Below, piece by piece: positions 1 through 63,517 of a stretch of DNA of 63,517 nt. The DNA lies in IMG/VR virus record IMGVR_UViG_3300025476_000001, positions 1 to 63,517 of that record, one strand, 5' to 3'. The translations under genes and the position numbers were made by a program. Below the pieces are notes generated by a model. It was not told where the DNA came from. It searched no databases and saw only the letters and a program-made list of their open reading frames with translations. Numbering within the stretch: position 1 is the stretch's first letter; every line of letters begins with the position of its first letter. This DNA is from a virus.

Positions 1-1
1 A

Positions 2-31
2 ATGACGTGTTTTTGGCATGGCTTCCAGTGA
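2..31 (+). CDS. C-terminal tail of an upstream gene (partial, tentative)
   Basis: An open frame enters from the left edge and stops at TGA (29-31), directly abutting the ATG of the next small ORF (TGAATG). The tight junction is the only support. Nine residues are too few to identify, and the frame could be open by chance. Confidence 0.2.
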   Translation: MTCFWHGFQ

Positions 32-115
32 ATGTTGGGAGCAATGGCGGGGTTAATACTGGTGATTGCAGTTGTCAGTTTTATTGTAGCAAGAGTAGCA
101 AATTATGAAGTGTAA
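32..115 (+). CDS. Small single-span membrane peptide (27 aa)
   Basis: A 27-residue ORF starts at the ATG that directly follows an upstream TGA. Residues 2-20 are an unbroken hydrophobic stretch of Leu, Ala, Val, Ile and Phe, followed by a short polar tail (ARVANYEV), so it would form one transmembrane helix. It ends just before the AAAGGAG ribosome site of the papain-like peptidase gene. Such peptides near phage peptidases are sometimes lysis accessories, but nothing here proves that. No clear ribosome site of its own; translation would rely on coupling. Confidence 0.4.
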   Translation: MLGAMAGLILVIAVVSFIVARVANYEV

Positions 116-127
116 AGGAGATTAGTT

Positions 128-892
128 ATGTGGTTTCATAAAGCACCAAAGCCATTATCGAGATACGGTTGGAAACGGGATATTCCAGATCATCGAGATT
201 GCTTATATAGTGTTGGTATGCCAGAGGCGATTGTTTTGCCAACTAAGATAGATTTACGATCAGATTGTTCATCGGTTGAGAATCAGGGTGAATTGGGTGC
301 CTGTACTGCCCATGCGATTGCTGGTCATTTAGAATTTCTGGAAACGAATTGGGGCACGAAAGGATATCTTACGGTAAGCCGTCTATTCATTTATTATAAT
401 GAAAGGCTTCTCGAACATACTGTAAATTATGATTCTGGCGCGTCTTTGAGAGACGGCATCAAGACACTTGTCAAGACGGGATATTGTTGGGAAGCAATGT
501 GGCCGTATATTATCAATAAATTTACCACAAAACCTTCACGTCAATGTTATGAGAATGCTCTTCAACATAAGATTGTCTCGTATCGCAGTCTGCGAGCGCG
601 TCGAGAGTTGATGACTTGTCTTGCAGAAGGATATCCGTTTGTGTTTGGTATATCCGTGTACGAGAGTTTTGAGTCAAATGTTGTAGCTAAGACAGGTGTA
701 GTGCCCATGCCTAAGTCAGATGAGAAACTATTGGGCGGCCATGCTGTATTGTGTGTAGGATATGATCAGTTAAATCAGACGTTTCTAGTGCGAAATTCGT
801 GGGGTGCGAATTGGGGAATGAAAGGATATTTCACGTTGCCGTTTGAATATGTAGATGCATTGGCAGACGATTTCTGGACAATAAGAAAGTAG
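128..892 (+). CDS. Papain-like cysteine peptidase (C1 family)
   Basis: A 254-residue protein with the full papain catalytic set. The oxyanion-hole Gln and nucleophile lie in NQGELGAC (Q53, C59), the histidine in LLGGHAVLCVGYD (H205), and the asparagine in the hallmark RNSWGANWG (N223). There is no signal peptide and no long propeptide; the first 45 residues (DIPDHRD, then IDLRSD) resemble the start of the compact C1 peptidases found in phages and bacteria. It should cleave peptide bonds, in the virion or the infected cell. The start ATG is 7 bases after AAAGGAG. C1 peptidases are rare beside phage head genes; the target is unknown. The family call is firm, the role is not. Confidence 0.9.
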   Translation: MWFHKAPKPLSRYGWKRDIPDHRDCLYSVGMPEAIVLPTKIDLRSDCSSVENQGELGACTAHAIAGHLEFLETNWGTKGYLTVSRLFIYYNERLLEHTVNYDSGASLRDGIKTLVKTGYCWEAMWPYIINKFTTKPSRQCYENALQHKIVSYRSLRARRELMTCLAEGYPFVFGISVYESFESNVVAKTGVVPMPKSDEKLLGGHAVLCVGYDQLNQTFLVRNSWGANWGMKGYFTLPFEYVDALADDFWTIRK

Positions 893-898
893 GAGACT

Positions 899-1012
899 AT
901 GTTAGGGCGTAGAGTAGCTAAGAAGCGCAGTGTCAGTTGTTATAACAGAAAGGCAGTAAAGAGACATTCATTGTCTTTCTATCTGGATAAATTGAAGAAA
1001 CCGAGTAATTAG
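899..1012 (+). CDS. Small basic peptide (37 aa), hypothetical
   Basis: A 37-residue ORF starts 4 bases after TAGGAG, the overlapping stop and ribosome site of the peptidase gene. It is strongly basic (about a dozen Lys/Arg, for example GRRVAKKR near the start) with a short hydrophobic-aromatic patch SLSFYLDKL. It could bind nucleic acid or be a membrane-active peptide. Support is the good ribosome site and spacing only. Confidence 0.4.
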   Translation: MLGRRVAKKRSVSCYNRKAVKRHSLSFYLDKLKKPSN

Positions 1013-1055
1013 GCAATGGCGGGCCTTTGATCGTCAAAAGAAAAGGAGAATCAAA

Positions 1056-1445
1056 ATGAAAGTGATTTTAGGGGACATCAAGCTTGCAGAAAAAGCTTTG
1101 TCGCAAATTTTGTTAGCACAGGTCGATGTTAAATTAGCTTATCGTGTTGAGAAGATTACCAGAAAGTTAGTTACGGAAATTGACAAGATTGAGACAAAAA
1201 GACTTGAATTTATTGGAAAGTTTGGTACTCCTGACTTAGATAATGGCAAAGATGTCGGGCGTTCTTCGGTTAAACCTGATCGGCAAGCAGAGTTCAATAA
1301 AGAATTTGGTGAATATTTAAGTGGAGAATCTGATATAGACTGTCAGGAGATTCCGTACGAATTGTTGGAGAATTCTGGGATCAAAATGTCACCAGCTGAT
1401 ATGTTACTATTAAAGAAGTTTATTGCGGAACCGATAAGTAAATAA
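1056..1445 (+). CDS. DUF1617-like phage protein
   Basis: A 129-residue protein with AAAAGGAG just upstream. Its layout resembles the phage family DUF1617: an N-terminal helix pair (LAEKALSQILLAQVDVKLAY, then RVEKITRKLVTEI), a central KFGTPD segment, an acidic EFNKEFGEYL stretch, and a C-terminal block ending in MSPADMLLLKKFI. That C-terminal 'SPAD-L' signature is the main reason for the call. Members sit in phage structural operons and have no established function. The resemblance was judged by eye. Confidence 0.5.
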   Translation: MKVILGDIKLAEKALSQILLAQVDVKLAYRVEKITRKLVTEIDKIETKRLEFIGKFGTPDLDNGKDVGRSSVKPDRQAEFNKEFGEYLSGESDIDCQEIPYELLENSGIKMSPADMLLLKKFIAEPISK

Positions 1446-1594
1446 AGATTGACGAAGTTCGCGCTATACCAATTGTATAGTGAAAAGTATTTAGAGAGGC
1501 ATAATTTACTTCTCTGACACAAGCAGTACAAGGTCCACCAAGAGCAGTATACTTTTCTGGTATATAGCGTCTTCTATATAATGTAGGAGAGCTA

Positions 1595-2209
1595 ATGGTG
1601 TCTTCCAGTAGTGATAATGATGACGTACGGAAACTACCAGATAGAGTTATCCTGCGATTGTACAAGATTGAGTCAGAGTCCAAGTATATTGAAGTCATAC
1701 TTGATAGATATAAATATTTCATTCTCAAAGTAATAAGTAACTGGCACTTCCGCAACACTCATCACGTCAAACTGTATCAATCAGACTTTCAGGACGTTCA
1801 CCAATACGCAAAGTTAGCAGTAATGACGTTCATGGCCCGCGTTAAGAATATTTCCCATGTGAAGAATGTGTCTGTATCCATCAAATCATACATATACACA
1901 ATGTTGAACAAGTACTACAGGCATTGCAAGTACGAGTACCCCGATGAAGAAATATTTAAGAAAGCAGACAGAGAAGTTGAACCAGAAATAAATGATTTGA
2001 TGGACTTTGAAATAGTTAATTATGATATAATATTATTTCTAAAATATCAATATCGATACAACTACTACAAATTAGGTATGTTATTTACGAAGTTGAATAA
2101 ATCTCAATCAATGCAGAATTCAGTAGCTAATAGTGTCAAACGCAAGATAAAATATTTGAAGTGGGAATTGAAACGAAGAAACATGAATCAGATGCTGAAG
2201 TCGGAATAA
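1595..2209 (+). CDS. Divergent sigma-70-like factor
   Basis: A 204-residue protein with GTAGGAGAG just before the ATG. The middle reads like sigma region 2: a helix ILDRYKYFILKVISNW, then DFQDVHQYAKLAVMTFMARV in the place of the usual 'eDLxQeaxlaL' helix, then SIKSYIYTMLNKYYRHCK in place of the region 2.4 helix. The C-terminal third (IILFLKYQYRYNYYKLGMLF, then VANSVKRKIKYLKWELKRR) has the spacing of a region 4 helix-turn-helix. T4 uses a short sigma, gp55, for late transcription, and this gene sits upstream of the late block, so a late-promoter factor is plausible. Divergence is high. Confidence 0.45.
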   Translation: MVSSSSDNDDVRKLPDRVILRLYKIESESKYIEVILDRYKYFILKVISNWHFRNTHHVKLYQSDFQDVHQYAKLAVMTFMARVKNISHVKNVSVSIKSYIYTMLNKYYRHCKYEYPDEEIFKKADREVEPEINDLMDFEIVNYDIILFLKYQYRYNYYKLGMLFTKLNKSQSMQNSVANSVKRKIKYLKWELKRRNMNQMLKSE

Positions 2210-2454
2210 TCACTCTCCCCTAAAACTTTCCACGCAGGAACAATTATACCAACATATTCGTTAATTTATTTTTTATTAGAGATACTTTTTAGGCGGCAAG
2301 GTCATTTAATTAGTGACTAAGTCGCGTTGTTGTATTTGGAGTACAATTTTACTCTATATGAATAAAAAAGACAATCATTCTCTCCAAAATCTATTCGTTC
2401 CCTTTAACATAAAATTTTTTCATCGAAATACAAAAACGCAAGAGAGGTGTTATA
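2210..2454 (+). other. Non-coding AT-rich stretch before the terminase operon
   Basis: These 245 bases between the sigma-like gene and a 44-aa ORF contain no convincing ORF. They are very AT-rich, with T runs near 2270 and 2417, and TATATGAATA at about 2354-2363, loosely like the T4 late promoter core TATAAATA. It is the longest plain gap in the window and so the best place for a promoter of the head operon, but no element is strong enough to call. Confidence 0.3.
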
Positions 2455-2589
2455 ATGAGTGAGTTGGAAAAACTGTCTACCATAGTAAAGGAACAAGCTG
2501 TTCCAGTAGTACCTACTACTGAAACTCAGCAGCCTGAAACGCAGACTCAGGATGTTGCTGTTCAAGAAATGATGAATACACTTAGATAA
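2455..2589 (+). CDS. Small protein (44 aa), hypothetical
   Basis: A 44-residue ORF preceded by GAGAGGTG and ending in TAA directly before the ATG of the next gene (TAAATG). The N-terminal third looks helical (SELEKLSTIVKEQ), the middle is a Pro/Thr/Gln-rich linker, and the end is again helical (VQEMMNTLR). Function unknown. The ribosome site and the seamless junction support it being translated. Confidence 0.5.
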   Translation: MSELEKLSTIVKEQAVPVVPTTETQQPETQTQDVAVQEMMNTLR

Positions 2590-2952
2590 ATGAACGGTTT
2601 AGTATCTATATCAACGTTAGCAGCTAAGGCGCAGGCTGTCACTGTTGGCATGGCCGAAGGTGCGCTCAAAGATTTGACCATGTCAGAAGCCATGTACAAT
2701 AGATTAGTAATAATGATAGATGATCCTGATAACAAAGAGGCCAAATCACCGTACCTATTGCTTGAAGTCATCAAACTTAAAGAACAAATGGCAGTCACTA
2801 AATCTAAACTCGTAATGGACTTGACGATAGCATTAAAAGGTAAGTCTGCATTAGCATCATCGCAGGGTGAAGATTATGTGAGACCAATGATAGATTTGTC
2901 AGGAATTCCTATTGAAGAACGTGAAAGTTTGAGAGAGGGTATGCCAGCATGA
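2590..2952 (+). CDS. Hypothetical protein upstream of terminase (120 aa)
   Basis: Mostly helical: an Ala/Val-rich first half, then SPYLLLEVIKLKEQMAVTKSK, which could form a coiled coil. It starts right after the TAA of the preceding ORF and overlaps the next start (ATGATAT). Its place two genes before the large terminase and its small helical nature would suit a terminase small subunit, but no helix-turn-helix is evident. I do not recognise the family. Confidence 0.55.
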   Translation: MNGLVSISTLAAKAQAVTVGMAEGALKDLTMSEAMYNRLVIMIDDPDNKEAKSPYLLLEVIKLKEQMAVTKSKLVMDLTIALKGKSALASSQGEDYVRPMIDLSGIPIEERESLREGMPA

Positions 2953-3479
2953 TATATACAAAAGCTGAGTTAATTGAAGTATTTAGAACAATTGGATACA
3001 ATGCCCATCTGAACGGTTCAGTATTCACAAATCTGACGTCTGCAGATTTCAAACGTATGGACAAAGAGATGTTATATTGTCCTAAGTGCAAGAGTGCAGT
3101 TCGCATTTTGGTGCGTGTCAGCGGTACCTGGGCGTGTCTCAAATGCAACAATGCTAGTATAAGTAGCAATTATAAGAAGTTGAGAGCTACTATCATAGTC
3201 AACGATTTGATTGCATATTTTGGGGAGAATATTACGTCTGAACAATTGTTTGACTCTGATGTTATAGACGGTTTCATTAGATTTTGTGATTTGGAACATT
3301 CTCCATGGTATTATTTAGCATTTATGCAATTGCACGAGGCAATTATGGAGAAGGAATTGTCCATGTATAAGATTGTTCCATTTATGGCTCAGAAACGCGC
3401 AAGGCTTGACGAAATATTCAAAAAGGAACCAAAAGAGAAACCTACTTCTAATGAACGAAAATCTGAAACGACAGCTTGA
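2949..3479 (+). CDS. Zinc-ribbon protein preceding terminase (176 aa)
   Basis: Begins inside the end of the previous gene (ATGA overlap). Residues 43-66 hold two CxxC pairs (CPKC and CLKC, 19 residues apart), a zinc ribbon. The rest is helical with an aromatic patch (DLEHSPWYYLAFMQLHEAIM) and ends in a Lys/Glu-rich tail overlapping the terminase start. It may be a terminase accessory or DNA-binding protein; that is inferred only from position and the zinc site. Confidence 0.6.
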   Translation: MIYTKAELIEVFRTIGYNAHLNGSVFTNLTSADFKRMDKEMLYCPKCKSAVRILVRVSGTWACLKCNNASISSNYKKLRATIIVNDLIAYFGENITSEQLFDSDVIDGFIRFCDLEHSPWYYLAFMQLHEAIMEKELSMYKIVPFMAQKRARLDEIFKKEPKEKPTSNERKSETTA

Positions 3480-5463
3480 GTTAGATCCTAAACTTCGAGA
3501 GGAACTTTGGCGCATAGACTACCTCGAGAAGCCAGTTGATATTGATACCTTTATATGTAATCCTTATTATTTGGGTAGATCTACCGATAAGGGTAATCGC
3601 GTATATCCTGTTTGGCGCGATACATTACGGCGCGTATTCAATGATAAAGATATAACCGAAGTTATTTTGACTGGAAGCATCGGTGGTGGCAAAACTTCGT
3701 GTGCTGTATTAGCAATGTCATATGTAACATATCGTACGTTGTGTCTACGTAATCCCTACGAATATTACAACTTACTGGTTGGAAAACCGTTGTCCATAGT
3801 GTTCTTCTCGGTCAAACTATCATTGTCCTCATCTACAGCATTCATGGCATATCAACGCATGATGCAGAATTCTCAGTGGTTTTTGGAACGCGGCGAACTT
3901 CGTGGAACTGTCGATCCAGTAATACATTTTCCATTAATAGATTATAAATTAGGATCTCCTAGAGCATCGGGTATGGGTTCTGTGGGCGCTGATGTTATAA
4001 GTGCCTGCCTCGATGAAATTAATGCTCCCGGTGAAGCAGTGTCTATGAAACAGCGCGTATTCAATATGTATCAGGGTACTGTGCGACGTATTGGTTCGCG
4101 TTTTATGAAGTCTGGTGGTAAATTGCCTAGCATTATGAAAATGTTTCTGTGTGCGTCTAAAGATGACGAATTGTCATTTGTAGATAAATATATAGAACAC
4201 AAAAAGAATTCTGTTAACGTATGTATCATCGATAAACCTATTTGGGAGATTAAGCCAGGCAATTATTCAGGCGTGACTTTCCCAGTAGTATTGGGTGACA
4301 AATATCATGATCCAAAGATAATTACAGATGCTCAGAGAGTTGACTATGCAGACCAAAAAATTGTCAATATTCCGATAGAACATTTGGAAGAGTTTAGATT
4401 CAATCTCATCGGTGCATTGCGTGATTGTGCAGGGTTAACTACCAAAGGACTTCGAAAACAGAAACTGTTTCAAAATATTGAGTCGTTGACTGACTGTTAT
4501 GATGAGACTGCAACGCATCCATTTTCCAAGACCGAAATCGAGTTCGATTTGTTGTCAGAAGACAACATTATTAATTATTTCAAACTGTCAGATATTAAAG
4601 TAGATAGATCGGTGCCACGATTTATACATATAGACGTGGGCGTATCACACGATAGTACAGGCATTGCGTGTTCGTATGTTGCGGGTGTTCAGGAGTCTGT
4701 GTCGGAATCTTTAGATGGACAATTGTTAGTAAATAAATTGCCCGTTATTAATACTGAATGGGTGATTCGCGTGAATCCGCGAGTTGGCTCTCAAATACCT
4801 ATCGCGAAGATTAAGAAGTTTATATTGGACTTATATAATTTAGGATTTAATATTGCAAAGGTTACTACCGACGGATATCAGTCAACAGATTTACAACAGA
4901 CATTCATACGCGCAAATATTCCATCAGAGTTGTTGTCAGTAGATAAGACTCCTGATGCGTATATTGATTTGCGCGATTTGGTGTCTAGCAGGCGTTGGTC
5001 ATGTTATAAATATGAAAGATTGCACTTCGAACTGTACAATCTCGAAGTGGATTCTCTGACGGGAAAGATTAATCACCCTGAAATCGTCAAAGATTTGGAT
5101 GCTAATATGTCCGAATTCGTAGTCGAGGGAACAAAAGACTGCTCGGATGCCGTTGCAGCGTCAGTGCATATGGCTATTGCAGAACTTCCGAACGTAGTTG
5201 ACGAAGTAGCAATAGCTGATGCCTTTACTAAATTCAGGTCGAGAGTAAAAAAGAATGAGACGGAGTTGACAGTCAGAAGCATGTTCAAAGTTGATGGACA
5301 TGAGATGGTTGGTGTCAAGACTGGGCCGAACTTCGAACGTTTTAGTTCTATTTTAGATCAGATACACAATCGAAGAAACGATGATGATGCTCCGAAAGCA
5401 ATTAGAAAAGATGAATACAAAGATGGGAACGAAACCTTTAATTCCAAGGAAGGTACTAAATGA
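3451..5463 (+). CDS. Large terminase subunit (packaging ATPase-nuclease)
   Basis: A 670-residue DNA-packaging motor, comparable to T4 gp17 (610). The ATPase half has Walker A GSIGGGKT (K81, T82) and Walker B ISACLDE (D188, E189). The nuclease half shows RNase H-fold acids: FIHIDVGVSHDSTG (D395), VTTDGYQSTD (D474) and CSDAVAASVHMA (D566). An in-frame ATG lies 78 bases upstream at 3373, but it would overlap the preceding gene by 107 bases; the ATG at 3451 overlaps by 29 and begins a typical charged N-terminus. It packages DNA through the portal encoded next, whose start overlaps this stop (ATGA). Confidence 0.93.
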   Translation: MNENLKRQLELDPKLREELWRIDYLEKPVDIDTFICNPYYLGRSTDKGNRVYPVWRDTLRRVFNDKDITEVILTGSIGGGKTSCAVLAMSYVTYRTLCLRNPYEYYNLLVGKPLSIVFFSVKLSLSSSTAFMAYQRMMQNSQWFLERGELRGTVDPVIHFPLIDYKLGSPRASGMGSVGADVISACLDEINAPGEAVSMKQRVFNMYQGTVRRIGSRFMKSGGKLPSIMKMFLCASKDDELSFVDKYIEHKKNSVNVCIIDKPIWEIKPGNYSGVTFPVVLGDKYHDPKIITDAQRVDYADQKIVNIPIEHLEEFRFNLIGALRDCAGLTTKGLRKQKLFQNIESLTDCYDETATHPFSKTEIEFDLLSEDNIINYFKLSDIKVDRSVPRFIHIDVGVSHDSTGIACSYVAGVQESVSESLDGQLLVNKLPVINTEWVIRVNPRVGSQIPIAKIKKFILDLYNLGFNIAKVTTDGYQSTDLQQTFIRANIPSELLSVDKTPDAYIDLRDLVSSRRWSCYKYERLHFELYNLEVDSLTGKINHPEIVKDLDANMSEFVVEGTKDCSDAVAASVHMAIAELPNVVDEVAIADAFTKFRSRVKKNETELTVRSMFKVDGHEMVGVKTGPNFERFSSILDQIHNRRNDDDAPKAIRKDEYKDGNETFNSKEGTK

Positions 5464-8396
5464 ATGTATTAGATTTCCTGAAAAAACAATTTCGACCAAT
5501 CAAAGGCGTTACCATTCCAGCGGCACAAGTACCTCCTTTAATTAAAAGTGACGCATCCGCTGACTTCGTCAATAAGTTTGGAGTAGTTACGTCTGATTTG
5601 CGTCAGATATTACAAGATCAATCATTAGTTCTTTACGAGCGCAGTCAGATTTATCAATCAATAGATAGATCTCTCGTTCATCCTCTCATGTCAGCTGCGT
5701 GTAGTATTTACGCGGACACCGCTACAGTGCGTTCTCCTCTTCACGAATCCACCGTTTGGGTTACATCTAAATCGAAAGAGTATACATATCACATCGAAAA
5801 GATGTTTGACATAATAAACATGGAAGAAGTAATATATGACTGGGCGTGGTCTATTGCTACGTTTGGTGATCAGTTCGTGCAACTTTATGGTGAGCCTGGT
5901 GTAGGATTAGTGTCAGTTAACGACGATAATCATCCAATTAATATTTCGAGAGTAGATTACAATGGTAGATTGATAGGTTTCTATGAGACGCCGTTAGGAT
6001 ATTCTGTTGCAGACGAACGCAAATTAATGACTCCCTGGGATTACTGTCACCTTAGACTTCTCGGGGCAAAAAGAAGAAGACCGATTTACGCAGATCCACA
6101 ATATTCAGAATTCAGATGCCTGACCGGCAATACTGAAATTATGCTTCTTAACAATAAATCTGTTAGAATGACCGAAATGGAACAAAGAAAAGAAAATTAT
6201 TTAGGAAAGTACGTTTGGTCTATAAATCCAATTACACTGGAATTGGAACCAGACAGAATAGTTGATGTAAGAAAAACAAAACTTAATGCAGAACTTGTAC
6301 GAGTTCATCTTGATAATGATGAGTTTATAGATTGTACACCTGATCATAAATTTATGCTACGCGATGGTTCATTCGTAGAAGCACAGAATCTGCAATCTAA
6401 TGTGTCTCTTATGCCATATTATCCAAAACCAGTAAGTTTTGGTAAGTATAATTACGTGTACAATCCCGGCATTCGAAAATATGTAAATGAACACGTACTT
6501 GTCGCAGAATTTGTTGGTGGAAGAAAGGTTAAATCTGACGAAGTTGTTCATCATAGAGATTTTAACGGAATGAACAACGACCCGTCAAATTTAGTAATAT
6601 TAGATAGAAAGGTTCATTCTGATTTTCATATAAAGATTAACAAAAGAAGATGGGTAGACGAGAAGTACAGAGCAAAAGTGATACCGAAACTAAGCAAGGC
6701 AAGTAATAGAATGTGGGCAGATGAAAAATACAGACAGAATCAACTATCAGGATGCAAACAGGCATGGGAGAATAACGACGAACGCAGAGATAAATTATCT
6801 AAGAGTGCTCTTGATTTGTGGAAGAACGACGAATACAGAAACAAAATTATAGACAAATCTAAAATTAACGGAAATAAGTCGGAGATAAAAACGAAACTTT
6901 CTATCTCTTCTAATAGAAACTGGAGTAATTCTGCATACAGAGAAAAGATGCGGTTGAGAGACGAGAATGAAAGAATAAAAGCTCAAGAAAAGAGATTGGA
7001 ATTATTTAATAAGATAGAAGAGTTTGTAGTTAATAATATAGATCGATTGAATAGCGTTGATTGTCTGAATGTTGAAGTTTATAAATTGTTTGGTACATCA
7101 TCGCATCAGGTGTGGAAAGTTATAAAACAATTTACTAATCTTACAGTTGGACAATATCTTGAACTTAATAAGAAAAGACAGCTAATACACAATCATAAGG
7201 TTGTTAGAGTAGAACGTTTGACTAATCGTGAAGATACGTACGACATTCAAACAGAAAGAAATCATAATTTTCCGTTGAAACAAGGTGTGTTTGTTCACAA
7301 TTCAATCAGTATAATGACCCCCGATATACGACGCCTCACCAGCAAGTATGGCCAAAGTGTATTAGCAGATGCTCTTCCCATTTATAAACGTCTTCGTTTG
7401 GCTGAAGATTCAATACTGATGGCGCGTATTTCGCGTGGAATTCTTAGATATATTTATAAGGTGGCGGTGGAAGGCAACAACAACGAAGCAGTGGCCAAAA
7501 TCATTGACAATTACGTTGATGAGTTGAAACGCGCAAGAGCGTTGAATGTTGATCCGAACAATCCGAATTATGTTGACAGATATCAGGCATTGGCAGGCAT
7601 TGAAGATATAATTATGCCAGTGTGGAAAGATGTCAATTCAGTTGCAGTTGAGAAGATTGGTGGAGAGGTTGACATTCGTTGGATTGTAGATGTCACCGAA
7701 CTTATTAAACAGTTATCCACTGCGTTGAAAGTACCTTTACCCTTATTAGCTGGATATGCGGAACAGGCACCTCCTTCGTTGGGGAACGGTTCAATCGAGA
7801 GATTGGACATTCGCTTCGCCAGACAGTCTCGACGCATTCAACGTGCAATAATTAATGGTCTGACGCGCATGGCGCAAATACATTTAGCATATCAAGGTAT
7901 GGATCCAGATTTGAATTTATTTCAGATTCAGATGGCTGAGACGTCCTCCGCAGAAGAGGAAGAGTTAAAGAACGCACTTGATACTGGAGTCGATGTTGCT
8001 ACAAAATTAGCCGAACTCTGGGAAAAAATGATTGGTCCAGACGCAGACAAAATGGAGATTTTAGACTATCTGAATAAGAAACTGTTGAAACTGAACGACG
8101 CAGACCTTCAGAAGTTTATCAAAAAGGTTAATCCCAACGCATTCACAGAGCCACGTACTGAAGAGTTGGTTCCGGGCGTTGAAACTCCTGAGAAGAAGGA
8201 AGAACCGGCGGCGAACCCGTTTAGAGAATCGGTTTCCGTTTCGGATTTGAAGTCGGCATTACCGAGGACGGTGAAAGAAGTAAAGATTAATGAAACTACT
8301 ACAATCAGAACTGGTTGCAACGAAGATTGGGAAACAAATTGGGGCAATAAAATCGTCAAAATTACTCCTTGCGAGGACAAAGAAAATGTCAAGTAA
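5460..8396 (+). CDS. Portal protein precursor interrupted by an intein
   Basis: A 978-residue precursor. Residues 1-219 and 615-978 are the portal; 220-614 are an intein. After splicing the portal is 583 residues, near T4 gp20 (524). Portal evidence: position directly after terminase (ATGA overlap), an N-terminal arm, the clip/stem region (PDIRRLTSKYGQSVLADALP, then RISRGILRYIYKV), and DVTELIKQLSTALKVPLPLL before the crown. The C-terminus is acidic and Pro-rich. The portal forms the dodecameric ring through which DNA enters the head, so without excision no functional portal would form. Confidence 0.88.
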   Translation: MNVLDFLKKQFRPIKGVTIPAAQVPPLIKSDASADFVNKFGVVTSDLRQILQDQSLVLYERSQIYQSIDRSLVHPLMSAACSIYADTATVRSPLHESTVWVTSKSKEYTYHIEKMFDIINMEEVIYDWAWSIATFGDQFVQLYGEPGVGLVSVNDDNHPINISRVDYNGRLIGFYETPLGYSVADERKLMTPWDYCHLRLLGAKRRRPIYADPQYSEFRCLTGNTEIMLLNNKSVRMTEMEQRKENYLGKYVWSINPITLELEPDRIVDVRKTKLNAELVRVHLDNDEFIDCTPDHKFMLRDGSFVEAQNLQSNVSLMPYYPKPVSFGKYNYVYNPGIRKYVNEHVLVAEFVGGRKVKSDEVVHHRDFNGMNNDPSNLVILDRKVHSDFHIKINKRRWVDEKYRAKVIPKLSKASNRMWADEKYRQNQLSGCKQAWENNDERRDKLSKSALDLWKNDEYRNKIIDKSKINGNKSEIKTKLSISSNRNWSNSAYREKMRLRDENERIKAQEKRLELFNKIEEFVVNNIDRLNSVDCLNVEVYKLFGTSSHQVWKVIKQFTNLTVGQYLELNKKRQLIHNHKVVRVERLTNREDTYDIQTERNHNFPLKQGVFVHNSISIMTPDIRRLTSKYGQSVLADALPIYKRLRLAEDSILMARISRGILRYIYKVAVEGNNNEAVAKIIDNYVDELKRARALNVDPNNPNYVDRYQALAGIEDIIMPVWKDVNSVAVEKIGGEVDIRWIVDVTELIKQLSTALKVPLPLLAGYAEQAPPSLGNGSIERLDIRFARQSRRIQRAIINGLTRMAQIHLAYQGMDPDLNLFQIQMAETSSAEEEELKNALDTGVDVATKLAELWEKMIGPDADKMEILDYLNKKLLKLNDADLQKFIKKVNPNAFTEPRTEELVPGVETPEKKEEPAANPFRESVSVSDLKSALPRTVKEVKINETTTIRTGCNEDWETNWGNKIVKITPCEDKENVK
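6117..7301 (+). mobile_element. Intein with HNH homing endonuclease, inside the portal gene
   Basis: 395 codons in frame with the portal. Splicing residues are all present: C220 starting CLTGNTEI (block A), CTPDHKFML with T293 and H296 (block B), VRVERLTNREDTYDIQTERN (block F), and GVFVHN ending in H613-N614, followed by S615 as the +1 nucleophile (block G). Between them lies an HNH domain (EVVHHRDFNGMNNDPSNL, H364/H365, N372/N373, then H386 and H390). Three W-(x)-D/N-E-Y-R repeats (WVDEKYR, WADEKYR, WKNDEYR) follow, like modular DNA-binding segments. The intein therefore looks intact for both splicing and homing. Confidence 0.93.
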
Positions 8397-8562
8397 GATA
8401 GGGTTTGAATATACAACGCGTTCGGTGATAGATACCTTGACAAATCAGATAGTAAGAGAATCGATAACTATCGAGTCTGGAATGCGTGTTATAAATATAG
8501 GTGTTGAGACAATTAGGCAGATGGTAGAGTTTCTGAAGTCTAAAGATATAGAGATTAAATAA
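8386..8562 (+). CDS. Small protein (58 aa), hypothetical
   Basis: The ATG at 8386 lies inside the last codons of the portal gene, 9 bases after GCGAGGA. The frame is open further upstream to 8290, but that start would lie deep in the portal. Sequence: a short beta-rich stretch (VIDTLTNQIVRESITIESG) then a helix (TIRQMVEFLKSKDIEI). Function unknown. Confidence 0.5.
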   Translation: MSSKIGFEYTTRSVIDTLTNQIVRESITIESGMRVINIGVETIRQMVEFLKSKDIEIK

Positions 8563-8575
8563 AAAGGAGAGATAT

Positions 8576-8722
8576 ATGAGTTTTAATATGCCGAGATGGG
8601 TGTGGTTCATTTTTTGGGCAATCGTTGTCATGGGTGTTTGTTGGGTAGCCAAAGTCAATCTTACGGTTCATATGGGTTCGAATGGGGTTGGTGCGAACAT
8701 AGAGAGAGGATCAAGTAAATAA
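8576..8722 (+). CDS. Small single-span membrane protein (48 aa)
   Basis: Preceded by AAAAAGGAGAG. Residues 7-25 ([19 protein letters not shown]) form one Trp-rich transmembrane helix, followed by a short polar Gly/Ser tail. The cold-shock gene follows 13 bases after its stop with another AAAGGAG. Possible roles include a membrane accessory or lysis-related peptide; none is shown. Confidence 0.55.
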
Positions 8723-8735
8723 AGGAGAAGTAGAA

Positions 8736-8948
8736 ATGGCAAGAGGTAAAGTAAAGTGGTTCAGCAATGCTAAGGGTTATGGTTTCATCACGACTGATGA
8801 GGGCAAAGATATTTTTGTGCATTTCAGCGCTGTTCAGTCGGAAGGTTACAAATCGTTGAAAGAGAACGATGTGGTTGAGTTCGAAATTACTCAGGGTACT
8901 AAGGGCGAACAGGCATCTGACGTCAAACTGATAAACGAAAAACAATGA
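8736..8948 (+). CDS. csp: Cold-shock-domain protein (CspA family)
   Basis: A 70-residue single-domain protein of exactly the usual length. The two RNA-binding motifs are intact: KGYGFI (residues 13-18, RNP1) and DIFVHF (25-30, RNP2), with KWF at 7-9. Csp proteins bind single-stranded RNA or DNA and melt secondary structure. A phage copy could help translate or protect late mRNA; in this window that includes structured RNAs such as the capsid-gene intron, which is speculation. It has a strong AAAGGAG site and overlaps the next gene by ATGA, so it belongs to the structural operon. Confidence 0.95.
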
Positions 8949-9235
8949 GCGAAGAGATTCTAGATAGTTCCGAGAGAGAGGCGATTTTGAGGCAGGTGAT
9001 TTCCAAGCCCAAGCCTGCCACTAGTGAGGCAAAGCAACAGCCGGAGAGTGGCTCTCCCTCCCACTCTTCGGATCTCTCTAAGAGAGATTTTGGTTCACTT
9101 CTCGAGGAATCGTTGACGTTGCGTGAAGAGTTTGACGAGAATGAAAACGCTGAAATGGATGCTACGCGCAAGGAAGTAATTTCCGAATCGCGTGTAGATT
9201 TGATATCAGATGTGTTACGGAGTCTTATAAAGTGA
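8945..9235 (+). CDS. Acidic hypothetical protein (96 aa)
   Basis: Starts at ATGA overlapping the cold-shock stop and ends overlapping the next GTG. It is rich in Glu, Ser and Asp, with a flexible Pro/Ser middle (residues 20-45) between helical ends ([12 protein letters not shown] and [14 protein letters not shown]). It resembles no family I know; the charge pattern suits a head-core or assembly-accessory protein. Confidence 0.5.
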
Positions 9236-9600
9236 GAAGTATAGCTAATAAAATATTATATGCAACGCGAGACTTTTCCGAAACGCAGTACGCACCTGTA
9301 TTAGAAAAGGCGTTGATTGAGTTTCGTAGAAATAACTTCGACGCAACCGAAAAATATTTATCTCAATTGCCTACGGAGTACGAATTGTTAGAGAATCTTA
9401 TAGATAGAGTTAAAGATAAGCCGGTTTATGCCAATCTTAAAAAGATACTTAATGCAGAGTCTGTATCAATCGCAGATCAGAAGATAGCGTTGAGTTCTCT
9501 TTTTACTAGATGTATAATTGAGTCCAAAGACAATCCCGAGTTTCGCTTGATTGAGAAAATTATACTTGAGAAGTTAGCTAGAGTAGGAGACGTTATATGA
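9232..9600 (+). CDS. Helical hypothetical protein (122 aa), GTG start
   Basis: Begins with GTG at 9232 overlapping the preceding TGA (GTGA) and ends in an ATGA overlap, so start and stop are fixed by translational coupling. Almost entirely helical (for example YAPVLEKALIEFRRNNFDA, then QKIALSSLFTRCIIES). No recognised domain. Confidence 0.5.
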   Translation: MRSIANKILYATRDFSETQYAPVLEKALIEFRRNNFDATEKYLSQLPTEYELLENLIDRVKDKPVYANLKKILNAESVSIADQKIALSSLFTRCIIESKDNPEFRLIEKIILEKLARVGDVI

Positions 9601-10013
9601 GTGAACTTGAGAAGTTTGCCAAACACATTAAAAAGGATGTAGAAGAACCGTCCTTGATGATGCCTATGAAGTCAACGTATTCAGCTGAGGCAAAGGAACC
9701 TACAGTAAAACAATTTAATGGTGCCAAAACTCATTACGACGTCAACGAGACTGAAGTTGTTCTACAGCCAGAAAGCATTCAACAGTTGCGTTCAGCGTTT
9801 GCTGCTATGGATGCTATATCAATAGAAGGTTTCGATTCATCAGATTTGTATGATATATATTTCGAGGGAGTTACTGGTTGGAAGAATCAATCCGATGACG
9901 TAGTAATTGACGAACTACTTTTGCGACTGAAAGAGAACAATGAAGGGGCAGACGACGAAAATGCTATGACGCCCGAACAATTTGCACAAAAGTTGATTAA
10001 GGAATATGTTTAG
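9597..10013 (+). CDS. Hypothetical protein (138 aa)
   Basis: Coupled by ATGA to the gene before, and overlapping the next start by 8 bases. A polar, probably disordered first half is followed by a helical, acidic second half (SDDVVIDELLLRLKE, then TPEQFAQKLIKEYV). No family recognised. Confidence 0.5.
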   Translation: MSELEKFAKHIKKDVEEPSLMMPMKSTYSAEAKEPTVKQFNGAKTHYDVNETEVVLQPESIQQLRSAFAAMDAISIEGFDSSDLYDIYFEGVTGWKNQSDDVVIDELLLRLKENNEGADDENAMTPEQFAQKLIKEYV

Positions 10014-12447
10014 AGAATTAGTAGAATCAACAATCGATTTATATGAATCCACTACTCCTGAAGAGTTAATTTCTTCTCTTGAGCATAAGATTATGGATAG
10101 GTTGAAGTTGCCTGACATAGACGATATTATTTTGTCTAATGAGTTGCAACAGAAGATTTTCTCTGCTGAGTCCAATAAACAGTTCGAGGGAATAGTCACT
10201 GTATCTGGAGAACCTTGGATAGCAGTGTGCACCGTGTACCGTCGGCGTAATAGTACAATTGAATTAGATTTCATACATAAATTTAGAGAAACTCGAGAGT
10301 CTATTGTTGAGGCGTTCGAACAGTATGAATATCATCCATCAGAGAATCGTGAAGAGTTGATGATGGACTTTTTCTTGATAGCATCGTTGCCCATACCTGC
10401 TGACGATGATTTGGCATTTGCATTACAGGACATACGTACAGAGTTTTATCCTTGGATGAAGTCACATATGTTGCATTCGGTTGAGTTTGCAATATGTGCT
10501 GAATTTCGTCATATGTTCGATAGAGAGAGTCCGACGCGTATTACGCAATTTTTTAAGGAACATAATGCTGAAGATTTTCTTACTAAATATGCCATGTACT
10601 ATGGTGCTATGACCGGTGGTGGTTCTACGTTGACCAAAGTAATATCGCCAAAAAATTTAGATATAGCCAGATTGCGTACGGAGTTTAAATCTTCTGAAGA
10701 AGGATACAAAAAGTCATATCAAGCGAAAAAGTACACTAAAATTTCTGACTACGAATTTATGTTGTTAGCCAAGGACGCCTTCGTTCAATTAGAGTGGGCT
10801 GGACAATACGGCGGACAGGCATGGGCTAATATTGCTGATGCGTGGATCAAGTTGAGTTCTGCTAATAACGATAAAGATATAGTTGCATATATCGATCACA
10901 TTTACGATTTGGAGCATAATACCGGTACCATGTTGAACAAGATAAAGTCATACATGGATGCAGATTCCTCTTTTAAGTGGATACGTCGTGCATTAGATTA
11001 TAAATATCAGACAGAGAGTTTGTATGATTTGTTCGATATGTGTTCTCCTGATTTGCAGAAGTTCGCAGCTGCTGTTATATATTCCTCGACCGGCGACACT
11101 ATTGAGAATTGGCAGAAAAAGGGTGGTAAGCTTGAAGGATACCGACCAGGTCGCGACAAATACCTATCTATTGGCGATAAAGTTATATATACTGGTCCGC
11201 GTGACGATTTGAAGGGATTGACTGGGATAATAAGAGGTTCCGATAAAGGTGCGTTTCAAGTAGAATTTACACAAGGCGTTCAGGAAGCCAATACAATTAT
11301 GGCAAATGTATTAGCTAAGTATTTAGAGAAGGCAGAATATGGACTACCGATTACAGATATCAATGCAGTAGATGCCGGCGACATCGTTGTATGTATTAAT
11401 CCGGGTTCTGGTCAATCGTTGACACCTGGCAAGAAATATAAAGTACTAGACAAGAAAATAAATGGAGCTGGAAAGTTTATGATAACAGTGGAAAGTGACG
11501 AGAGCGCCAAAGAGATTTATTATTTATATAGATTTGCATTGCCTCAGGCGACCTCTGTTCCAAAATCGTCTAAGTCTAAGAAACCTAAACTGCAGATTGG
11601 TGATAAAGTATCTGTTGAGATGATGGGTGCTAATTATGGCACTTATGACGATATGGCTAAGATGATGAATCTTGATAATTGGTCACATGGTACTTTGTAC
11701 GATTTGGGATATTCAAAGGGAGACACTGGTACTATTAAATTACTCAAGACGCACCCAGAAAAACCCACTACTGTTGTTGCCGGTGTCACTATGGACAAAG
11801 ACAAGAAAGATATACTGATTGGTACCTATGGTTTAAAGAAAGTTGAAGAGGTTGTTCCCGAGGAGAATGAAGTTGAGGGAACAAAACTTTCTGACTTTAA
11901 AGAGGGCGATAAAGTTAAATATATAGGTGGCAATGTCAAATGGAAGAATAAGATTGGCAAAGTTGACAGTATTGGTGATAAATGGGTAGAAGTAGTATTC
12001 TCTGGTGGCAAACATTCAGCTAACCCGACCAATCTGATTAAGTTAGTTGCCAAAGAGAAACCAACGCAGGAACCAACCACTGACGGGTTTGGCGAACCAT
12101 TAGAGCCAGAGAAAGAGATTCCGGTGTCGAAGATGCAGGCTCTTAAGTACAAAGTTGGCGACAAGATTCTCTGTGGTTCAGGTACACCGTCAGTAATCAC
12201 TGACATAGATGGTAGTGATATAGAACACAAACATTTGAACGATGACTCTATTGATACATGCGATGTGAAAGATATCAAACAATATGTAGAGTCTGAACTT
12301 CACATTGGTGACAATGTTACACTTGTAGATGAACCATCAATAAAGGGTACTATCGATGATGTTGGGGGCGATGGCAACAAGTTTTTTATTTATTGGAAGA
12401 ATGGAACAAAGTCGTGGGCTACGGCAGAGCAACTTAAGAAATCATGA
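10006..12447 (+). CDS. Large protein with C-terminal SH3-like/KOW-like repeats
   Basis: 813 residues. The N-terminus (FRELVESTIDLYES) resembles the amphipathic starts of other head-region proteins here. Residues 20-380 are mainly helical and unrecognised. From about 390 the chain carries a series of small beta-barrel-like modules, each opening with a 'GD-V' turn: GDKVIYTG (about 391), GDIVVCIN (458), GDKVSVEM (532), GDKVKYIG (634), GDKILCGS (719) and GDNVTLVD (768), most followed by G-x-I/V and a bulky residue as in KOW/SH3 folds. Likely a virion structural or DNA/RNA-contacting protein. It is overlapped at its end by the giant gene that follows. Confidence 0.6.
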   Translation: MFRELVESTIDLYESTTPEELISSLEHKIMDRLKLPDIDDIILSNELQQKIFSAESNKQFEGIVTVSGEPWIAVCTVYRRRNSTIELDFIHKFRETRESIVEAFEQYEYHPSENREELMMDFFLIASLPIPADDDLAFALQDIRTEFYPWMKSHMLHSVEFAICAEFRHMFDRESPTRITQFFKEHNAEDFLTKYAMYYGAMTGGGSTLTKVISPKNLDIARLRTEFKSSEEGYKKSYQAKKYTKISDYEFMLLAKDAFVQLEWAGQYGGQAWANIADAWIKLSSANNDKDIVAYIDHIYDLEHNTGTMLNKIKSYMDADSSFKWIRRALDYKYQTESLYDLFDMCSPDLQKFAAAVIYSSTGDTIENWQKKGGKLEGYRPGRDKYLSIGDKVIYTGPRDDLKGLTGIIRGSDKGAFQVEFTQGVQEANTIMANVLAKYLEKAEYGLPITDINAVDAGDIVVCINPGSGQSLTPGKKYKVLDKKINGAGKFMITVESDESAKEIYYLYRFALPQATSVPKSSKSKKPKLQIGDKVSVEMMGANYGTYDDMAKMMNLDNWSHGTLYDLGYSKGDTGTIKLLKTHPEKPTTVVAGVTMDKDKKDILIGTYGLKKVEEVVPEENEVEGTKLSDFKEGDKVKYIGGNVKWKNKIGKVDSIGDKWVEVVFSGGKHSANPTNLIKLVAKEKPTQEPTTDGFGEPLEPEKEIPVSKMQALKYKVGDKILCGSGTPSVITDIDGSDIEHKHLNDDSIDTCDVKDIKQYVESELHIGDNVTLVDEPSIKGTIDDVGGDGNKFFIYWKNGTKSWATAEQLKKS

Positions 12448-15400
12448 TAATTATTAAATTGTTAGAGAAGTTTGGCTTATTAGAGAAGAAAGACGAAACT
12501 GTTGGCAAATTATATTTAGTGCGCCATGCTAAGACAGCATTGAACGCAGCCAACGGTGAAGATAAAGACAAAATACGCGGTTGGAAAGATATTCCACTCG
12601 ATGAAATTGGGCGTAAACAAGCTAAAGAATTAGCGACTGAGTTTAATGGCATACATATAGATAAAATATATAGTTCAGATTTGTCTCGTTGTGAAGAAAC
12701 AGCCCAGGCAATAGCAGAAGTTGTGGATACGCATGTGGAATCCACCGAACATCTGCGTCCTTGGCATCTGGGAAAGTATGAAGGCAAAGAATCCAAAAAG
12801 ATAGCAGACGAAGTACGCGATTACGTGGAGAACAAACCTGATACTGCTGTGGATAGTGGTGAGAGTTTCAATACGTTTTCGCATAGATATCTCGACTTTC
12901 TGCAAAAAATAGCACAGGAAGTAAAAGACGGAAAGACTATTATGATAGTCACGCATTATCGCGACATCAAACTTACGCAAGCGTGGCTCAAGAATGGCGG
13001 TAAAGGTTACGATATTGATGCAGATGAATTTATGAATAATTCAATCGAAACAGGTTGCTCATTTGAAATAGAGCCCAACGATGGAGAGTGGAAAATGTCT
13101 AAATTTGCGAGTCCTAAAACTAAACATAAAGAGATTCATAAGGTCGAAGCGGGTGTCAAAGAGTCTAAATTGAACGAGGAAACATATAAAATAGTTAGAC
13201 TTCATAAGAATGGTAAGAAGAGAGTAATTCAACGTGGATTATCTTTAGAAGATGCTCAAGCTCATTGCAAGGATTCCAAGACGCATGGTGAAGACTGGTT
13301 TGATGGCTATGAAGTTGATGAATCTAAGGAAGAGAAAGAAGAGAGTTCCAAAGACGAAATCAAGATTAAGATGAAGATTCCTGCCGACAAACTGGACGAC
13401 GTCGAAGGTATCAAGATTATGAAGAAAGATGGATCTAAAGTAAATGAAGATTATAAGAAAATGACAGAGCATGAATTGATTAACGCTTACAAATATGCTA
13501 AAGAACAAAAGAATGAAGAATTAGCTCTAGTATTTGAGTTAGAGCTGAAAGAACGAGGATATGATTTGAATAAACTAAATGAGCCTGTCAAAGAGGGAGA
13601 GAAGATAGGCGTCAATTCCTACGCAGTCCAGAAGTTTTGTCAGTGCATTCACCCAAATCCAGGTAAAGAGAGAAACAAAACTGGATATTATCAATGTCAA
13701 AATTGTGGACACAAAATACATTTACTTCCGGCAACTAGATCTGATGGCACTACGGTTGAAGAGTCCAAACTTAATGAAGTTGATGATGACAGTCAGAATG
13801 CATCGCATGGTGCTAAGAAAGCTGGTCATCACGTGAGTAAGGGAAATAGAAGTGCTGTCAATACGTTAGGTACTATTGTTCCAGATCAAGTTGTATTAAT
13901 ATCTATGCGCAGTCCAGAACTTGAAGAAAAGAATCTTCCCGAATTCGATGGCTTATTGACCGGTATGCTTAAAGAAGACGATATGATGGGTGGTGGCTCC
14001 ACAGTAGCGATGTCGGCTGTTGTCAAAGATAAGAGTGGAAAGACAATTCCTCAAGACGAACATGCTATATTAGACAAAGATATTAAGTGTGAAAAATGCG
14101 GAAATGATAAGTTTCAACACTTTAGCGATATTGGCGTTGATTATGATTATTGTACCAAATGTGGTGCTAAGTATGATGAAGATGGTAAACTAATACCAGA
14201 GGGCCCAGAATCAGTAGAAGAGTCAGCTCTAGATACTACTGGTCAATCAGCTGGATATGCTAACTTAGGTGCGCCTTATCGCGTGAAACCAGACGTTTCG
14301 CGCATTCCACAGAAAGAAGAACAAGACACGAAAGAAGGCGTTGAGGATCAACCTGATTTGGCTCATGCCGAACAGGAAGCATCTCAATCTACCAAAGAAT
14401 ATTTGGGCAACAACGGTGCAGAAAATTATTACTATTTAGTTACAGTGAACACATTGTCCGATGATGAAGGTCCAGCTCAAGACGTTCAGGTAGTCGATGC
14501 TGACGGTGAAGTTAAGTTCTCTGCGAAAGAGAGGCAATTAGATCCTTCAGATGTCGGAAACGTTATTGCTACTGCTATTAAAGAGTTGGAAGTCACTAAC
14601 GTTGCGTTCGAACTCGTTCAGAAATATATAGTTGAGCCTCAGGTGGAGACTGAAGAGGATATTGAAGAACTCGAGAAAGATAAAGAAGCTGAAGGCGAAG
14701 AGGATACGGAAGATAAAGAAGCAGAAACCGAGACTCCTAAAGAGGAACCGTTCAACAAAGAAGCGGGTGAACCTGCGAGAAAGACTACTACTCCCGGAGT
14801 GAACAGATTTGACAATCAGGTGGGTGAGAATGTAGATACCGGTTTCTACTCTTTCGTGGAAGCTATGCGCGATACGAATGTTTCACGAGAAACATTCTCC
14901 TCTGCTGTGCCGTTGAATGAAGCGTTAGGCGATATTACTATCGAGACTGAATACGCTATTGCTGTTGAAGAGTTGATTAAGAAACTATTAGGTGTTGAAT
15001 GGAATCAGTCCAATGATGAGGAAGTATATAATTTGTTTAACGATGCTGGATTGAAATACGTTGCGGATCAAGTAAAACAAATCGTTGAAAAACTTCCAAT
15101 AAAGATAATTGAAATTAGATTTATTGAAACAGATTCTAGCAATTGGTCTCATGCGAGTGCATATTATAAAGTTACGCTTACTGGATCAAAAGTAGCATTG
15201 AAGACTGTTGCTGGTGAAGAGAGCAATTTGTATTATAATTGGGAAGACATGTCAGAGGCAAAAAAGAAATCAGAACCTGACGAACCAGAACAATCTCCTG
15301 AAGAACAGAAGTTGTGGACAGAGCACGATAAGATGGGACGCAAACTTTTCGGTAAGAAACGTTGGGAGATGGCTAACTTTGGTTGGGGCAGTAGTGAAGA

Positions 15401-18400
15401 TAGTGTATGCACCAAAGTGTACGGCAATCCGCCACAAACATTCTCGTCGCATATTGACAAACATGGCAACGTCGAACATAGCGAACCCGAACTTTATGAA
15501 TCTGTAGTTTCTCGATGTGAAGATTTGTTTGAATCAATGTCGAGAAAAGATTACGACCAGATTAAATATCTTGATGCTAGTCAGTTGGCGCATAAGTTAG
15601 ATATATCGTACTCGTCAGCGCGTCATCTGAAGGCGTTATTGAATAAGGGCGTTAGTCCAGCAGCCGCAGTTGATGATGTAGTGGCTTGTAATGCTAAGAC
15701 AGAAGAGGCGGACGAGAAATGTTCTGACTCACGCAATATATATTGTAGTAAATGTGGTGGTGCAAATGTCTCTCTGAAGAATAATGTAGTGGCTTGTAAT
15801 GATTGTAAATACGCTCTCAAGTTGAATGTCAAGGAATCAGTGTTGAATGAAGATATCACTAAAGATGTTCAGTATCTAAAGTGGGCCAAAGATCACGGTC
15901 TAGACGCTCATCACGGTGATACAATCAAGCGATACAAAGATACTGAGAACTATAAAAAGGCTAAAGAACGTGAAGATATGAAAGATGAATCGATGAACGA
16001 AGAGATGGATGTATATGACGCAGATAAAGGCGATGCTAACAATGCACTCGGAGCATTGCGCAATGCTATCGGTTTAGATAAAGGTACAACTCCAGTAGCA
16101 AAACAGTTTCTCACGTATCAGGAAGGTACCTCCAACAAATATCACTATTTCGCGATGTTTAAACGAGGAAATGAATATGTGGCGGCTAACGCGTTTGGTC
16201 GTATCGGGTACTATCCGCAGACGTCAGTATTTTCTACGGGTGACAAAGATACAGTTGAGATTGATTTTAACGACAAGATTTCTAAGAAGATGAGCAAAGG
16301 CTACAAAGTAGTAGAGGCAACGGAGCCATTCATAAGCAAAGAAACTCGATTTTCTCATCCAGAGGGTGCAGAATCTAGACTTAATACGTTTATTAAGAGA
16401 TTTCCTAAGGCAAGCGATAAGAAAAAGTTGGCAGATGCGTTTAACAGAGGTTGGAACCCATTTGATGTTGGTTCAGGACAAAACGCAGTTCTTCATGCTA
16501 CTGAATATCTAAATGGACCAAAAGGATACAAGAAGGATACCAAAGAATCAGTGACTGAGTGCAAAGTCGGCGATATAGTAAGAATTAAAGATGATGCCGA
16601 GAAATCTATGTATCATGTTGAGAAAATCGTTGGTAATACAGCAACTATATCAGATTATGACACGCACGAAAACAAACATACTGTTGACTTAGATGCTTTG
16701 GAATTAGACGAGAAAGTCACTGAGGCTGTTCCGCAAGGATTCACAAAGGCAGTTGCGCCAGAAGTAGAGAAGCCGAAAATATTGCAACCCGAGATTAAAG
16801 AAAAGATTGAAAAACTCTACGAATTGTCGGAACGTCTTAAGACAGAGACTCTCAAGATTGAATCCAAGATAATGAAAGAATTGGGTCTTGCGCAACTACC
16901 CTCTGAAGAAATTGAAGATATGCGCAAAGAAGTTCGCGAATATCTGTTGAAAGAGAAGATTTCAGTTGCAGAGTGCGAGGCAGTAGTTGCTAAAGTGTTC
17001 GGTCGTACATTGGCGCCTAAAGCTATCGACGTAATCAATGCGTTGTCGTCCGAATTGTCTGCAAAGATTCTCAATCGTCTGAAAGAACAGGAAGAGGCGA
17101 TGCAACAGATTTCGTACTATCTGAAAGTAGAACCCAAGAAGGTAAAAGAGGGAATACTTACGAAAGTTGGCGAATTCATCAAAGGAATGATTGGCAAGTT
17201 GACTGGTTGGCTTGACGGTTTCAATTACGCAGTGCAACAGTTGAAACATGCTATTGAACAACCAGTTACCGAAGGTGCATTCAAGAACATAGATATTGAC
17301 ATCAGAGACATGATTCGTGCAGGGAAATCGGACGAAGAAATAAAGAACAAGTATACTGATTTATCTCCATATGCAATCACGAAGATTCGCGGAGAAGAGA
17401 AACCTGAACCAGTGACCGAGAAAAAGAACGATATTCCTAAGTGCGAAGACTGTGGTAAAGCATTAAGTACAGATCGCGAAGTTGATTGGATGAAGTGTAC
17501 TAAATGTATAGCCAAGCATGAGAACGAGTCAAAAGTGACTGACGCGAAATTACCTCCGAAACCTAAAGTTGGCGACGGAGTAGAACGAAGAGACATGTCC
17601 AAGGTCAATGGAAACGTCACCAAAATAGTTGATGACAACACAGTAGAAGTTAACTGGGGTCAGGGCGAAAAGACGTCAGAACCAATCAAAAATCTGGCAT
17701 TGGTAGCTCGAGAATCCGTCGCAGAGAGATTACTGGAGAAGTTCGATTTGAACGAGAAGACTGAAATAGTAACAGGAAAACAATATGAGTTGTTTGGACC
17801 AGATGGGTTACTGGGAACAGTAAAGATTGTGTCTACCGATGCTGAAGATACGACATTCGTTGACTTAAAGACGGGTAATCAGCTATCTCTTCCTACTCCA
17901 GCGTGTCAGGTTTGTATGGAACCGATTGACGTCAACGAAGTAGCACCTCCTGGCGGTGAATATATCGTCAAGAAGTTCGATTTGAACGAGAAGACTGAAA
18001 TAGTAACAGGAAAACAATATGAGTTGTTTGGACCAGATGGGTTACTGGGAACAGTAAAGATTGTGTCTACCGATGCTGAAGATACGACATTCGTTGACTT
18101 AAAGACGGGTAATCAGCTATCTCTTCCTACTCCAGCGTGTCAGGTTTGTATGGAACCGATTGACGTCAACGAAGTAGCACCTCCTGGCGGTGAATATATC
18201 GTCAAGAAGTTGAAACATAAGAAGGGCGTCAATCCTTACGCAGTCGCGTGGAATATGAGAAACAAAGGCGACAAGTTTCATAAGGGTGCTCACGCAGGCG
18301 AGAAGATGAAGTCAGTCGGTGAGTCTCTTCTCGACAAGTTTGATTTGATGGAAGCCGAGCCTTTTATAAGTAAAGGAACAAGAATCCCGCACCCTGAGGG

Positions 18401-19244
18401 CGCAGAAAAGAAGTTACATGAACTATTGAAAACAGCCAGTGCAGAGAATAAGAAGATTATGGTTGATGCTTTTAATCGTGGTTGGAATCCGTTGAGCAGT
18501 GTTAGTGCTAGCGATTTCATGGCCGGCTATACTGCTTCTCGCAAGGAATTAGGCGAGTCCGTATTGAAAAAGTTTGATTTAGAAGAGAAATATGTTCACG
18601 TGGCGTTAATCAATGAGCGTCTCGTCATCGAACAGGGTGATGACGATATGACTGATGATGAGAGAGGCGAGTATGACCCAGATTCTCCTGATCACGAACG
18701 CGACATACCTGAAGAGCCGATAGTCGGCGAGAAGCCCGGTGAAGTGGAACCGATACCGTTGAAGACTCCTATAGAGCCAGTTGCTAATCAGGAGGCACCA
18801 ATTACTCCAGAGGCTCCAGCTCCTACAGAAGAATTATCGTCGGAGGCAGCAGAGGCTCAGATACGTATGGATTATCCCGAGGAACCGTTGACGTCAACAG
18901 CAATGGCATATGCAGATTCAATCATTGATGATCCGAAGACATACGGACAATTGCGCGATTTGCATTGGGCAGGAACGTACGCTAACTCTGAGATGTTCCT
19001 GAAACAGGCTAAGATAGTTGGCAAGTACAACGACTTCTCTCCTGAAGTTGCTCAGAGATTGGTTGATAGATTTGGAGATTCGGCTAAATATAAGTTGGCA
19101 CGCGAAGGTTCAGTTGCAATATATATAACGATTCGAGATCCTGATGTGAAGAATATATCGTTGTCAGATTTGCAAGCATTGTTACACGCGGACGAAGTAG
19201 ACACAACTGAAAATGTGGGAGAGTGTCGCATATGGTGGGACTGA
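12444..19244 (+). CDS. Giant mosaic protein: histidine phosphatase plus zinc ribbons and repeated modules
   Basis: 2266 residues. Residues 21-180 are a histidine-phosphatase (phosphoglycerate-mutase-like) domain: LVRHAKT (R27, H28), SSDLSRCEETA (R82), STEHLRPW (E102) and IVTHYRD (H171). About 250-290 is a compact module ending in WFDGYE, common as a stand-alone small protein. Four CxxC zinc ribbons lie near 399-421, 549-573, 1102-1121 and 1667-1688. A module starting EPFISK occurs at about 1294 and 1972. Residues 1766-1921 are two identical 78-residue copies. Modules are joined by recurrent 'ES-xL-xKFDLxE' linkers. The gene is ATGA-coupled to its neighbour. It looks like a chain of independent small domains, perhaps an internal head protein; that role is inferred. 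Confidence 0.7.
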   Translation: MIIIKLLEKFGLLEKKDETVGKLYLVRHAKTALNAANGEDKDKIRGWKDIPLDEIGRKQAKELATEFNGIHIDKIYSSDLSRCEETAQAIAEVVDTHVESTEHLRPWHLGKYEGKESKKIADEVRDYVENKPDTAVDSGESFNTFSHRYLDFLQKIAQEVKDGKTIMIVTHYRDIKLTQAWLKNGGKGYDIDADEFMNNSIETGCSFEIEPNDGEWKMSKFASPKTKHKEIHKVEAGVKESKLNEETYKIVRLHKNGKKRVIQRGLSLEDAQAHCKDSKTHGEDWFDGYEVDESKEEKEESSKDEIKIKMKIPADKLDDVEGIKIMKKDGSKVNEDYKKMTEHELINAYKYAKEQKNEELALVFELELKERGYDLNKLNEPVKEGEKIGVNSYAVQKFCQCIHPNPGKERNKTGYYQCQNCGHKIHLLPATRSDGTTVEESKLNEVDDDSQNASHGAKKAGHHVSKGNRSAVNTLGTIVPDQVVLISMRSPELEEKNLPEFDGLLTGMLKEDDMMGGGSTVAMSAVVKDKSGKTIPQDEHAILDKDIKCEKCGNDKFQHFSDIGVDYDYCTKCGAKYDEDGKLIPEGPESVEESALDTTGQSAGYANLGAPYRVKPDVSRIPQKEEQDTKEGVEDQPDLAHAEQEASQSTKEYLGNNGAENYYYLVTVNTLSDDEGPAQDVQVVDADGEVKFSAKERQLDPSDVGNVIATAIKELEVTNVAFELVQKYIVEPQVETEEDIEELEKDKEAEGEEDTEDKEAETETPKEEPFNKEAGEPARKTTTPGVNRFDNQVGENVDTGFYSFVEAMRDTNVSRETFSSAVPLNEALGDITIETEYAIAVEELIKKLLGVEWNQSNDEEVYNLFNDAGLKYVADQVKQIVEKLPIKIIEIRFIETDSSNWSHASAYYKVTLTGSKVALKTVAGEESNLYYNWEDMSEAKKKSEPDEPEQSPEEQKLWTEHDKMGRKLFGKKRWEMANFGWGSSEDSVCTKVYGNPPQTFSSHIDKHGNVEHSEPELYESVVSRCEDLFESMSRKDYDQIKYLDASQLAHKLDISYSSARHLKALLNKGVSPAAAVDDVVACNAKTEEADEKCSDSRNIYCSKCGGANVSLKNNVVACNDCKYALKLNVKESVLNEDITKDVQYLKWAKDHGLDAHHGDTIKRYKDTENYKKAKEREDMKDESMNEEMDVYDADKGDANNALGALRNAIGLDKGTTPVAKQFLTYQEGTSNKYHYFAMFKRGNEYVAANAFGRIGYYPQTSVFSTGDKDTVEIDFNDKISKKMSKGYKVVEATEPFISKETRFSHPEGAESRLNTFIKRFPKASDKKKLADAFNRGWNPFDVGSGQNAVLHATEYLNGPKGYKKDTKESVTECKVGDIVRIKDDAEKSMYHVEKIVGNTATISDYDTHENKHTVDLDALELDEKVTEAVPQGFTKAVAPEVEKPKILQPEIKEKIEKLYELSERLKTETLKIESKIMKELGLAQLPSEEIEDMRKEVREYLLKEKISVAECEAVVAKVFGRTLAPKAIDVINALSSELSAKILNRLKEQEEAMQQISYYLKVEPKKVKEGILTKVGEFIKGMIGKLTGWLDGFNYAVQQLKHAIEQPVTEGAFKNIDIDIRDMIRAGKSDEEIKNKYTDLSPYAITKIRGEEKPEPVTEKKNDIPKCEDCGKALSTDREVDWMKCTKCIAKHENESKVTDAKLPPKPKVGDGVERRDMSKVNGNVTKIVDDNTVEVNWGQGEKTSEPIKNLALVARESVAERLLEKFDLNEKTEIVTGKQYELFGPDGLLGTVKIVSTDAEDTTFVDLKTGNQLSLPTPACQVCMEPIDVNEVAPPGGEYIVKKFDLNEKTEIVTGKQYELFGPDGLLGTVKIVSTDAEDTTFVDLKTGNQLSLPTPACQVCMEPIDVNEVAPPGGEYIVKKLKHKKGVNPYAVAWNMRNKGDKFHKGAHAGEKMKSVGESLLDKFDLMEAEPFISKGTRIPHPEGAEKKLHELLKTASAENKKIMVDAFNRGWNPLSSVSASDFMAGYTASRKELGESVLKKFDLEEKYVHVALINERLVIEQGDDDMTDDERGEYDPDSPDHERDIPEEPIVGEKPGEVEPIPLKTPIEPVANQEAPITPEAPAPTEELSSEAAEAQIRMDYPEEPLTSTAMAYADSIIDDPKTYGQLRDLHWAGTYANSEMFLKQAKIVGKYNDFSPEVAQRLVDRFGDSAKYKLAREGSVAIYITIRDPDVKNISLSDLQALLHADEVDTTENVGECRIWWD
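17737..18204 (+). repeat. Perfect 234-bp tandem duplication (2 copies)
   Basis: Copy 1 is 17737-17970 and copy 2 is 17971-18204, reading identically base by base. The repeat is in frame (78 codons) and begins in the linker AGAAGTTCGATTTGAACG. The first 7 bases of a third copy follow. The unit encodes a small beta-rich domain with a CQVC pair. Identity at silent positions indicates very recent duplication, ongoing gene conversion, or an assembly artefact. Confidence 0.95.
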
Positions 19245-19447
19245 TGAGTTACGTTAGAACTAAAGAACATCAAGATAAAATAAACAAAGCATTGCGAGGT
19301 CATGTTAGTTGGAATCGCGGTTTGACTAAGAAAGACCCACGCATTGCTAGAATGGCTGTCTCTATAAGTGCTACTGTTTCTAACAAGTGGAAGAATGATA
19401 CAGAGTATAGAGAAAGAACTATCATTGAATATGGTTCGACTAATTGA
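19244..19447 (+). CDS. NUMOD3-type homing-endonuclease fragment
   Basis: 67 residues, starting in a TGATG overlap with the giant gene. RTKEHQDKINKALRGHVSWN then RGLTKKDPRIARMAVSIS matches the NUMOD3 pattern ('seehkkkIseAlkG...WNkG'), a DNA-binding module found in GIY-YIG and HNH homing endonucleases. No nuclease domain is present, so this is probably a remnant of a free-standing homing endonuclease, or a domain reused as a DNA-binding peptide. The frame ends inside the next small ORF. Confidence 0.65.
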   Translation: MSYVRTKEHQDKINKALRGHVSWNRGLTKKDPRIARMAVSISATVSNKWKNDTEYRERTIIEYGSTN

Positions 19448-19553
19448 AAATTTTGGGGAGAAGCACTTTATTAGAGACGTCGTTCATCTATTAGATGGCG
19501 CGCCAATATCTATTATGCGAGTCGATAGGCTTGAGCTTCTCTCCACCAAATAA
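19431..19553 (+). CDS. Small protein (40 aa), hypothetical
   Basis: The ATG at 19431 lies within the end of the NUMOD3 fragment; the ORF ends 3 bases before the HAD gene. Residues read as a helix plus strands (RLIENFGEKHFIRDVVHLLD). It could be a real small gene or part of the decayed endonuclease in another frame. No strong ribosome site. Confidence 0.3.
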   Translation: MVRLIENFGEKHFIRDVVHLLDGAPISIMRVDRLELLSTK

Positions 19554-19556
19554 ATT

Positions 19557-19934
19557 ATGGCACAAAAGATAGACTTTCCGTTTGAAATAATAGCGGTTGA
19601 CATGGATGGTACCATGTGTCAGGATGCGTTTCCTGACATCGGAGCTCCTTGTAAGGCAGTTATTGACAGGCTTATTGCTCACAAAGAAAAGGGCGGTAAA
19701 CTTATACTCTGGACGTGCAGAAACGAAGAAGATACCAAAAAGGCAGTTGAGTGGGCTAAAGAACAGGGTGTCGAGTTTGATGCTGTGAACGACGATATAA
19801 AAGAAGTTAAAGATACCGACTTCGGCAAGAATAAGAGTAGAAAGGTTTATGCAAACATCTATCTTGATGACAAGAATGAATTGATTAAGGAATCAGTTGA
19901 CTCAGTGGAACAGTTTCTGAAATTATTAAATTGA
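19557..19934 (+). CDS. HAD-superfamily hydrolase (small phosphatase-like)
   Basis: 125 residues. Motif I is VDMDGT (D15, D17, T19), motif II is LWTCR (T53, with R55), and a downstream acidic motif is IYLDDK (D104, D105). The lack of a large cap domain and the W-T-C-R motif fit the small HAD proteins often carried by phages, which probably dephosphorylate small substrates such as nucleotides or sugars. The start ATG follows a TAA by 3 bases with little ribosome site, so translation is probably coupled. Substrate unknown. Confidence 0.85.
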   Translation: MAQKIDFPFEIIAVDMDGTMCQDAFPDIGAPCKAVIDRLIAHKEKGGKLILWTCRNEEDTKKAVEWAKEQGVEFDAVNDDIKEVKDTDFGKNKSRKVYANIYLDDKNELIKESVDSVEQFLKLLN

Positions 19935-19947
19935 AAAGGAGTTAGAT

Positions 19948-20379
19948 ATGCCTAAGTATGCGAATTCAAATAGCACAGTAGTGACAATAGGGAGTCTTAG
20001 AATTGAGCCGGGTCAAACGGTTACGACGACAGAATTTATTCCTGGTAGTTTACCAACTGGAATCACTGAAGTATCGAGTTTACCATCTATGAATCCGGTG
20101 TTGATTTCTTCAAAGTTGACATCAACCGGAGATGTGACTGTTCCAGATAGTTATGTCGATTCACTTACTGGTAAGACAGTGTTGCTTACCGGAAATTACA
20201 CAGTTTCAGTGTACGTAGCTACCGGAGAATGTACGTTGCAGTTTAATGGTTCTGGCGTTGTGAGATATTTAGGAGTTGGACAATCATATTCACTTCAGTG
20301 TCTGGACAGAATCGTGGACACTATCAACATTGCTATAGCATCGTCGTGTACGGCATATGTAACTGTTGAGAAGTGTTAA
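19948..20379 (+). CDS. Beta-rich structural protein, possible head decoration
   Basis: 143 residues with AAAAGGAG upstream. Sequence is Ser/Thr/Val/Gly-rich with alternating strands (TVVTIGSLRIEPGQTVTTTE, then VSVYVATGECTLQFNGSG) and no charged helices, typical of phage surface or decoration proteins. The 'G-x-x-I-x-PGQ-T' turn recurs in small phage structural proteins. Its place directly before the protease-scaffold and capsid genes supports a head role. Not assigned to a family. Confidence 0.55.
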   Translation: MPKYANSNSTVVTIGSLRIEPGQTVTTTEFIPGSLPTGITEVSSLPSMNPVLISSKLTSTGDVTVPDSYVDSLTGKTVLLTGNYTVSVYVATGECTLQFNGSGVVRYLGVGQSYSLQCLDRIVDTINIAIASSCTAYVTVEKC

Positions 20380-20391
20380 AGGGAGAATAAC

Positions 20392-22662
20392 ATGGCGAAG
20401 ATGCAGATAATAGAACAATTTATTACTAAAGGAGTCGTGCTCGAGCGAGAGAGCAAGAATGATGCTATTCTGTGTCGAGCCAAATATCAGATTTGTTCAT
20501 TAGGAGAGAAGAATCGCAATAATAGAGTGTATGAGAAAGCTGTTTGGGATAGGGTACTTGCTGACCCTGATATCATTGCCAAATTGCGAAACAAATCGCT
20601 CTTCTTCCACGCAGAACATCCAACCACTACGCAGTCAAATACTGAGAAAGTGGCTGGAGTAGTTACTGATATTAACTTAAACGAAAAGGAGAACAAGGTC
20701 TATACGGTTATGGAAGTATTGGATACGCCCTACGGCAGAATCGTTGATACTCTTCTGCGTGCTGGTTGTGGTATTGGTGTATCTACAAGAGCTGATGGAG
20801 AACTTGAGGAACAAATTGACGAAGCCGGTAGTAAATATCAACGAGTTATTCCAGAATCTTATCGTTTCGTGACAGTAGACTTCACGGCAGACCCGTCGAG
20901 TTTCGGTTCCGAGATGCCGTTGTCAGTACAACACAACGTGTCTGATATTATTAAAAAGGGTTTGGATAACGAGAAGATTGATCGAGAATATGCTACAGTG
21001 CTTCTCGAGAAGATGTCTAATCCAGAGGCAGTAGCGTTGTTGGAATCAATTAAGAATGACAAACATCATTCAGATTGCAAGTGCAAAGCGTCAGAGAAGA
21101 AATGCACCAAAGGTTGTACGCATGTAGTTGAAAGTGATACCACGCAACTTTCTGACTGTGCAGATAAAGTTTATAAATTTATGAGTGCTCGTAATAATAA
21201 GTTTAATGAGAGCGATTGGAAGACGGCGGTATCGACTTTATCCATTCCTATGACTATGTGGAGTAAAGTCAAGATTTTAGTTCAGAAATCTTTTGAGAAG
21301 CTAAGTGAAGAAGTTCAAATGTGCCCAGTTTGCAAGACAGTATATGATACCACATATGCACAGGATCCTACCAGGAAATGTGCCAAATGTGGCGGTGTTC
21401 GCCCTGGAGTTAATCCAGAGGCAGAAGTCAGAGATGACAAAGTAGTTGTGAATGAGACTCAGAGATGTGCAAGATGCGACAAGTTTATTGAAGATGGCAA
21501 GGGTTATCATCCGAGTGAGGGTCACGAAATATATTGTTCCAAAGGATGTGCTGAACAGGGTCCCGAAGCAGAACAAATAACCGAGAAATCTGGTAAGTGT
21601 ATTCATTGCGGTAGAAAGTTTACTGATGTTGATTACAAAAATGCTGCTGCAGGTAAAGAATCTCCTGTAGGTGACTGGGATAACATATGTTATCCATGTC
21701 AGTTGAAGTATGGAACAGAAAAAGCAAAGTCTAGAGAAGATCGTGTTTCTAATGAGAAGTACACCACAAGTGCTGATATATCTGGTCAGCCAGCAAATGC
21801 CAAGGCAGCCGAGAAGGATATGCGTAAATCTGCAGCCAAGGACGGAGTTAAGCTAGGAGAAACCGAAATGAAGATTGATGAATCTGCGGTCAAAAAATAT
21901 TTGACTGAAAATAAAGGTCTATTTAATAATGTACAAGAAGCAATAGACAATCTCGTACAAGTGTTCAAAATACAATGGTCTGATGCTCGTACATATGTGG
22001 AGGCATCGTCCGCGGTTAAGAGCGCAATGAATAACGAGAAGATTCAATCTTCGGATGTCCAATTACGTCTCGATGAGACATCAACAAGGCTTGTGACTCT
22101 AACTGCGGATCGCGAAAAATTAGCAGAGGCATACGCTAACGATGTTGTTGCCCTGACTGTTCAAATAAAGCAGTTGAAAGAACAAGTTAACAAACAAGCT
22201 TTCGAAATTACTACTATAAATAGTCTGGATCGTTCCTTGAAAGAACAATTGGAGAAATCGAATGAAAATATTAGAAGTCTTAAAGAAGATAGTGAAAAGT
22301 CCGTTAAGGCTCTTCAAGAAGAAAGAACAGTCGAAATCAAACGCATTACCGAAGCAAACGAAGTGAAAATTAAAGAACTTAATGAAGTTCACAGGGGTGA
22401 ACTTCTTAAGATATATGTCGATTCTAAACTTAAAAGCATGCACCTGCAACTACCGAAACAATTTCTAACAATCTTAGAGAGTTGCACGTCGGTAGAACAG
22501 GTGGATGCAGAAATTAGACGTATTCAGGATCAATTACGCGAAGGATTGTTACAATTTAACAGTCTCTCCGAAGTAATTGTCAAGAATAATATTCCCGCTG
22601 ATCCTGTGCAGGTCGATATAAGTCGCAAAGTAGCGTTAGCACTAAAAGCGTTTGGATATTAA
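20392..22662 (+). CDS. Prohead protease fused to zinc-finger and coiled-coil scaffold region
   Basis: 756 residues. Residues 1-175 match the T4 gp21 prohead protease: EKNRNNRVYEKAVWDRVL (like 'NRNKRLYPKRILEKAV'), FFHAEHP (H76 in place of GELNHP), VMEVLDTPYGRIVDTLLRAG and IGVSTRADG (S131, the serine of 'GVSSRG'), then VDFTADPS. Residues 229-440 contain about seven Cys-rich clusters (CKCK, CPVC, CAKC, CARC, CSKGC, CIHC, CYPC). Residues 563-676 form a long heptad-rich coiled coil and the end is helical, as in a scaffold. In T4 protease and scaffold are separate genes. It would build the prohead core, then cleave head proteins. Confidence 0.85.
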   Translation: MAKMQIIEQFITKGVVLERESKNDAILCRAKYQICSLGEKNRNNRVYEKAVWDRVLADPDIIAKLRNKSLFFHAEHPTTTQSNTEKVAGVVTDINLNEKENKVYTVMEVLDTPYGRIVDTLLRAGCGIGVSTRADGELEEQIDEAGSKYQRVIPESYRFVTVDFTADPSSFGSEMPLSVQHNVSDIIKKGLDNEKIDREYATVLLEKMSNPEAVALLESIKNDKHHSDCKCKASEKKCTKGCTHVVESDTTQLSDCADKVYKFMSARNNKFNESDWKTAVSTLSIPMTMWSKVKILVQKSFEKLSEEVQMCPVCKTVYDTTYAQDPTRKCAKCGGVRPGVNPEAEVRDDKVVVNETQRCARCDKFIEDGKGYHPSEGHEIYCSKGCAEQGPEAEQITEKSGKCIHCGRKFTDVDYKNAAAGKESPVGDWDNICYPCQLKYGTEKAKSREDRVSNEKYTTSADISGQPANAKAAEKDMRKSAAKDGVKLGETEMKIDESAVKKYLTENKGLFNNVQEAIDNLVQVFKIQWSDARTYVEASSAVKSAMNNEKIQSSDVQLRLDETSTRLVTLTADREKLAEAYANDVVALTVQIKQLKEQVNKQAFEITTINSLDRSLKEQLEKSNENIRSLKEDSEKSVKALQEERTVEIKRITEANEVKIKELNEVHRGELLKIYVDSKLKSMHLQLPKQFLTILESCTSVEQVDAEIRRIQDQLREGLLQFNSLSEVIVKNNIPADPVQVDISRKVALALKAFGY

Positions 22663-22682
22663 ACAACCTAAGGAGAACTTAA

Positions 22683-24158
22683 ATGAGTAAAGCTATACAG
22701 GAATTAGTCGAATCGAGAATGGCTGCTATGCAGTCTGATCGCAGGAGACTTACCGAGTCCTGGAAACCGTACATCGGTTCCGTGGATGCTTACCTCGCAA
22801 AGAGTGGGAAATCCCCTCTGACCGAGATGGATAAAATGAACATGGCGCGTTGCCTTGAGAACGCTCTGTTAGAAGGTGGAGTTCGCTCCAAGTCGAAGAT
22901 TTTTGAAACGACCGATAGCTCTGCTATCTCCTTCTTGGGCATTCAGTTGCCCGTAATCGCTGCCCTCTTGCCCAGCCTCGTGTTGAACAAGTTAGCAGTA
23001 ACCCAGGCATTAGATCGCAGATCTGGCGCAGTCTTTTATCTGGACGTGAAATACGGAACTGGTAAAGGCTCAGTTTCTGCTGCACAGGATATGATGAATG
23101 CACAGACTGGTCATAACTCGACCCTTGGTGGTCGTGAATATGCATCGGTTCGTGTTACCAACGAAGTGTACCCGGCAACAACTACGCCGCACACTCTTGC
23201 GTACTTCCCAGTAGTATCTGGATCTACCGTCATCACCGATAGCACAACTGGAAACGTGTTGACAGTCGTCTCATCCAGCGGTGGCGTGGATGTGTTAGCA
23301 TCTTCGCTTTCCTCGGGACATTCTGGAACCGTAACTCTAGCAACCGGCGTGGTAGTAATCAACGGTGGTGGGTTAAGTTATGCGGGTACTGTTTCTTATA
23401 TGTACGATTGGCAAACTGGTGGTGTTGGTGGTGTAACTACAGCGAACGTTCCTGAAGTTAATATCTCAGTCACCTCCGCAACAATCACTGCAGAGGATTT
23501 CCCGCTCAAAGCTTTGTTTACTCTTGGTGCTGCAATCGACCTCGAGAAGGCGCATGGTCTGAATCTTGAAGACGAGCTGGTGAAATATCTTGGTGGTGAA
23601 GTAAAGTTCACAATGGATCATCTGGGAATCGATTTAATGAACGCTGCCTCTCAGACGGTTGCTGCTGCGACTACACCTGGAACTTATACCGCGACACCGT
23701 CAGCTGGTGAAGCGTGGGTGTGGAAGAAATATCAGTTTCTGGATTTTGTAGAGAAAGCTAACGTGGCAATAATCTCTAAGACGTTACGTGCAGTTTGTAA
23801 CTTCTTAGTGGTTGGTAATAACACTGCCCGTCTCGTTCGTCAGTTGGATCCTCATTTCAAGCCAGCTTCTGGATTAGACACGTTAGTTCCTACCGGTCCT
23901 TACGAACTGGGTACTTTGGACGGCAGGCTCATTGTTCACGATCCGTTGTTAGGCGCTAATGAGATTCTGTTCGGATTCAAGGGTGACAATTATCTGTTTG
24001 CTGGATTCTTGTTTGCCCCGTATATTCCTTTATTTGCAACTCCGACACTCGTGACCGCTGATCTCAAGGCCCAGAAGGGTTTCTTGGCGTCTGCTGGCTA
24101 CAAAGTTGTGAATGCGGGCATGTACACCCATTCGACGATTAACTATGGATCATTATAA
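22683..24158 (+). CDS. Major capsid protein, gp23-like (unspliced reading; spliced form joins 22683-24131 to 24390-24416)
   Basis: 491 residues, HK97-fold capsid protein. The N-terminus (ESWKPYIG, then MARCLENALLEGG) parallels T4 gp23 (WKPLLEGEG, AKIFENQ), and L-L-E64|G65 fits the prohead-protease cleavage consensus at almost the same place as in T4. VTSATITAEDFPLKALFTLG then AAIDLEKAHGLNLEDELVKY matches the gp23 core. Residues about 160-245 are a Thr/Val/Gly-rich insertion, probably an outward beta domain. AAGGAGAAC precedes the ATG. Codons 484-491 and the stop lie inside a group I intron; splicing gives HGTMNYGSL instead of HSTINYGSL, with the same length. Confidence 0.93.
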   Translation: MSKAIQELVESRMAAMQSDRRRLTESWKPYIGSVDAYLAKSGKSPLTEMDKMNMARCLENALLEGGVRSKSKIFETTDSSAISFLGIQLPVIAALLPSLVLNKLAVTQALDRRSGAVFYLDVKYGTGKGSVSAAQDMMNAQTGHNSTLGGREYASVRVTNEVYPATTTPHTLAYFPVVSGSTVITDSTTGNVLTVVSSSGGVDVLASSLSSGHSGTVTLATGVVVINGGGLSYAGTVSYMYDWQTGGVGGVTTANVPEVNISVTSATITAEDFPLKALFTLGAAIDLEKAHGLNLEDELVKYLGGEVKFTMDHLGIDLMNAASQTVAAATTPGTYTATPSAGEAWVWKKYQFLDFVEKANVAIISKTLRAVCNFLVVGNNTARLVRQLDPHFKPASGLDTLVPTGPYELGTLDGRLIVHDPLLGANEILFGFKGDNYLFAGFLFAPYIPLFATPTLVTADLKAQKGFLASAGYKVVNAGMYTHSTINYGSL

Positions 24159-24389
24159 ACAATGTTAATCTACAGTGGCATTAAAAAGCGATTTTTAATG
24201 AAAACCTTGAATATGCTGGGATCTCTCAGAGATGAGACAATCAGCAGGGATAGCTTGAGCAGTCAAGAAGCCCTCAACGACTACCAAGAGGCATCTGATT
24301 TATCAGATGGTGGTATAGTCTGGTCTATGTAGTGATGCATAGAGATTGGCAGAAATGACCAATCCCACAGCAATGTGAGTAACAATACG
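24132..24389 (+). ncRNA. Group I intron at the 3' end of the major capsid gene
   Basis: 258 bases with a complete core. P1: exon CCAT (24128-24131) with GTGG (24175-24178), giving the U-G wobble at the splice site. P1 extension: GATTAAC/GTTAATC. P2: 9 bp, GCGA loop (24179-24200). P4: TGCTG/CAGCA (24214/24242). P5: ATCTC/GAGAT (24221/24229). P6a: CTTGA/TCAAG. P3: TTGA (24207)/TCAA (24274). P7: GACTA (24279-24283)/TAGTC (24316-24320). P8: CATCTGA/TCAGATG (24292/24303). P9 hairpins: CTATG/CATAG, GATTGG/CCAATC, and CACA-GCAA-TGTG. The terminal G is 24389. Splicing joins CAT to GGT in frame. No ORF of its own. Confidence 0.93.
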
Positions 24390-24416
24390 GGTACGATGAA
24401 CTACGGATCACTTTAA
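24390..24416 (+). other. Second (3') exon of the major capsid gene
   Basis: After the intron's terminal G, eight codons read GTMNYGSL and then TAA. They stay in frame with codon 483 (CAT) after splicing. The segment matches the first 29 bases of the intron at about 22 positions, and both copies are followed by TAAAC. Differences in the last codons are mostly silent (TAT/TAC, TTA/CTT), so both copies look selected as protein. Confidence 0.85.
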
Positions 24417-24423
24417 ACGTGAG

Positions 24424-24468
24424 TTAATAGGGAGAGGGAAGTTCACTTCTCTTTCCTCTCCCTATTAA
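24424..24468 (+). terminator. Strong hairpin after the capsid gene
   Basis: A perfect 14-bp stem: TTAATAGGGAGAGG (24424-24437) with CCTCTCCCTATTAA (24455-24468). The 17-base loop can form a further GAAG/CTTC pair. There is no long T run after it (TAAAAGAATG), so it may be a weak terminator, an mRNA 3'-end stabiliser for the abundant capsid message, or a structure that hides GGGAGAGGG from ribosomes and so limits expression of the endonuclease gene that starts 7 bases later. Confidence 0.75.
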
Positions 24469-24475
24469 TAAAAGA

Positions 24476-25237
24476 ATGAATAGAATTTGCAAAATCTGTA
24501 ACTTAGAGAAACCAATTGTTAAATTTAATAAGCAAGGCATATATTATAGACATATTTGCATGTCGTGTCAACATCTTAGACATAAGATGAGAAAACAATT
24601 AAGATTATGTAAATCTAAACAGAGAATCAACGAAGATGCGACTAATTTGATAAGAATTTGTAAAGTTTGCAAAGAATCAAAACACCTAATTGAATTTGAG
24701 AAACAGAATAGATGGCATAGACATATATGTAAGGTATGTTCTATTAATTACAAACGTGAACGTTATAGAATTAAGTATTCTAATTTAATTAATAGAGAGT
24801 TGAAGAGAGAAGATGAACATTATAGATATCCAAGATATGAGAATTCTAGAAGAAGACGTTATGCTAGTATGAAATATAAATTAAAATCAAGAATCAGACG
24901 TCACAATCGAAGAGTTGATGAAAAGAGTCTTACTGTAGAGATGATACAAATAGTTTATGAAGAGAATATCATAAAGTACGGTGCTCTTACCTGTGAATTA
25001 TGTTTTAAGCCAATCAAGTTTGGAGAAGACTCTCTTGAGCATTTTTATCCAGTCAGCAGAAAGAACGAATATCAAGGTAAAGATATAAATGAACGCTCTA
25101 ATCTTGGCGTTGCTCATGGTAATAATAGTGTAGAACGATGCAACGATAAGAAAGGAAATAAAACTTTAAATGAGTGGTTTCATATGAACGAAGTACTTCA
25201 TCAAGAATTGGCGAGGGTTAAAAATGTTATCTTCTGA
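24476..25237 (+). CDS. Free-standing HNH homing endonuclease
   Basis: 253 very basic residues. Two N-terminal zinc-finger repeats: C5/C8 with C28/C31, and C62/C65 with C85/C88, each with the pattern 'CKxC...F.K......RHIC..C'. The HNH nuclease is C-terminal: LTCELCFKP (C173, C176), SLEHFYPVSR (E188, H189), then RSNLGVAHGNNSVERCNDKK (N209, H214, C222). It lies just outside the group I intron, recalling phage S-PM2, where a free-standing endonuclease beside the psbA intron drives collaborative homing. Codons are AT-rich and AGA-rich, unlike the capsid gene, consistent with transfer. Its ribosome site is poor, and its end overlaps the next gene. Confidence 0.9.
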   Translation: MNRICKICNLEKPIVKFNKQGIYYRHICMSCQHLRHKMRKQLRLCKSKQRINEDATNLIRICKVCKESKHLIEFEKQNRWHRHICKVCSINYKRERYRIKYSNLINRELKREDEHYRYPRYENSRRRRYASMKYKLKSRIRRHNRRVDEKSLTVEMIQIVYEENIIKYGALTCELCFKPIKFGEDSLEHFYPVSRKNEYQGKDINERSNLGVAHGNNSVERCNDKKGNKTLNEWFHMNEVLHQELARVKNVIF

Positions 25238-26162
25238 TATAATCGATTGGTGTCATCAAGAATTTCAACCAGTAGATTTGGCTACTCCTGACGATACAAT
25301 TGGTCAATTAATTCGGAATGCGATTCGTTACTGGAATACTCATTCTGCATTTCCTGTGGTTAAGATGTTTCCTATTAGCATAGCAGTTCCCGGTTCAGGA
25401 AATCTGAATGCGACAACAGTATTGTCGAGTGACTATAAGAATGTGGTTAAGGTTTATCCTGCTACTCAACCTGATTGGATATTGCAGAATTATCCGTTAT
25501 GGTCATTGTTGGGTATTACTATCATTGACAATTTGACCTCAGACTTGATAATGTTGACAGAGGCTTACAAGAATTATAGATATTATATGGGTACCGACTT
25601 CAATTGGCACTACGAGAAGTCAGACGATCCTGCAATAGGCGGAACTTTGTATATGTCGAATCTGCCGAATCGAACGGGAATTGTGTGCGTTGTTGGTACA
25701 AAAAGAATCATCAACGGAACAACTACTTTAAATATTATAGGAACTTCTGGAACGTTTTCGTTTATACCCGTTGAAGGTGGCACCATTGTGATGACAAACG
25801 GCACGCATACATATACTGACGACGGTAACAATAATTTAGTGTCATCTATTAGTGGATATAGTGGAACAGTAGATTACTCAACTGGAGCATGGACAGTGAC
25901 TGGTTGGGTTGGTGCAGTTACCGGTACTGTTACTTATCGATACGAAGAGAATATTAAGAGCGAATATATTTTGGAGTGGCTTCTTTACTACATTAAGGCA
26001 CTGCTTAAGATGGCTGAGGGTAATACATTGAGAAAGACTACTGCGATAGGCATAGCTAACGACGGTGCTGCTTTATACATAGAAGGAAAAGAAGAGAAAG
26101 AAGCATTGGAAGAGAAGTTGGGTATAGATGGTCGTTGGTTTGCATTTGTGAAACGTTTCTAA
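25224..26162 (+). CDS. Putative neck / head-tail connector protein
   Basis: 312 residues, in the T4 gp13 position (309 residues in T4) after the capsid gene. The N-terminal part (SSDIIDWCHQEFQPVDL, then IGQLIRNAIRYWNTHSAFPV) looks like head-tail adaptor helices; the C-terminal part returns to helices (EYILEWLLYYIKALLKMAEG). Residues about 165-245 are an inserted beta domain with SGTVDYSTGAWTVTG, which has relatives in the capsid and gp6-like proteins of this window. Assignment is by position, size and layout; sequence similarity to gp13 is not evident by eye. Confidence 0.5.
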   Translation: MLSSDIIDWCHQEFQPVDLATPDDTIGQLIRNAIRYWNTHSAFPVVKMFPISIAVPGSGNLNATTVLSSDYKNVVKVYPATQPDWILQNYPLWSLLGITIIDNLTSDLIMLTEAYKNYRYYMGTDFNWHYEKSDDPAIGGTLYMSNLPNRTGIVCVVGTKRIINGTTTLNIIGTSGTFSFIPVEGGTIVMTNGTHTYTDDGNNNLVSSISGYSGTVDYSTGAWTVTGWVGAVTGTVTYRYEENIKSEYILEWLLYYIKALLKMAEGNTLRKTTAIGIANDGAALYIEGKEEKEALEEKLGIDGRWFAFVKRF

Positions 26163-26164
26163 AT

Positions 26165-27064
26165 ATGAATATATTTAATCAGTTAACAGAGGCAGTTATT
26201 AACGAACTCGATTATGCGGGTATGAAACGCAAACAACAGTCAGTCACTAAGTTGTTTCCGACGTTTCGTAATCGTATGCAGAAATTAGTTGATAATGGCG
26301 GACTTGAACTCGTTAATCAGTTTCCCGAGTTGTGGCAGTTCAAAGTGCCATCGGGCACTACTCCCGGCAAAAATTATGATGTGTATGTGCAGTTTGTTGA
26401 TGTATTGCCTACTTTGAAGAAATGGGTATCAAACAGAAAATTATGGAATACAGATGAAACGGCGATGGATTACAGACTGTTGGCGGCAGAAGTTCTGAAT
26501 GACATCAACATCAAGACAGACTGTAGTTGCCCCGCCGACACATTCTACGGACCAGAATACTTGAAGACGCAGAGAGCAGCTCAATTTGGGGATGAAGAGA
26601 ATCGTCCCCCAAGAATCAGAAATCCGCGTCAGTATGGAATTCTTTGTAAACATGGTGCATACGTATTTGAACGACTACCAATGTTTACCTCCACGTTTGC
26701 GAAATGGCTTAAAGACTTCTATTCAGATGAGATTGATGATATGTTTGCAGACGCCCAACAGGAATTGTTTGGTATTCAGAAAGCGACTGCTGAATTAGGA
26801 AGACGAGAAGAAGAAATGGGAGGTAAACATGTGGAAGTTCCTAAAGAAGTTGTTCCAGAGAAACCCGAAGAACCCGGAGAAGGAAGTGCTGGTACAGCAA
26901 CCAAACCCAAGCCTAAACCAACCGGGCCAGCAGCCCCAAGTGCAACCAGTTCTGAAGAGGAAAAGGGGAAGACCGCGGAAGGTCCTAAAGGTTTGAAGAA
27001 GGCTACTACTTCTGGTAATACTTCGGCAACCAAGCCTGCTAACAGAAAGATAGAAGCTAAATGA
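26165..27064 (+). CDS. Head-region structural protein with SWIM-like CxC...CxH motif
   Basis: The ATG at 26165, just after the previous stop, is preferred to an upstream start at 26135 inside that gene. 299 residues. The N-terminus MNIFNQLTEAVINEL contains L-T-E|A, matching the T4 prohead-protease consensus. Residues about 118-170 hold CSCPADTFYG followed by YGILCKHGAYVFERLP, a CxC...CxH arrangement like a SWIM zinc finger. The last 90 residues are a Pro/Ala/Lys/Glu-rich disordered tail. Probably a neck or internal head protein (T4 gp14 position). It ends in an ATGA overlap. Confidence 0.5.
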   Translation: MNIFNQLTEAVINELDYAGMKRKQQSVTKLFPTFRNRMQKLVDNGGLELVNQFPELWQFKVPSGTTPGKNYDVYVQFVDVLPTLKKWVSNRKLWNTDETAMDYRLLAAEVLNDINIKTDCSCPADTFYGPEYLKTQRAAQFGDEENRPPRIRNPRQYGILCKHGAYVFERLPMFTSTFAKWLKDFYSDEIDDMFADAQQELFGIQKATAELGRREEEMGGKHVEVPKEVVPEKPEEPGEGSAGTATKPKPKPTGPAAPSATSSEEEKGKTAEGPKGLKKATTSGNTSATKPANRKIEAK

Positions 27065-27984
27065 GTGATATAAATCGCATCGTTGAGAGGATTATCGAAC
27101 AGACTGCTGGTGTTGGTTCAAGTGCGAGTGCACCTTCTGGTATGATTCCTGCACAGACTACGTCTGGCAATCCTTCAGTATCATATCTTCCAGGCGGGTT
27201 TACCTCCATGAAGAATATGATGAGATCGTTGACTCCCGTTAAGAAGAAATGGAAGTTAGAAGTTATTGAAGACAACGAGAATTATCGTCTCAAGATTGAA
27301 GATGCGTTGGATGTGATTGTTCCGAAATTTGCGTGGGCTGAGTTTAACAATAAGGTAATGAGAGTTCAAGGTTTAAACGAGATAGATTTAAATAGTATAT
27401 TGAATGAGGCAAAGACTGAGGAAGTGCATAATTTATATGATAAATTAGTTCGCGTGATGACTGTCAATCTACGCGAGAACAAACAAGTTTCGCGAACCAT
27501 AGTTCTTATGAACTACTGGCTGTCAGTATTTAGAAAGTCGCGATTTATTCCATTAACACAGGAGTCACTCATATCGTTGAATAATTATGACGGTGACGTT
27601 CGAAAGATTGTTGGTAGAATACAGAACATATATTCTGACGATATTGGAAATTTACAGATGTTGATTCGTTCGATAGAGGATGAAAGACCTTTGAATACAT
27701 ATGAACCATTCTCTGAGTATGAATATTTGTTCGGAACACGTATTCAGTCAGAGTACGAAGGAATTATGATGACCCTGGAACTTACTCTTAATATGATAAT
27801 GGTTCCTACGCAATCATTATACATAGAATCGGCAGAAGTGCTTGCCGAATTAGAGAGTTTCAGAACCGTCAAAGTATTGAACAACATAGTGATGCCTGTC
27901 GATATGATGTTTGCACCCGGCATGTTTAGTGGTCTTCGAACTATTATTGACACATTGGAATCGAAGTCAGAAGCTACACCGTAG
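27061..27984 (+). CDS. Neck/head structural protein (307 aa), unassigned
   Basis: ATGA-coupled to the gene before. A Ser/Gly/Pro-rich N-terminus (residues 16-45) precedes a largely helical body (IVLMNYWLSVFRKSRFIPL, then DDIGNLQMLIRSIEDERPL, then MMTLELTLNMIMVP). No motif recognised. Position between neck and completion genes points to a virion component. Confidence 0.5.
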   Translation: MSDINRIVERIIEQTAGVGSSASAPSGMIPAQTTSGNPSVSYLPGGFTSMKNMMRSLTPVKKKWKLEVIEDNENYRLKIEDALDVIVPKFAWAEFNNKVMRVQGLNEIDLNSILNEAKTEEVHNLYDKLVRVMTVNLRENKQVSRTIVLMNYWLSVFRKSRFIPLTQESLISLNNYDGDVRKIVGRIQNIYSDDIGNLQMLIRSIEDERPLNTYEPFSEYEYLFGTRIQSEYEGIMMTLELTLNMIMVPTQSLYIESAEVLAELESFRTVKVLNNIVMPVDMMFAPGMFSGLRTIIDTLESKSEATP

Positions 27985-27988
27985 AAAT

Positions 27989-28105
27989 GTGGACAATAAC
28001 ATACGAGAAGAACTTGCTGGTATTAAAAATGAGTTAGAGGGGTCTAAGAAGATTTTAGGCAAATGCGCCTCGGCGTTAGTTTCATTACTTTGCGAGAAAA
28101 TATGA
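27989..28105 (+). CDS. Small helical protein (38 aa), GTG start
   Basis: The frame read from GTG (27989) gives VDNNIREELAGIKNELEG and so on, a charged helix then a hydrophobic end (KCASALVSLLCEKI). Its TGA overlaps the ATG of the next gene (ATGA at 28102), a typical coupling in this operon. The frame is open further upstream, but that would lie inside the preceding gene. It may pair with the coiled-coil membrane protein that follows. Confidence 0.4.
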   Translation: MDNNIREELAGIKNELEGSKKILGKCASALVSLLCEKI

Positions 28106-28455
28106 CCGAAGATAAAGAAAAAATAGCAGTACTGGAGGAAAGAATTTCTAACTGGACAGAACGAACTGAAACATATCGTAAAGAGCAGGCTCTTCGAAGA
28201 GCAGAAGAGCATAAAGAATATATTGAAAATTTTCAGATTATTTTTAGTAAACTGGATAAACTCCCTTGTGAAAAACACGTTGAGAAGTTAAACGAAATAG
28301 AAAAGATAAGAGCAACTATGGGTAGATATATTATCTACGGGATTACTTCACTTGTTGGGATAGCGGTCGTATGGGGAATGGTACAGCAACAGGTACATAT
28401 TAACACCTTGCGATTAGATAAAATTGAGTTGTCAGAGAAACCAAATGCCAGATAA
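28102..28455 (+). CDS. Coiled-coil protein with one C-terminal membrane span
   Basis: 117 residues from the ATG at 28102 (coupled ATGA); an upstream in-frame ATG at 28063 lies inside the previous small gene. Residues 5-75 are heptad-rich and charged (EKIAVLEERISNWTERTETY), followed by GRYIIYGITSLVGIAVVWGM, a transmembrane helix, and a short tail. The layout is that of XhlA-type phage membrane proteins, which assist lysis, but no sequence signature confirms it. Confidence 0.5.
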   Translation: MTEDKEKIAVLEERISNWTERTETYRKEQALRRAEEHKEYIENFQIIFSKLDKLPCEKHVEKLNEIEKIRATMGRYIIYGITSLVGIAVVWGMVQQQVHINTLRLDKIELSEKPNAR

Positions 28456-28606
28456 ATGCGAATGTAAATATATCTTAGACTACTGCGGCTTAAAGAAACG
28501 GGGCAGGCGCTTCAGCAGAAGCTATATCTGTAAGAAGTGCGGACAGAAATACGAAACACTATGCGAGAAAATGCTCAACAGAAAACGATTCATTAAAAAT
28601 GCATAG
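28445..28606 (+). CDS. Small zinc-binding protein (53 aa)
   Basis: Starts at ATG 28445, overlapping the previous stop by 11 bases; it overlaps the following gene by 8. Six cysteines: C5, C7 and C14 near the start, then C30 and C33 (CKKCGQKY) and C41. It is strongly basic (KKRGRRFSRSY). Probably a tiny zinc ribbon that binds nucleic acid or protein. Family unknown. Confidence 0.5.
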   Translation: MPDKCECKYILDYCGLKKRGRRFSRSYICKKCGQKYETLCEKMLNRKRFIKNA

Positions 28607-29177
28607 ATTACTGGAACAGACGTTAAAAGTCTTTGAAAATTCGGGTGGCGATTACAGTTACTCTCTGATTAAGATTGAGATTCCGAAGAATGTAACCGAG
28701 AAGATTTTAGCGTTCGGAATGTCGATTCCGAATGAAGAGTTGTATGAAGACCCGAACGACGATTCTTTTGGTAGAGAACTTGAGACGCACATAACCGTGA
28801 AATACGGTTTGACTACCAAAGATGCAGACGAAGTAACGTCGATCGTTAACAATGAAAATAATCCTATTAGTGTAACGTTGGGAGATATTAGTATTTTTGA
28901 GGGAGACAAGACAGACAAACCTTACGATGTCGTGAAAGTTTCTGTCGAAAGTGAAGATTTGAATAGATATCACAAATTGTTCTCCGATAAGTTAGAAAAT
29001 AAAGACGACCATTCGAGTTATAAGCCTCATCTGACGATAGCATACGTCAAGAAGGGCGAAGGTCAAAAGTATGTAGGAAATGCCGATTTTGCAGGGATGA
29101 CATTCGAATCGAACGAATTAGTATTTAAGACTCCAGAGGGCGACGTTACAAAGATACCTTTGACTGACGGAATGTGA
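28599..29177 (+). CDS. 2H phosphoesterase (2'-5' RNA ligase-like)
   Basis: 192 residues with both catalytic motifs: ETHITVKYGL (H64-I-T66) and KPHLTIAYV (H144-L-T146), 80 residues apart, the defining HxT pair of the 2H family. These enzymes cut 2',3'-cyclic or 2'-5' phosphodiester bonds in RNA ends or cyclic oligonucleotides; the T4 enzyme Acb1 (57B) destroys CBASS second messengers. The first 13 residues (MHRLLEQTLKVFE) form an amphipathic helix not needed by the fold and like the start of the next gene, so the enzyme may be carried in the capsid. The exact substrate cannot be read from sequence. Confidence 0.88.
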   Translation: MHRLLEQTLKVFENSGGDYSYSLIKIEIPKNVTEKILAFGMSIPNEELYEDPNDDSFGRELETHITVKYGLTTKDADEVTSIVNNENNPISVTLGDISIFEGDKTDKPYDVVKVSVESEDLNRYHKLFSDKLENKDDHSSYKPHLTIAYVKKGEGQKYVGNADFAGMTFESNELVFKTPEGDVTKIPLTDGM

Positions 29178-29434
29178 TGAGAGAAATATTGAATGAGACG
29201 TTGAAGATTTTCGAAGACAGGGGCATTGGACTCGAACCTCTTATTCATGAATTTGTGTACGATTTTTCTTCTCTTTCAGAGGAAGCGGCTCAGAAACGCG
29301 TTGAAGCTATCACGGCTTATTATAAAGAGATTTTAGATAGATCTGGCAGTGTTAAGTTAGCTTACAACAAAACAAGAGAGTGGGCTAATCGAATTTACGT
29401 TCAAGCTAAATTAAAGGTCTCCTCAGACCTATAA
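29177..29434 (+). CDS. Small helical head-region protein (85 aa)
   Basis: Starts at the ATG of a TGATG overlap (29175-29179). MREILNETLKIFEDRG closely parallels the first residues of the 2H phosphoesterase before it (LLEQTLKVFENSG), so both may share a targeting peptide. The rest is helical (AAQKRVEAITAYYKEILD, then TREWANRIYVQAKLK). Function unknown. Confidence 0.55.
   Translation: MREILNETLKIFEDRGIGLEPLIHEFVYDFSSLSEEAAQKRVEAITAYYKEILDRSGSVKLAYNKTREWANRIYVQAKLKVSSDL
29417..29430 (+). repeat. Left arm of a 14-bp inverted repeat flanking a gene
   Basis: GTCTCCTCAGACCT at the end of the preceding gene; its exact reverse complement lies at 29996-30009, beyond the gene at 29450-29989. The left arm also contains its own small hairpin (AGGTCT-CCTC-AGACCT, 29415-29430). 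Confidence 0.7.
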
Positions 29435-29449
29435 ATGGAGGATAGAAAG

Positions 29450-29989
29450 ATGAGTTCACAGGATGTAGCAAAACAGGCATTCGCTGAAGCCGAAAAAGAA
29501 GCGAGAGAGAAACAAGTAGCAGAAGTAAAGAGAATTGTAACAAAGACGTTGGAACGACTCGAAGAAGTACGCAAGAATATCAAGAACCTTCAGGAGGATG
29601 AGAGAATTTTGAAAATGGATATTGACGATCTCAAGGAGGGAAAACTTGATAGAATTGCTGAACGTCAGGAAAAGGATCCGGAGGCAAAAAAAGTGTCAGT
29701 GGTTCTGATTATAAAAGAAAAAGAAGTGATTAGAGAAGTGAGTCCTTGGTATTTTCCATATCAAGTAATTTGGCAGCAACCACTTACACCATTATTGTAT
29801 TGTGTGAACACGGTGAACACAGTATATGGTGGTAATCTTACCAGTGCATACGGGGGAAGTTCTGATCAGTTGTCAGGTGGCTCAGCATTTCAGGCTACAC
29901 TAACTGGTTCAGCAATTACGTGTTCCATTGCTAAGGATGCTGCTACAGGAGCATATGATATTAACGGGCACATCGTACATTTAAGATAA
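29450..29989 (+). CDS. Coiled-coil protein with beta-rich C-terminus (179 aa)
   Basis: The ATG at 29450 is 8 bases after GGAGG (29437-29441); an in-frame ATG at 29435 overlaps that ribosome site and is less likely. Residues 1-85 are a long charged coiled coil (DVAKQAFAEAEKEAREKQ, then TLERLEEVRKNIKNLQED). The C-terminal 75 residues turn Gly/Ser/Thr-rich and beta (YGGSSDQLSGGSAFQATLTG), like a small structural cap. Unusually, it is framed by a 14-bp inverted repeat. Function unknown. Confidence 0.55.
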   Translation: MSSQDVAKQAFAEAEKEAREKQVAEVKRIVTKTLERLEEVRKNIKNLQEDERILKMDIDDLKEGKLDRIAERQEKDPEAKKVSVVLIIKEKEVIREVSPWYFPYQVIWQQPLTPLLYCVNTVNTVYGGNLTSAYGGSSDQLSGGSAFQATLTGSAITCSIAKDAATGAYDINGHIVHLR

Positions 29990-29995
29990 ACCAAA

Positions 29996-30009
29996 AGGTC
30001 TGAGGAGAC
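29996..30009 (+). repeat. Right arm of the 14-bp inverted repeat
   Basis: AGGTCTGAGGAGAC, the exact reverse complement of 29417-29430. It lies in the gap before the next gene and contains GAGGAG, which could act as a weak ribosome site or be masked by pairing with the left arm. Confidence 0.7.
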
Positions 30010-30032
30010 TGTAAATTGAAAAGGAGAAATAA

Positions 30033-31508
30033 ATGGGCCGCGAAAAGATAGTGAACGATTTGTACAAGTTTTTAAAAGAGGACGTAACAGTTGAGAAGTT
30101 ATTCGAAGCTGATATCTCTGCTTACGGCGACGTTCTTAATGAAGGGAAATTACCTGCAGATACATCAGTAGCTACTTCTGATCAGATTCAAATGTTGGCA
30201 GAGAAGAAATGTCCTAAATGCAAGACAGATATGAAGGGCGTAAAGAGCCACGAGAAAGGCGAAGGAAAAATATATACTTGCCCGAAGTGTGGTATGGAAT
30301 ATAGTGAGAAAAAAGAATCAGTCTCTGAGAAAGCGACTGACGATCCAGCTGTTAATAAAGATATAAAGACTGCTAATGCAGGTATTACCGAACAGCCCGA
30401 GATGTCTAAAGTGTCGAAAGAGATGGACAAAGCCACCTCTGATACTGAGAAAAAGTCTGATTTCAAGCAGGCTGCCGGTGTTGCAGATGTAAAGGACGAG
30501 AAGAAAGCTACTGTCAAAGTTACTGGTGTTGTTTCTGGTAATACTGATGAAGGGAAATTACCTGCAGATACATCAGTAGCTACTCCTGATCAGATTCAAA
30601 AGTTAGCCGAAACCGAAGATATATTTACCGTATCGAACGAGGAAGCAGCGAAGAAAATTCAGTCCAGATTCCCGAACTCGAAATATGAACGCAATACGCA
30701 GGGTACTTTTACTGTGTACGTTTCAGAGAAAACCACAGAGCCTTCACCTGCAGAAGTAAAAGCAGTTGAAGTTCCAGAAGTGAAAGCTGAAAAAGATGCG
30801 AACGTTCCTTTAAAGACGATGGCTACTGATAACTCGAACGCGTTAGCCAATTCTTCTCAGGTAGAGGATCCTGGTACTATGAAGACGACAAAACAAGAAC
30901 AGCCTGCGTCACAGCCGGCAGTTGCGTCTACTCAGGTGATTGACCCAGGAACCACTAGTACTGTCAAACAGGAACAAGCTGCCACTGAAAAGGGTGCAGT
31001 TAGTACAACCGAACCTGCTGCCACTGCTCCCGCGTCAACGAGTAGCGCTGCTTTTACAAAGGCCGAGGAAGACACCAACAAGTTGACCAAAGAGAGTAAA
31101 ATTTGTGATAAATGCAAGAGTGAGAAATGTGAGTGCGTTACGAGTCTCGAGAAGAAAGTCAAAGAAGACGTAAACATTACAGTCAAGACTGATGATAAGG
31201 AAGTAAATATCAATGCAGTTCCTGGTCAAACTACCGTTACCACCGCAGACGCAGTTGCTCCTGCACCGTTAGCATTGCCGTCTGATATATTGACGATGGA
31301 GGAACCAGAAGTCGAGGAACCAGAATACGAAGACGTGTTTGCAACTGAGATGGCAGAGAGATTTTACGCTGCTGATTATCTATCTGGATTCAAGAAGATA
31401 ACCGAAAAACAAGCGAAATTCGTGGCAGACATTAAAGCCAAAAAGATATCCAAAAAGAACAAGGAGAAAGTTTCCAAGAAGTTAAACGATATGAAAAAGG
31501 AGAAATAA
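30033..31508 (+). CDS. Acidic, low-complexity head-core-like protein with zinc ribbon (491 aa)
   Basis: AAAAGGAG precedes the ATG. Residues 1-27 form an amphipathic start (IVNDLYKFLKEDVTVEKLFE) with L-F-E|A, a match to the T4 prohead-protease consensus. A CxxC zinc ribbon follows (CPKCKTDM, CPKCGMEY, residues 59-91), then about 300 residues of Ala/Thr/Glu/Lys/Pro-rich disordered sequence, a second Cys cluster (KICDKCKSEKCECV) and a Lys-rich end. The segment EGKLPADTSVAT occurs twice. Composition and cleavage-like site fit a prohead core or internal protein. Confidence 0.6.
   Translation: MGREKIVNDLYKFLKEDVTVEKLFEADISAYGDVLNEGKLPADTSVATSDQIQMLAEKKCPKCKTDMKGVKSHEKGEGKIYTCPKCGMEYSEKKESVSEKATDDPAVNKDIKTANAGITEQPEMSKVSKEMDKATSDTEKKSDFKQAAGVADVKDEKKATVKVTGVVSGNTDEGKLPADTSVATPDQIQKLAETEDIFTVSNEEAAKKIQSRFPNSKYERNTQGTFTVYVSEKTTEPSPAEVKAVEVPEVKAEKDANVPLKTMATDNSNALANSSQVEDPGTMKTTKQEQPASQPAVASTQVIDPGTTSTVKQEQAATEKGAVSTTEPAATAPASTSSAAFTKAEEDTNKLTKESKICDKCKSEKCECVTSLEKKVKEDVNITVKTDDKEVNINAVPGQTTVTTADAVAPAPLALPSDILTMEEPEVEEPEYEDVFATEMAERFYAADYLSGFKKITEKQAKFVADIKAKKISKKNKEKVSKKLNDMKKEK
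30141..30600 (+). repeat. 52-bp direct repeat within the acidic protein gene
   Basis: Copies at 30141-30192 and 30549-30600, 408 bases apart and in frame, differing at one base (GCTACTTCTG against GCTACTCCTG). They encode EGKLPADTSVAT-S/P-DQIQ. A candidate for recombination that would delete 136 codons. Confidence 0.85.
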
Positions 31509-32176
31509 TGAACGACGTAAGACATATGATTGGCGAGACGATGCAAGTAAAGGAAGACGATTTAAGCTCAGATTCTGGTGCAAGACCAGAAGTCACTCCC
31601 GAGTTGATTGATTCTCTTATTGTTAACATGCCCGAACTCGCTGATTGCGACAAAGATATGTTGCTTAAGGGAATGCAACACGAGATGGAACACTTTGATT
31701 CAGTTGGTGGCGATATCAATATTGTTGCCAAAATCACCTGTGATCATATGCAGGAATTTCCTGATCAGGACTACTATGGTGCATTGGCACAAATGGAAGC
31801 TAATATGGATCAGGAGATGGAAGGTGGAGAAGTCGGAGCCGAACCCGTAGGTGAGAAATGGGACACAAAAGGCCCAGTAGTCTCTCCGTCAGAAGAAGGT
31901 AAATACAAAGGCAAGACTATTGCAGATTTGCGCAAGATGAGAAGTACACTAAAGTCTAAGAAAGAAAGAACGAAAGAAGAGTCCGACAAACTGCGCGAGT
32001 TGAATTTTGCTATTCGTTCCAAGACAGGTTGGGGCAAAGTTTCTGAAGAGGCAGTAGAACAAGGAAAGTCTAACGAAACTAAGGAACCAAAGGAAGACGA
32101 ACAGATTGAGATGAAGAAAGAAGCTAACAAGAAAGAAGAAGACAGAATCAACAAGGAAGCCGCAGAGAAGAAATAG
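31508..32176 (+). CDS. DUF5661-like protein with C-terminal 'RELNFAIRSKTGW' module
   Basis: 222 residues, overlapping the previous stop. Residues 35-95 (MLLKGMQHEMEHFDSVGG, then INIVAKITCDHMQEFPDQDY) match the DUF5661 pattern of an 'EMEH' motif followed by 'DHM-E-PD-YY-L'. Residues about 130-178 hold GKYKGKTIADLRKMRSTLKS then LRELNFAIRSKTGWGKV, a short module seen in several phage proteins. The last 45 residues are a Lys/Glu tail. Function unknown; likely a head-core component given its neighbours. Confidence 0.6.
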   Translation: MNDVRHMIGETMQVKEDDLSSDSGARPEVTPELIDSLIVNMPELADCDKDMLLKGMQHEMEHFDSVGGDINIVAKITCDHMQEFPDQDYYGALAQMEANMDQEMEGGEVGAEPVGEKWDTKGPVVSPSEEGKYKGKTIADLRKMRSTLKSKKERTKEESDKLRELNFAIRSKTGWGKVSEEAVEQGKSNETKEPKEDEQIEMKKEANKKEEDRINKEAAEKK

Positions 32177-32219
32177 AGACTGGTAGAGCCGACTGTTTGT
32201 GATGAGGAGATAGATTATA

Positions 32220-32663
32220 ATGAGCGTGATAATTGCTCAAAGACTTATCGATGTAGTTAAGACATTTAATGATTTAGGTATCGAATTATATGGTATTACA
32301 TGTACGTTGTATGTTCCTACGAATTTGACGCCTCTTGAGCCTAATGACGTTTACACTTCTCCAGACGATATTACTTACACTAAATGGGAATGCGTGAAGG
32401 TTTGGATTACTTGGTTTGAGAAAGATTTGCACAGATTACGCAAGCTCGGAATATTTGCTGAGAACGAGACTCCAATTCTGGCGAGATTCAAGAACGTGCC
32501 TGAGGTTACAATTCAGAGTTATGTCAAACTTAAGAGTCAATATATACCAGGCACGTTCGATACTGACGAGTTTGAAGTGGTCGATGTGATGATGCAGAAT
32601 ATGTACGACAACGAGGTTTATCGTTGGTTTAAGTTAGCCCCTCGTAGAAAGAAGAATGTATGA
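32220..32663 (+). CDS. Putative head-closure / neck protein (147 aa)
   Basis: GAGGAGA precedes the ATG. Mixed alpha/beta with a strand-rich middle (ILARFKNVPEVTIQSYVKLK) and a basic end (WFKLAPRRKKNV). Size and beta pattern suit the small head-closure proteins that sit between connector and tail completion protein, and the gp15-like gene lies three genes downstream. Assignment is positional. ATGA overlap with the next gene. Confidence 0.45.
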   Translation: MSVIIAQRLIDVVKTFNDLGIELYGITCTLYVPTNLTPLEPNDVYTSPDDITYTKWECVKVWITWFEKDLHRLRKLGIFAENETPILARFKNVPEVTIQSYVKLKSQYIPGTFDTDEFEVVDVMMQNMYDNEVYRWFKLAPRRKKNV

Positions 32664-32866
32664 AGATTAGAAAATTGACGAATGTTAGTGATAGTGATAT
32701 GGGTATTGTTTTAGAAGAAGGTAATACCGTGTTTCTGCATCCTGGAGAACAGATGGAGAATGTTTCAATTAGAGCTGCGCAGGGTTTGCCGAAGGGTGCA
32801 AAACTTGAATATGATTTGTCAGAAGTTCCGCAGATTAACGAAGACAGGAAACTATTATTTGACTAA
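32660..32866 (+). CDS. Small protein (68 aa), hypothetical
   Basis: ATGA-coupled. Beta-strand-rich (MGIVLEEGNTVFLHPGEQME); the 'L-PGEQ' turn recalls the structural protein at 19948-20379 (RIEPGQTV). Possibly a minor structural subunit. No family recognised. Confidence 0.5.
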   Translation: MKIRKLTNVSDSDMGIVLEEGNTVFLHPGEQMENVSIRAAQGLPKGAKLEYDLSEVPQINEDRKLLFD

Positions 32867-32867
32867 G

Positions 32868-33113
32868 ATGAAGATTAACAAACAGAAGACAGAACAATCG
32901 CAACAGTTCAAAATTGTAACAATACATCTGTTGGCTAATAAAATCTTCTGCGAATTTATAAAGATGAACGAGACGTTTCACGTCGAACCCGAATATTTCT
33001 TTGAGAATTGGATTGATAGAAATGTGCTAAAACCGGATGAACAGTTAAAGAAATGGACGTGGAGATATTTCATGGAGAACTTGATAGAATTTAGAAAATT
33101 TCAAAAATTATGA
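32868..33113 (+). CDS. Small protein (81 aa), hypothetical
   Basis: The ATG at 32868 lies directly after the previous TAA (TAAGATG). A start at 32760 in the same frame would run through the preceding gene and is rejected. Aromatic-rich (HVEPEYFFENWIDRN, then WTWRYFMENLIEFRKF). Ends in an ATGA overlap with the tail-completion gene. Function unknown. Confidence 0.5.
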   Translation: MKINKQKTEQSQQFKIVTIHLLANKIFCEFIKMNETFHVEPEYFFENWIDRNVLKPDEQLKKWTWRYFMENLIEFRKFQKL

Positions 33114-33772
33114 GTTCATTTATTCAGACTATTGACAATGGAGTTAAGGCTTTAGTTTTCAGCAAGTTCAAGAGTTATCTCAACTTGAATAATCTGAATC
33201 AGGATATGGTGTTCTTTCCGTTCGAGATAGCCCAAAGAAAGATAGCAGAGAAACGCGGAGAGGCTACTGTAGAATTTATGAGCGTTTGGCGATATGGTCT
33301 TCAGTTCGACTGGAGTAGGCAGCGTTCTACTCTTGCCAGGCGTGGACTTGTAATGAACTATGTAAACAGTAGTTCGAAGTCTCAACTTGTTACTATTAAA
33401 GCAGTTCCAGCTACAATAGATTATCATTTCTGGTTATGGAGTAGAAATTTAGATTCAATAATGCAGGCTGCAGAATCGTATCTGTTCTGGGTACACGATC
33501 ATCCGCAGTTGGTGTTGTTTTACAATGGTCTTTATGAGATGGACATGTATATGAAGTTTGGGTCAGCTATTGATCGTACGAACTATAACATATATGAGAA
33601 AGGTCAATATTTTGTGTATGAATTCTCGATATCCCTGGAAGGATGGGTAATGACTTCAATAATCACAAAGACGATATTGAAGATTATTCTTGACTTGTAT
33701 CTTCGAGAAGGTACAGCTCCACACTACAGGGATACTTTAGTGGATGAGTTTATTATCACAGCGACACCGTAA
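33110..33772 (+). CDS. Tail sheath stabiliser / completion protein (gp15-like)
   Basis: 220 residues. The segment ATIDYHFWLWSRNLDSIMQA then AESYLFWVHDHPQLVLFYNG lines up with T4 gp15 ('MIYELSIFTRYEDDMFQIVEQILPYFQP'), and YFVYEFSISLEGWVM lines up with its 'WSLTFEVNGWMY'. In T4, gp15 caps the finished sheath and joins tail to neck, and gene 15 lies close upstream of the sheath gene, as here. Moderate confidence from motif order and position. Confidence 0.65.
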   Translation: MSSFIQTIDNGVKALVFSKFKSYLNLNNLNQDMVFFPFEIAQRKIAEKRGEATVEFMSVWRYGLQFDWSRQRSTLARRGLVMNYVNSSSKSQLVTIKAVPATIDYHFWLWSRNLDSIMQAAESYLFWVHDHPQLVLFYNGLYEMDMYMKFGSAIDRTNYNIYEKGQYFVYEFSISLEGWVMTSIITKTILKIILDLYLREGTAPHYRDTLVDEFIITATP

Positions 33773-33872
33773 TATTCGGGGCTAAAGGAACGCTCTGAGA
33801 AGAACGATGGTAAGGAGAGTTTGGATAAATGCAAGTTTTAAACAAAGAAACATTTAAACAAGGGGGTTAAAG

Positions 33873-35483
33873 ATGTCCTTCTATTTGAGTGCGGGTGTAT
33901 ACACTCGAGAACTGAATTTAAGCAATATTGTGCCGACAATCGCAACGACTACTGCAGCACTCGTAGGGTATTCGACAAAAGGCGATACTACACAAATTAG
34001 GTTAATGACCAATACTCAACAATTTATTGCTGAGTATGGTGAACCAGTATTAGGCACTGATTTCCACTATGCTGCATTGGCATTCTTAGAAACTGGAAAT
34101 CAACTTTGGTGCTACAGAGTGCAAAACGGTGCTTTGTACGGCGGAGTTAAGATTAAGACCAGTACTGATGGAACCAACGCCGCAATTGTTGACGGTGTTT
34201 CTTCTCCTGATTTTGTATTTATCTCTGGGGAAGACAATCTGTTCAATATTTATGGTGCTAATGCAGGTGCATGGAACAACGACATCGGAATTCAGATTAT
34301 TAGAACAACTGTCAATGATGCGTTGTATGTGTTTCAAATTGATGTATATTTCAGAGATATTACAGGAACGTTTCAAAAAGTTGAGTCTTGGACAGTTTCC
34401 AGAAAGCATCAGATAGACGGATTCGGAAGACAGCAATATTTGGAAACAGTTATCAATGGATTTAGCGATTATATTGTAGTAGCTGACAGCACAATAGATG
34501 ATGCAACTTTACCCAAGCAACAGACCTCTACATTGGCCTTTGCACAAGGTAGTGATGGATCGGCAATTGCCGAGTCACATTTAATGGCAGGCTGGGACAA
34601 ATTCGCAAATCCGGATGAGGTTGATATCAGAATTATGATTGAGCCGGGTTTCTTCTCAATTGCAGTTCAAGAGAAGATGAAAGAGGTAGCCGAATCCAGA
34701 AAGGATTGTATGGCTATCTTAAATATGGATCCCGCTCAGACGTCTTCAGCAGCAACAATGATTGCCTGGAGAAATGGCACTCAGAGTTTGAATTCCAGTT
34801 ATGTAGCATTGTATGCGCCGTTGGTTCAGGTATATGACCAATACAATTCTACTCTCGTTGTTTTGGCTGGTTCTGGATATATCGCTGCTCAGTACGCTTA
34901 TAACGACTATATACGAAACGTATGGAACGCTCCTGCTGGTCTGAATAGAGGAATTCTGAATGTTCTTAGCATTTGTGATCAGAATGGTACTAAATTAGCT
35001 TTCACACAGGGCGATAGAGATATGCTTTATCAGGCACAGATTAACCCATTGCAGATATTTCCCGGGTCTGGAAACGTTATCTGGGGTCAAAAGACAGAAA
35101 CGACAACTGCATCAGCTTTGGATAGGGTAAATGTAAGAAGGTTGCTTATCATCCTTGAGAAGGCAATGGCAGTATCGTTGAGATCATTTGTATTTGAACC
35201 AAATGATGACAACACTCGGTTTAGGATTACTGCGATGTTGGATACCTATCTTGATACTCTTAGCGGGTCAGGTGCGTTTGAAACTACTTCAACTGATACT
35301 AAAGGATACCAAGTAGTTTGTGATGAAACAAACAACACACCGGATATTATTGACAGAAATGAACTTCACGTCGATGTGTTTGTAAAACCTGTAAGAACAG
35401 CAGAATTTATTCAACTTCAGGTTATTGTTACGACAACCGGTGCAAACTTTAATGAACTGATAGCTCGTGGCTTTAACCTGTAA
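33873..35483 (+). CDS. Contractile tail sheath protein (gp18-like)
   Basis: 536 residues. The N-terminus FYLSAGVYTRELNLSNIVPT is the classic sheath opening ('SPGVyt-E-dls'), followed by TTTAALVGYSTKGDTTQIRL and a C-terminal domain (RRLLIILEKAMAVSLRSFVF, then FIQLQVIVTTTGANFNEL) typical of sheath proteins. CAAGGGGGTT precedes the ATG. The sheath contracts to drive the tube into the cell. A 100-base gap precedes this gene, the largest in the tail cluster, and could hold a promoter. Confidence 0.93.
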   Translation: MSFYLSAGVYTRELNLSNIVPTIATTTAALVGYSTKGDTTQIRLMTNTQQFIAEYGEPVLGTDFHYAALAFLETGNQLWCYRVQNGALYGGVKIKTSTDGTNAAIVDGVSSPDFVFISGEDNLFNIYGANAGAWNNDIGIQIIRTTVNDALYVFQIDVYFRDITGTFQKVESWTVSRKHQIDGFGRQQYLETVINGFSDYIVVADSTIDDATLPKQQTSTLAFAQGSDGSAIAESHLMAGWDKFANPDEVDIRIMIEPGFFSIAVQEKMKEVAESRKDCMAILNMDPAQTSSAATMIAWRNGTQSLNSSYVALYAPLVQVYDQYNSTLVVLAGSGYIAAQYAYNDYIRNVWNAPAGLNRGILNVLSICDQNGTKLAFTQGDRDMLYQAQINPLQIFPGSGNVIWGQKTETTTASALDRVNVRRLLIILEKAMAVSLRSFVFEPNDDNTRFRITAMLDTYLDTLSGSGAFETTSTDTKGYQVVCDETNNTPDIIDRNELHVDVFVKPVRTAEFIQLQVIVTTTGANFNELIARGFNL

Positions 35484-35513
35484 GAAAGAGAAACATAAAT
35501 AAGGAGGACTAAC

Positions 35514-36032
35514 ATGCCCCAGATGGGAATTGACAGTTTAAAGACGAATTTAACAAATCCCGCAAGACCGTTTTTATGGGAAGTGATTGTCCCAGTTCCA
35601 ATTGGAAACGGAGATTCACAAACCTATACTGTGAGAGCTCAGTCTACCGAAATACCTGGCAGAAGCAATCCGCAGATCAAGATTCCTTACAAACAGACTG
35701 CAGGAATTGTAGTTGCTGGTAAGTTGACTTATGATCAGACATGGACGGTCACGTTTATAGAGGGTGAAGACAAGAAAGTGTTTGATGCTATAGAGTCATG
35801 GCAACAAATTATCGTTAACAATTTGACCGGGATTGGTGTAGGGGATCCGTTTTACAAGACGGATGTGTACCTGACTACAATCACAGTTGGTGGTGAAGTG
35901 TATATGAAAATCAAGCTGAAGGGTGCGTGGGTGCAGAATCTTGGTAAAGTTGCAGTTGATTATGCCGGCGGAGACGGAACCATCAAATATCCAATTACTT
36001 TTTCGTTTGATACCTGGGAACAAGTTTCCTAA
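35514..36032 (+). CDS. Tail tube protein (gp19-like)
   Basis: 172 residues; T4 gp19 has 163. LTNPARPFLWEVIVP, TVRAQSTEIPGRSNPQIKIP and GKLTYDQTWTVTFIEGEDKK match the tube fold ('a---pg----i-v-y'), ending in PITFSFDTWE. AAGGAGGACT precedes the ATG. It polymerises into the inner tube inside the sheath encoded just before. Confidence 0.9.
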   Translation: MPQMGIDSLKTNLTNPARPFLWEVIVPVPIGNGDSQTYTVRAQSTEIPGRSNPQIKIPYKQTAGIVVAGKLTYDQTWTVTFIEGEDKKVFDAIESWQQIIVNNLTGIGVGDPFYKTDVYLTTITVGGEVYMKIKLKGAWVQNLGKVAVDYAGGDGTIKYPITFSFDTWEQVS

Positions 36033-36043
36033 TCGGAGTGTAA

Positions 36044-36604
36044 ATGGCAGGAGTTAGCGTACCAGTTGATTGGATTCTGTCGAAGGCACGTTTTCAGAGA
36101 AATTATCTCTGGGACGTGCTTTTGCCAGACATTGGTGTAAACACAAATGCCAACGCCACGACCAATGCTCTTTTCGAAGGGTTAGTTGGTTTCGGGTTGG
36201 CACAGCTTGTTAGAGCTGTGCAGTTTGGTGATTACAGCATGTCGGATGCTAGTACAATGCGTGTTGGTCCTTACAAGGCGAACTTTGCTGGGTTGTTAAC
36301 TGTTGACAAGATACGCATCACATTCGTGAAGACGATGCCTGATGCAGTATCAGCATACATCAATGCTTGGAAGAATTTGATTGTCGATGATGCAGGTTTA
36401 TTTCACCCAAAAGTTAATTATCAAAGAACTATTTATGTTCGGTTTATAGACTCAACAGGGATTGCTCTTGGTCAATATAAGTTAATAGGGTGTTTTCCTG
36501 TGACGTTTCCAAAGTACAATCTTGACTATAACAATAATGATCTTACTACGGTGCAGGTTGAATTTGCTGTAGATAAGATTGAATATCAATGGTTTGGGAA
36601 TTAA
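36044..36604 (+). CDS. Second tail-tube-fold protein (gp19 paralogue)
   Basis: 186 residues with the same layout as its neighbour: WILSKARFQRNYLWDVLLP, VRAVQFGDYSMSDASTMRVG, LLTVDKIRITFVKTM and VQVEFAVDKIEYQWFG. It could be a tube initiator such as T4 gp54, which shares the tube fold, or a special ring at the tube end. The sequence differs greatly from the first tube protein, so it is not a recent duplication. Confidence 0.7.
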   Translation: MAGVSVPVDWILSKARFQRNYLWDVLLPDIGVNTNANATTNALFEGLVGFGLAQLVRAVQFGDYSMSDASTMRVGPYKANFAGLLTVDKIRITFVKTMPDAVSAYINAWKNLIVDDAGLFHPKVNYQRTIYVRFIDSTGIALGQYKLIGCFPVTFPKYNLDYNNNDLTTVQVEFAVDKIEYQWFGN

Positions 36605-36606
36605 TA

Positions 36607-36843
36607 ATGAAGAATTTATTCGAGTTTATCAAAAAACAGATTAACGAGAGTGTTGTAACAACCCAAATCACCGATATGAACAACAAATTGCTTGGTGTGC
36701 TTGTCGAAGATGAGACGATGATTGAGCTGCGTACACCTATGGGTCAAGCGTTGGGGCGATATATCAAGGCTTCAAATACCACAACCGATATGATGAACAA
36801 GGCGTTAGCTAAAGGAAACACGTTGATGTCAATGTTGAAATAG
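36607..36843 (+). CDS. Small protein with amphipathic N-terminus (78 aa)
   Basis: The ATG at 36607 follows the previous TAA by 2 bases. The N-terminus MKNLFEFIKKQINES is an amphipathic helix like those of several head-region proteins here; then a beta hairpin (KLLGVLVEDETMIELRTPMG) and a helix. Function unknown; it lies between tube and gp26-like genes. Confidence 0.5.
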   Translation: MKNLFEFIKKQINESVVTTQITDMNNKLLGVLVEDETMIELRTPMGQALGRYIKASNTTTDMMNKALAKGNTLMSMLK

Positions 36844-36895
36844 GAGAAGTTAAAATCAAAAACTTTCCTCACAAAAAGAAAAAAGGAGAGAACAA

Positions 36896-37633
36896 ATGCA
36901 AGACAATTTTGTAACAGTAAAGTTACCTTCCAAATGTCTAGTCTATCCAGACATAGACTTGGTGAAGGACCCCGATTCAATTCAAATTCGCACGTTCAAG
37001 GGCCGCGACGAAAAACTTATCGCTGAGTTAAGCAACGAGAATTTCGAGAAGAAGTTTGTTATAGTGTTGCGCAGTGTTTTGAAGGGTATTGATCCTGTTA
37101 AACTTACTCTAGGAGATCGTTTGTATTTGATAGTTTGGGAAGCTATTAACTCTTACTCAAAAATATTCTCAGTTGATTTTGAGTGTGAACATTGTTGGCA
37201 GAAGAATATCTATGACGTTGATTTATCTATGTTAGATGTGCTTGCGCTTCCAGATGACTACAAAGAACCATATGAACTCAAACTTCCTGTGTCTGGCGAA
37301 GTTGTGAAGTGTAGATTGTTGCGAGTGGAAGATTTACTGAAGGTGAACGAGTTGGAGAAGGCAAATCAGAACGTGTGGCTTTATCGTTATGCGTTATCAC
37401 TGGCAGATGACAGAGGAATCTGGGATAAGGTTGATTATTTGGAGAATTTGTCAACCAAGGATTTGATGATTATTAGAGCTTTTCATACAAAGTTTGATCA
37501 CGGACTTAAGATGGAAACAGGATACGAATGCCCAAAGTGTGGAGGTACCGGTATTATGCCGGTACCCTTTCGACTTGAGATGCTTCTTCCGTATGGGAAA
37601 AAGCTTGAACGATATACTGGAGATGCAGTTTGA
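36896..37633 (+). CDS. Baseplate hub assembly protein (gp26-like)
   Basis: 245 residues; T4 gp26 has 208. VKLPSKCLVYPDIDLV, IQIRTFKGRDEKLIAEL and the two zinc-binding pairs C97/C100 (CEHC) and C212/C215 (CPKC) match the T4 gp26-type baseplate family ('lPSkG--Y------i-ir---g-de--l'). Its place just before the tape-measure candidate fits a chaperone of that protein. AAAAGGAGAG precedes the ATG. Its end overlaps a small ORF in another frame. Confidence 0.78.
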   Translation: MQDNFVTVKLPSKCLVYPDIDLVKDPDSIQIRTFKGRDEKLIAELSNENFEKKFVIVLRSVLKGIDPVKLTLGDRLYLIVWEAINSYSKIFSVDFECEHCWQKNIYDVDLSMLDVLALPDDYKEPYELKLPVSGEVVKCRLLRVEDLLKVNELEKANQNVWLYRYALSLADDRGIWDKVDYLENLSTKDLMIIRAFHTKFDHGLKMETGYECPKCGGTGIMPVPFRLEMLLPYGKKLERYTGDAV

Positions 37634-37781
37634 TCTATTGTATTATCTAAATATGACAATTCATGACTATGACAATAACGATGTCCGCGATAATAATTGG
37701 ATACATAGTCGGTTAGTTTTACAGAAGAAGGAAGAACAAAAGGCGCGTAAAGAAGCCGCGGGAGCAACTGATGGCAGATGA
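37623..37781 (+). CDS. Small overlapping ORF, possible tape-measure chaperone partner (52 aa)
   Basis: ATG at 37623, 11 bases before the end of the gp26-like gene; it overlaps the next gene by 11 bases. Begins QFDLLYYLNMTIHDYDNNDV and ends in a Lys/Glu/Ala-rich tail. A small ORF overlapping the end of a chaperone-type gene before the tape measure is the layout of tail assembly chaperone pairs made by frameshifting (G/GT). Here the ORF is in +1 relation to gp26-like, with its own ATG, so coupling is the simplest reading. Confidence 0.55.
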   Translation: MQFDLLYYLNMTIHDYDNNDVRDNNWIHSRLVLQKKEEQKARKEAAGATDGR

Positions 37782-39552
37782 TATTAGCGAGAAAATAGAC
37801 AAGCTAGCCAAGGAAGTAAAGAAGATGAGTAAGACTTCGACTACTTCTGCACGCGATCCTATTAAGGATATGAAAGACGCCGGGTTTGGGGCGTTTACTG
37901 CAGAAGGTCAGAAGGCTCTTAATATTATTAATATTAGATACACTGGCGATTTTCTTACCTTCTTTATAGAGTTAGAGAAGAAATACTCTGGTTATACGCG
38001 ACAAACCGCAGAAATTACCAGAATTAAGAGCGTCCGTCAGAAGATTGGCGATTTGTCAGTATTAATTGATAAACTTCTGTTAGGAACAATCTCATCAGAT
38101 CCGTCAAAAGATATACAGAATATTAGACAGAGTGTTAATGATTTGGACTCAGAATTTGAATTCTTTACTAATTCTGCGAAAGTTACCAACGTGTTATCTG
38201 AGAATATGAAAGAAGTAGAGGGATCTACCGGAATTAGCATAGACGATTTGAAATATGCGCAAGGGTTGTTTGGTAGAAAGACTCAACAGCTAGCGAAGAG
38301 ATCGCGCATTTCGCCTGAACTTAAAGATTTTGGGAAAGGTATGCTAAAGGGTGTAGCTATCTCTGCTCTAGCACCGTTTGCCCCATTTATATCCCCAGCC
38401 ACTAAGATGTTTCAAGGTAATAGACGACGTGCAGAAACCGTAGAAAGTTCTGCATTTGAGAATGCTGGTATAAATCGCGAGGAGTCAGTTCCTAGACCAA
38501 CTTCTGAGAGAACACCAGAATTTGCTTCAATGGGTACAAGTGTTGGAGAAGAACAAGTTGGGGGAAGACGTCGGGCTGCAGCAGGCGGAGGCGGTGGAAG
38601 ACCTGGTAGTCACAGCACGCAAGATGAATTATTTTTGTTCTTTAATACGAAAGCTAGTCAGGCCAAATGGACGAAAGAGTTGCTCGAAGCAGTTGGTGGT
38701 GGTACCGCAGAGAAAGATCCAACAAAGAAGGCGGGTGGTTTTGAAATGTCCGGTATAGCTGGAATGTTGGGCAATTTAGGTAAGGCTATACTCCCTGCTC
38801 TTGGTCCTATCCTGGGTGTTACTGCTTCAGCTGTTGGCGGTTGGATGGCTGGTAGATGGTTGGGTGAACATATTAAGTGGGGTGGCAAGAGTTTAGATAA
38901 ACATGTTCAGGATGGATTTGTTAAGTTGATGGGTGGAGATGAAAAGGATCGGTTAAAGAAAGCATCTAGAGAAGCAACACGTCCAGAGATGAAACGGGCT
39001 CTCGAGTTAGTGGCTGGGGGAATGAACCCGCGAGAAGCAGCACTACAGGCCAGTTCAGAGCTTGGAATCACACCCGGTAAAGGGGCTGAAACTAAAAAGC
39101 AGATTGGTAAGACCGGTCTTGTTTCTACTATCGGTGTTGGGGAACAAGGTGAGATGGAGAAGAAATCTGCTTATGAAACTGATGTTAAAAAATACCTGCC
39201 TGGCGGTACTGCAGGAATGAGTGTTGGTGAGATAAGCAAGGCTGTAAAGACTGGTAGAGAGACAGAAGCTAAAGAACGTGATGCAGATAAGAGAATGGGT
39301 ATTGACAATGCAGTAGAAGGTAAGTGGGCTGATGGTAGAAAAGAGAAAGTTCCTATTGATACTGCTCAAGCTGAATTAGCGAAGACACAGAAAGATAGTG
39401 CAGAAAAACTTCATACTGCCGTTACTACTATGAGCGAGGCTATGACAGGTGCTGGTAAAACAGGTACAAAAGGTAAACAAAGTGGACACGACGCGAATAA
39501 TACTAGAAATCCTGTACTGTCATCAATTGGTGCAGGTCAGATTACGGATTAG
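37771..39552 (+). CDS. Tape-measure candidate (gp29-like position and length)
   Basis: 593 residues, against 590 for T4 gp29, between the gp26-like and tube-cap genes as expected. Helical and coiled N-terminal third; a hydrophobic segment near 190-205 (GVAISALAPFAPFISPA) and another near 330-365 (GMLGNLGKAILPALGPILGV) typical of tape measures; a Gly/Arg-rich linker near 260; and a Lys/Glu/Ala-rich end. Tape measures set tail length and cross the membrane on infection. Sequence similarity to gp29 is not obvious by eye. Confidence 0.65.
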   Translation: MADDISEKIDKLAKEVKKMSKTSTTSARDPIKDMKDAGFGAFTAEGQKALNIINIRYTGDFLTFFIELEKKYSGYTRQTAEITRIKSVRQKIGDLSVLIDKLLLGTISSDPSKDIQNIRQSVNDLDSEFEFFTNSAKVTNVLSENMKEVEGSTGISIDDLKYAQGLFGRKTQQLAKRSRISPELKDFGKGMLKGVAISALAPFAPFISPATKMFQGNRRRAETVESSAFENAGINREESVPRPTSERTPEFASMGTSVGEEQVGGRRRAAAGGGGGRPGSHSTQDELFLFFNTKASQAKWTKELLEAVGGGTAEKDPTKKAGGFEMSGIAGMLGNLGKAILPALGPILGVTASAVGGWMAGRWLGEHIKWGGKSLDKHVQDGFVKLMGGDEKDRLKKASREATRPEMKRALELVAGGMNPREAALQASSELGITPGKGAETKKQIGKTGLVSTIGVGEQGEMEKKSAYETDVKKYLPGGTAGMSVGEISKAVKTGRETEAKERDADKRMGIDNAVEGKWADGRKEKVPIDTAQAELAKTQKDSAEKLHTAVTTMSEAMTGAGKTGTKGKQSGHDANNTRNPVLSSIGAGQITD

Positions 39553-39560
39553 GAGTATCG

Positions 39561-40361
39561 ATGGCTAATACGATTACATCTAAAACTTATAATGCGCCTT
39601 CTCCAATAATCAATGCAATCAAGTCTTTCCTGCCGGTTGTGTGTGGAGTTCCGGAGAGTGTGCTTAGTGGAATAAGCGATAGATATATTCTTGAACTGTA
39701 CGCAGATTTAGGAGGTAACGCTATCGGCTTTGGGCCAGGTGCACATGAAATGACTATTCATGCCTACTTGCAGGATAAAATAGTTATGGACGCAAATTGT
39801 ACATGGGAGCCGATACTTTCTGGCGAGCTAGCTGATCTTCTTAAAACTGCTGACTCTGCACTGCAATTGATAGCCAATAGATCGGCAATTTCTACCGTAA
39901 GTACGCAGAGAAAGTGGACAGGGTCATCTCCTATTAGCGTAAACTTCAAATTAAAATTCGAAGCTGTAAATGACGTTTATAGTGAGGTGATGCTTCCGTG
40001 TCAGTTACTGCAGAGTCTTACCTTGCCAAGAGGCGGCTTTATGAATACTCTTGGTTTGATACCACCAGGGCCGAATCCATTTACACTTGCACCACAAAAC
40101 GGGCAGAGTTTAGCTCCTGGAGCTAGAGGAGAACAAATTTCTATTAACATAGGGAACTTCATTGGTTTTCGAAGCATTATTGTTAAAAATGTTAAAGTGA
40201 CCTATGAAAATCGAATGAGTAAAGCTGGTCCTATCGGTGCTGAAGTCGACCTTGGTATAGAGACTTTCAGAATGTTAACTCGTGAAGAGTTACAACAGGC
40301 ATATAAAGAGAAGATGCAGGTTTCTGGGAAGACTAGCAACGCTATAGGACAGCTTGATTAG
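39561..40361 (+). CDS. Baseplate tail-tube cap (gp48-like)
   Basis: 266 residues. Near the end, IGNFIGFRSIIVKNVKVTYE followed by GPIGAEVDLGIETFRMLT matches the gp48/gp54-type tube-cap ending ('fr-v-v--v-v-y-----g-Pi-a---i-f-t'). IHAYLQDKIVMDANCTWEPI is also in the style of the tube-cap fold. It should start tube polymerisation on the baseplate. It follows the tape-measure candidate by 8 bases with GGAGTATCG. Confidence 0.7.
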   Translation: MANTITSKTYNAPSPIINAIKSFLPVVCGVPESVLSGISDRYILELYADLGGNAIGFGPGAHEMTIHAYLQDKIVMDANCTWEPILSGELADLLKTADSALQLIANRSAISTVSTQRKWTGSSPISVNFKLKFEAVNDVYSEVMLPCQLLQSLTLPRGGFMNTLGLIPPGPNPFTLAPQNGQSLAPGARGEQISINIGNFIGFRSIIVKNVKVTYENRMSKAGPIGAEVDLGIETFRMLTREELQQAYKEKMQVSGKTSNAIGQLD

Positions 40362-40387
40362 AATATGTTGAGAGGGGGGCTGTACAC

Positions 40388-40693
40388 ATTGACCGCACTT
40401 CATTCTTCAATATAGTTGATATAGGCAATGGTCCTGAATACGACCATCTTAACAATACTCTAAATAGATTCACTATGATTTACCCGGTTCAGTATTATCG
40501 AATTATGGCAAGTGATGTATTGCGCCCAGATATGATAAGTTATAAATCTTATGGATCAGTCAAGTTTTGGTGGATAATTTGTTTTGTGAATAAAATTCAA
40601 GACCCACTTACTGACATTAATGTAGGAAGTTTGATTAAGATTCCGAGTATTCTCGATATTTATTCCTTTTACAAACGATATTCTTTTAGATAA
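40388..40693 (+). CDS. Baseplate wedge protein gp53-like, with no standard start codon
   Basis: The frame ending at 40693 contains YKSYGSVKFWWIICFVNKI and DPLTDINVGSLIKIPSILDI, like T4 gp53 ('IYGNPQLYWVLLMCNDNYDP'), which joins wedges. The first ATG (40475) would lose 29 well-formed residues (IDRTSFFNIVDIGNGPEYDH and so on). Upstream the frame stays open to the previous gene but holds no ATG, GTG or TTG. ATT at 40388 lies about 10 bases after GAGGGG and is my best start (101 aa). Otherwise one more G in the six-G run at 40374-40379 would put the ATG at 40365 in frame. Confidence 0.7.
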   Translation: MDRTSFFNIVDIGNGPEYDHLNNTLNRFTMIYPVQYYRIMASDVLRPDMISYKSYGSVKFWWIICFVNKIQDPLTDINVGSLIKIPSILDIYSFYKRYSFR

Positions 40694-41878
40694 ATGATAG
40701 GAAATTATCATCTAATCGTAAAATTTGGTGAAATTATAGTTCCGTTAACAACATCTGTCTTACGGGAACTTACGATTGTTCAGGATATGAATAAGATACT
40801 TCCAGAGTTTCGACTACGAATTGATGACAACTCAGGAGCATTAACACACGTTGCGCCATTTGATCGCAACATGAGTAGTGTATATATTGAATGCGCCTTA
40901 GATTACACGACTGATGATAAGAACGCATTTAACTTTCTGGTATATATACGTGAACCTGGTGGTGTACAAAGTACCCCTACCAATGAGTATGACGTTTCTG
41001 GGTTATTAGATGTATCTGGATTATTTGCGCCAGATGTATCTCGAGGATTTTCAGGAAGTATAAAAACTTCATTGGAGACCGTAGTCAAGAACGAAATTGG
41101 AGTTGATTCAACTGAAATAAGTTCGTCCTTAGATTATTCGAAGAATCTGTTACAACCTCACTGGAATAACGTGCAGTTGTTCAATCAGTTGAAAGAATAT
41201 CTGCTTGGTAGGAACAATGAATATGGATACAAGTGTTTCGTGAAGAATTATAAGTTTAAGAAGGTTTTTACGTTTCGAAGTATATCAGAGATGATGGCTG
41301 ATGAAGTGTCCTATAAGTTTATACTGAATGATACTAAGTTTCAGGATCAACTACCAATTTTTGCGTATTACATATTTGACAACTATAAGTTGTATGGAGT
41401 ATTTGGTACGCGAAAACAGGATGCATCATATTATGATTACACCAACAGTCAGTACACATCTTATTCAGAGAATGTCACTGATTACTATTCAATGTCTGAT
41501 TTTTACGCGATAGATAAGAGTGATAGTTCAGATAACAATGAAATCAATGATACTGGCAGAAGCAACGACTTTACCTTAGATTTCAAGGGAAAGGTTAAGG
41601 GTGAATATGGCAATAGATTAGCCAGTTTAGTGCAGATGTGGATAACGACGCAAGGACTACCAAATGCCGTGCCTGGGCAAACTGTTCAGATATTTTTTCC
41701 GCATGGCGCTGCTAGCGACAATCTTTATTCTTATCAGTATTCTGGGTATTGGTTGATAGAACGAGTTGTTCATAATTTAGGCGATGCATTTATAACAAAA
41801 TTGCTTCTCACCCGACAAGGTCTTGACACAGATAAAAATACTAGTCTATTATCGGCTACTAATAAGAAAAGGTCATAA
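40694..41878 (+). CDS. Baseplate hub protein (gp27-like)
   Basis: 394 residues (T4 gp27: 391), directly before the spike gene as in other contractile tails. An N-terminal beta domain (IIVPLTTSVLRELTIVQDMN, then LPEFRLRIDDNSG), a middle tyrosine-rich region (SQYTSYSENVTDYYSMSDFY), and an end VQIFFPHGAASDNLYSYQYS then GYWLIERVVHNLGD typical of late-control-D/hub proteins. It forms the trimeric hub around the spike. The first ATG abuts the previous stop. Confidence 0.75.
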   Translation: MIGNYHLIVKFGEIIVPLTTSVLRELTIVQDMNKILPEFRLRIDDNSGALTHVAPFDRNMSSVYIECALDYTTDDKNAFNFLVYIREPGGVQSTPTNEYDVSGLLDVSGLFAPDVSRGFSGSIKTSLETVVKNEIGVDSTEISSSLDYSKNLLQPHWNNVQLFNQLKEYLLGRNNEYGYKCFVKNYKFKKVFTFRSISEMMADEVSYKFILNDTKFQDQLPIFAYYIFDNYKLYGVFGTRKQDASYYDYTNSQYTSYSENVTDYYSMSDFYAIDKSDSSDNNEINDTGRSNDFTLDFKGKVKGEYGNRLASLVQMWITTQGLPNAVPGQTVQIFFPHGAASDNLYSYQYSGYWLIERVVHNLGDAFITKLLLTRQGLDTDKNTSLLSATNKKRS

Positions 41879-41879
41879 A

Positions 41880-42410
41880 ATGGAACAGAAATTAGGGACA
41901 ACAGGGCTATCATTTCACAACGACAAATTTGAGTTGATATATCGAGCAAAGGTTCTGGACAACAATGATCCACTTCAATATGGGCGAATCAAAGTGCAGG
42001 TCTATCCTATGTTTCAAGATATTATCGATTCTACTTTATTACCGTGGGCTGTTCCTGCTATGCCTTTGTTTGAGGGCGCTGGTGATAATATTGGTAGCTT
42101 TGCAGTTCCAAAAATAGATTCATTTGTGTTTGTATTCTTTGAACAAGGGGATATTTATCAGCCGGTTTACTTTGCAGAAGCGCAGACAGCACAAAAGGGA
42201 TTACCGACTGCAAGAACGACTAACTATCCTAATAGGAAAGTTTTAAGAACAAGTGGTGGTATAGAGATGTTTATTGATGATACTAGTAAAGAAGTTAAGT
42301 TAACGCATTCCTCTGGAACGATTATAGATATAGCAACTGACGGAAGTTTGTCTGTGACTGCTGTGGGAAATGTTGTAATTCAAGGTGCAAACGTGAGTAT
42401 AAATCCATAA
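41880..42410 (+). CDS. Baseplate central spike (gp5/gpV-like OB-fold protein)
   Basis: The ATG at 41880 follows the hub stop; an earlier in-frame start at 41823 would lie inside the hub gene. 176 residues. FELIYRAKVLDNNDPLQYGR then IKVQVYPMF and LPWAVPAMP are the OB-fold hallmarks of gp5/VgrG spikes, followed by IDSFVFVFFEQGDIYQPVYF and a short beta-helix region (KEVKLTHSSGTIIDIATDG). Unlike T4 gp5 there is no lysozyme domain. Confidence 0.88.
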   Translation: MEQKLGTTGLSFHNDKFELIYRAKVLDNNDPLQYGRIKVQVYPMFQDIIDSTLLPWAVPAMPLFEGAGDNIGSFAVPKIDSFVFVFFEQGDIYQPVYFAEAQTAQKGLPTARTTNYPNRKVLRTSGGIEMFIDDTSKEVKLTHSSGTIIDIATDGSLSVTAVGNVVIQGANVSINP

Positions 42411-42683
42411 ATGACTAAAAGAATCGCTTTACTTGGGGACCCAAGTGATCATGGTGGAAGTTTAACAAGTACAAATCAGGATAACAGATTTGATGTTGGT
42501 GGTGTGCAGGTCTGTGCAAATGGTTGTGATCACGACTGTCCGATACCTGGTCATGGTACGACCTCGGTTTCTGCTGTTACAGTAAAGTCTTTTGTAAATG
42601 GGAAGTTGATTATAACGCAGGATGCAACTGCAGGCTGCGGCGCAAAGATAACACCCCCAGATAGGCATGTGTACTGTGAATAG
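42411..42683 (+). CDS. PAAR-repeat spike tip protein
   Basis: 90 residues beginning right after the spike stop. LLGDPSDHGGSL, VGGVQVCANGCDHDCPIPGH and GCGAKITPPDRHVYC show the PAAR pattern of repeated Pro-Gly/His turns with His and Cys ligands for a metal at the point. PAAR proteins cap the gp5 spike (T4 gp5.4) to pierce the outer membrane, so a diderm host is likely but not proved. Confidence 0.9.
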   Translation: MTKRIALLGDPSDHGGSLTSTNQDNRFDVGGVQVCANGCDHDCPIPGHGTTSVSAVTVKSFVNGKLIITQDATAGCGAKITPPDRHVYCE

Positions 42684-42691
42684 GAGATAAT

Positions 42692-43072
42692 ATGGATGCG
42701 GTAGAGATATGGTCGGATTTGCATCAATCATTATCATCAGATGCTCAAGGCAACCTAAGAAAGGTAATTAATATAGAATCCGTTAAGACTTCAATTGATA
42801 ACATATTAGGAACAGTTAGGGGTGAAAGGGTATTTCTTCCAGAATTTGCTATTGGTTTACAGGGAATGGTGTTTGACCCATTAAACCAAAACCTGATAAC
42901 TAGATTATCTGATGAAATAAAAAATAGTATTGAAGTCTGGGATCCTAGAGTAACAGTAATTGGAGTAGATTTTCAGGAAGAGACCGACAATAATTATATT
43001 GGAATTACAGTCCGATTTAACATACAAAGTTACGCTGAAACTTTTAACTATGTGACGGTAGTTACCCAATAG
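42692..43072 (+). CDS. Baseplate wedge protein gp25-like
   Basis: 126 residues (T4 gp25: 132). INIESVKTSIDNILGTVRGE then RVFLPEFAIGLQGMVFDP is the gp25 core: 'v-qsi-nil-t--GeR-f-pe-G--l---lF-p', here with LPEF in place of the usual EPR-type turn; it ends with YIGITVRFNI. It starts sheath assembly on the baseplate. Lies between PAAR and gp6-like genes, as usual. Confidence 0.9.
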   Translation: MDAVEIWSDLHQSLSSDAQGNLRKVINIESVKTSIDNILGTVRGERVFLPEFAIGLQGMVFDPLNQNLITRLSDEIKNSIEVWDPRVTVIGVDFQEETDNNYIGITVRFNIQSYAETFNYVTVVTQ

Positions 43073-43087
43073 AATAAGGAGTTGAGA

Positions 43088-44797
43088 ATGTCAACACAAC
43101 CAATTATCTACACTAATTACGATTTCGATACTCTTGTTGCCCAGTTACAGCAAAGATTGTCTTTGCAAAGCGCCTGGAAGGACATGTATCGAAGTTCTAC
43201 CGGTTCCATGCTTATTGAGTTGTTCGCAGCAGTAGGAACACTTGTCTTATACTATATAGAAAGACGTGCTGAAGAATCTTATATTGCTACCGCTCAGAAT
43301 TACTCTTCCGTAGTGAACTTAGCTCGACTTTTGAACTATATTCCTTACCGAAATGTGTCTGCTGGAAGTCCTGCACTAGATCAGCCATCAGCTATACTTA
43401 GGTTTAGCCTTAGCGTGCCGGCTACAAAAATGGTATATATTCCAAAGTACACATCTTGTTCAACTTCTGGTGGTATCAATTTTATGGTTTTGGCTGATGG
43501 TATAATAATGCCTGGACAATCTTATGTAGATGTCGCCGGTATTCAAGGTACTAAACAGGTTGTATCAAGAACATCATCCGGAAGTACAAATCAAGAATAC
43601 AATATTAGCGACACCAAAGTAGAAAATTCAAATGTTATTGTTGCAGTTAATTTAATTCCATGGAATTTAGTAACATCCTTTATCAACTCGATAAATACTT
43701 CCACTGACTATGTCATACGGCCGGAATTGGATGGGACTATCACAATCGTTTTTGGAAATAACGTCTTTGGGCAGGCTCCAGCTGTAGGAGACGAAATAGT
43801 TATCACTTATATTCAGTCAGATGGTTTGGCAGGAAACGTTTATGCAACTGGATTAATTACAACTTTGAACTCTACTATTTATGATCAGGATGGAGCCATT
43901 CAGACTGTTACAGTGACTAATACTACCAATTTTTTAGGTGGTGACGATGCTGAAACAACAGAAGATATACGAAATAATGCTCCCGATGTTTTTGCTACAG
44001 GAGACAGAGCAGTGACGAAGTCTGATTTTATTGCTATTTTGGATAATTATCATGGTGTAGCAGACTCAAATGTTTGGGGCGAAGCTGAAGAAACAAGTCC
44101 TGATTACGATCACTACAATCAAGTTAAGTTAGTAGTACTTTTGCAGGATTGGGCATTGCCAGACACTGCTTTTAAGAATATTTTATCGTCCTTTCTTTAT
44201 ACTAAGTCTCTTATGACAGTACGTTATACCTATATTGATCCAGTAATTTTAGATGTAATCCCGACTCTTAGTCTAAAAATTTTGCCAGGAAATCAATTAT
44301 CTTATATTCAGTCTTTGGTTGAAACTGCGATAACTAATTTGTTCGTGTTAGGATCAACAACTAAGTTAGGTACCGCGAAAAGAATAGGAGATATATACGA
44401 GGCAGTAGAGGGGGTGTCGGGTGTATCTTATAGTCATATAGTATTGAAAATTCAGAAGGAATTAGAGATTGGTTATTATTCTACGTACACTTATGCTCAG
44501 ACTGTTGAAGCACTACCATTGTTAGCAGGTGGTGTTCAGATTTACAACAACGAGACCCTAATTGCTACAGATAATGGCAGTGGTGGCTTTGTTTCTACCG
44601 AAAGTATACCTACTGTTACAGGCTATGTTGATTACACAACTGGTCTTGTTGGAGTAAACATTTCTCCGTCCCCGGCACCTACTGACATAATTTATGTTAG
44701 ATATCAACAGAATCAAAATGGAGATATAGTAGTCGATAAAGAACAAATTTGTAAGTGGTTTGAGAATGATTACACCAGTATTAGTTATTCTAGTTAA
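43088..44797 (+). CDS. Baseplate wedge protein gp6-like (baseplate J family)
   Basis: The ATG at 43088 is 5 bases after AAGGAGTTG; a TTG at 43082 is less likely. 569 residues. SLQSAWKDMYRSSTGSMLIE then LFAAVGTLVLYYIERRAEES is the N-terminal J-type helical start; VGDEIVITYIQSDGLAGNVY and RNNAPDVFATGDRAVTKSDF are strong baseplate J signatures. The C-terminal 100 residues carry a beta module with TGYVDYTTGLVGVN, shared with the neck protein. gp6 forms the wedge ring with gp25 and gp53. Confidence 0.88.
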   Translation: MSTQPIIYTNYDFDTLVAQLQQRLSLQSAWKDMYRSSTGSMLIELFAAVGTLVLYYIERRAEESYIATAQNYSSVVNLARLLNYIPYRNVSAGSPALDQPSAILRFSLSVPATKMVYIPKYTSCSTSGGINFMVLADGIIMPGQSYVDVAGIQGTKQVVSRTSSGSTNQEYNISDTKVENSNVIVAVNLIPWNLVTSFINSINTSTDYVIRPELDGTITIVFGNNVFGQAPAVGDEIVITYIQSDGLAGNVYATGLITTLNSTIYDQDGAIQTVTVTNTTNFLGGDDAETTEDIRNNAPDVFATGDRAVTKSDFIAILDNYHGVADSNVWGEAEETSPDYDHYNQVKLVVLLQDWALPDTAFKNILSSFLYTKSLMTVRYTYIDPVILDVIPTLSLKILPGNQLSYIQSLVETAITNLFVLGSTTKLGTAKRIGDIYEAVEGVSGVSYSHIVLKIQKELEIGYYSTYTYAQTVEALPLLAGGVQIYNNETLIATDNGSGGFVSTESIPTVTGYVDYTTGLVGVNISPSPAPTDIIYVRYQQNQNGDIVVDKEQICKWFENDYTSISYSS

Positions 44798-44808
44798 AGG
44801 AGAAAAGC

Positions 44809-45300
44809 ATGGATATAAAGTATGAATCGGTTTGGAAGGTACAACACATAAGAGATGGTCGTGTAATCTGGGAGGATGAAGGTCATAACTCACTAGTTCA
44901 GGAAGGTGAAGAAGCCGTGCTTGAGAGTTTTTTTAGAAATACTACTTCATACAATCCGACCGAATTTTATGTTCGGCTGTGCAACAGTGCATTGGCTGTT
45001 ACAGACACTTTAAGTTCAATATCGAGCGAACCGAGTGGATATGGATATGCACCACAGTTAACAGAGAGATCTACAACAGGATTTCCTACGAAGGATGTTT
45101 ATTTGGGTGCATACCGGCTTACAAGCAAGGTTTTATCATTTACTGCTTCAGGTGGAGATATCGGGCCAGTAATTACTGCTTACTTGGCTACTACAAGTGA
45201 TAATAGCGGCAAACTTATTGCTTTTAGAGCGTTGTCAATGTCCAGAGTAATCTTAGACACTGATACTATGACTATTCAAATAAGAATAACACTTAGTTAG
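44809..45300 (+). CDS. Baseplate/tail-fibre-attachment protein (163 aa)
   Basis: AAAGGAGAAAAGC precedes the ATG. The start VWKVQHIRDGRVIWEDEGHN then SLVQEGEEAVLESFFRN is a pattern I associate with phage distal tail proteins ('W--------e---N-l---G--a-l---fr'). The rest is beta-rich. Placed between gp6-like and gpI-like genes. Exact role unknown. Confidence 0.55.
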   Translation: MDIKYESVWKVQHIRDGRVIWEDEGHNSLVQEGEEAVLESFFRNTTSYNPTEFYVRLCNSALAVTDTLSSISSEPSGYGYAPQLTERSTTGFPTKDVYLGAYRLTSKVLSFTASGGDIGPVITAYLATTSDNSGKLIAFRALSMSRVILDTDTMTIQIRITLS

Positions 45301-45309
45301 AGGGACACA

Positions 45310-46620
45310 ATGATTTATGACGCAGATAAACTATATTTTGATGAGTTAGGTCACGGCAGCTCGGGACTTAACTTTGATCAAACAACTCCGCCCATAAATT
45401 GGGATGCTTTAGCTGGGACTTTTATTGTAATGACTTGCGACGTTTCATTGTCACTACAACAGTATGTTGCTAATGAGATTCTAGATGTGAATGGGGTTTT
45501 TGATATTAGTTTAGTTGAAAACTATTCAAAATACATAGATTTGATGGAACTTGTTCCATTAAAGTTTCGTGATTCTATTGCTCTTCAACAATTTTTCCAG
45601 GAAATAGGACTTCAGGTTGGTAGTTGGATTGGTCAAATAAATGACTTGGAAAAAATGATTGATAAGTACAATGTTGGAGATACATATATTCAGAAATTAG
45701 CTGATTTAGTTGGGTTAGTTTTTGTTGTTGATAGTACTACTACCTTAGATGATAAACGAAGGCAATTGATTCAAGTTATAGATTGGTACAAGATGAAGGG
45801 AACGTATCAGGCAATAAAATATATTGGTTATTTGCTTCAAATGACACTTAATTTTTGGGACATGTACACTAATGATTATGTAACGTTTGTTGAAGAACCG
45901 TGGTTTGTAGGTAACAGTCAATCAGAAAATCCAGGCGGATTAGACTCTAGCTATTATAAGTCCCCTCATTTTGGTATGGAGATTGTTTTGGATACGATAT
46001 ACGGAACTTTCCCTGATATATATTTGTTTGAGCCAACTCAACTTACTAATTTGTCTGTATATGTTGAAAAAGTGCGACCTGTAAATACTGTGCCTCATTA
46101 CTCGGTGTTACTTCAGCCAAAGTGCGACGAAACAGGCGTAGTTAGAGAAATTGCTGGTGGAATAAAAACATGCGTTATTGGGCTATGGGAGTTCTCCAAA
46201 CTCTATTTTGATTGTGCAGGAAGATCTGGTTACTCTGGTTACAGCGGAATAAGTGGGTATTCTGGTTATAGCGGATCTGTAGTTTACTTCGATGACAATA
46301 AATTCTTTGACTACTCTCAAGATGCACTTCTTAATTCTGTTGTCAAATGGAAACTTGGGACTGGAAATAAAGGAGTATCTCCTGATAGTCCAGGATTTGC
46401 TATTGCTACACCGGTGTTGTCCGGCGATATAGAGATGATTTCTATTTATTCTGATCGAACAGAGTACGTTTTCAGAGTTATCGGATCTTCACAACAAGGA
46501 CTATCTGAATTGGGTTTATATTTAATTGATGACACTACATTAGAAGTGGCTTCTACATTTCCAGATATAAACTTAACTACTGATGTTACACTAAAAGTTC
46601 AGGTTATTATTTATCGATAA
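45310..46620 (+). CDS. gpI-like baseplate protein carrying a GYSG collagen-like insert
   Basis: 436 residues. Residues 60-175 (LMELVPLKFRDSIALQQFFQ, QINDLEKMIDKYNVG, LADLVGLVFVVDS, RRQLIQVIDWYKMKGTYQAI) match the P2 gpI-type tail domain ('lP-----s---------e-------i--l---i-p--cp---l--LA---gv'). Residues about 306-323 are SGYSGYSGISGYSGYSG, a short run of the triplets that dominate the fibres 9 kb downstream, followed by a beta domain. It probably links wedges to fibres. Confidence 0.7.
   Translation: MIYDADKLYFDELGHGSSGLNFDQTTPPINWDALAGTFIVMTCDVSLSLQQYVANEILDVNGVFDISLVENYSKYIDLMELVPLKFRDSIALQQFFQEIGLQVGSWIGQINDLEKMIDKYNVGDTYIQKLADLVGLVFVVDSTTTLDDKRRQLIQVIDWYKMKGTYQAIKYIGYLLQMTLNFWDMYTNDYVTFVEEPWFVGNSQSENPGGLDSSYYKSPHFGMEIVLDTIYGTFPDIYLFEPTQLTNLSVYVEKVRPVNTVPHYSVLLQPKCDETGVVREIAGGIKTCVIGLWEFSKLYFDCAGRSGYSGYSGISGYSGYSGSVVYFDDNKFFDYSQDALLNSVVKWKLGTGNKGVSPDSPGFAIATPVLSGDIEMISIYSDRTEYVFRVIGSSQQGLSELGLYLIDDTTLEVASTFPDINLTTDVTLKVQVIIYR
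46224..46278 (+). repeat. Short GYS/GIS triplet run in the baseplate gene
   Basis: Six Gly-x-Ser triplets encoded by GGTTACTCTGGTTACAGCGG-type sequence, the same code as the long arrays from 55 kb on. Confidence 0.85.
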
Positions 46621-46634
46621 AAGGAGGAAATAAA

Positions 46635-47756
46635 ATGCCTAATGATATTGGTACACAAGAGAGAACAGTAGCCTATTTTGCTCCTGTTGATTCTTTTATT
46701 GTTAACAGAATAGCAAAAGATATTAGGAAAACAGGAATTTATTCCGGGGGTTATTTAAGCTCACTAGTAGCTAATACTAGTGTTAGTTTATCTTCGTTAA
46801 GTTGCGAAATAACGGATGGAACTTATCAGGAAAGAATTAGAACGACAACTGCAATAACAGGAATAGACATTACTGGCGGTAAAAGTTACGTGGTATTAAG
46901 ATGGGTATACACAGGAAGTTCAGCTGCAGATTATATGGAAGTAAAGGGGGTAACTGTAGGAAATCTTCTACCTAATGATTTAATTGTTGGAGTGGCAACT
47001 ACCGGTATTGACTATACTTTAAGGTCCAATCCTCAGGTTATGGATACATTTCTAAAGGTAGAACCTTCTGAAGCTGGTGGTTTATATGTTAGAATAAGAG
47101 CAGGTCGGGTAAATTATGGATCAGTCAATTATGATATTGTAGATCAGTTAAGTCCTTTAATGTCAGCTCCTGGTTCTGGAACTAATGTATATGCAATACA
47201 GATAAATACTTCGGGAGCTGTAGTAGCTACTGGGCCACAGGCTACTACCCCGCCTGATTATGGTGGATTAGTTACTTTGGCAGAAATAAGAATAGCTGCT
47301 GGGCAAAGTAGCATTGTTGCTGCCAACATTAAAGATGTAAGAGCATTTGGTGCTAGTGGAACTGTAATTCCTTTACCTATTGCTAACGGGGGTACAGGCT
47401 CTATAACAAAAAATTTTGTTGGCTTTGGAACTGTTTCTGGGGCACAAATTACAATAGCTGTAGGAACTGGAGTCACACCGGGGACATGGACGATATTGGA
47501 TTTGAGTTCAATTATAGGAACACGGTCTACTTGGGTATATCTGGCTATAAACAGTAGTACAACGGCAACACTTTGGTTTAACATGTATGATGTAAATAAT
47601 CCAAGCATAGGTCCTGGATTAGGAAGTATTGCTGTTGGAGCAGGCGGAGCAGAAAACTATACTTTAATTCTTACTAATTCTGATGGTACAGTAAGATGTG
47701 CTGCTTCGACGTATATGTCAAGTGTTACATTTACTCCTTTGTCATTTTTAGCATGA
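46635..47756 (+). CDS. Tail fibre / receptor-binding-type protein (373 aa)
   Basis: AAAGGAGG precedes the ATG. Low-charge, Gly/Ser/Thr/Val-rich throughout; contains IPLPIANGGTGSITKNFVGF, the 'PIanGGTG' turn common in phage fibres, and ends in strands (WLWFNMYD-like). The N-terminal 130 residues probably attach to the baseplate. It overlaps the next gene by ATGA. Probable fibre or baseplate-attached protein. Confidence 0.6.
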   Translation: MPNDIGTQERTVAYFAPVDSFIVNRIAKDIRKTGIYSGGYLSSLVANTSVSLSSLSCEITDGTYQERIRTTTAITGIDITGGKSYVVLRWVYTGSSAADYMEVKGVTVGNLLPNDLIVGVATTGIDYTLRSNPQVMDTFLKVEPSEAGGLYVRIRAGRVNYGSVNYDIVDQLSPLMSAPGSGTNVYAIQINTSGAVVATGPQATTPPDYGGLVTLAEIRIAAGQSSIVAANIKDVRAFGASGTVIPLPIANGGTGSITKNFVGFGTVSGAQITIAVGTGVTPGTWTILDLSSIIGTRSTWVYLAINSSTTATLWFNMYDVNNPSIGPGLGSIAVGAGGAENYTLILTNSDGTVRCAASTYMSSVTFTPLSFLA

Positions 47757-47959
47757 TAAAGTTAAGTGCAAAAACGATTATAACAAATGTAGTTTATAAA
47801 ACGATAGAAATTTGGAAGACTAAGGTACCTGATAAAAGTTTAGATACGTACGACAATTGGAAGGAAGATTTGGTAGCTAGTATTTGTGCTTTACTGCAAA
47901 AACGCGGTATAAACGTTGATGAAGCCTTAATTGTGGAAGAATCTAATGAAGAAAACTAG
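47753..47959 (+). CDS. Small protein (68 aa), hypothetical
   Basis: ATG at 47753 in an ATGA overlap with the fibre gene. Helical (AKTIITNVVYKTIEIWKTK, then WKEDLVASICALLQKRG) with an acidic end. Possibly a fibre-assembly accessory. No family recognised. Confidence 0.5.
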   Translation: MIKLSAKTIITNVVYKTIEIWKTKVPDKSLDTYDNWKEDLVASICALLQKRGINVDEALIVEESNEEN

Positions 47960-47976
47960 AAGTTGGAGGATGAGTA

Positions 47977-48336
47977 ATGACTCAATCTAGCTTGCAACAG
48001 AACGATATTGTTACTTACCGGGGTGATGATTTCTCGACTCAACTGATTTTCTGTGATGCAGATGGGAATGTAGTCAACATAACCGGTTGGAAGATTTTCT
48101 TTACGGTAAAGAAGAATAAAGATGACACTGATGAGAAAGCTGTAATTACTGTTACTATCGATCCTACTGACCCGACTCATGGAATAGCACTGGTTGTCGT
48201 TTCTCATACTATTACTGATACTTTAACTGGATTGTATTATTATGACTTTAAGTTCAGAAAAGCTGATTTGACAATTCAGACTATAACCTCTGGTGGGATT
48301 ACGTTTGAGAAGAACATAACTCGTAGAGTGTCATAA
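47977..48336 (+). CDS. Baseplate upper protein-like domain (BppU N-terminal type)
   Basis: 119 residues. NDIVTYRGDDFSTQLIFCDA, VVNITGWKIFFTVKKNK and GLYYYDFKFRKADLTIQTIT follow the BppU N-terminal pattern ('i-rGdt--l------dG---dltg--i-ftvk', then 'G-Y-ydi---'). Such domains dock receptor-binding or fibre proteins to baseplates. AGGATGAGT precedes the ATG. The glycosyltransferase gene follows after 2 bases. Confidence 0.75.
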   Translation: MTQSSLQQNDIVTYRGDDFSTQLIFCDADGNVVNITGWKIFFTVKKNKDDTDEKAVITVTIDPTDPTHGIALVVVSHTITDTLTGLYYYDFKFRKADLTIQTITSGGITFEKNITRRVS

Positions 48337-48338
48337 TT

Positions 48339-51300
48339 ATGAAGATAAGCATTATTGTCACAACTTGTGGTGATTCAAAAGATTACTTAAAACTTTGTTT
48401 GGATAGTATCTTTAAGTTTACAAGTATGATTAATACAGAAGTTATTGTTGTGGCTAATGGTTGTACAGAAGTGGTTAGGGAATACCTGAAGACTAAAACA
48501 GTACAACTTTTGTGGTTTGAAGAACGTATTGGTTATGTGAGCGCTGTAAATGAGGGTATTAAGATAAGTAAAGGAGAATACATAGTATTATTAAATGACG
48601 ACACAATAGTGTTAGGAAGCGACTGGATAGACATCTTTACAAAGCCGTTTTTAGATGATCAAAAAGTAGGAATAACAGGGCCGCTCAAGTTTACTTGGAA
48701 CTGTGGTGGTATTCAAAGAGCAGCGATTGGATTTTTTTGTGTAATGATAAAACGAAAATTGTTTGATGAATTAGGTTTACTCGACACAATATTTAATCCG
48801 GGAATGGGTGAGGATGGAGATTTTTCCATTAAGGCAGAAAAGGCTGGATATAGATTAGTTCAAGTTCCCACAGAAGACCCAAAGGAATTTGGTGATGGGG
48901 TAGCTATTCAAAATTTTCCTATTTACCATAAAGGCAATGGGACCTTTTCTGCTGATGTAGATGGTAAGAATAAGATAATAGATAGAAATACTAAAATTTT
49001 AGCAGAACGATATGGTCTTAAAAAAGATATTTTAGAAAGCATTTATACTGAACTTTTGAATAATTCATCGGATATAAATCAATTATTTCCTACTTTAAGA
49101 AAATACGCTAGTTTATGTTCTCATATAACTGAATTTGGGGTAAGAGATGTGGTTTCTACCTATGCATTTTTAGCAAGTAGGCCCAGAAAAATGGTTTCTT
49201 ATGATATTTATACTTCGGCTAATATACCCGCTACATTAGATATAGCAAAGGTAAATGAAATAGATTTTAAATTTATAGAACAAAGTACGTTAGAAACAAC
49301 CATAGAAGAGACAGATTTATTATTTATAGATACCGTTCATAGTTATGGACAATTATCTGAGGAGTTAAGATTACACGCGAATAAGGTAAAGAAATATATA
49401 TTAATGCACGATACAACTTTTTGTGGTGAGATAGATAGTCCTGCAACTAATTCTATAAAGCAGGGATTAAATATAGCAATTAGTGAGTTCTTATTGGCTC
49501 ATAAAGAATGGTCAATGATAGAGAAGATTGAAATAAATAACGGTTTAACGGTACTGGAAAGGAAAAGCACTGTGCAAGTATCAATTGTTATACCTACCCT
49601 TAATCATTTGGAAGATGGTCTGAAACCTTGTCTGGAAGCAGTTTTAAAGTATACAGATTTGACTGATAAAGAGATTATTGTAGTTCCTAATGGTTGTACT
49701 GATGGGACAATGGAATACTTGCAGTCATTGGGTGATAAGATTAAGATTATTTCTTTTGATAAACCAATGGGTTACATTATTCCCGTTAATATGGGGGTAA
49801 GATCTGCTTTAGGTAAATACGTTGTTTTATTAAGTAATGATTGTCATTTGCTTCCACAAAAAGTTGATACTTGGATAAATATAATGTTATCTCCATTTTT
49901 AGCAGATGATAATGTCGGAGTCGCCGGCCCTCTTGGGTATATCTATCCAGGATTGGGTTTAGCTATTCATGGTGGTTGTGTTATGTATAAAAAGGAAGCA
50001 TGGGATAAAGTTGGTGGGTATGATACTTTATTTGGTTATGGATACATAAGTGATGTAGATATGAGTCTAAGAATAAATGATTCTGGGTACAAAGCAGTAT
50101 TTGTACATGAAGATGGTTATGCTGGATCTATTAATACTTATCACATTGATTTTCCACTTTATACTACTTCTAAGGTTGTTACTATGGACAGACAAGCAGA
50201 TGCCTTACTTGTTGGTAAAAATCGAGCCCTGACTTCTAAAAGACATAAAGGTAAACCTTCTATATCAATAGTTATACCTACTTGTAACAGATTAGAAACT
50301 TTAAAAGTTTGCCTTGATAGAATATTTATGTATACCGATTGTTTAGAAAAAGAAATTATTGTAGTTCCTAATGGTTGTACTGATGGTACTTTGGAGTATT
50401 TGGAAACATTAAAAGACTACATTACTATAAGAAACATACCTGAAGCTTCTGGGCATGTAATACCTACTAATGCCGGTGCGGAGATTGCCAAAGGTGGATT
50501 TATTGTTCTTTTAGATGATGATTCTATGCTGCTTCCACAGAAAGTTGATACTTGGATAAGGTTGTTATATGTTCCGTTTGAAGCTGATAAGTCTGTAGGT
50601 GCTACAGGAGTTTTTGCATCAGATTATCCCTATCTGGGAATTGCCCTTCATAGTGGTTGCGCAATGTATCGTAGAGACGTATGGGATAAGGTAGGCGGTG
50701 GAGATTTAGCATTTGGATTTGGATACTTGTACGATGCAGATTTAAGTCTAAGAATAAAAGAGTTAGGATACAAGACATTAGGAGTGGGAGAAAATAATGC
50801 ATTTCCACTATATCATCCCGAGAGTCCGGTTACTTCTAATCGAAAACAGGAAGACGTAGCATTGATTAGAAAAAATAGAAATATTTTGTATGAACGACAT
50901 GGGAAAAAACCACGTTATTCTATTGTTATACCTACGTATAATCATTTAGAAGACTGTTTGAAGCCGTGTCTGAATAGTATAGTACAACATACTAATTTAG
51001 AAGATGTAGAAGTAATAGTAGTGGCTAATGGTTGTAATGAAATGTCCGACTCGAGTAAAAAAGAGAAGACGGCAGAATTTGTGGACAGTTTAGGTCATCC
51101 ATTTAAGTTGGTTTGGTTTGATGAGGGATTAGGATTTACCAAGGCTACTAATGAAGGAATCAAAGTTGCTTTAGGAGATTACATCATTCTTTTAAATAAT
51201 GATACTGTATTGTTGGAAAAAGGTCAGCCAAAGAATGCTTGGATTGAAATGCTAGTATTCCCGTTTCTGAGAGATGATAAAGTAGGCATTACCGGGCCGT

Positions 51301-52736
51301 TAGAACTTTATGATACCTACGCGGACAGTAAGGTAATGATATTCTTTTGTGTAATGATTAAAAAAGAGTTATTTAATAAAATAGGACTTCTTGATGAATC
51401 TTATTCTCCAGGCGGTGGCGAAGATATAGATTTTTGTATTAAAGCAAAAATGGCTGGTTACAAAGAAGTTGTTGTCCCTGATTATAATATGGATTTTACG
51501 TTTACAAATGTTGGTCAATTTCCTATTTACCATTTGGGTGAAGGTACTTTTACTGAAAAAGAGTGGCCTGAATATAGTAAAAAAATTATTAAAGATAATG
51601 GTACAAAAAATATGATTCGATACAACAAACATATTAAACTTAATGTTGGTTCCGGGGGAATTGAAGTTCCCGGGTATATAAGTGTAGATAAGTATGATAC
51701 TAGAGCGCACATACTTATGGACGCGTTTGACTTAAACCTACCTGAAAATTCTGTAGAAGAAATACTTGCATCGCATCTATTTGAGCACATTTCTCCATAT
51801 CGGTCTTTAGATTTGTTAAAGAAGTGGTTGAAGGTGTTAAAACCGGGTGGAAAGTTAATAATGGAGCTTCCGAATATAGAAGAACTTTGTAAAGATTTTG
51901 TTACCGGAGATAAGTCGCTTCGATATGGTATTTTAAATTGTATTTACGGTGCAGTTAATACTACCAATGAAGGTACTAACGAGGATATTACTTCACCGCA
52001 TTTATGGGGATGGTATCCTGAAATAATGTATGATCATTTAGCCTGGGCAGGATTTATTAATATAAGAATTATGCCTGAACAAATGCCACATCCGCATAAG
52101 AATTTTAGAGTAGAAGCAGTAAAAAATTGGATGACTTCAGAAGAAATGTTGTTATATAATAATGGTGAAAGACTAATTCCTGGTGTTACTCACGATAATA
52201 GAGAGTATCTTTGTCATTTAAGTGCTTACAATTTCTTTAAAGAAACAATATTAGCAGATGGTAATTCCGGTCCAATTTCTATTGTTGATTTGGGTTGCGG
52301 AGTCGGTTGGGGTAGTCCAATACTTGCTTCCATTCCGAATAGTGTTATTTTAGGAATTGATATAAGTAAGGAATGTATAGATTATGCAAATAAACATTAT
52401 CCTGCAAACAATGTACGTTATCAAAAAATGTCTATTGAAGATTTTATTAATAGTGATTTAAAATTTGATTATGTAGTATCAAGCGAAGTAATAGAACATA
52501 TGAATAATTTATCAGTTCTTAGTCAAGTAAAATATAACAAGAAATTGTTACTAGGAATGCCATATAAAGAACAACCAGGCAAGAATATACATCACAAATT
52601 ATTTGACTTGAAAGAGGATAATTTTAAGGATTTTTATAACGTTAAGTTTAGTTATTCTGACTTCGAAGGCAAGATAACGTCAGTTCCCGGAACACAATCA
52701 ATTAATTTTCTAGTAGCAATAAGCAATAGTAAATGA
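48339..52736 (+). CDS. Giant multidomain glycosyltransferase-methyltransferase (1465 aa)
   Basis: Seven enzyme-like domains in one chain. Four GT2 (GT-A) domains start near residues 1 (ISIIVTTCGDS, VLLNDDT), 412 (VSIVIPTLNH, VLLSND), 640 (ISIVIPTCNR, VLLDDDS) and 860 (YSIVIPTYNH, ILLNNDT); each has the acidic metal-site motif and a later 'G-ED/DVD-s' acceptor loop (GEDGDFS, ISDVDMS, LYDADLS, GEDIDFC). Three SAM-methyltransferase-like regions: about 240-400 (FIDTVHSYGQ, ILMHDTT), 1100-1270 (LNVGSGG, LKPGGKLIMELP) and 1310-1465 (IVDLGCGVGWGS, VVSSEVIEHM). It probably builds a methylated sugar chain. It is translated just before three more transferases and the Gly/Ser/Tyr fibres. Confidence 0.88.
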   Translation: MKISIIVTTCGDSKDYLKLCLDSIFKFTSMINTEVIVVANGCTEVVREYLKTKTVQLLWFEERIGYVSAVNEGIKISKGEYIVLLNDDTIVLGSDWIDIFTKPFLDDQKVGITGPLKFTWNCGGIQRAAIGFFCVMIKRKLFDELGLLDTIFNPGMGEDGDFSIKAEKAGYRLVQVPTEDPKEFGDGVAIQNFPIYHKGNGTFSADVDGKNKIIDRNTKILAERYGLKKDILESIYTELLNNSSDINQLFPTLRKYASLCSHITEFGVRDVVSTYAFLASRPRKMVSYDIYTSANIPATLDIAKVNEIDFKFIEQSTLETTIEETDLLFIDTVHSYGQLSEELRLHANKVKKYILMHDTTFCGEIDSPATNSIKQGLNIAISEFLLAHKEWSMIEKIEINNGLTVLERKSTVQVSIVIPTLNHLEDGLKPCLEAVLKYTDLTDKEIIVVPNGCTDGTMEYLQSLGDKIKIISFDKPMGYIIPVNMGVRSALGKYVVLLSNDCHLLPQKVDTWINIMLSPFLADDNVGVAGPLGYIYPGLGLAIHGGCVMYKKEAWDKVGGYDTLFGYGYISDVDMSLRINDSGYKAVFVHEDGYAGSINTYHIDFPLYTTSKVVTMDRQADALLVGKNRALTSKRHKGKPSISIVIPTCNRLETLKVCLDRIFMYTDCLEKEIIVVPNGCTDGTLEYLETLKDYITIRNIPEASGHVIPTNAGAEIAKGGFIVLLDDDSMLLPQKVDTWIRLLYVPFEADKSVGATGVFASDYPYLGIALHSGCAMYRRDVWDKVGGGDLAFGFGYLYDADLSLRIKELGYKTLGVGENNAFPLYHPESPVTSNRKQEDVALIRKNRNILYERHGKKPRYSIVIPTYNHLEDCLKPCLNSIVQHTNLEDVEVIVVANGCNEMSDSSKKEKTAEFVDSLGHPFKLVWFDEGLGFTKATNEGIKVALGDYIILLNNDTVLLEKGQPKNAWIEMLVFPFLRDDKVGITGPLELYDTYADSKVMIFFCVMIKKELFNKIGLLDESYSPGGGEDIDFCIKAKMAGYKEVVVPDYNMDFTFTNVGQFPIYHLGEGTFTEKEWPEYSKKIIKDNGTKNMIRYNKHIKLNVGSGGIEVPGYISVDKYDTRAHILMDAFDLNLPENSVEEILASHLFEHISPYRSLDLLKKWLKVLKPGGKLIMELPNIEELCKDFVTGDKSLRYGILNCIYGAVNTTNEGTNEDITSPHLWGWYPEIMYDHLAWAGFINIRIMPEQMPHPHKNFRVEAVKNWMTSEEMLLYNNGERLIPGVTHDNREYLCHLSAYNFFKETILADGNSGPISIVDLGCGVGWGSPILASIPNSVILGIDISKECIDYANKHYPANNVRYQKMSIEDFINSDLKFDYVVSSEVIEHMNNLSVLSQVKYNKKLLLGMPYKEQPGKNIHHKLFDLKEDNFKDFYNVKFSYSDFEGKITSVPGTQSINFLVAISNSK

Positions 52737-52746
52737 GGATGGTTAA

Positions 52747-53463
52747 ATGAAGTATTCAATAATAATTCCGTATGCATGTAATCGTGAAACATTATTATAT
52801 ACTTTAAATTCTTATGTATCTCATTACAGTCATAGAAACGATTACGAGGTTGTTATTGTTGAAGAAAAGAAAAATATAGATAACGAAGTACATCATGCTA
52901 GATTGCTTCAGATTATTGGTCTTTTTAAGAACAGAATTAATATTCATTACGTTCGATATACGAAAAAAGACTTATTTAATTCTTCGATATTATTCAACTT
53001 AGGCGCAAAAAGCGCTCTTGGTGACATACTAGTACTAACTAACCCAGAATGTTATCACGAGGTAAATATTTTAAAGGGGTTTGATGAAGAATTTGCTAAA
53101 GATATGAATAGTTATGTAGTATGCAGTTGTTTGGCTGTTAGTCTTGAGAATGATAAGGTAAATATACTTAAATGGTATCAACATTCTAAATATATTAACA
53201 GAATGTCTCATTTTTGTTCCGCGATTGCTAAAGAAAGATATTTTAGTATAGGCGGTTTTGATGAAGAGTACGCAAAGGGAATAGCGTATGACGACGATGA
53301 CTTCAGGGATACAATATTGTGCAGTAATTTTAGAGTGGTGTTAAGAGACGATTTAGTTGTTAGTCATTTAGAACACAGCAGAGAATACCAGGTAATTGAT
53401 TTGGTAAAGAAAAATGAAATGTATTATAGGCGTAAGTGGAATAGACAAGAGGTGATGGCGTGA
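52747..53463 (+). CDS. GT2-family glycosyltransferase (238 aa)
   Basis: YSIIIPYACNRETLLYTLNS opens a GT-A fold; NLGAKSALGDILVLTNPEC replaces the metal-site region, and FSIGGFDEEYAKGIAYDDDD is the acceptor-side motif (GGFDE plus acidic loop). The usual DxD after the second strand is degenerate (TNPE), so activity or sugar specificity may differ. GAGGATGG precedes the ATG; the end overlaps the next GTG start. Confidence 0.8.
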   Translation: MKYSIIIPYACNRETLLYTLNSYVSHYSHRNDYEVVIVEEKKNIDNEVHHARLLQIIGLFKNRINIHYVRYTKKDLFNSSILFNLGAKSALGDILVLTNPECYHEVNILKGFDEEFAKDMNSYVVCSCLAVSLENDKVNILKWYQHSKYINRMSHFCSAIAKERYFSIGGFDEEYAKGIAYDDDDFRDTILCSNFRVVLRDDLVVSHLEHSREYQVIDLVKKNEMYYRRKWNRQEVMA

Positions 53464-54479
53464 GTTCAAATGTTACCGCGGTAATTTCAACGAAAAATAG
53501 ATACTTTAGTACATTACCTCATGTGTTGATGGGAATTATTAATCAGACTGTTCAGCCTGACAGAGTTATCATTTATGATGATAGTGATGAAGTTAAGGAT
53601 TTAAGAAAGGAAGATTTTTATAAAAATATATTTTCTATTCTAGGGAGTAGATGGGAGTTAACTTTTGGTGCTAAAAAAGGGCAGGTGCTTAATCATCAAA
53701 AATCATTAGAAGACAGTAAAACTGATTATATTTGGAGATTGGATGACGATAATATCCCAGAGGCTAATGTCTTGGAAGTACTACTGAAAAATATGACTGA
53801 TGGGATGGGTGCTGTTGGCGGGTTAGTTATTGATCCTAAAACTAATTTTTATAGTCATCCTTTAGCTTCAAATAAAATTGAAGATATTTATCTAGGGTTA
53901 AATGTTCAGTGGTTTAAGGATACAAAAAAGCAAGAAGTTGACCATTTGTATTCTAGTTTTCTTTATAGAAGAGAAGCAGCAAAACAAGTTGGTGGATATT
54001 GTACAGAGTTATCTCCGGTAGGTCACAGAGAAGAAACTATTCTAACATATTCTATGAAGAAGGCTGGATGGAAGTTAATTGTGGATCCTATGGCATTAAC
54101 TTGGCATTTTAGAGAATCTACTGGCGGAATAAGGAGCTATGAAAATAACTGGCTATGGGAACATGACGAAAAAATATTTTCTCGAAAGATACAAGAATGG
54201 GAAATTAAACTAAACAATTTAAAGTTGGTAGTACTAGATGCTGGTTTGGGAGATCATTTGGTTTTTAAGAAGATACTGCCAGAAGTTCTAAGTAAGTACG
54301 AAAAAGTAGCCTTCGCTGTTTGTTATCCTGAGGTATTTGAAGATGATAATATAACGTTACTAAGCATCAATCAAGCTAAAATGATGTTAAATATAGACGA
54401 CTTGAATATCTACAAGTTTTGTATTGATCATCAATGGACTAAGAGTTTGGAAGAAGCTTATAGAGAGTTATATTTATGA
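53460..54479 (+). CDS. GT2-family glycosyltransferase (339 aa), GTG start
   Basis: Starts GTG (GTGAG overlap with the previous TGA). VTAVISTKNRYFSTLPHVLM, RVIIYDDSDE and YIWRLDDDNIPEANVLEVLL with an intact DDD are clear GT-A features, then PVGHREETILTYSMKKAGWK and LTWHFRES as the acceptor loop. The C-terminal 90 residues (LKLVVLDAGLGDHLVFKKIL) look like the start of a GT9/heptosyltransferase-type Rossmann fold, which continues in the next ORF; these two genes may act as one enzyme split by a frame change. Confidence 0.82.
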   Translation: MSSNVTAVISTKNRYFSTLPHVLMGIINQTVQPDRVIIYDDSDEVKDLRKEDFYKNIFSILGSRWELTFGAKKGQVLNHQKSLEDSKTDYIWRLDDDNIPEANVLEVLLKNMTDGMGAVGGLVIDPKTNFYSHPLASNKIEDIYLGLNVQWFKDTKKQEVDHLYSSFLYRREAAKQVGGYCTELSPVGHREETILTYSMKKAGWKLIVDPMALTWHFRESTGGIRSYENNWLWEHDEKIFSRKIQEWEIKLNNLKLVVLDAGLGDHLVFKKILPEVLSKYEKVAFAVCYPEVFEDDNITLLSINQAKMMLNIDDLNIYKFCIDHQWTKSLEEAYRELYL

Positions 54480-54955
54480 AAAAAATTATTATAAGTCCCT
54501 ATAGTAGAGTGTTACGCAATGGCAAAGAGAACCCGAAAAATTATCCCTATTGGAATGAAGTTATTTCAGGTCTTAAACTACACGAGATTTACATTTGTCA
54601 GATAGGTACAGCATTAGAAAAAAGATTAGATAACGTAGATGAATTTCTTACAAATAGACCACTAAAAGAATTAAGACAGATGTTAAATGAATATGATACT
54701 TGGATTAGTGTAGATAACTTCTTTCAGCACTTTTGTTGGCTGCATAATAAACCTGGGATAGTAATATTTGGGTTAAGTGATCCTCTGATTTTTGGTCATA
54801 GTGAGAATACAAATTTGTTAAAAGATAGATCATACTTGCGTAAAAGAATTGCGCAATTTCAAACATGGGAAGAAATAGAATATGGCAAAGAATGTTTTGT
54901 AGAACCGGTTGTCATTATAGATAAAATTCTAGGGGAGTTTGAATGTCAGATATAA
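54476..54955 (+). CDS. GT9 / heptosyltransferase-like C-terminal domain (159 aa)
   Basis: ATGA-coupled. KKIIISPYSRVLRNGKENPK, YPYWNEVISGLKLHEIYICQ and WISVDNFFQHFCWLHNKPGI then VIFGLSDPLIFGH match the second half of GT9 enzymes ('D-----HlA-algkP-v-lfG-tdP---g'), which bind the nucleotide-sugar. The first half is missing here but resembles the tail of the preceding gene, so the pair may form a split GT9. Confidence 0.75.
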   Translation: MKKIIISPYSRVLRNGKENPKNYPYWNEVISGLKLHEIYICQIGTALEKRLDNVDEFLTNRPLKELRQMLNEYDTWISVDNFFQHFCWLHNKPGIVIFGLSDPLIFGHSENTNLLKDRSYLRKRIAQFQTWEEIEYGKECFVEPVVIIDKILGEFECQI

Positions 54956-57900
54956 TTAATGTTACGGTTCCCGGTACACCACCACTATATGTAACAGTTC
55001 CTAGTACACCGCCGATAAATGTAACAGTTCCCGGTACACCGCCATTATATGTAACCCTGACTCCTGGTTATATTGGCCAGTCAGGTTATAGTGGTCTTTC
55101 TGGTTATAGTGGTCTGGATGCTCAGATGTCCGGATACTCAGGTTACTCTGGTATATCTGGATACTCAGGTTATTCAAGTCATTCTGGTTACTCTGGAATT
55201 AGCGGAGCACAATTTATAGGCTCATCGGGATATTCTGGTATATCAGGTTATTCTGGTATTTCTGGATATTCTGGAAGATTTGGTTATTCTGGTTACTCTG
55301 GAATTAGTGGTTATTCAGGCATATCAGGTTATTCTGGGAGATCTGGATATTCTGGTAAGTCTGGTTATTCTGGAATTTCAGGGTATTCGGGATATTCAAG
55401 TTATTCAGGGTACTCAGGAATTAGTGGATATTCTGGAATATCTGGTAAGAGTGGTTACTCTGGTAAGTCCGGATATTCTGGTTACAGCGGAATAAGCGGT
55501 TACTCAGGTTACTCTGGTTACTCGGGTATATCTGGTAGATCTGGCTATTCTGGTAGATCCGGTTATTCAGGGATTTCTGGTTACTCTGGGTATTCTGGAA
55601 TCTCTGGTTACTCTGGTAAGAGTGGTTACTCTGGTAAGAGTGGTTACTCTGGTATTAGTGGATATTCAAGTATTAGTGGTTATTCGGGAATTTCTGGATA
55701 CTCTGGTATATCTGGATATTCTGGTAAGTCTGGTTACTCTGGTATAGGAATTTCTGGATACTCTGGTATATCCGGATATTCGAGTTATTCAGGGTACTCT
55801 GGTATATCTGGTTACTCTAGTATTTCAGGTTACTCTGGTATATCTGGTTACTCTAGTATTTCGGGTTACTCTGGAATTTCTGGTTACTCTAGTATTTCGG
55901 GTTATTCTGGTATATCAGGTTATAGTGGTGCTGCTTTTATAGGCTCATCTGGATACTCCGGCTATAGTGGTATATCCGGTTACTCAAGTTACTCTGGGGT
56001 TTCTGGTTATAGTGGTATTAGTGGATATTCTGGTCTATCTGGATACTCTGGCATATCTGGATACTCTGGAGTTAGCGGTTACTCTGGGTATTCTGGTATC
56101 AGTGGTTACTCTGGAATTTCTGGTTACAGCGGTTTAGGTATTAGTGGTTACTCTGGCATGTTTGGATATTCTGGATATAGTGGAGAAGAAGGTCTTAATC
56201 CAATGTTTCGATATATCTGGTCTTCTACTTATGTTAATACCGGAATGTATTATATAGACGGTTCTTATTTATATATAAACCAGGCCGATGCTATGGGTTT
56301 TAACCTTGACTATGTTTGGGGTAGTGTTAAGACGAATGATTTGATTGAAATAACTGTTCGACAAGGAACTTCTTATTACATTGTTGTCGCTGCTACTGAT
56401 ATGACAAAGATTAGTAACTACTGGAAATGTAGTTACATAGAGTTATCTAAAGAAACATCTGGGTTTACTGAGGCTGTTCCAAGTTCAATAGTGTGGGTTC
56501 ATGTCGGCCAAAGTGGTTACTCAGGAAGTTCTGGATACTCAGGTTATTCCGGTGTATCCGGATACTCTGGATATTCTGGTTACAGTGGAATAAGCGGTTA
56601 CTCTGGTATATCTGGATACTCTGGTTACAGCGGAATTAGTGGTTACTCTGGTATTAGTGGTTACTCTGGCATTGGGTACTCTGGTTACAGTGGAATTTCT
56701 GGATATTCTGGCATATCTGGAATTTCTGGTTACAGCGGAATGAGCGGTTACTCCGGCATATCCGGATACTCTGGCTATAGTGGTATATCTGGCTATTCAG
56801 GGATTTCTGGATATTCAGGAATAAGTGGGTATTCTGGAATTTCTGGTTACTCAGGTTACTCCGGTATTAGCGGTTACTCCGGTATTAGTGGTTACTCAGG
56901 AATTTCAGGATACTCTGGTTATAGTGGAATTTCAGGATACTCTGGTTATAGCGGAATAAGTGGATACTCTGGTTATTCAGGAATTAGTGGTTACTCTGGC
57001 ATATCTGGGTACTCAAGTTATTCCGGTTACTCTGGTATATTTGGAGTAAGTGGTTATAGTGGTATAGGTACTCCTTATTGGAATAAGATTTCAACAGTGT
57101 TATCACCAACTACTCCAGGAGATACCGTAACCATAGATGACATAAATACTACAGGATTAAGTGGGAGTTTTATCACTTCAGATAGTATAAAAACATCAAT
57201 AGAGGAAGTAGACTCAATTTTGTCAGATTTGGCTCCTGCGGATGCAGGTACTTTAAATGCTCAATCATTAGTTATATATAATTCAACGACCGTTAAGTAT
57301 ATAGGCTACTTATCTAACGGCAGTACTAATTATAAAGGAGGAGATCCTGCGGGTACCTTAGTAAGTTATATCATTAAAGATGGTACTTTTAACTTACAAA
57401 CTCCTTCTTCTACAACATCTATAAACAAAGGTGATTTAGGGTCTTTATTGGCTTATGTCAATGGAGGTCAAGTAGGTACATTTGATTTGTTATCAAATTT
57501 TAATGAAGCTTATAGAGATTCTAATCAAATTTATACTCCAGCTACATCAACAGATGGTTATATAACAATTCAATCTGTTGGCAAGTATAATAGTTTTAAA
57601 AGATGGCAGAAATGTAATGCCTTAATAAATATAATACCTGCGAATATAAGACAAGGATATAGTTACATAGGTTTAGTACATGATTTAGCTACCGATCAAA
57701 CGTCAACGAATTTTGATTTATTTTTTGATAACGATGCCGGCTCAGATCCTTCAGTAACTACTCCTGTTGTTGTAGAGAATACTCCTGTAACTAGAAAGTT
57801 ATCTGGGGTAAATTACTATGATAGAGGCAGCACATTTGATGTTTCTGTAGTCGGATCTAACTGTTTTAATAATGTCTATATTCAGTATCCTTTAGTTATT

Positions 57901-58785
57901 ATTTCCTCAAGTAGTAATTGTATGGGTAACGCGAGTATTGCGCCAACGGATGCCACAGTGTCTGGAGTTTCAAATCCTCCGGTAATTGGTGAAACAATGA
58001 CTGTAACTAGTAAGGTTATCACTGTTCCTTCTTTCAATGTTCGTGATATCAATGCTAGAGTTACTGTTACTCCTGGTGACCCTTATGGAACTTATACAGC
58101 CGGTGTTTCCGCTTCCGCTAATAGGTTAGTAGATGGTTATTTGAATACCGCATCCGGAACTTCAACTGATACAGCTGAGTATTTTGATGACGAATGGTAC
58201 AGATTATTGTCTAATTTTAATATTGATTCTACAGCTTATTCAAGTGGTGGTTTTGGTGGGTGGGATTCTACAGTTTCCTTAGTTTCTGGAACAACTGGTT
58301 ATGATGGATTACAAGTTACTAACGGAACTATCCAATATCCAATAAATAATTACACTTCTGGTTATCTTCCTTCATCCGGTCAGGTTGATTACTCAGGAGC
58401 CACAGGAAACAGAGTTTATATAAGATATTTTTATGTTGGGGCAGGAAAGCAAAATTTTACCTGGACTATTGCCGGTACAACAGTAACTTTTGTATCTGTT
58501 GCTACTGGGCCAAGTTCTAATAATGTAACTTTTGAAATGTTAGCCCCTGCAACTACAAAGAATGGAAGTTCAAATACAGAATGGAAAGACTGTTATATTT
58601 CTTATACTGATGACATCTCAATAGGATGTTATACATCTGGAACAAAATCAGCAAGCACAGCAAATTGGGTTACAACCTTAGGTACTAAATCTACAGCAAC
58701 TTCTGGTTATGTTATTTGTGTCAGAATAACAGCTGCAGCAGCTTGGTCAGGTAACCTGGCGATCCTATCAGTGGAGGCTTCCTAA
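54943..58785 (+). CDS. Giant collagen-like GYSG tail fibre (1280 aa)
   Basis: Overlaps the GT9-like gene by 13 bases. Residues 5-38 are four near-repeats of NVTVPGTPPLYVTVPSTPP type. Residues about 47-414 and 524-708 are Gly-x-Ser triplets (SGYSGISGYSGYSG), collagen-like by the Gly-every-third rule but without Pro, with scattered GKS, GRS and GVS. Between them is a beta domain of about 110 residues (YIWSSTYVNTGMYYIDGSYL). Residues 709-1280 are a non-repetitive Ser/Thr/Asn-rich beta region, probably the receptor-binding or capping end. No intramolecular chaperone motif is seen. A shaft of a long fibre is likely. Confidence 0.85.
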   Translation: MSDIINVTVPGTPPLYVTVPSTPPINVTVPGTPPLYVTLTPGYIGQSGYSGLSGYSGLDAQMSGYSGYSGISGYSGYSSHSGYSGISGAQFIGSSGYSGISGYSGISGYSGRFGYSGYSGISGYSGISGYSGRSGYSGKSGYSGISGYSGYSSYSGYSGISGYSGISGKSGYSGKSGYSGYSGISGYSGYSGYSGISGRSGYSGRSGYSGISGYSGYSGISGYSGKSGYSGKSGYSGISGYSSISGYSGISGYSGISGYSGKSGYSGIGISGYSGISGYSSYSGYSGISGYSSISGYSGISGYSSISGYSGISGYSSISGYSGISGYSGAAFIGSSGYSGYSGISGYSSYSGVSGYSGISGYSGLSGYSGISGYSGVSGYSGYSGISGYSGISGYSGLGISGYSGMFGYSGYSGEEGLNPMFRYIWSSTYVNTGMYYIDGSYLYINQADAMGFNLDYVWGSVKTNDLIEITVRQGTSYYIVVAATDMTKISNYWKCSYIELSKETSGFTEAVPSSIVWVHVGQSGYSGSSGYSGYSGVSGYSGYSGYSGISGYSGISGYSGYSGISGYSGISGYSGIGYSGYSGISGYSGISGISGYSGMSGYSGISGYSGYSGISGYSGISGYSGISGYSGISGYSGYSGISGYSGISGYSGISGYSGYSGISGYSGYSGISGYSGYSGISGYSGISGYSSYSGYSGIFGVSGYSGIGTPYWNKISTVLSPTTPGDTVTIDDINTTGLSGSFITSDSIKTSIEEVDSILSDLAPADAGTLNAQSLVIYNSTTVKYIGYLSNGSTNYKGGDPAGTLVSYIIKDGTFNLQTPSSTTSINKGDLGSLLAYVNGGQVGTFDLLSNFNEAYRDSNQIYTPATSTDGYITIQSVGKYNSFKRWQKCNALINIIPANIRQGYSYIGLVHDLATDQTSTNFDLFFDNDAGSDPSVTTPVVVENTPVTRKLSGVNYYDRGSTFDVSVVGSNCFNNVYIQYPLVIISSSSNCMGNASIAPTDATVSGVSNPPVIGETMTVTSKVITVPSFNVRDINARVTVTPGDPYGTYTAGVSASANRLVDGYLNTASGTSTDTAEYFDDEWYRLLSNFNIDSTAYSSGGFGGWDSTVSLVSGTTGYDGLQVTNGTIQYPINNYTSGYLPSSGQVDYSGATGNRVYIRYFYVGAGKQNFTWTIAGTTVTFVSVATGPSSNNVTFEMLAPATTKNGSSNTEWKDCYISYTDDISIGCYTSGTKSASTANWVTTLGTKSTATSGYVICVRITAAAAWSGNLAILSVEAS
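55081..56184 (+). repeat. GYS/GIS triplet array, block 1 of the first fibre gene
   Basis: About 1.1 kb of 9- and 18-base units such as GGTTACTCTGGTATATCT, with frequent silent variation (TAC/TAT, AGT/TCT/TCA/AGC) that keeps Gly-x-Ser intact. x is mostly Tyr or Ile, with Lys, Arg, Leu, Val or Ser at times. A 'FIGSSGYSG' interruption occurs twice. Confidence 0.95.
56512..57066 (+). repeat. GYS/GIS triplet array, block 2 of the first fibre gene
   Basis: About 555 bases, about 61 triplets, again Gly-Tyr-Ser and Gly-Ile-Ser, ending in SGYSGIG before TPYW begins the C-terminal domain. Confidence 0.95.
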
Positions 58786-61700
58786 TGGCATTATCTGTAG
58801 AATATTTAGCACAAGCAGCATTTAAGAAACTATTTGGGTTAGCTCATACAGAAGTTAAAACCTTTCCGTTGGGTAATGAAGGCAATCCTTCTCAGTTAAC
58901 TATTATGGCTAGTGATGTCTATGTCGATATCATTCCAGCAACTGCCCAAGTAGTAACTGGGGTAACTTTAGCTTGTAATAATCCAACTGACGGTCAAGTT
59001 GATAGTTATTTAACTGTTGCCCAAGATTTAATAATTGCTCCTGATGGTACCGGAGAAGGTCATCCTTATGTAGTAACTGTACCAGCCGGGCACGGTTTAA
59101 TTGGAAAAACTAATCCGCTGACTGGAGTAGCTTATGCTCAAGGTAGTATCGTTATGTCAATTATTCCAAAGAAATTTGGAACTACCTGGAGACCTATTTT
59201 ATATGATACAACTAAAACAGAGATTGCTCCTTTATCATCTCAAGATTGGATTATAGATGAGAGAGGATTTGTAGTTATTGACACTAACTCCCCGGCACCA
59301 GGCTATCTTTCATGTTATGTATATATAGGAAGAACTTTAGCCACATATGTAGGTTACTCTGGTTACTCTGGTTACTCTGGTTATAGCGGTTTAGGAGTTA
59401 GCGGGGGTTCTGGTTACTCAGGAATTTCTGGTTACAGCGGTTTAGGTATTAGCGGTTACTCAGGAATTTCTGGTTATAGCGGTTTAGGTATTAGCGGTTA
59501 CTCAAGTTATTCAGGTTACTCTGGGATCTCTGGTATATCTGGTTACTCTGGAATTTCAGGTTACTCTGGAATTTCAGGTTACTCTGGTATTGGAACTTCA
59601 GGGTATAGTGGTAACGCGGCTACTCAAACACCCTGGACCCAAAATATTAATGCTAATGGTTTTAGTTTATTTGGTAACAACACTGCTAGTGGTAATCTTA
59701 CTTTAGATTCTACTTCTGATTCTACTAAAGGATACATAATTCTACAACCAACTTCTGGTAATGTTGGTATTGGAACTGTTACTCCTTTAGCTAAACTTGA
59801 TGTAGATGCTTCTACTCTAAATACTATAGGAAATGCTACTACAATAACATTCTCTCAAATAAATTATGCTCTAGGTAATTACCCTGTTGACTATAATACT
59901 CATACTATTAGAGTTTATGCATACAAATTAATCAATGGAAACAAAGTATTTTCTGTTACACCATTAGAATCATTTCTAACAGATGACGGAACAAGTGGTG
60001 TAGTTTGTCAGTTATATTGGAGTTGGTCCGCGGTTACTGGTGCCGATGGTTATAGATTACTAAAGTCTAATGAAGATTTGAATTGGAATTTCGACCACTA
60101 TCAGGATACTCCAAATGCATATGTTTATGACTCAGATCCTTCAGATTGGACTTTAGGGAGTGTAGTTACACCTACAGTAATACCTACTTATACTGATTCG
60201 ATTTATTCAAAAGGAAATATTAAGATAGGGTATGAAGCTAATATTAAACCAGATGTTGATGCTACAGATGCTTTAAATATTGCTCAAGCTGATGGTACTA
60301 AGTTTGTTACATTTGATACAACAAATAAGAGAGTAGGTATCGGAATAATACCTGGTAGTACTCTAGATGTTAAAGGAACATTAAGATTATCTGGAAGTTC
60401 TGGTTTTGTTGGATTAACTCCAGCGGCTACTGGATCAACTACTTATACTTTACCATCAGCTGATGGTACTTCAGGGTATGTGTTATCTACCAATGGTTCA
60501 GGTACTCTTTCCTGGACTACTGGTAGTAGTGGATATTCTGGTGTAAGTGGATATTCTGGTGTATCTGGTTACAGTGGAATTAGTGGATACTCTGGAATTT
60601 CTGGTTATTCAGGAATTAGTGGTTATTCAAGTTATTCTGGATACTCTGGTATATCTGGATACTCTAGTTATTCAGGTTACTCTGGTTACTCTGGTTACTC
60701 AGGAATTAGTGGTTACTCAGGTTATAGTGGTATTAGTGGTTACTCTGGTATTTCAGGATATTCTGGTTATAGTGGAATTAGTGGGTATTCTGGTATATCT
60801 GGATATTCAGGTTACTCCGGAATTAGTGGTTACTCTGGAATTTCTGGTTATTCAGGAATTAGTGGATATTCTGGTATATCTGGTTACTCAGGAATTTCTG
60901 GATATTCTGGTTACTCCGGGATTTCTGGATATTCTAGTTATTCAGGTTACTCAGGAATTTCAGGTTACTCTGGATACAGTGGAATTAGTGGTTATTCTGG
61001 TTACTCAGGAATAAGCGGTTACTCCGGTATATCTGGATATTCTAGTTATTCAGGTTATAGTGGAATTAGTGGATATTCTGGTTACTCTGGTATTTCAGGT
61101 TACTCAGGATATAGTGGTAAGAGTGGTTACTCAGGAATTAGTGGATACTCTGGTTATAGTGGTATTAGCGGTTACTCTGGTATTTCAGGATATTCCGGTA
61201 TATCTGGGTATTCAGGAATCTCAGGGTTTAGTGGTTACTCAGGCATATCCGGGTACTCTGGTTACTCTGGAATTTCTGGATACTCTGGTTATTCTGGAAT
61301 TAGTGGTTACTCAGGGATTAGCGGATACTCTGGATACAGTGGTATAAGTGGATATTCTGGTATATCTGGTTACAGTGGTATATCTGGATATTCTAGTTAT
61401 TCAGGTTACTCAGGAATTAGTGGATACTCTGGTTATAGTGGAATTAGTGGTTACTCCGGATACAGTGGAATTAGTGGTTATTCCGGTATATCTGGGTATT
61501 CTAGTTATTCAGGTTACTCTGGAATTTCTGGATATTCTGGTTACTCTGGTATATCTGGTTACTCAGGAATTTCTGGATACTCTGGAATAAGTGGGTATTC
61601 TAGTTATTCAGGATATTCAGGAATTTCCGGATACTCTGGTTACTCAGGAATAAGTGGATACTCTGGTTATTCAGGAATAAGTGGTTACTCCGGTATATCT

Positions 61701-63517
61701 GGATATTCTAGTTATTCAGGTTATAGTGGAATAAGTGGATACTCTGGTTATTCAGGAATAAGTGGTTACTCAGGTTACTCTGGTATATCTGGTTACTCTG
61801 GAATTTCTGGATATAGTGGAATTAGTGGTTACTCTGGTATATCTGGATACTCTGGTTACTCCGGTATTAGTGGTTACTCTGGTTATAGTGGAATAAGTGG
61901 ATACTCTGGATATAGTGGTACGAGTGGTTACTCAGGGATTAGCGGATATTCTGGTTACTCCGGAATAAGTGGTTACTCTGGTATTTCTGGTTATTCAGGT
62001 TATAGTGGAATTAGTGGATACTCTGGTTATTCCGGAATTTCTGGTTACAGTGGTATAAGTGGATACAGTGGTATATCTGGATATTCTAGTTATTCAGGTT
62101 ACTCAGGAATTAGTGGATACTCTGGTTATAGTGGAATTAGTGGTTACTCCGGATACAGTGGAATAAGTGGTTATTCCGGTATATCTGGATATTCTAGTTA
62201 TTCAGGTTACTCAGGCATATCTGGTTATTCAGGTTACAGTGGAATTAGTGGTTACTCTGGTATTTCAGGTTACTCTGGATATAGTGGAATTAGTGGATAC
62301 TCAGGAATTAGTGGTTACTCTGGAATTTCTGGATATTCTGGTTATAGTGGTATAAGTGGTTACTCAGGAATATCTGGGTATTCTAGTTATTCAGGTTACT
62401 CAGGAATTTCTGGTTACTCAGGTTACAGTGGAATTAGTGGTTATTCTGGTATCTCTGGATATTCTGGTTATAGCGGTATAAGTGGTTACTCAGGAATATC
62501 TGGGTATTCTAGTTATTCAGGTTACTCAGGAATTTCAGGTTACTCTGGTTATAGTGGAATTAGTGGTTACTCCGGTTACTCAGGAATAAGTGGTTACTCC
62601 GGTATATCTGGATATTCTAGTTATTCAGGTTATAGTGGAATAAGTGGATATTCTGGTTACTCTGGTATCTCTGGATATTCTGGTTACTCAGGTATATCTG
62701 GTTATTCAGGCTATAGTGGAATAAGTGGTTACTCTGGAATTTCTGGTTACTCTGGTTATTCCGGAATTAGTGGTTACTCAGGCATATCTGGATATTCAGG
62801 TTACTCCGGTATATCCGGTTACAGTGGTATAAGTGGCTACTCTGGATATAGTGGAATTAGTGGTTACTCTGGTTACTCAGGAATTAGTGGATACTCTGGA
62901 TATAGTGGAATTAGTGGCTACTCTGGATATTCAGGAATTAGTGGCTACTCTGGATATTCGGGTTACTCTGGAATTAGTGGTTACTCAGGTTATAGTGGAA
63001 TTAGTGGTTACTCAGGATATAGTGGTAAGAGTGGTTACTCAGGCATATCTGGTTATAGTGGAATAAGTGGATATTCAGGATACTCTGGTATTAGTGGTTA
63101 CTCAGGTTATAGTGGAATTAGTGGATACTCTGGAATAAGTGGATATTCAGGATACTCAGGAATTAGTGGATACTCTGGAATTTCTGGATATTCTGGTTAC
63201 TCCGGTATTAGTGGTTACTCTGGTTATTCCGGGATTAGTGGTTACTCTGGTATATCTGGATATTCTAGTTATTCAGGTTACTCGGGAATTTCTGGTTACT
63301 CTAGTTATTCAGGTTACTCTGGAATTTCTGGTTACTCGGGATATAGTGGTAAGAGTGGTTACTCAGGTATATCTGGTTACTCTGGTATTGTTGGAACTTC
63401 AGGGTATAGTGGTAATGCTGCTACTCAAACGCCCTGGGCTCAAAATATTAATGGTGCAGGTTATAGTTTATTTGGTAGTAGTGTAGTTAGTGGTAATCTT
63501 ACTTTAGATTCTACTTC
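58785..63517 (+). CDS. Second giant GYSG fibre with 'VGIGT' knob domain (partial, runs off the window)
   Basis: ATG at 58785 overlaps the previous TAA (TAATG). The frame stays open for over 1577 codons to the window edge. Residues 1-188 are a beta N-terminal domain. Triplets follow at about 190-276, then a knob of about 300 residues with NVGIGTVTPLAKLDVD and RVGIGIIPGSTLDVKG, the turn found in many phage fibres carrying a C-terminal chaperone, and then SGYVLSTNGSGTLSWTTG. Residues 582-1543 are an array of about 320 triplets. At the end a second knob begins (YSGNAATQTPWAQNING), copying the first (YSGNAATQTPWTQNINA). The fibre therefore repeats a shaft-plus-knob module. Confidence 0.9.
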   Translation, partial: MALSVEYLAQAAFKKLFGLAHTEVKTFPLGNEGNPSQLTIMASDVYVDIIPATAQVVTGVTLACNNPTDGQVDSYLTVAQDLIIAPDGTGEGHPYVVTVPAGHGLIGKTNPLTGVAYAQGSIVMSIIPKKFGTTWRPILYDTTKTEIAPLSSQDWIIDERGFVVIDTNSPAPGYLSCYVYIGRTLATYVGYSGYSGYSGYSGLGVSGGSGYSGISGYSGLGISGYSGISGYSGLGISGYSSYSGYSGISGISGYSGISGYSGISGYSGIGTSGYSGNAATQTPWTQNINANGFSLFGNNTASGNLTLDSTSDSTKGYIILQPTSGNVGIGTVTPLAKLDVDASTLNTIGNATTITFSQINYALGNYPVDYNTHTIRVYAYKLINGNKVFSVTPLESFLTDDGTSGVVCQLYWSWSAVTGADGYRLLKSNEDLNWNFDHYQDTPNAYVYDSDPSDWTLGSVVTPTVIPTYTDSIYSKGNIKIGYEANIKPDVDATDALNIAQADGTKFVTFDTTNKRVGIGIIPGSTLDVKGTLRLSGSSGFVGLTPAATGSTTYTLPSADGTSGYVLSTNGSGTLSWTTGSSGYSGVSGYSGVSGYSGISGYSGISGYSGISGYSSYSGYSGISGYSSYSGYSGYSGYSGISGYSGYSGISGYSGISGYSGYSGISGYSGISGYSGYSGISGYSGISGYSGISGYSGISGYSGISGYSGYSGISGYSSYSGYSGISGYSGYSGISGYSGYSGISGYSGISGYSSYSGYSGISGYSGYSGISGYSGYSGKSGYSGISGYSGYSGISGYSGISGYSGISGYSGISGFSGYSGISGYSGYSGISGYSGYSGISGYSGISGYSGYSGISGYSGISGYSGISGYSSYSGYSGISGYSGYSGISGYSGYSGISGYSGISGYSSYSGYSGISGYSGYSGISGYSGISGYSGISGYSSYSGYSGISGYSGYSGISGYSGYSGISGYSGISGYSSYSGYSGISGYSGYSGISGYSGYSGISGYSGISGYSGISGYSGISGYSGYSGISGYSGYSGISGYSGYSGTSGYSGISGYSGYSGISGYSGISGYSGYSGISGYSGYSGISGYSGISGYSGISGYSSYSGYSGISGYSGYSGISGYSGYSGISGYSGISGYSSYSGYSGISGYSGYSGISGYSGISGYSGYSGISGYSGISGYSGISGYSGYSGISGYSGISGYSSYSGYSGISGYSGYSGISGYSGISGYSGYSGISGYSGISGYSSYSGYSGISGYSGYSGISGYSGYSGISGYSGISGYSSYSGYSGISGYSGYSGISGYSGYSGISGYSGYSGISGYSGISGYSGYSGISGYSGISGYSGYSGISGYSGISGYSGYSGISGYSGYSGISGYSGYSGISGYSGYSGISGYSGYSGYSGISGYSGYSGISGYSGYSGKSGYSGISGYSGISGYSGYSGISGYSGYSGISGYSGISGYSGYSGISGYSGISGYSGYSGISGYSGYSGISGYSGISGYSSYSGYSGISGYSSYSGYSGISGYSGYSGKSGYSGISGYSGIVGTSGYSGNAATQTPWAQNINGAGYSLFGSSVVSGNLTLDST
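59351..59613 (+). repeat. GYS/GIS triplet array, first block of the second fibre gene
   Basis: About 88 residues of Gly-x-Ser triplets, with repeated 'GYSGLGISGYSG' units, before the first knob domain. Confidence 0.95.
59592..63517 (+). repeat. Long-range direct repeat of the fibre knob start
   Basis: GGAACTTCAGGGTATAGTGG at 59592 recurs at 63393, 3801 bases (1267 codons) later, and the following 110 or so bases match closely with mostly silent changes, up to the window edge (SGNLTLDST in both). The second copy is cut by the end of the window. Confidence 0.9.
60528..63413 (+). repeat. GYS/GIS triplet array of about 2.9 kb, second fibre gene
   Basis: About 962 uninterrupted residues, about 320 Gly-x-Ser triplets, nearly all GYS or GIS, with sparse GKS, GTS and SSYSG breaks that recur at intervals (YSSYSGYSGISGYSG). 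Third positions vary widely among copies while the protein pattern is fixed, so the array is maintained by selection as well as by repeat copying. Confidence 0.95.

Follow-up and report, generated by a model that had tools for sequence, protein, structure and literature searches.

The question raised by this locus is how the gene for a phage's major capsid protein can carry a group I intron and read as complete with that intron either removed or retained. Group I introns in bacterial protein-coding genes are usually thought to be tolerated only through good splicing, with translation and splicing in conflict. The window (the whole stretch analysed) is a 63.5-kb virus record, in which the frame at 22683-24158 is a capsid gene of the Gp23 family (PF07068 Gp23, E = 3e-30; phrog_138, major head protein). 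The arrow below marks the splice site.

22683-24131, + strand: 5' exon of the major capsid protein gene, 483 codons, final codon CAT (PF07068, phrog_138)
24132-24389, + strand: group I intron of 258 nt (RF00028), U.G at the 5' splice site, terminal G; predicted splicing restores H↓G
24132-24158, + strand: intronic copy of the capsid tail, STINYGSL and stop, 22/29 bases identical to the 3' exon
24390-24416, + strand: 3' exon, GTMNYGSL and stop, in frame once spliced; H↓G is kept in intronless relatives
24424-24468, + strand: terminator-like hairpin of the capsid gene, 18-bp stem (inverted repeat I1, 94% complementary)
24476-25237, + strand: free-standing HNH/endonuclease VII-like gene downstream of the capsid gene, putative homing partner

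The initial annotation had placed a group I core at 24132-24389, matched the start of the intron to the exon tail at about 22 of 29 positions and counted 491 residues for either reading, and each of these statements held. Positions 24132-24160 and 24390-24418 are equal at 22 of 29 sites (a 26-nt direct repeat at 85%), and the protein comes to 491 residues each time, ending in HSTINYGSL when unspliced and in HGTMNYGSL when spliced. Rfam run on the whole 63.5 kb misses the intron because of its filter settings; on a short stretch, RF00028 matches 24157-24342 with 56.8 bits (E = 7e-14, P3-P9 present), above the curated gathering score of 50 bits. The RNA elements are as follows.

24157-24342, + strand: catalytic core P2/P3-P9 (Rfam alignment)
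24279-24283 and 24316-24320, + strand: P7, GACTA with TAGTC (Rfam alignment)
24128-24132, + strand: P1 5' strand CCAU↓U, pairing with AGUGG at 24174-24178
24137-24143, + strand: 5' strand of the P1 extension, GATTAAC, inside the tail copy, 7 bp with GTTAATC at 24164-24170
24164-24178, + strand: internal guide sequence, with the 3' strands of the P1 extension (24164-24170) and of P1 (24174-24178)

At the 5' splice site U24131 forms a wobble pair with G24175, and the last intron base is G24389. This P1 was the sole solution of a splice-site search that demanded a U before the splice, a terminal G, tails of equal length and a P1 helix with the U.G pair, and the P1 extension is also present in the centroid fold. 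As read from the sequence, TAC at 24171-24173 can pair with GTA at 24391-24393 of the 3' exon, a possible P10. The tail copy had been described as the P1 extension, which is accurate for GATTAAC; most of the copy, including the TAA at 24156-24158, is P1 loop. Pairing of this kind could by itself make the beginning of an ordinary group I intron resemble its 3' exon, both being matched to one guide through P1 and P10, and GTTAATC can indeed accept GATTAAC (7 of 7 pairs) as well as GATGAAC (6 of 7). A shared guide may explain the first few bases, but as an account of the full copy it is refuted, as the match continues through the unpaired loop to the stop and extends over 16-44 codons in the other cases described below; we regard it as a highly improbable explanation of the arrangement.

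Three intronless relatives from IMG/VR (L001, L002 and L003; L numbers denote loci), with 69-83% identity to the window capsid protein, have one tail each, with the C-termini YTHGNITIV, YTHGSLVIV and CYGTISIT, respectively; a search of genome contigs for capsid relatives found none. None of the three ends naturally at the first NYGSL, and their ends (THGNITIV, THGSLVIV, CYGTISIT) fit the spliced form, in which the window regains H↓G as in L001 and L002. The spliced reading, and not the unspliced one, has the glycine conserved after the splice site, which identifies the downstream exon as the native tail and its intronic counterpart as the addition.

The 258-nt intron holds no endonuclease frame, so that its homing would need the separate HNH gene, which starts approximately 87 bp downstream of it. 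This gene matches phrog_1035 (endonuclease VII, E = 1.5e-8) and phrog_5718 (HNH, E = 2.5e-5), with no match in Pfam, and is missing between the equivalent genes of L001 and L002. Across the window and its relatives, the interval that separates the capsid gene from its downstream neighbour is an endonuclease hot spot: L003 has another endonuclease-like gene from about 6575, unlike that of the window, and the gaps of L001 and L002 are empty. By analogy with F-CphI, which serves the psbA intron of cyanophage S-PM2 according to the available text of that study (PMC6083498), the product of 24476-25237 is the likely candidate for the endonuclease of the window intron.

When substitutions were placed at random, with the same number of changed bases, amino-acid changes as few as those between the two window tails occurred in about 2% of trials (103/5000; 45/2000). 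Judged from sequence, the 8 codons of the window are by themselves only moderate evidence, and the weight is carried by eight other cases, which were sought for that reason. Distant capsid relatives and group I motif scans of part of IMG/VR were the inputs to a screen, independent of gene identity, for gene ends that occur as a pair on either side of an intron core; it yielded two further elements, L012 and L117. L012 is a second Gp23-type capsid gene, reached both as a capsid relative and through the motif scan. The gene in L117 lies in an HK97-type terminase-portal-protease module; its function as a capsid gene is putative, being assigned from gene order, with its phrog families carrying no functional annotation. 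Searching for capsids with L117 led to L299, and a search with the alignment of the L117/L299 family returned 80 loci. Seven distinct phages among them (L117, L299, L427, L428, L479, L491 and L497) have a duplicated tail after the gene; in the rest of this set, capsid genes with their end on the contig finish in a single intact tail. Six other hits of the tail-pair screen (L090, L116, L134, L329, L332 and L391) were rejected, their similarity being, by reading or by position, that of intron cores or repeats. No phage isolate with an L117/L299-type capsid, a similar endonuclease or a similar intron with a tail copy was found.

In total, nine phages carry the arrangement; it occupies five insertion sites, and between the two capsid families concerned no relationship in sequence was detected. 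The eight other cases occupy four sites beyond that of the window, and in each the copy represents the whole 3' exon, is closed by a stop codon and lies in the P1 loop. RF00028 exceeds its cut-off in 4 of the 9 introns (window, L117 with 56.5, L479 with 59.1 and L491 with 53.9 bits) and stays below it in L427 (44.6 bits) and L012 (fragments only, 20.6 and 15.1 bits); group I motifs were seen in L299 and L497 with no Rfam match obtained, and the Rfam scan of L428 gave no match. At the level of sequence, the spare-tail intron is thus a recurring design rather than a curiosity, and it seems to have arisen several times. All nine genomes are assembled contigs from uncultured metagenomic material, and an assembler might have fused two alleles of a gene end. 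The joined pieces, however, make group I introns with splice sites in register, L011 and L012 are identical from two assemblies, and L427 and L429 share the layout in two, which makes an artefact of this kind scarcely credible.

The order of elements is the same in all nine: 5' exon, tail copy with stop, guide sequence, core and 3' exon. The constrained search left few solutions per case, and in 9 of 9 one of them restores the consensus of the family. In addition to H↓G in the window, the restored junctions read CPYIPLF in L012, NIYQQFG in L117 (as in the intronless relative L295), DMNPTPPQW in L299 and L428, ELYQQFG/ELYQQYG in L479, L491 and L497, and QQFGMIIDRADG in L427. At the HK97-type site common to L117, L479, L491 and L497, the split codon is T↓AT (Tyr) when spliced; unspliced, it is T↓TT (Phe) in L117, L479 and L491 and T↓AC (Tyr) in L497. 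Higher-scoring P1 helices were available in L117 (guide at 6075) and in L427 (guide at 4403), but were discarded for their distance from the core or for disrupting the junction consensus. Translation straight through the intron in frame was likewise rejected: 6 of the 9 lengths are not divisible by 3, and all introns have a stop after the tail copy.

Endonuclease-like frames occur within the introns of L012, L117, L299, L427, L428, L491 and L497, and in L117, L427, L491 and L497 much of the frame lies in the P1 loop, where the tail copy lies in every case. In L117 (5821-5828) the endonuclease ATG stands two bases past the stop of the tail copy, which suggests translational coupling on the unspliced mRNA, so that this mRNA could also serve the endonuclease. 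The NUMOD3-containing frame of L012 (4426-5442) has no stop of its own; it crosses P7 and the splice site and ends fused in frame to the capsid tail.

Each copy is diverged from its own 3' exon in DNA and conserved in protein. Nucleotide identity is 59-77%, pS ranges from 0.49 to 1.13 and pN from 0.10 to 0.23, with a pooled pN/pS of 0.17, or 0.12 when the first four codons are omitted; in 8 of the 9 cases random substitution never reached the observed conservation (0/2000 each). In L012, 26 synonymous differences over 44 codons are accompanied by one amino-acid difference. Amino-acid differences are concentrated in the first four codons past the splice site (17/36 versus 20/180; Fisher 3e-6), a stretch in which the RNA has to suit the P1 region as well. 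The ends of the tails differ among related phages (LKVS, LKLA, DITSLA, GGLS, DNVTA), and within a phage the copies match exactly or nearly so, as the window copy carries the NYGSL of its own native tail. Frameshifts or internal stops are found in none of the nine copies, and the native 3' exons are intact in all nine. Both the spliced and the unspliced form thus look selected on this sequence signature; the low pN/pS could partly stem from selection at the time when the tail was the true gene end of a donor phage, before its capture.

A functionless duplication or capture of DNA, for instance during break repair, would leave protein similarity as a mere remnant. The shortness of the window copy would suit such an event, as would the recombination near intron ends that homing entails. 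Near-saturated synonymous sites combined with conserved amino acids nevertheless rule out that the same tail was duplicated recently, the copies bear no disruptive mutation, and the layout recurs at five sites with both tails always sharing the position of the stop; we therefore consider this origin very unlikely.

Two of the HK97-type phages bear on whether splicing itself matters. L479 and L491 have cores 97% identical and capsid exons 72% identical, indicating that the intron moved between such phages recently. The exon strand of P1 is AGUUGU in one and AGCUGU in the other, a change mirrored by the guides GCAACU and GCAGCU. Between the two phages, the tail copies agree at 83% and the native tails at 72%; the copy, with 83% against 97% for the cores, does not simply move unchanged with the core. 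On these small numbers, the copy seems to be carried along by the intron and to track the new host thereafter.

The strongest competitor is an alternative gene end created by insertion, in which the foreign C-terminus of an endonuclease element replaced the native one, splicing does not work and the downstream tail is not expressed. Such a replacement has been proposed for fungal mitochondrial atp6 and cox2, which share the layout and where, in the available text of the reports, duplicated C-termini flank an endonuclease (PMC3630166, PMC4019555), and the L479 copy resembles the L491 native tail in places. On the other hand, group I cores with P1 and U.G pairing are retained, the guide changes together with the exon, splicing restores consensus residues at the junction in every case, and the native tails all remain intact while synonymous sites between the copies approach saturation. 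Splicing itself looks selected from these comparisons, and we hold replacement by insertion to be unlikely.

Capsid introns near the gene end comprise the nine with a spare tail and two without, in L014 (about 47 codons from the end, no tail copy) and in Vibrio phage 1.232.O; the spare tail is thus not obligatory for introns in this position. Introns farther upstream lack a copy (the first intron of L012, two in L021, that of SP-15 and the first introns of L491, L492, L495 and L497), and the association of position with spare tail is 9:1 versus 0:8 (Fisher p = 0.0004), in a non-random sample in which several introns are related by descent and in which the Vibrio phage, not counted in, would weaken it somewhat. 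The capsid genes of L491, L492, L495, L497, L012 and L021 illustrate that extra upstream group I-type introns, with no copied sequence, are frequent. In Vibrio phage 1.232.O, a cultured isolate (L499; region 2002-3270 of MG592596.1), a group I-like intron close to the 3' end of the capsid gene is left without annotation, and the annotated capsid protein appears to end in the intron-encoded residues GVAWLH, with no tail copy.

We therefore favour, with a probability of roughly three in four, the reading that the group I intron of the window is of the mobile type and bears in its P1 loop a recoded, spare version of the capsid gene's 3' end, by which the most-needed late protein would be made independent of splicing. 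Ribosomes translating the precursor before or without splicing would run on across the 5' splice site, complete the capsid protein with the copied tail and terminate where the copy ends, ahead of the core and upstream of the guide sequence. Upon splicing, the native 3' exon would supply the tail, giving the same protein but for a few residues. As either outcome would complete the protein, capsid synthesis would never be cut short and no truncated, assembly-poisoning subunits would arise; the gene could tolerate the intron at any rate of splicing, and the intron, keeping its splice sites, could spread. Synonymous divergence of the copy may serve to avoid both recreation of the endonuclease target and recombination with the 3' exon. 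An in-frame stop near the 5' splice site has been viewed, in the available text of one report (PMC3984707), as an aid to folding, and in the spare-tail introns that stop would have come to lie where a full-length protein ends. The first proposal for the window, of a complete capsid protein encoded by spliced and unspliced mRNA alike, is supported there and far more by the eight like-organised introns. It is also reasonably probable that these introns form a recurrent phage class with built-in rescue, in which both splicing outcomes are functional and the unspliced mRNA is productive, in L117-type cases for capsid and endonuclease alike.

The conflict between translation and splicing would seemingly be settled by such introns, since the whole protein is obtained from both outcomes in the gene that the phage needs most, and the productivity of unspliced phage mRNA becomes a testable matter. 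Because the intronic stop closes a full-length frame, the genes look intact in databases and the introns are overlooked, a point of which annotators should be aware.

Several known systems share parts of this organisation. Cyanophage S-PM2 psbA, like the window gene, has a group I intron without an endonuclease beside a free-standing gene of the Endo VII/HNH type, F-CphI, a pair described as collaborative homing (PMC6083498, PMC5931967); its intron differs in having in-frame stops, its unspliced mRNA is thought not to encode working D1, and the available text mentions no spare tail (PMC5931967). Mycobacteriophage LittleE (cluster J) has what is probably a group I intron in its major capsid gene, with an endonuclease and with splicing demonstrated by RT-PCR (PMC3706429), but splicing takes place close to the position at which the capsid protein is cleaved on maturation, near where the mature protein begins, and a copy of the remaining gene is not described in the available part of that report. 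Capsid-gene introns are also present in SP-15 (KT624200) and Vibrio phage 1.232.O (MG592596), the latter likewise near the 3' end; a tail copy was looked for in both and not found. The accessible text of the open-access literature searched contains no report of a phage group I intron with a spare tail.

The closest parallel is offered by the mobile ORF elements of fungal mitochondria, known from Allomyces atp6 and Glomus atp6, atp9, cox2 and nad3 (PMC3630166) and, as duplicated C-terminus elements, from Phlebia atp6/cox2 (PMC4019555). In the available accounts these elements, like the phage introns, place an in-frame copy of the host 3' end, diverged in DNA and conserved in protein, upstream of the native end, usually with an endonuclease between the two. 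A copy of this kind is moderately evident in the window and strongly so in the eight other phages. The fungal copy, by contrast, replaces the native end, which is absent from the mRNA of atp6 and cox2 (PMC3630166, PMC4019555), and splicing of the host gene to the native tail is not described in the text available; in the phages the native end is not displaced, since the splice sites would join native tails that stay intact. The phage copy, moreover, sits in the P1 loop of an intron predicted to be able to join the native 3' exon, and the genes concerned encode capsid proteins. Recoded C-terminus elements of fungi and capsid introns of phages are thus already known, and what appears to be new, relative to the accessible literature and as predicted from sequence, is the spare-tail group I intron in a phage, which has its engineered counterpart in homing elements equipped with a recoded rescue copy.
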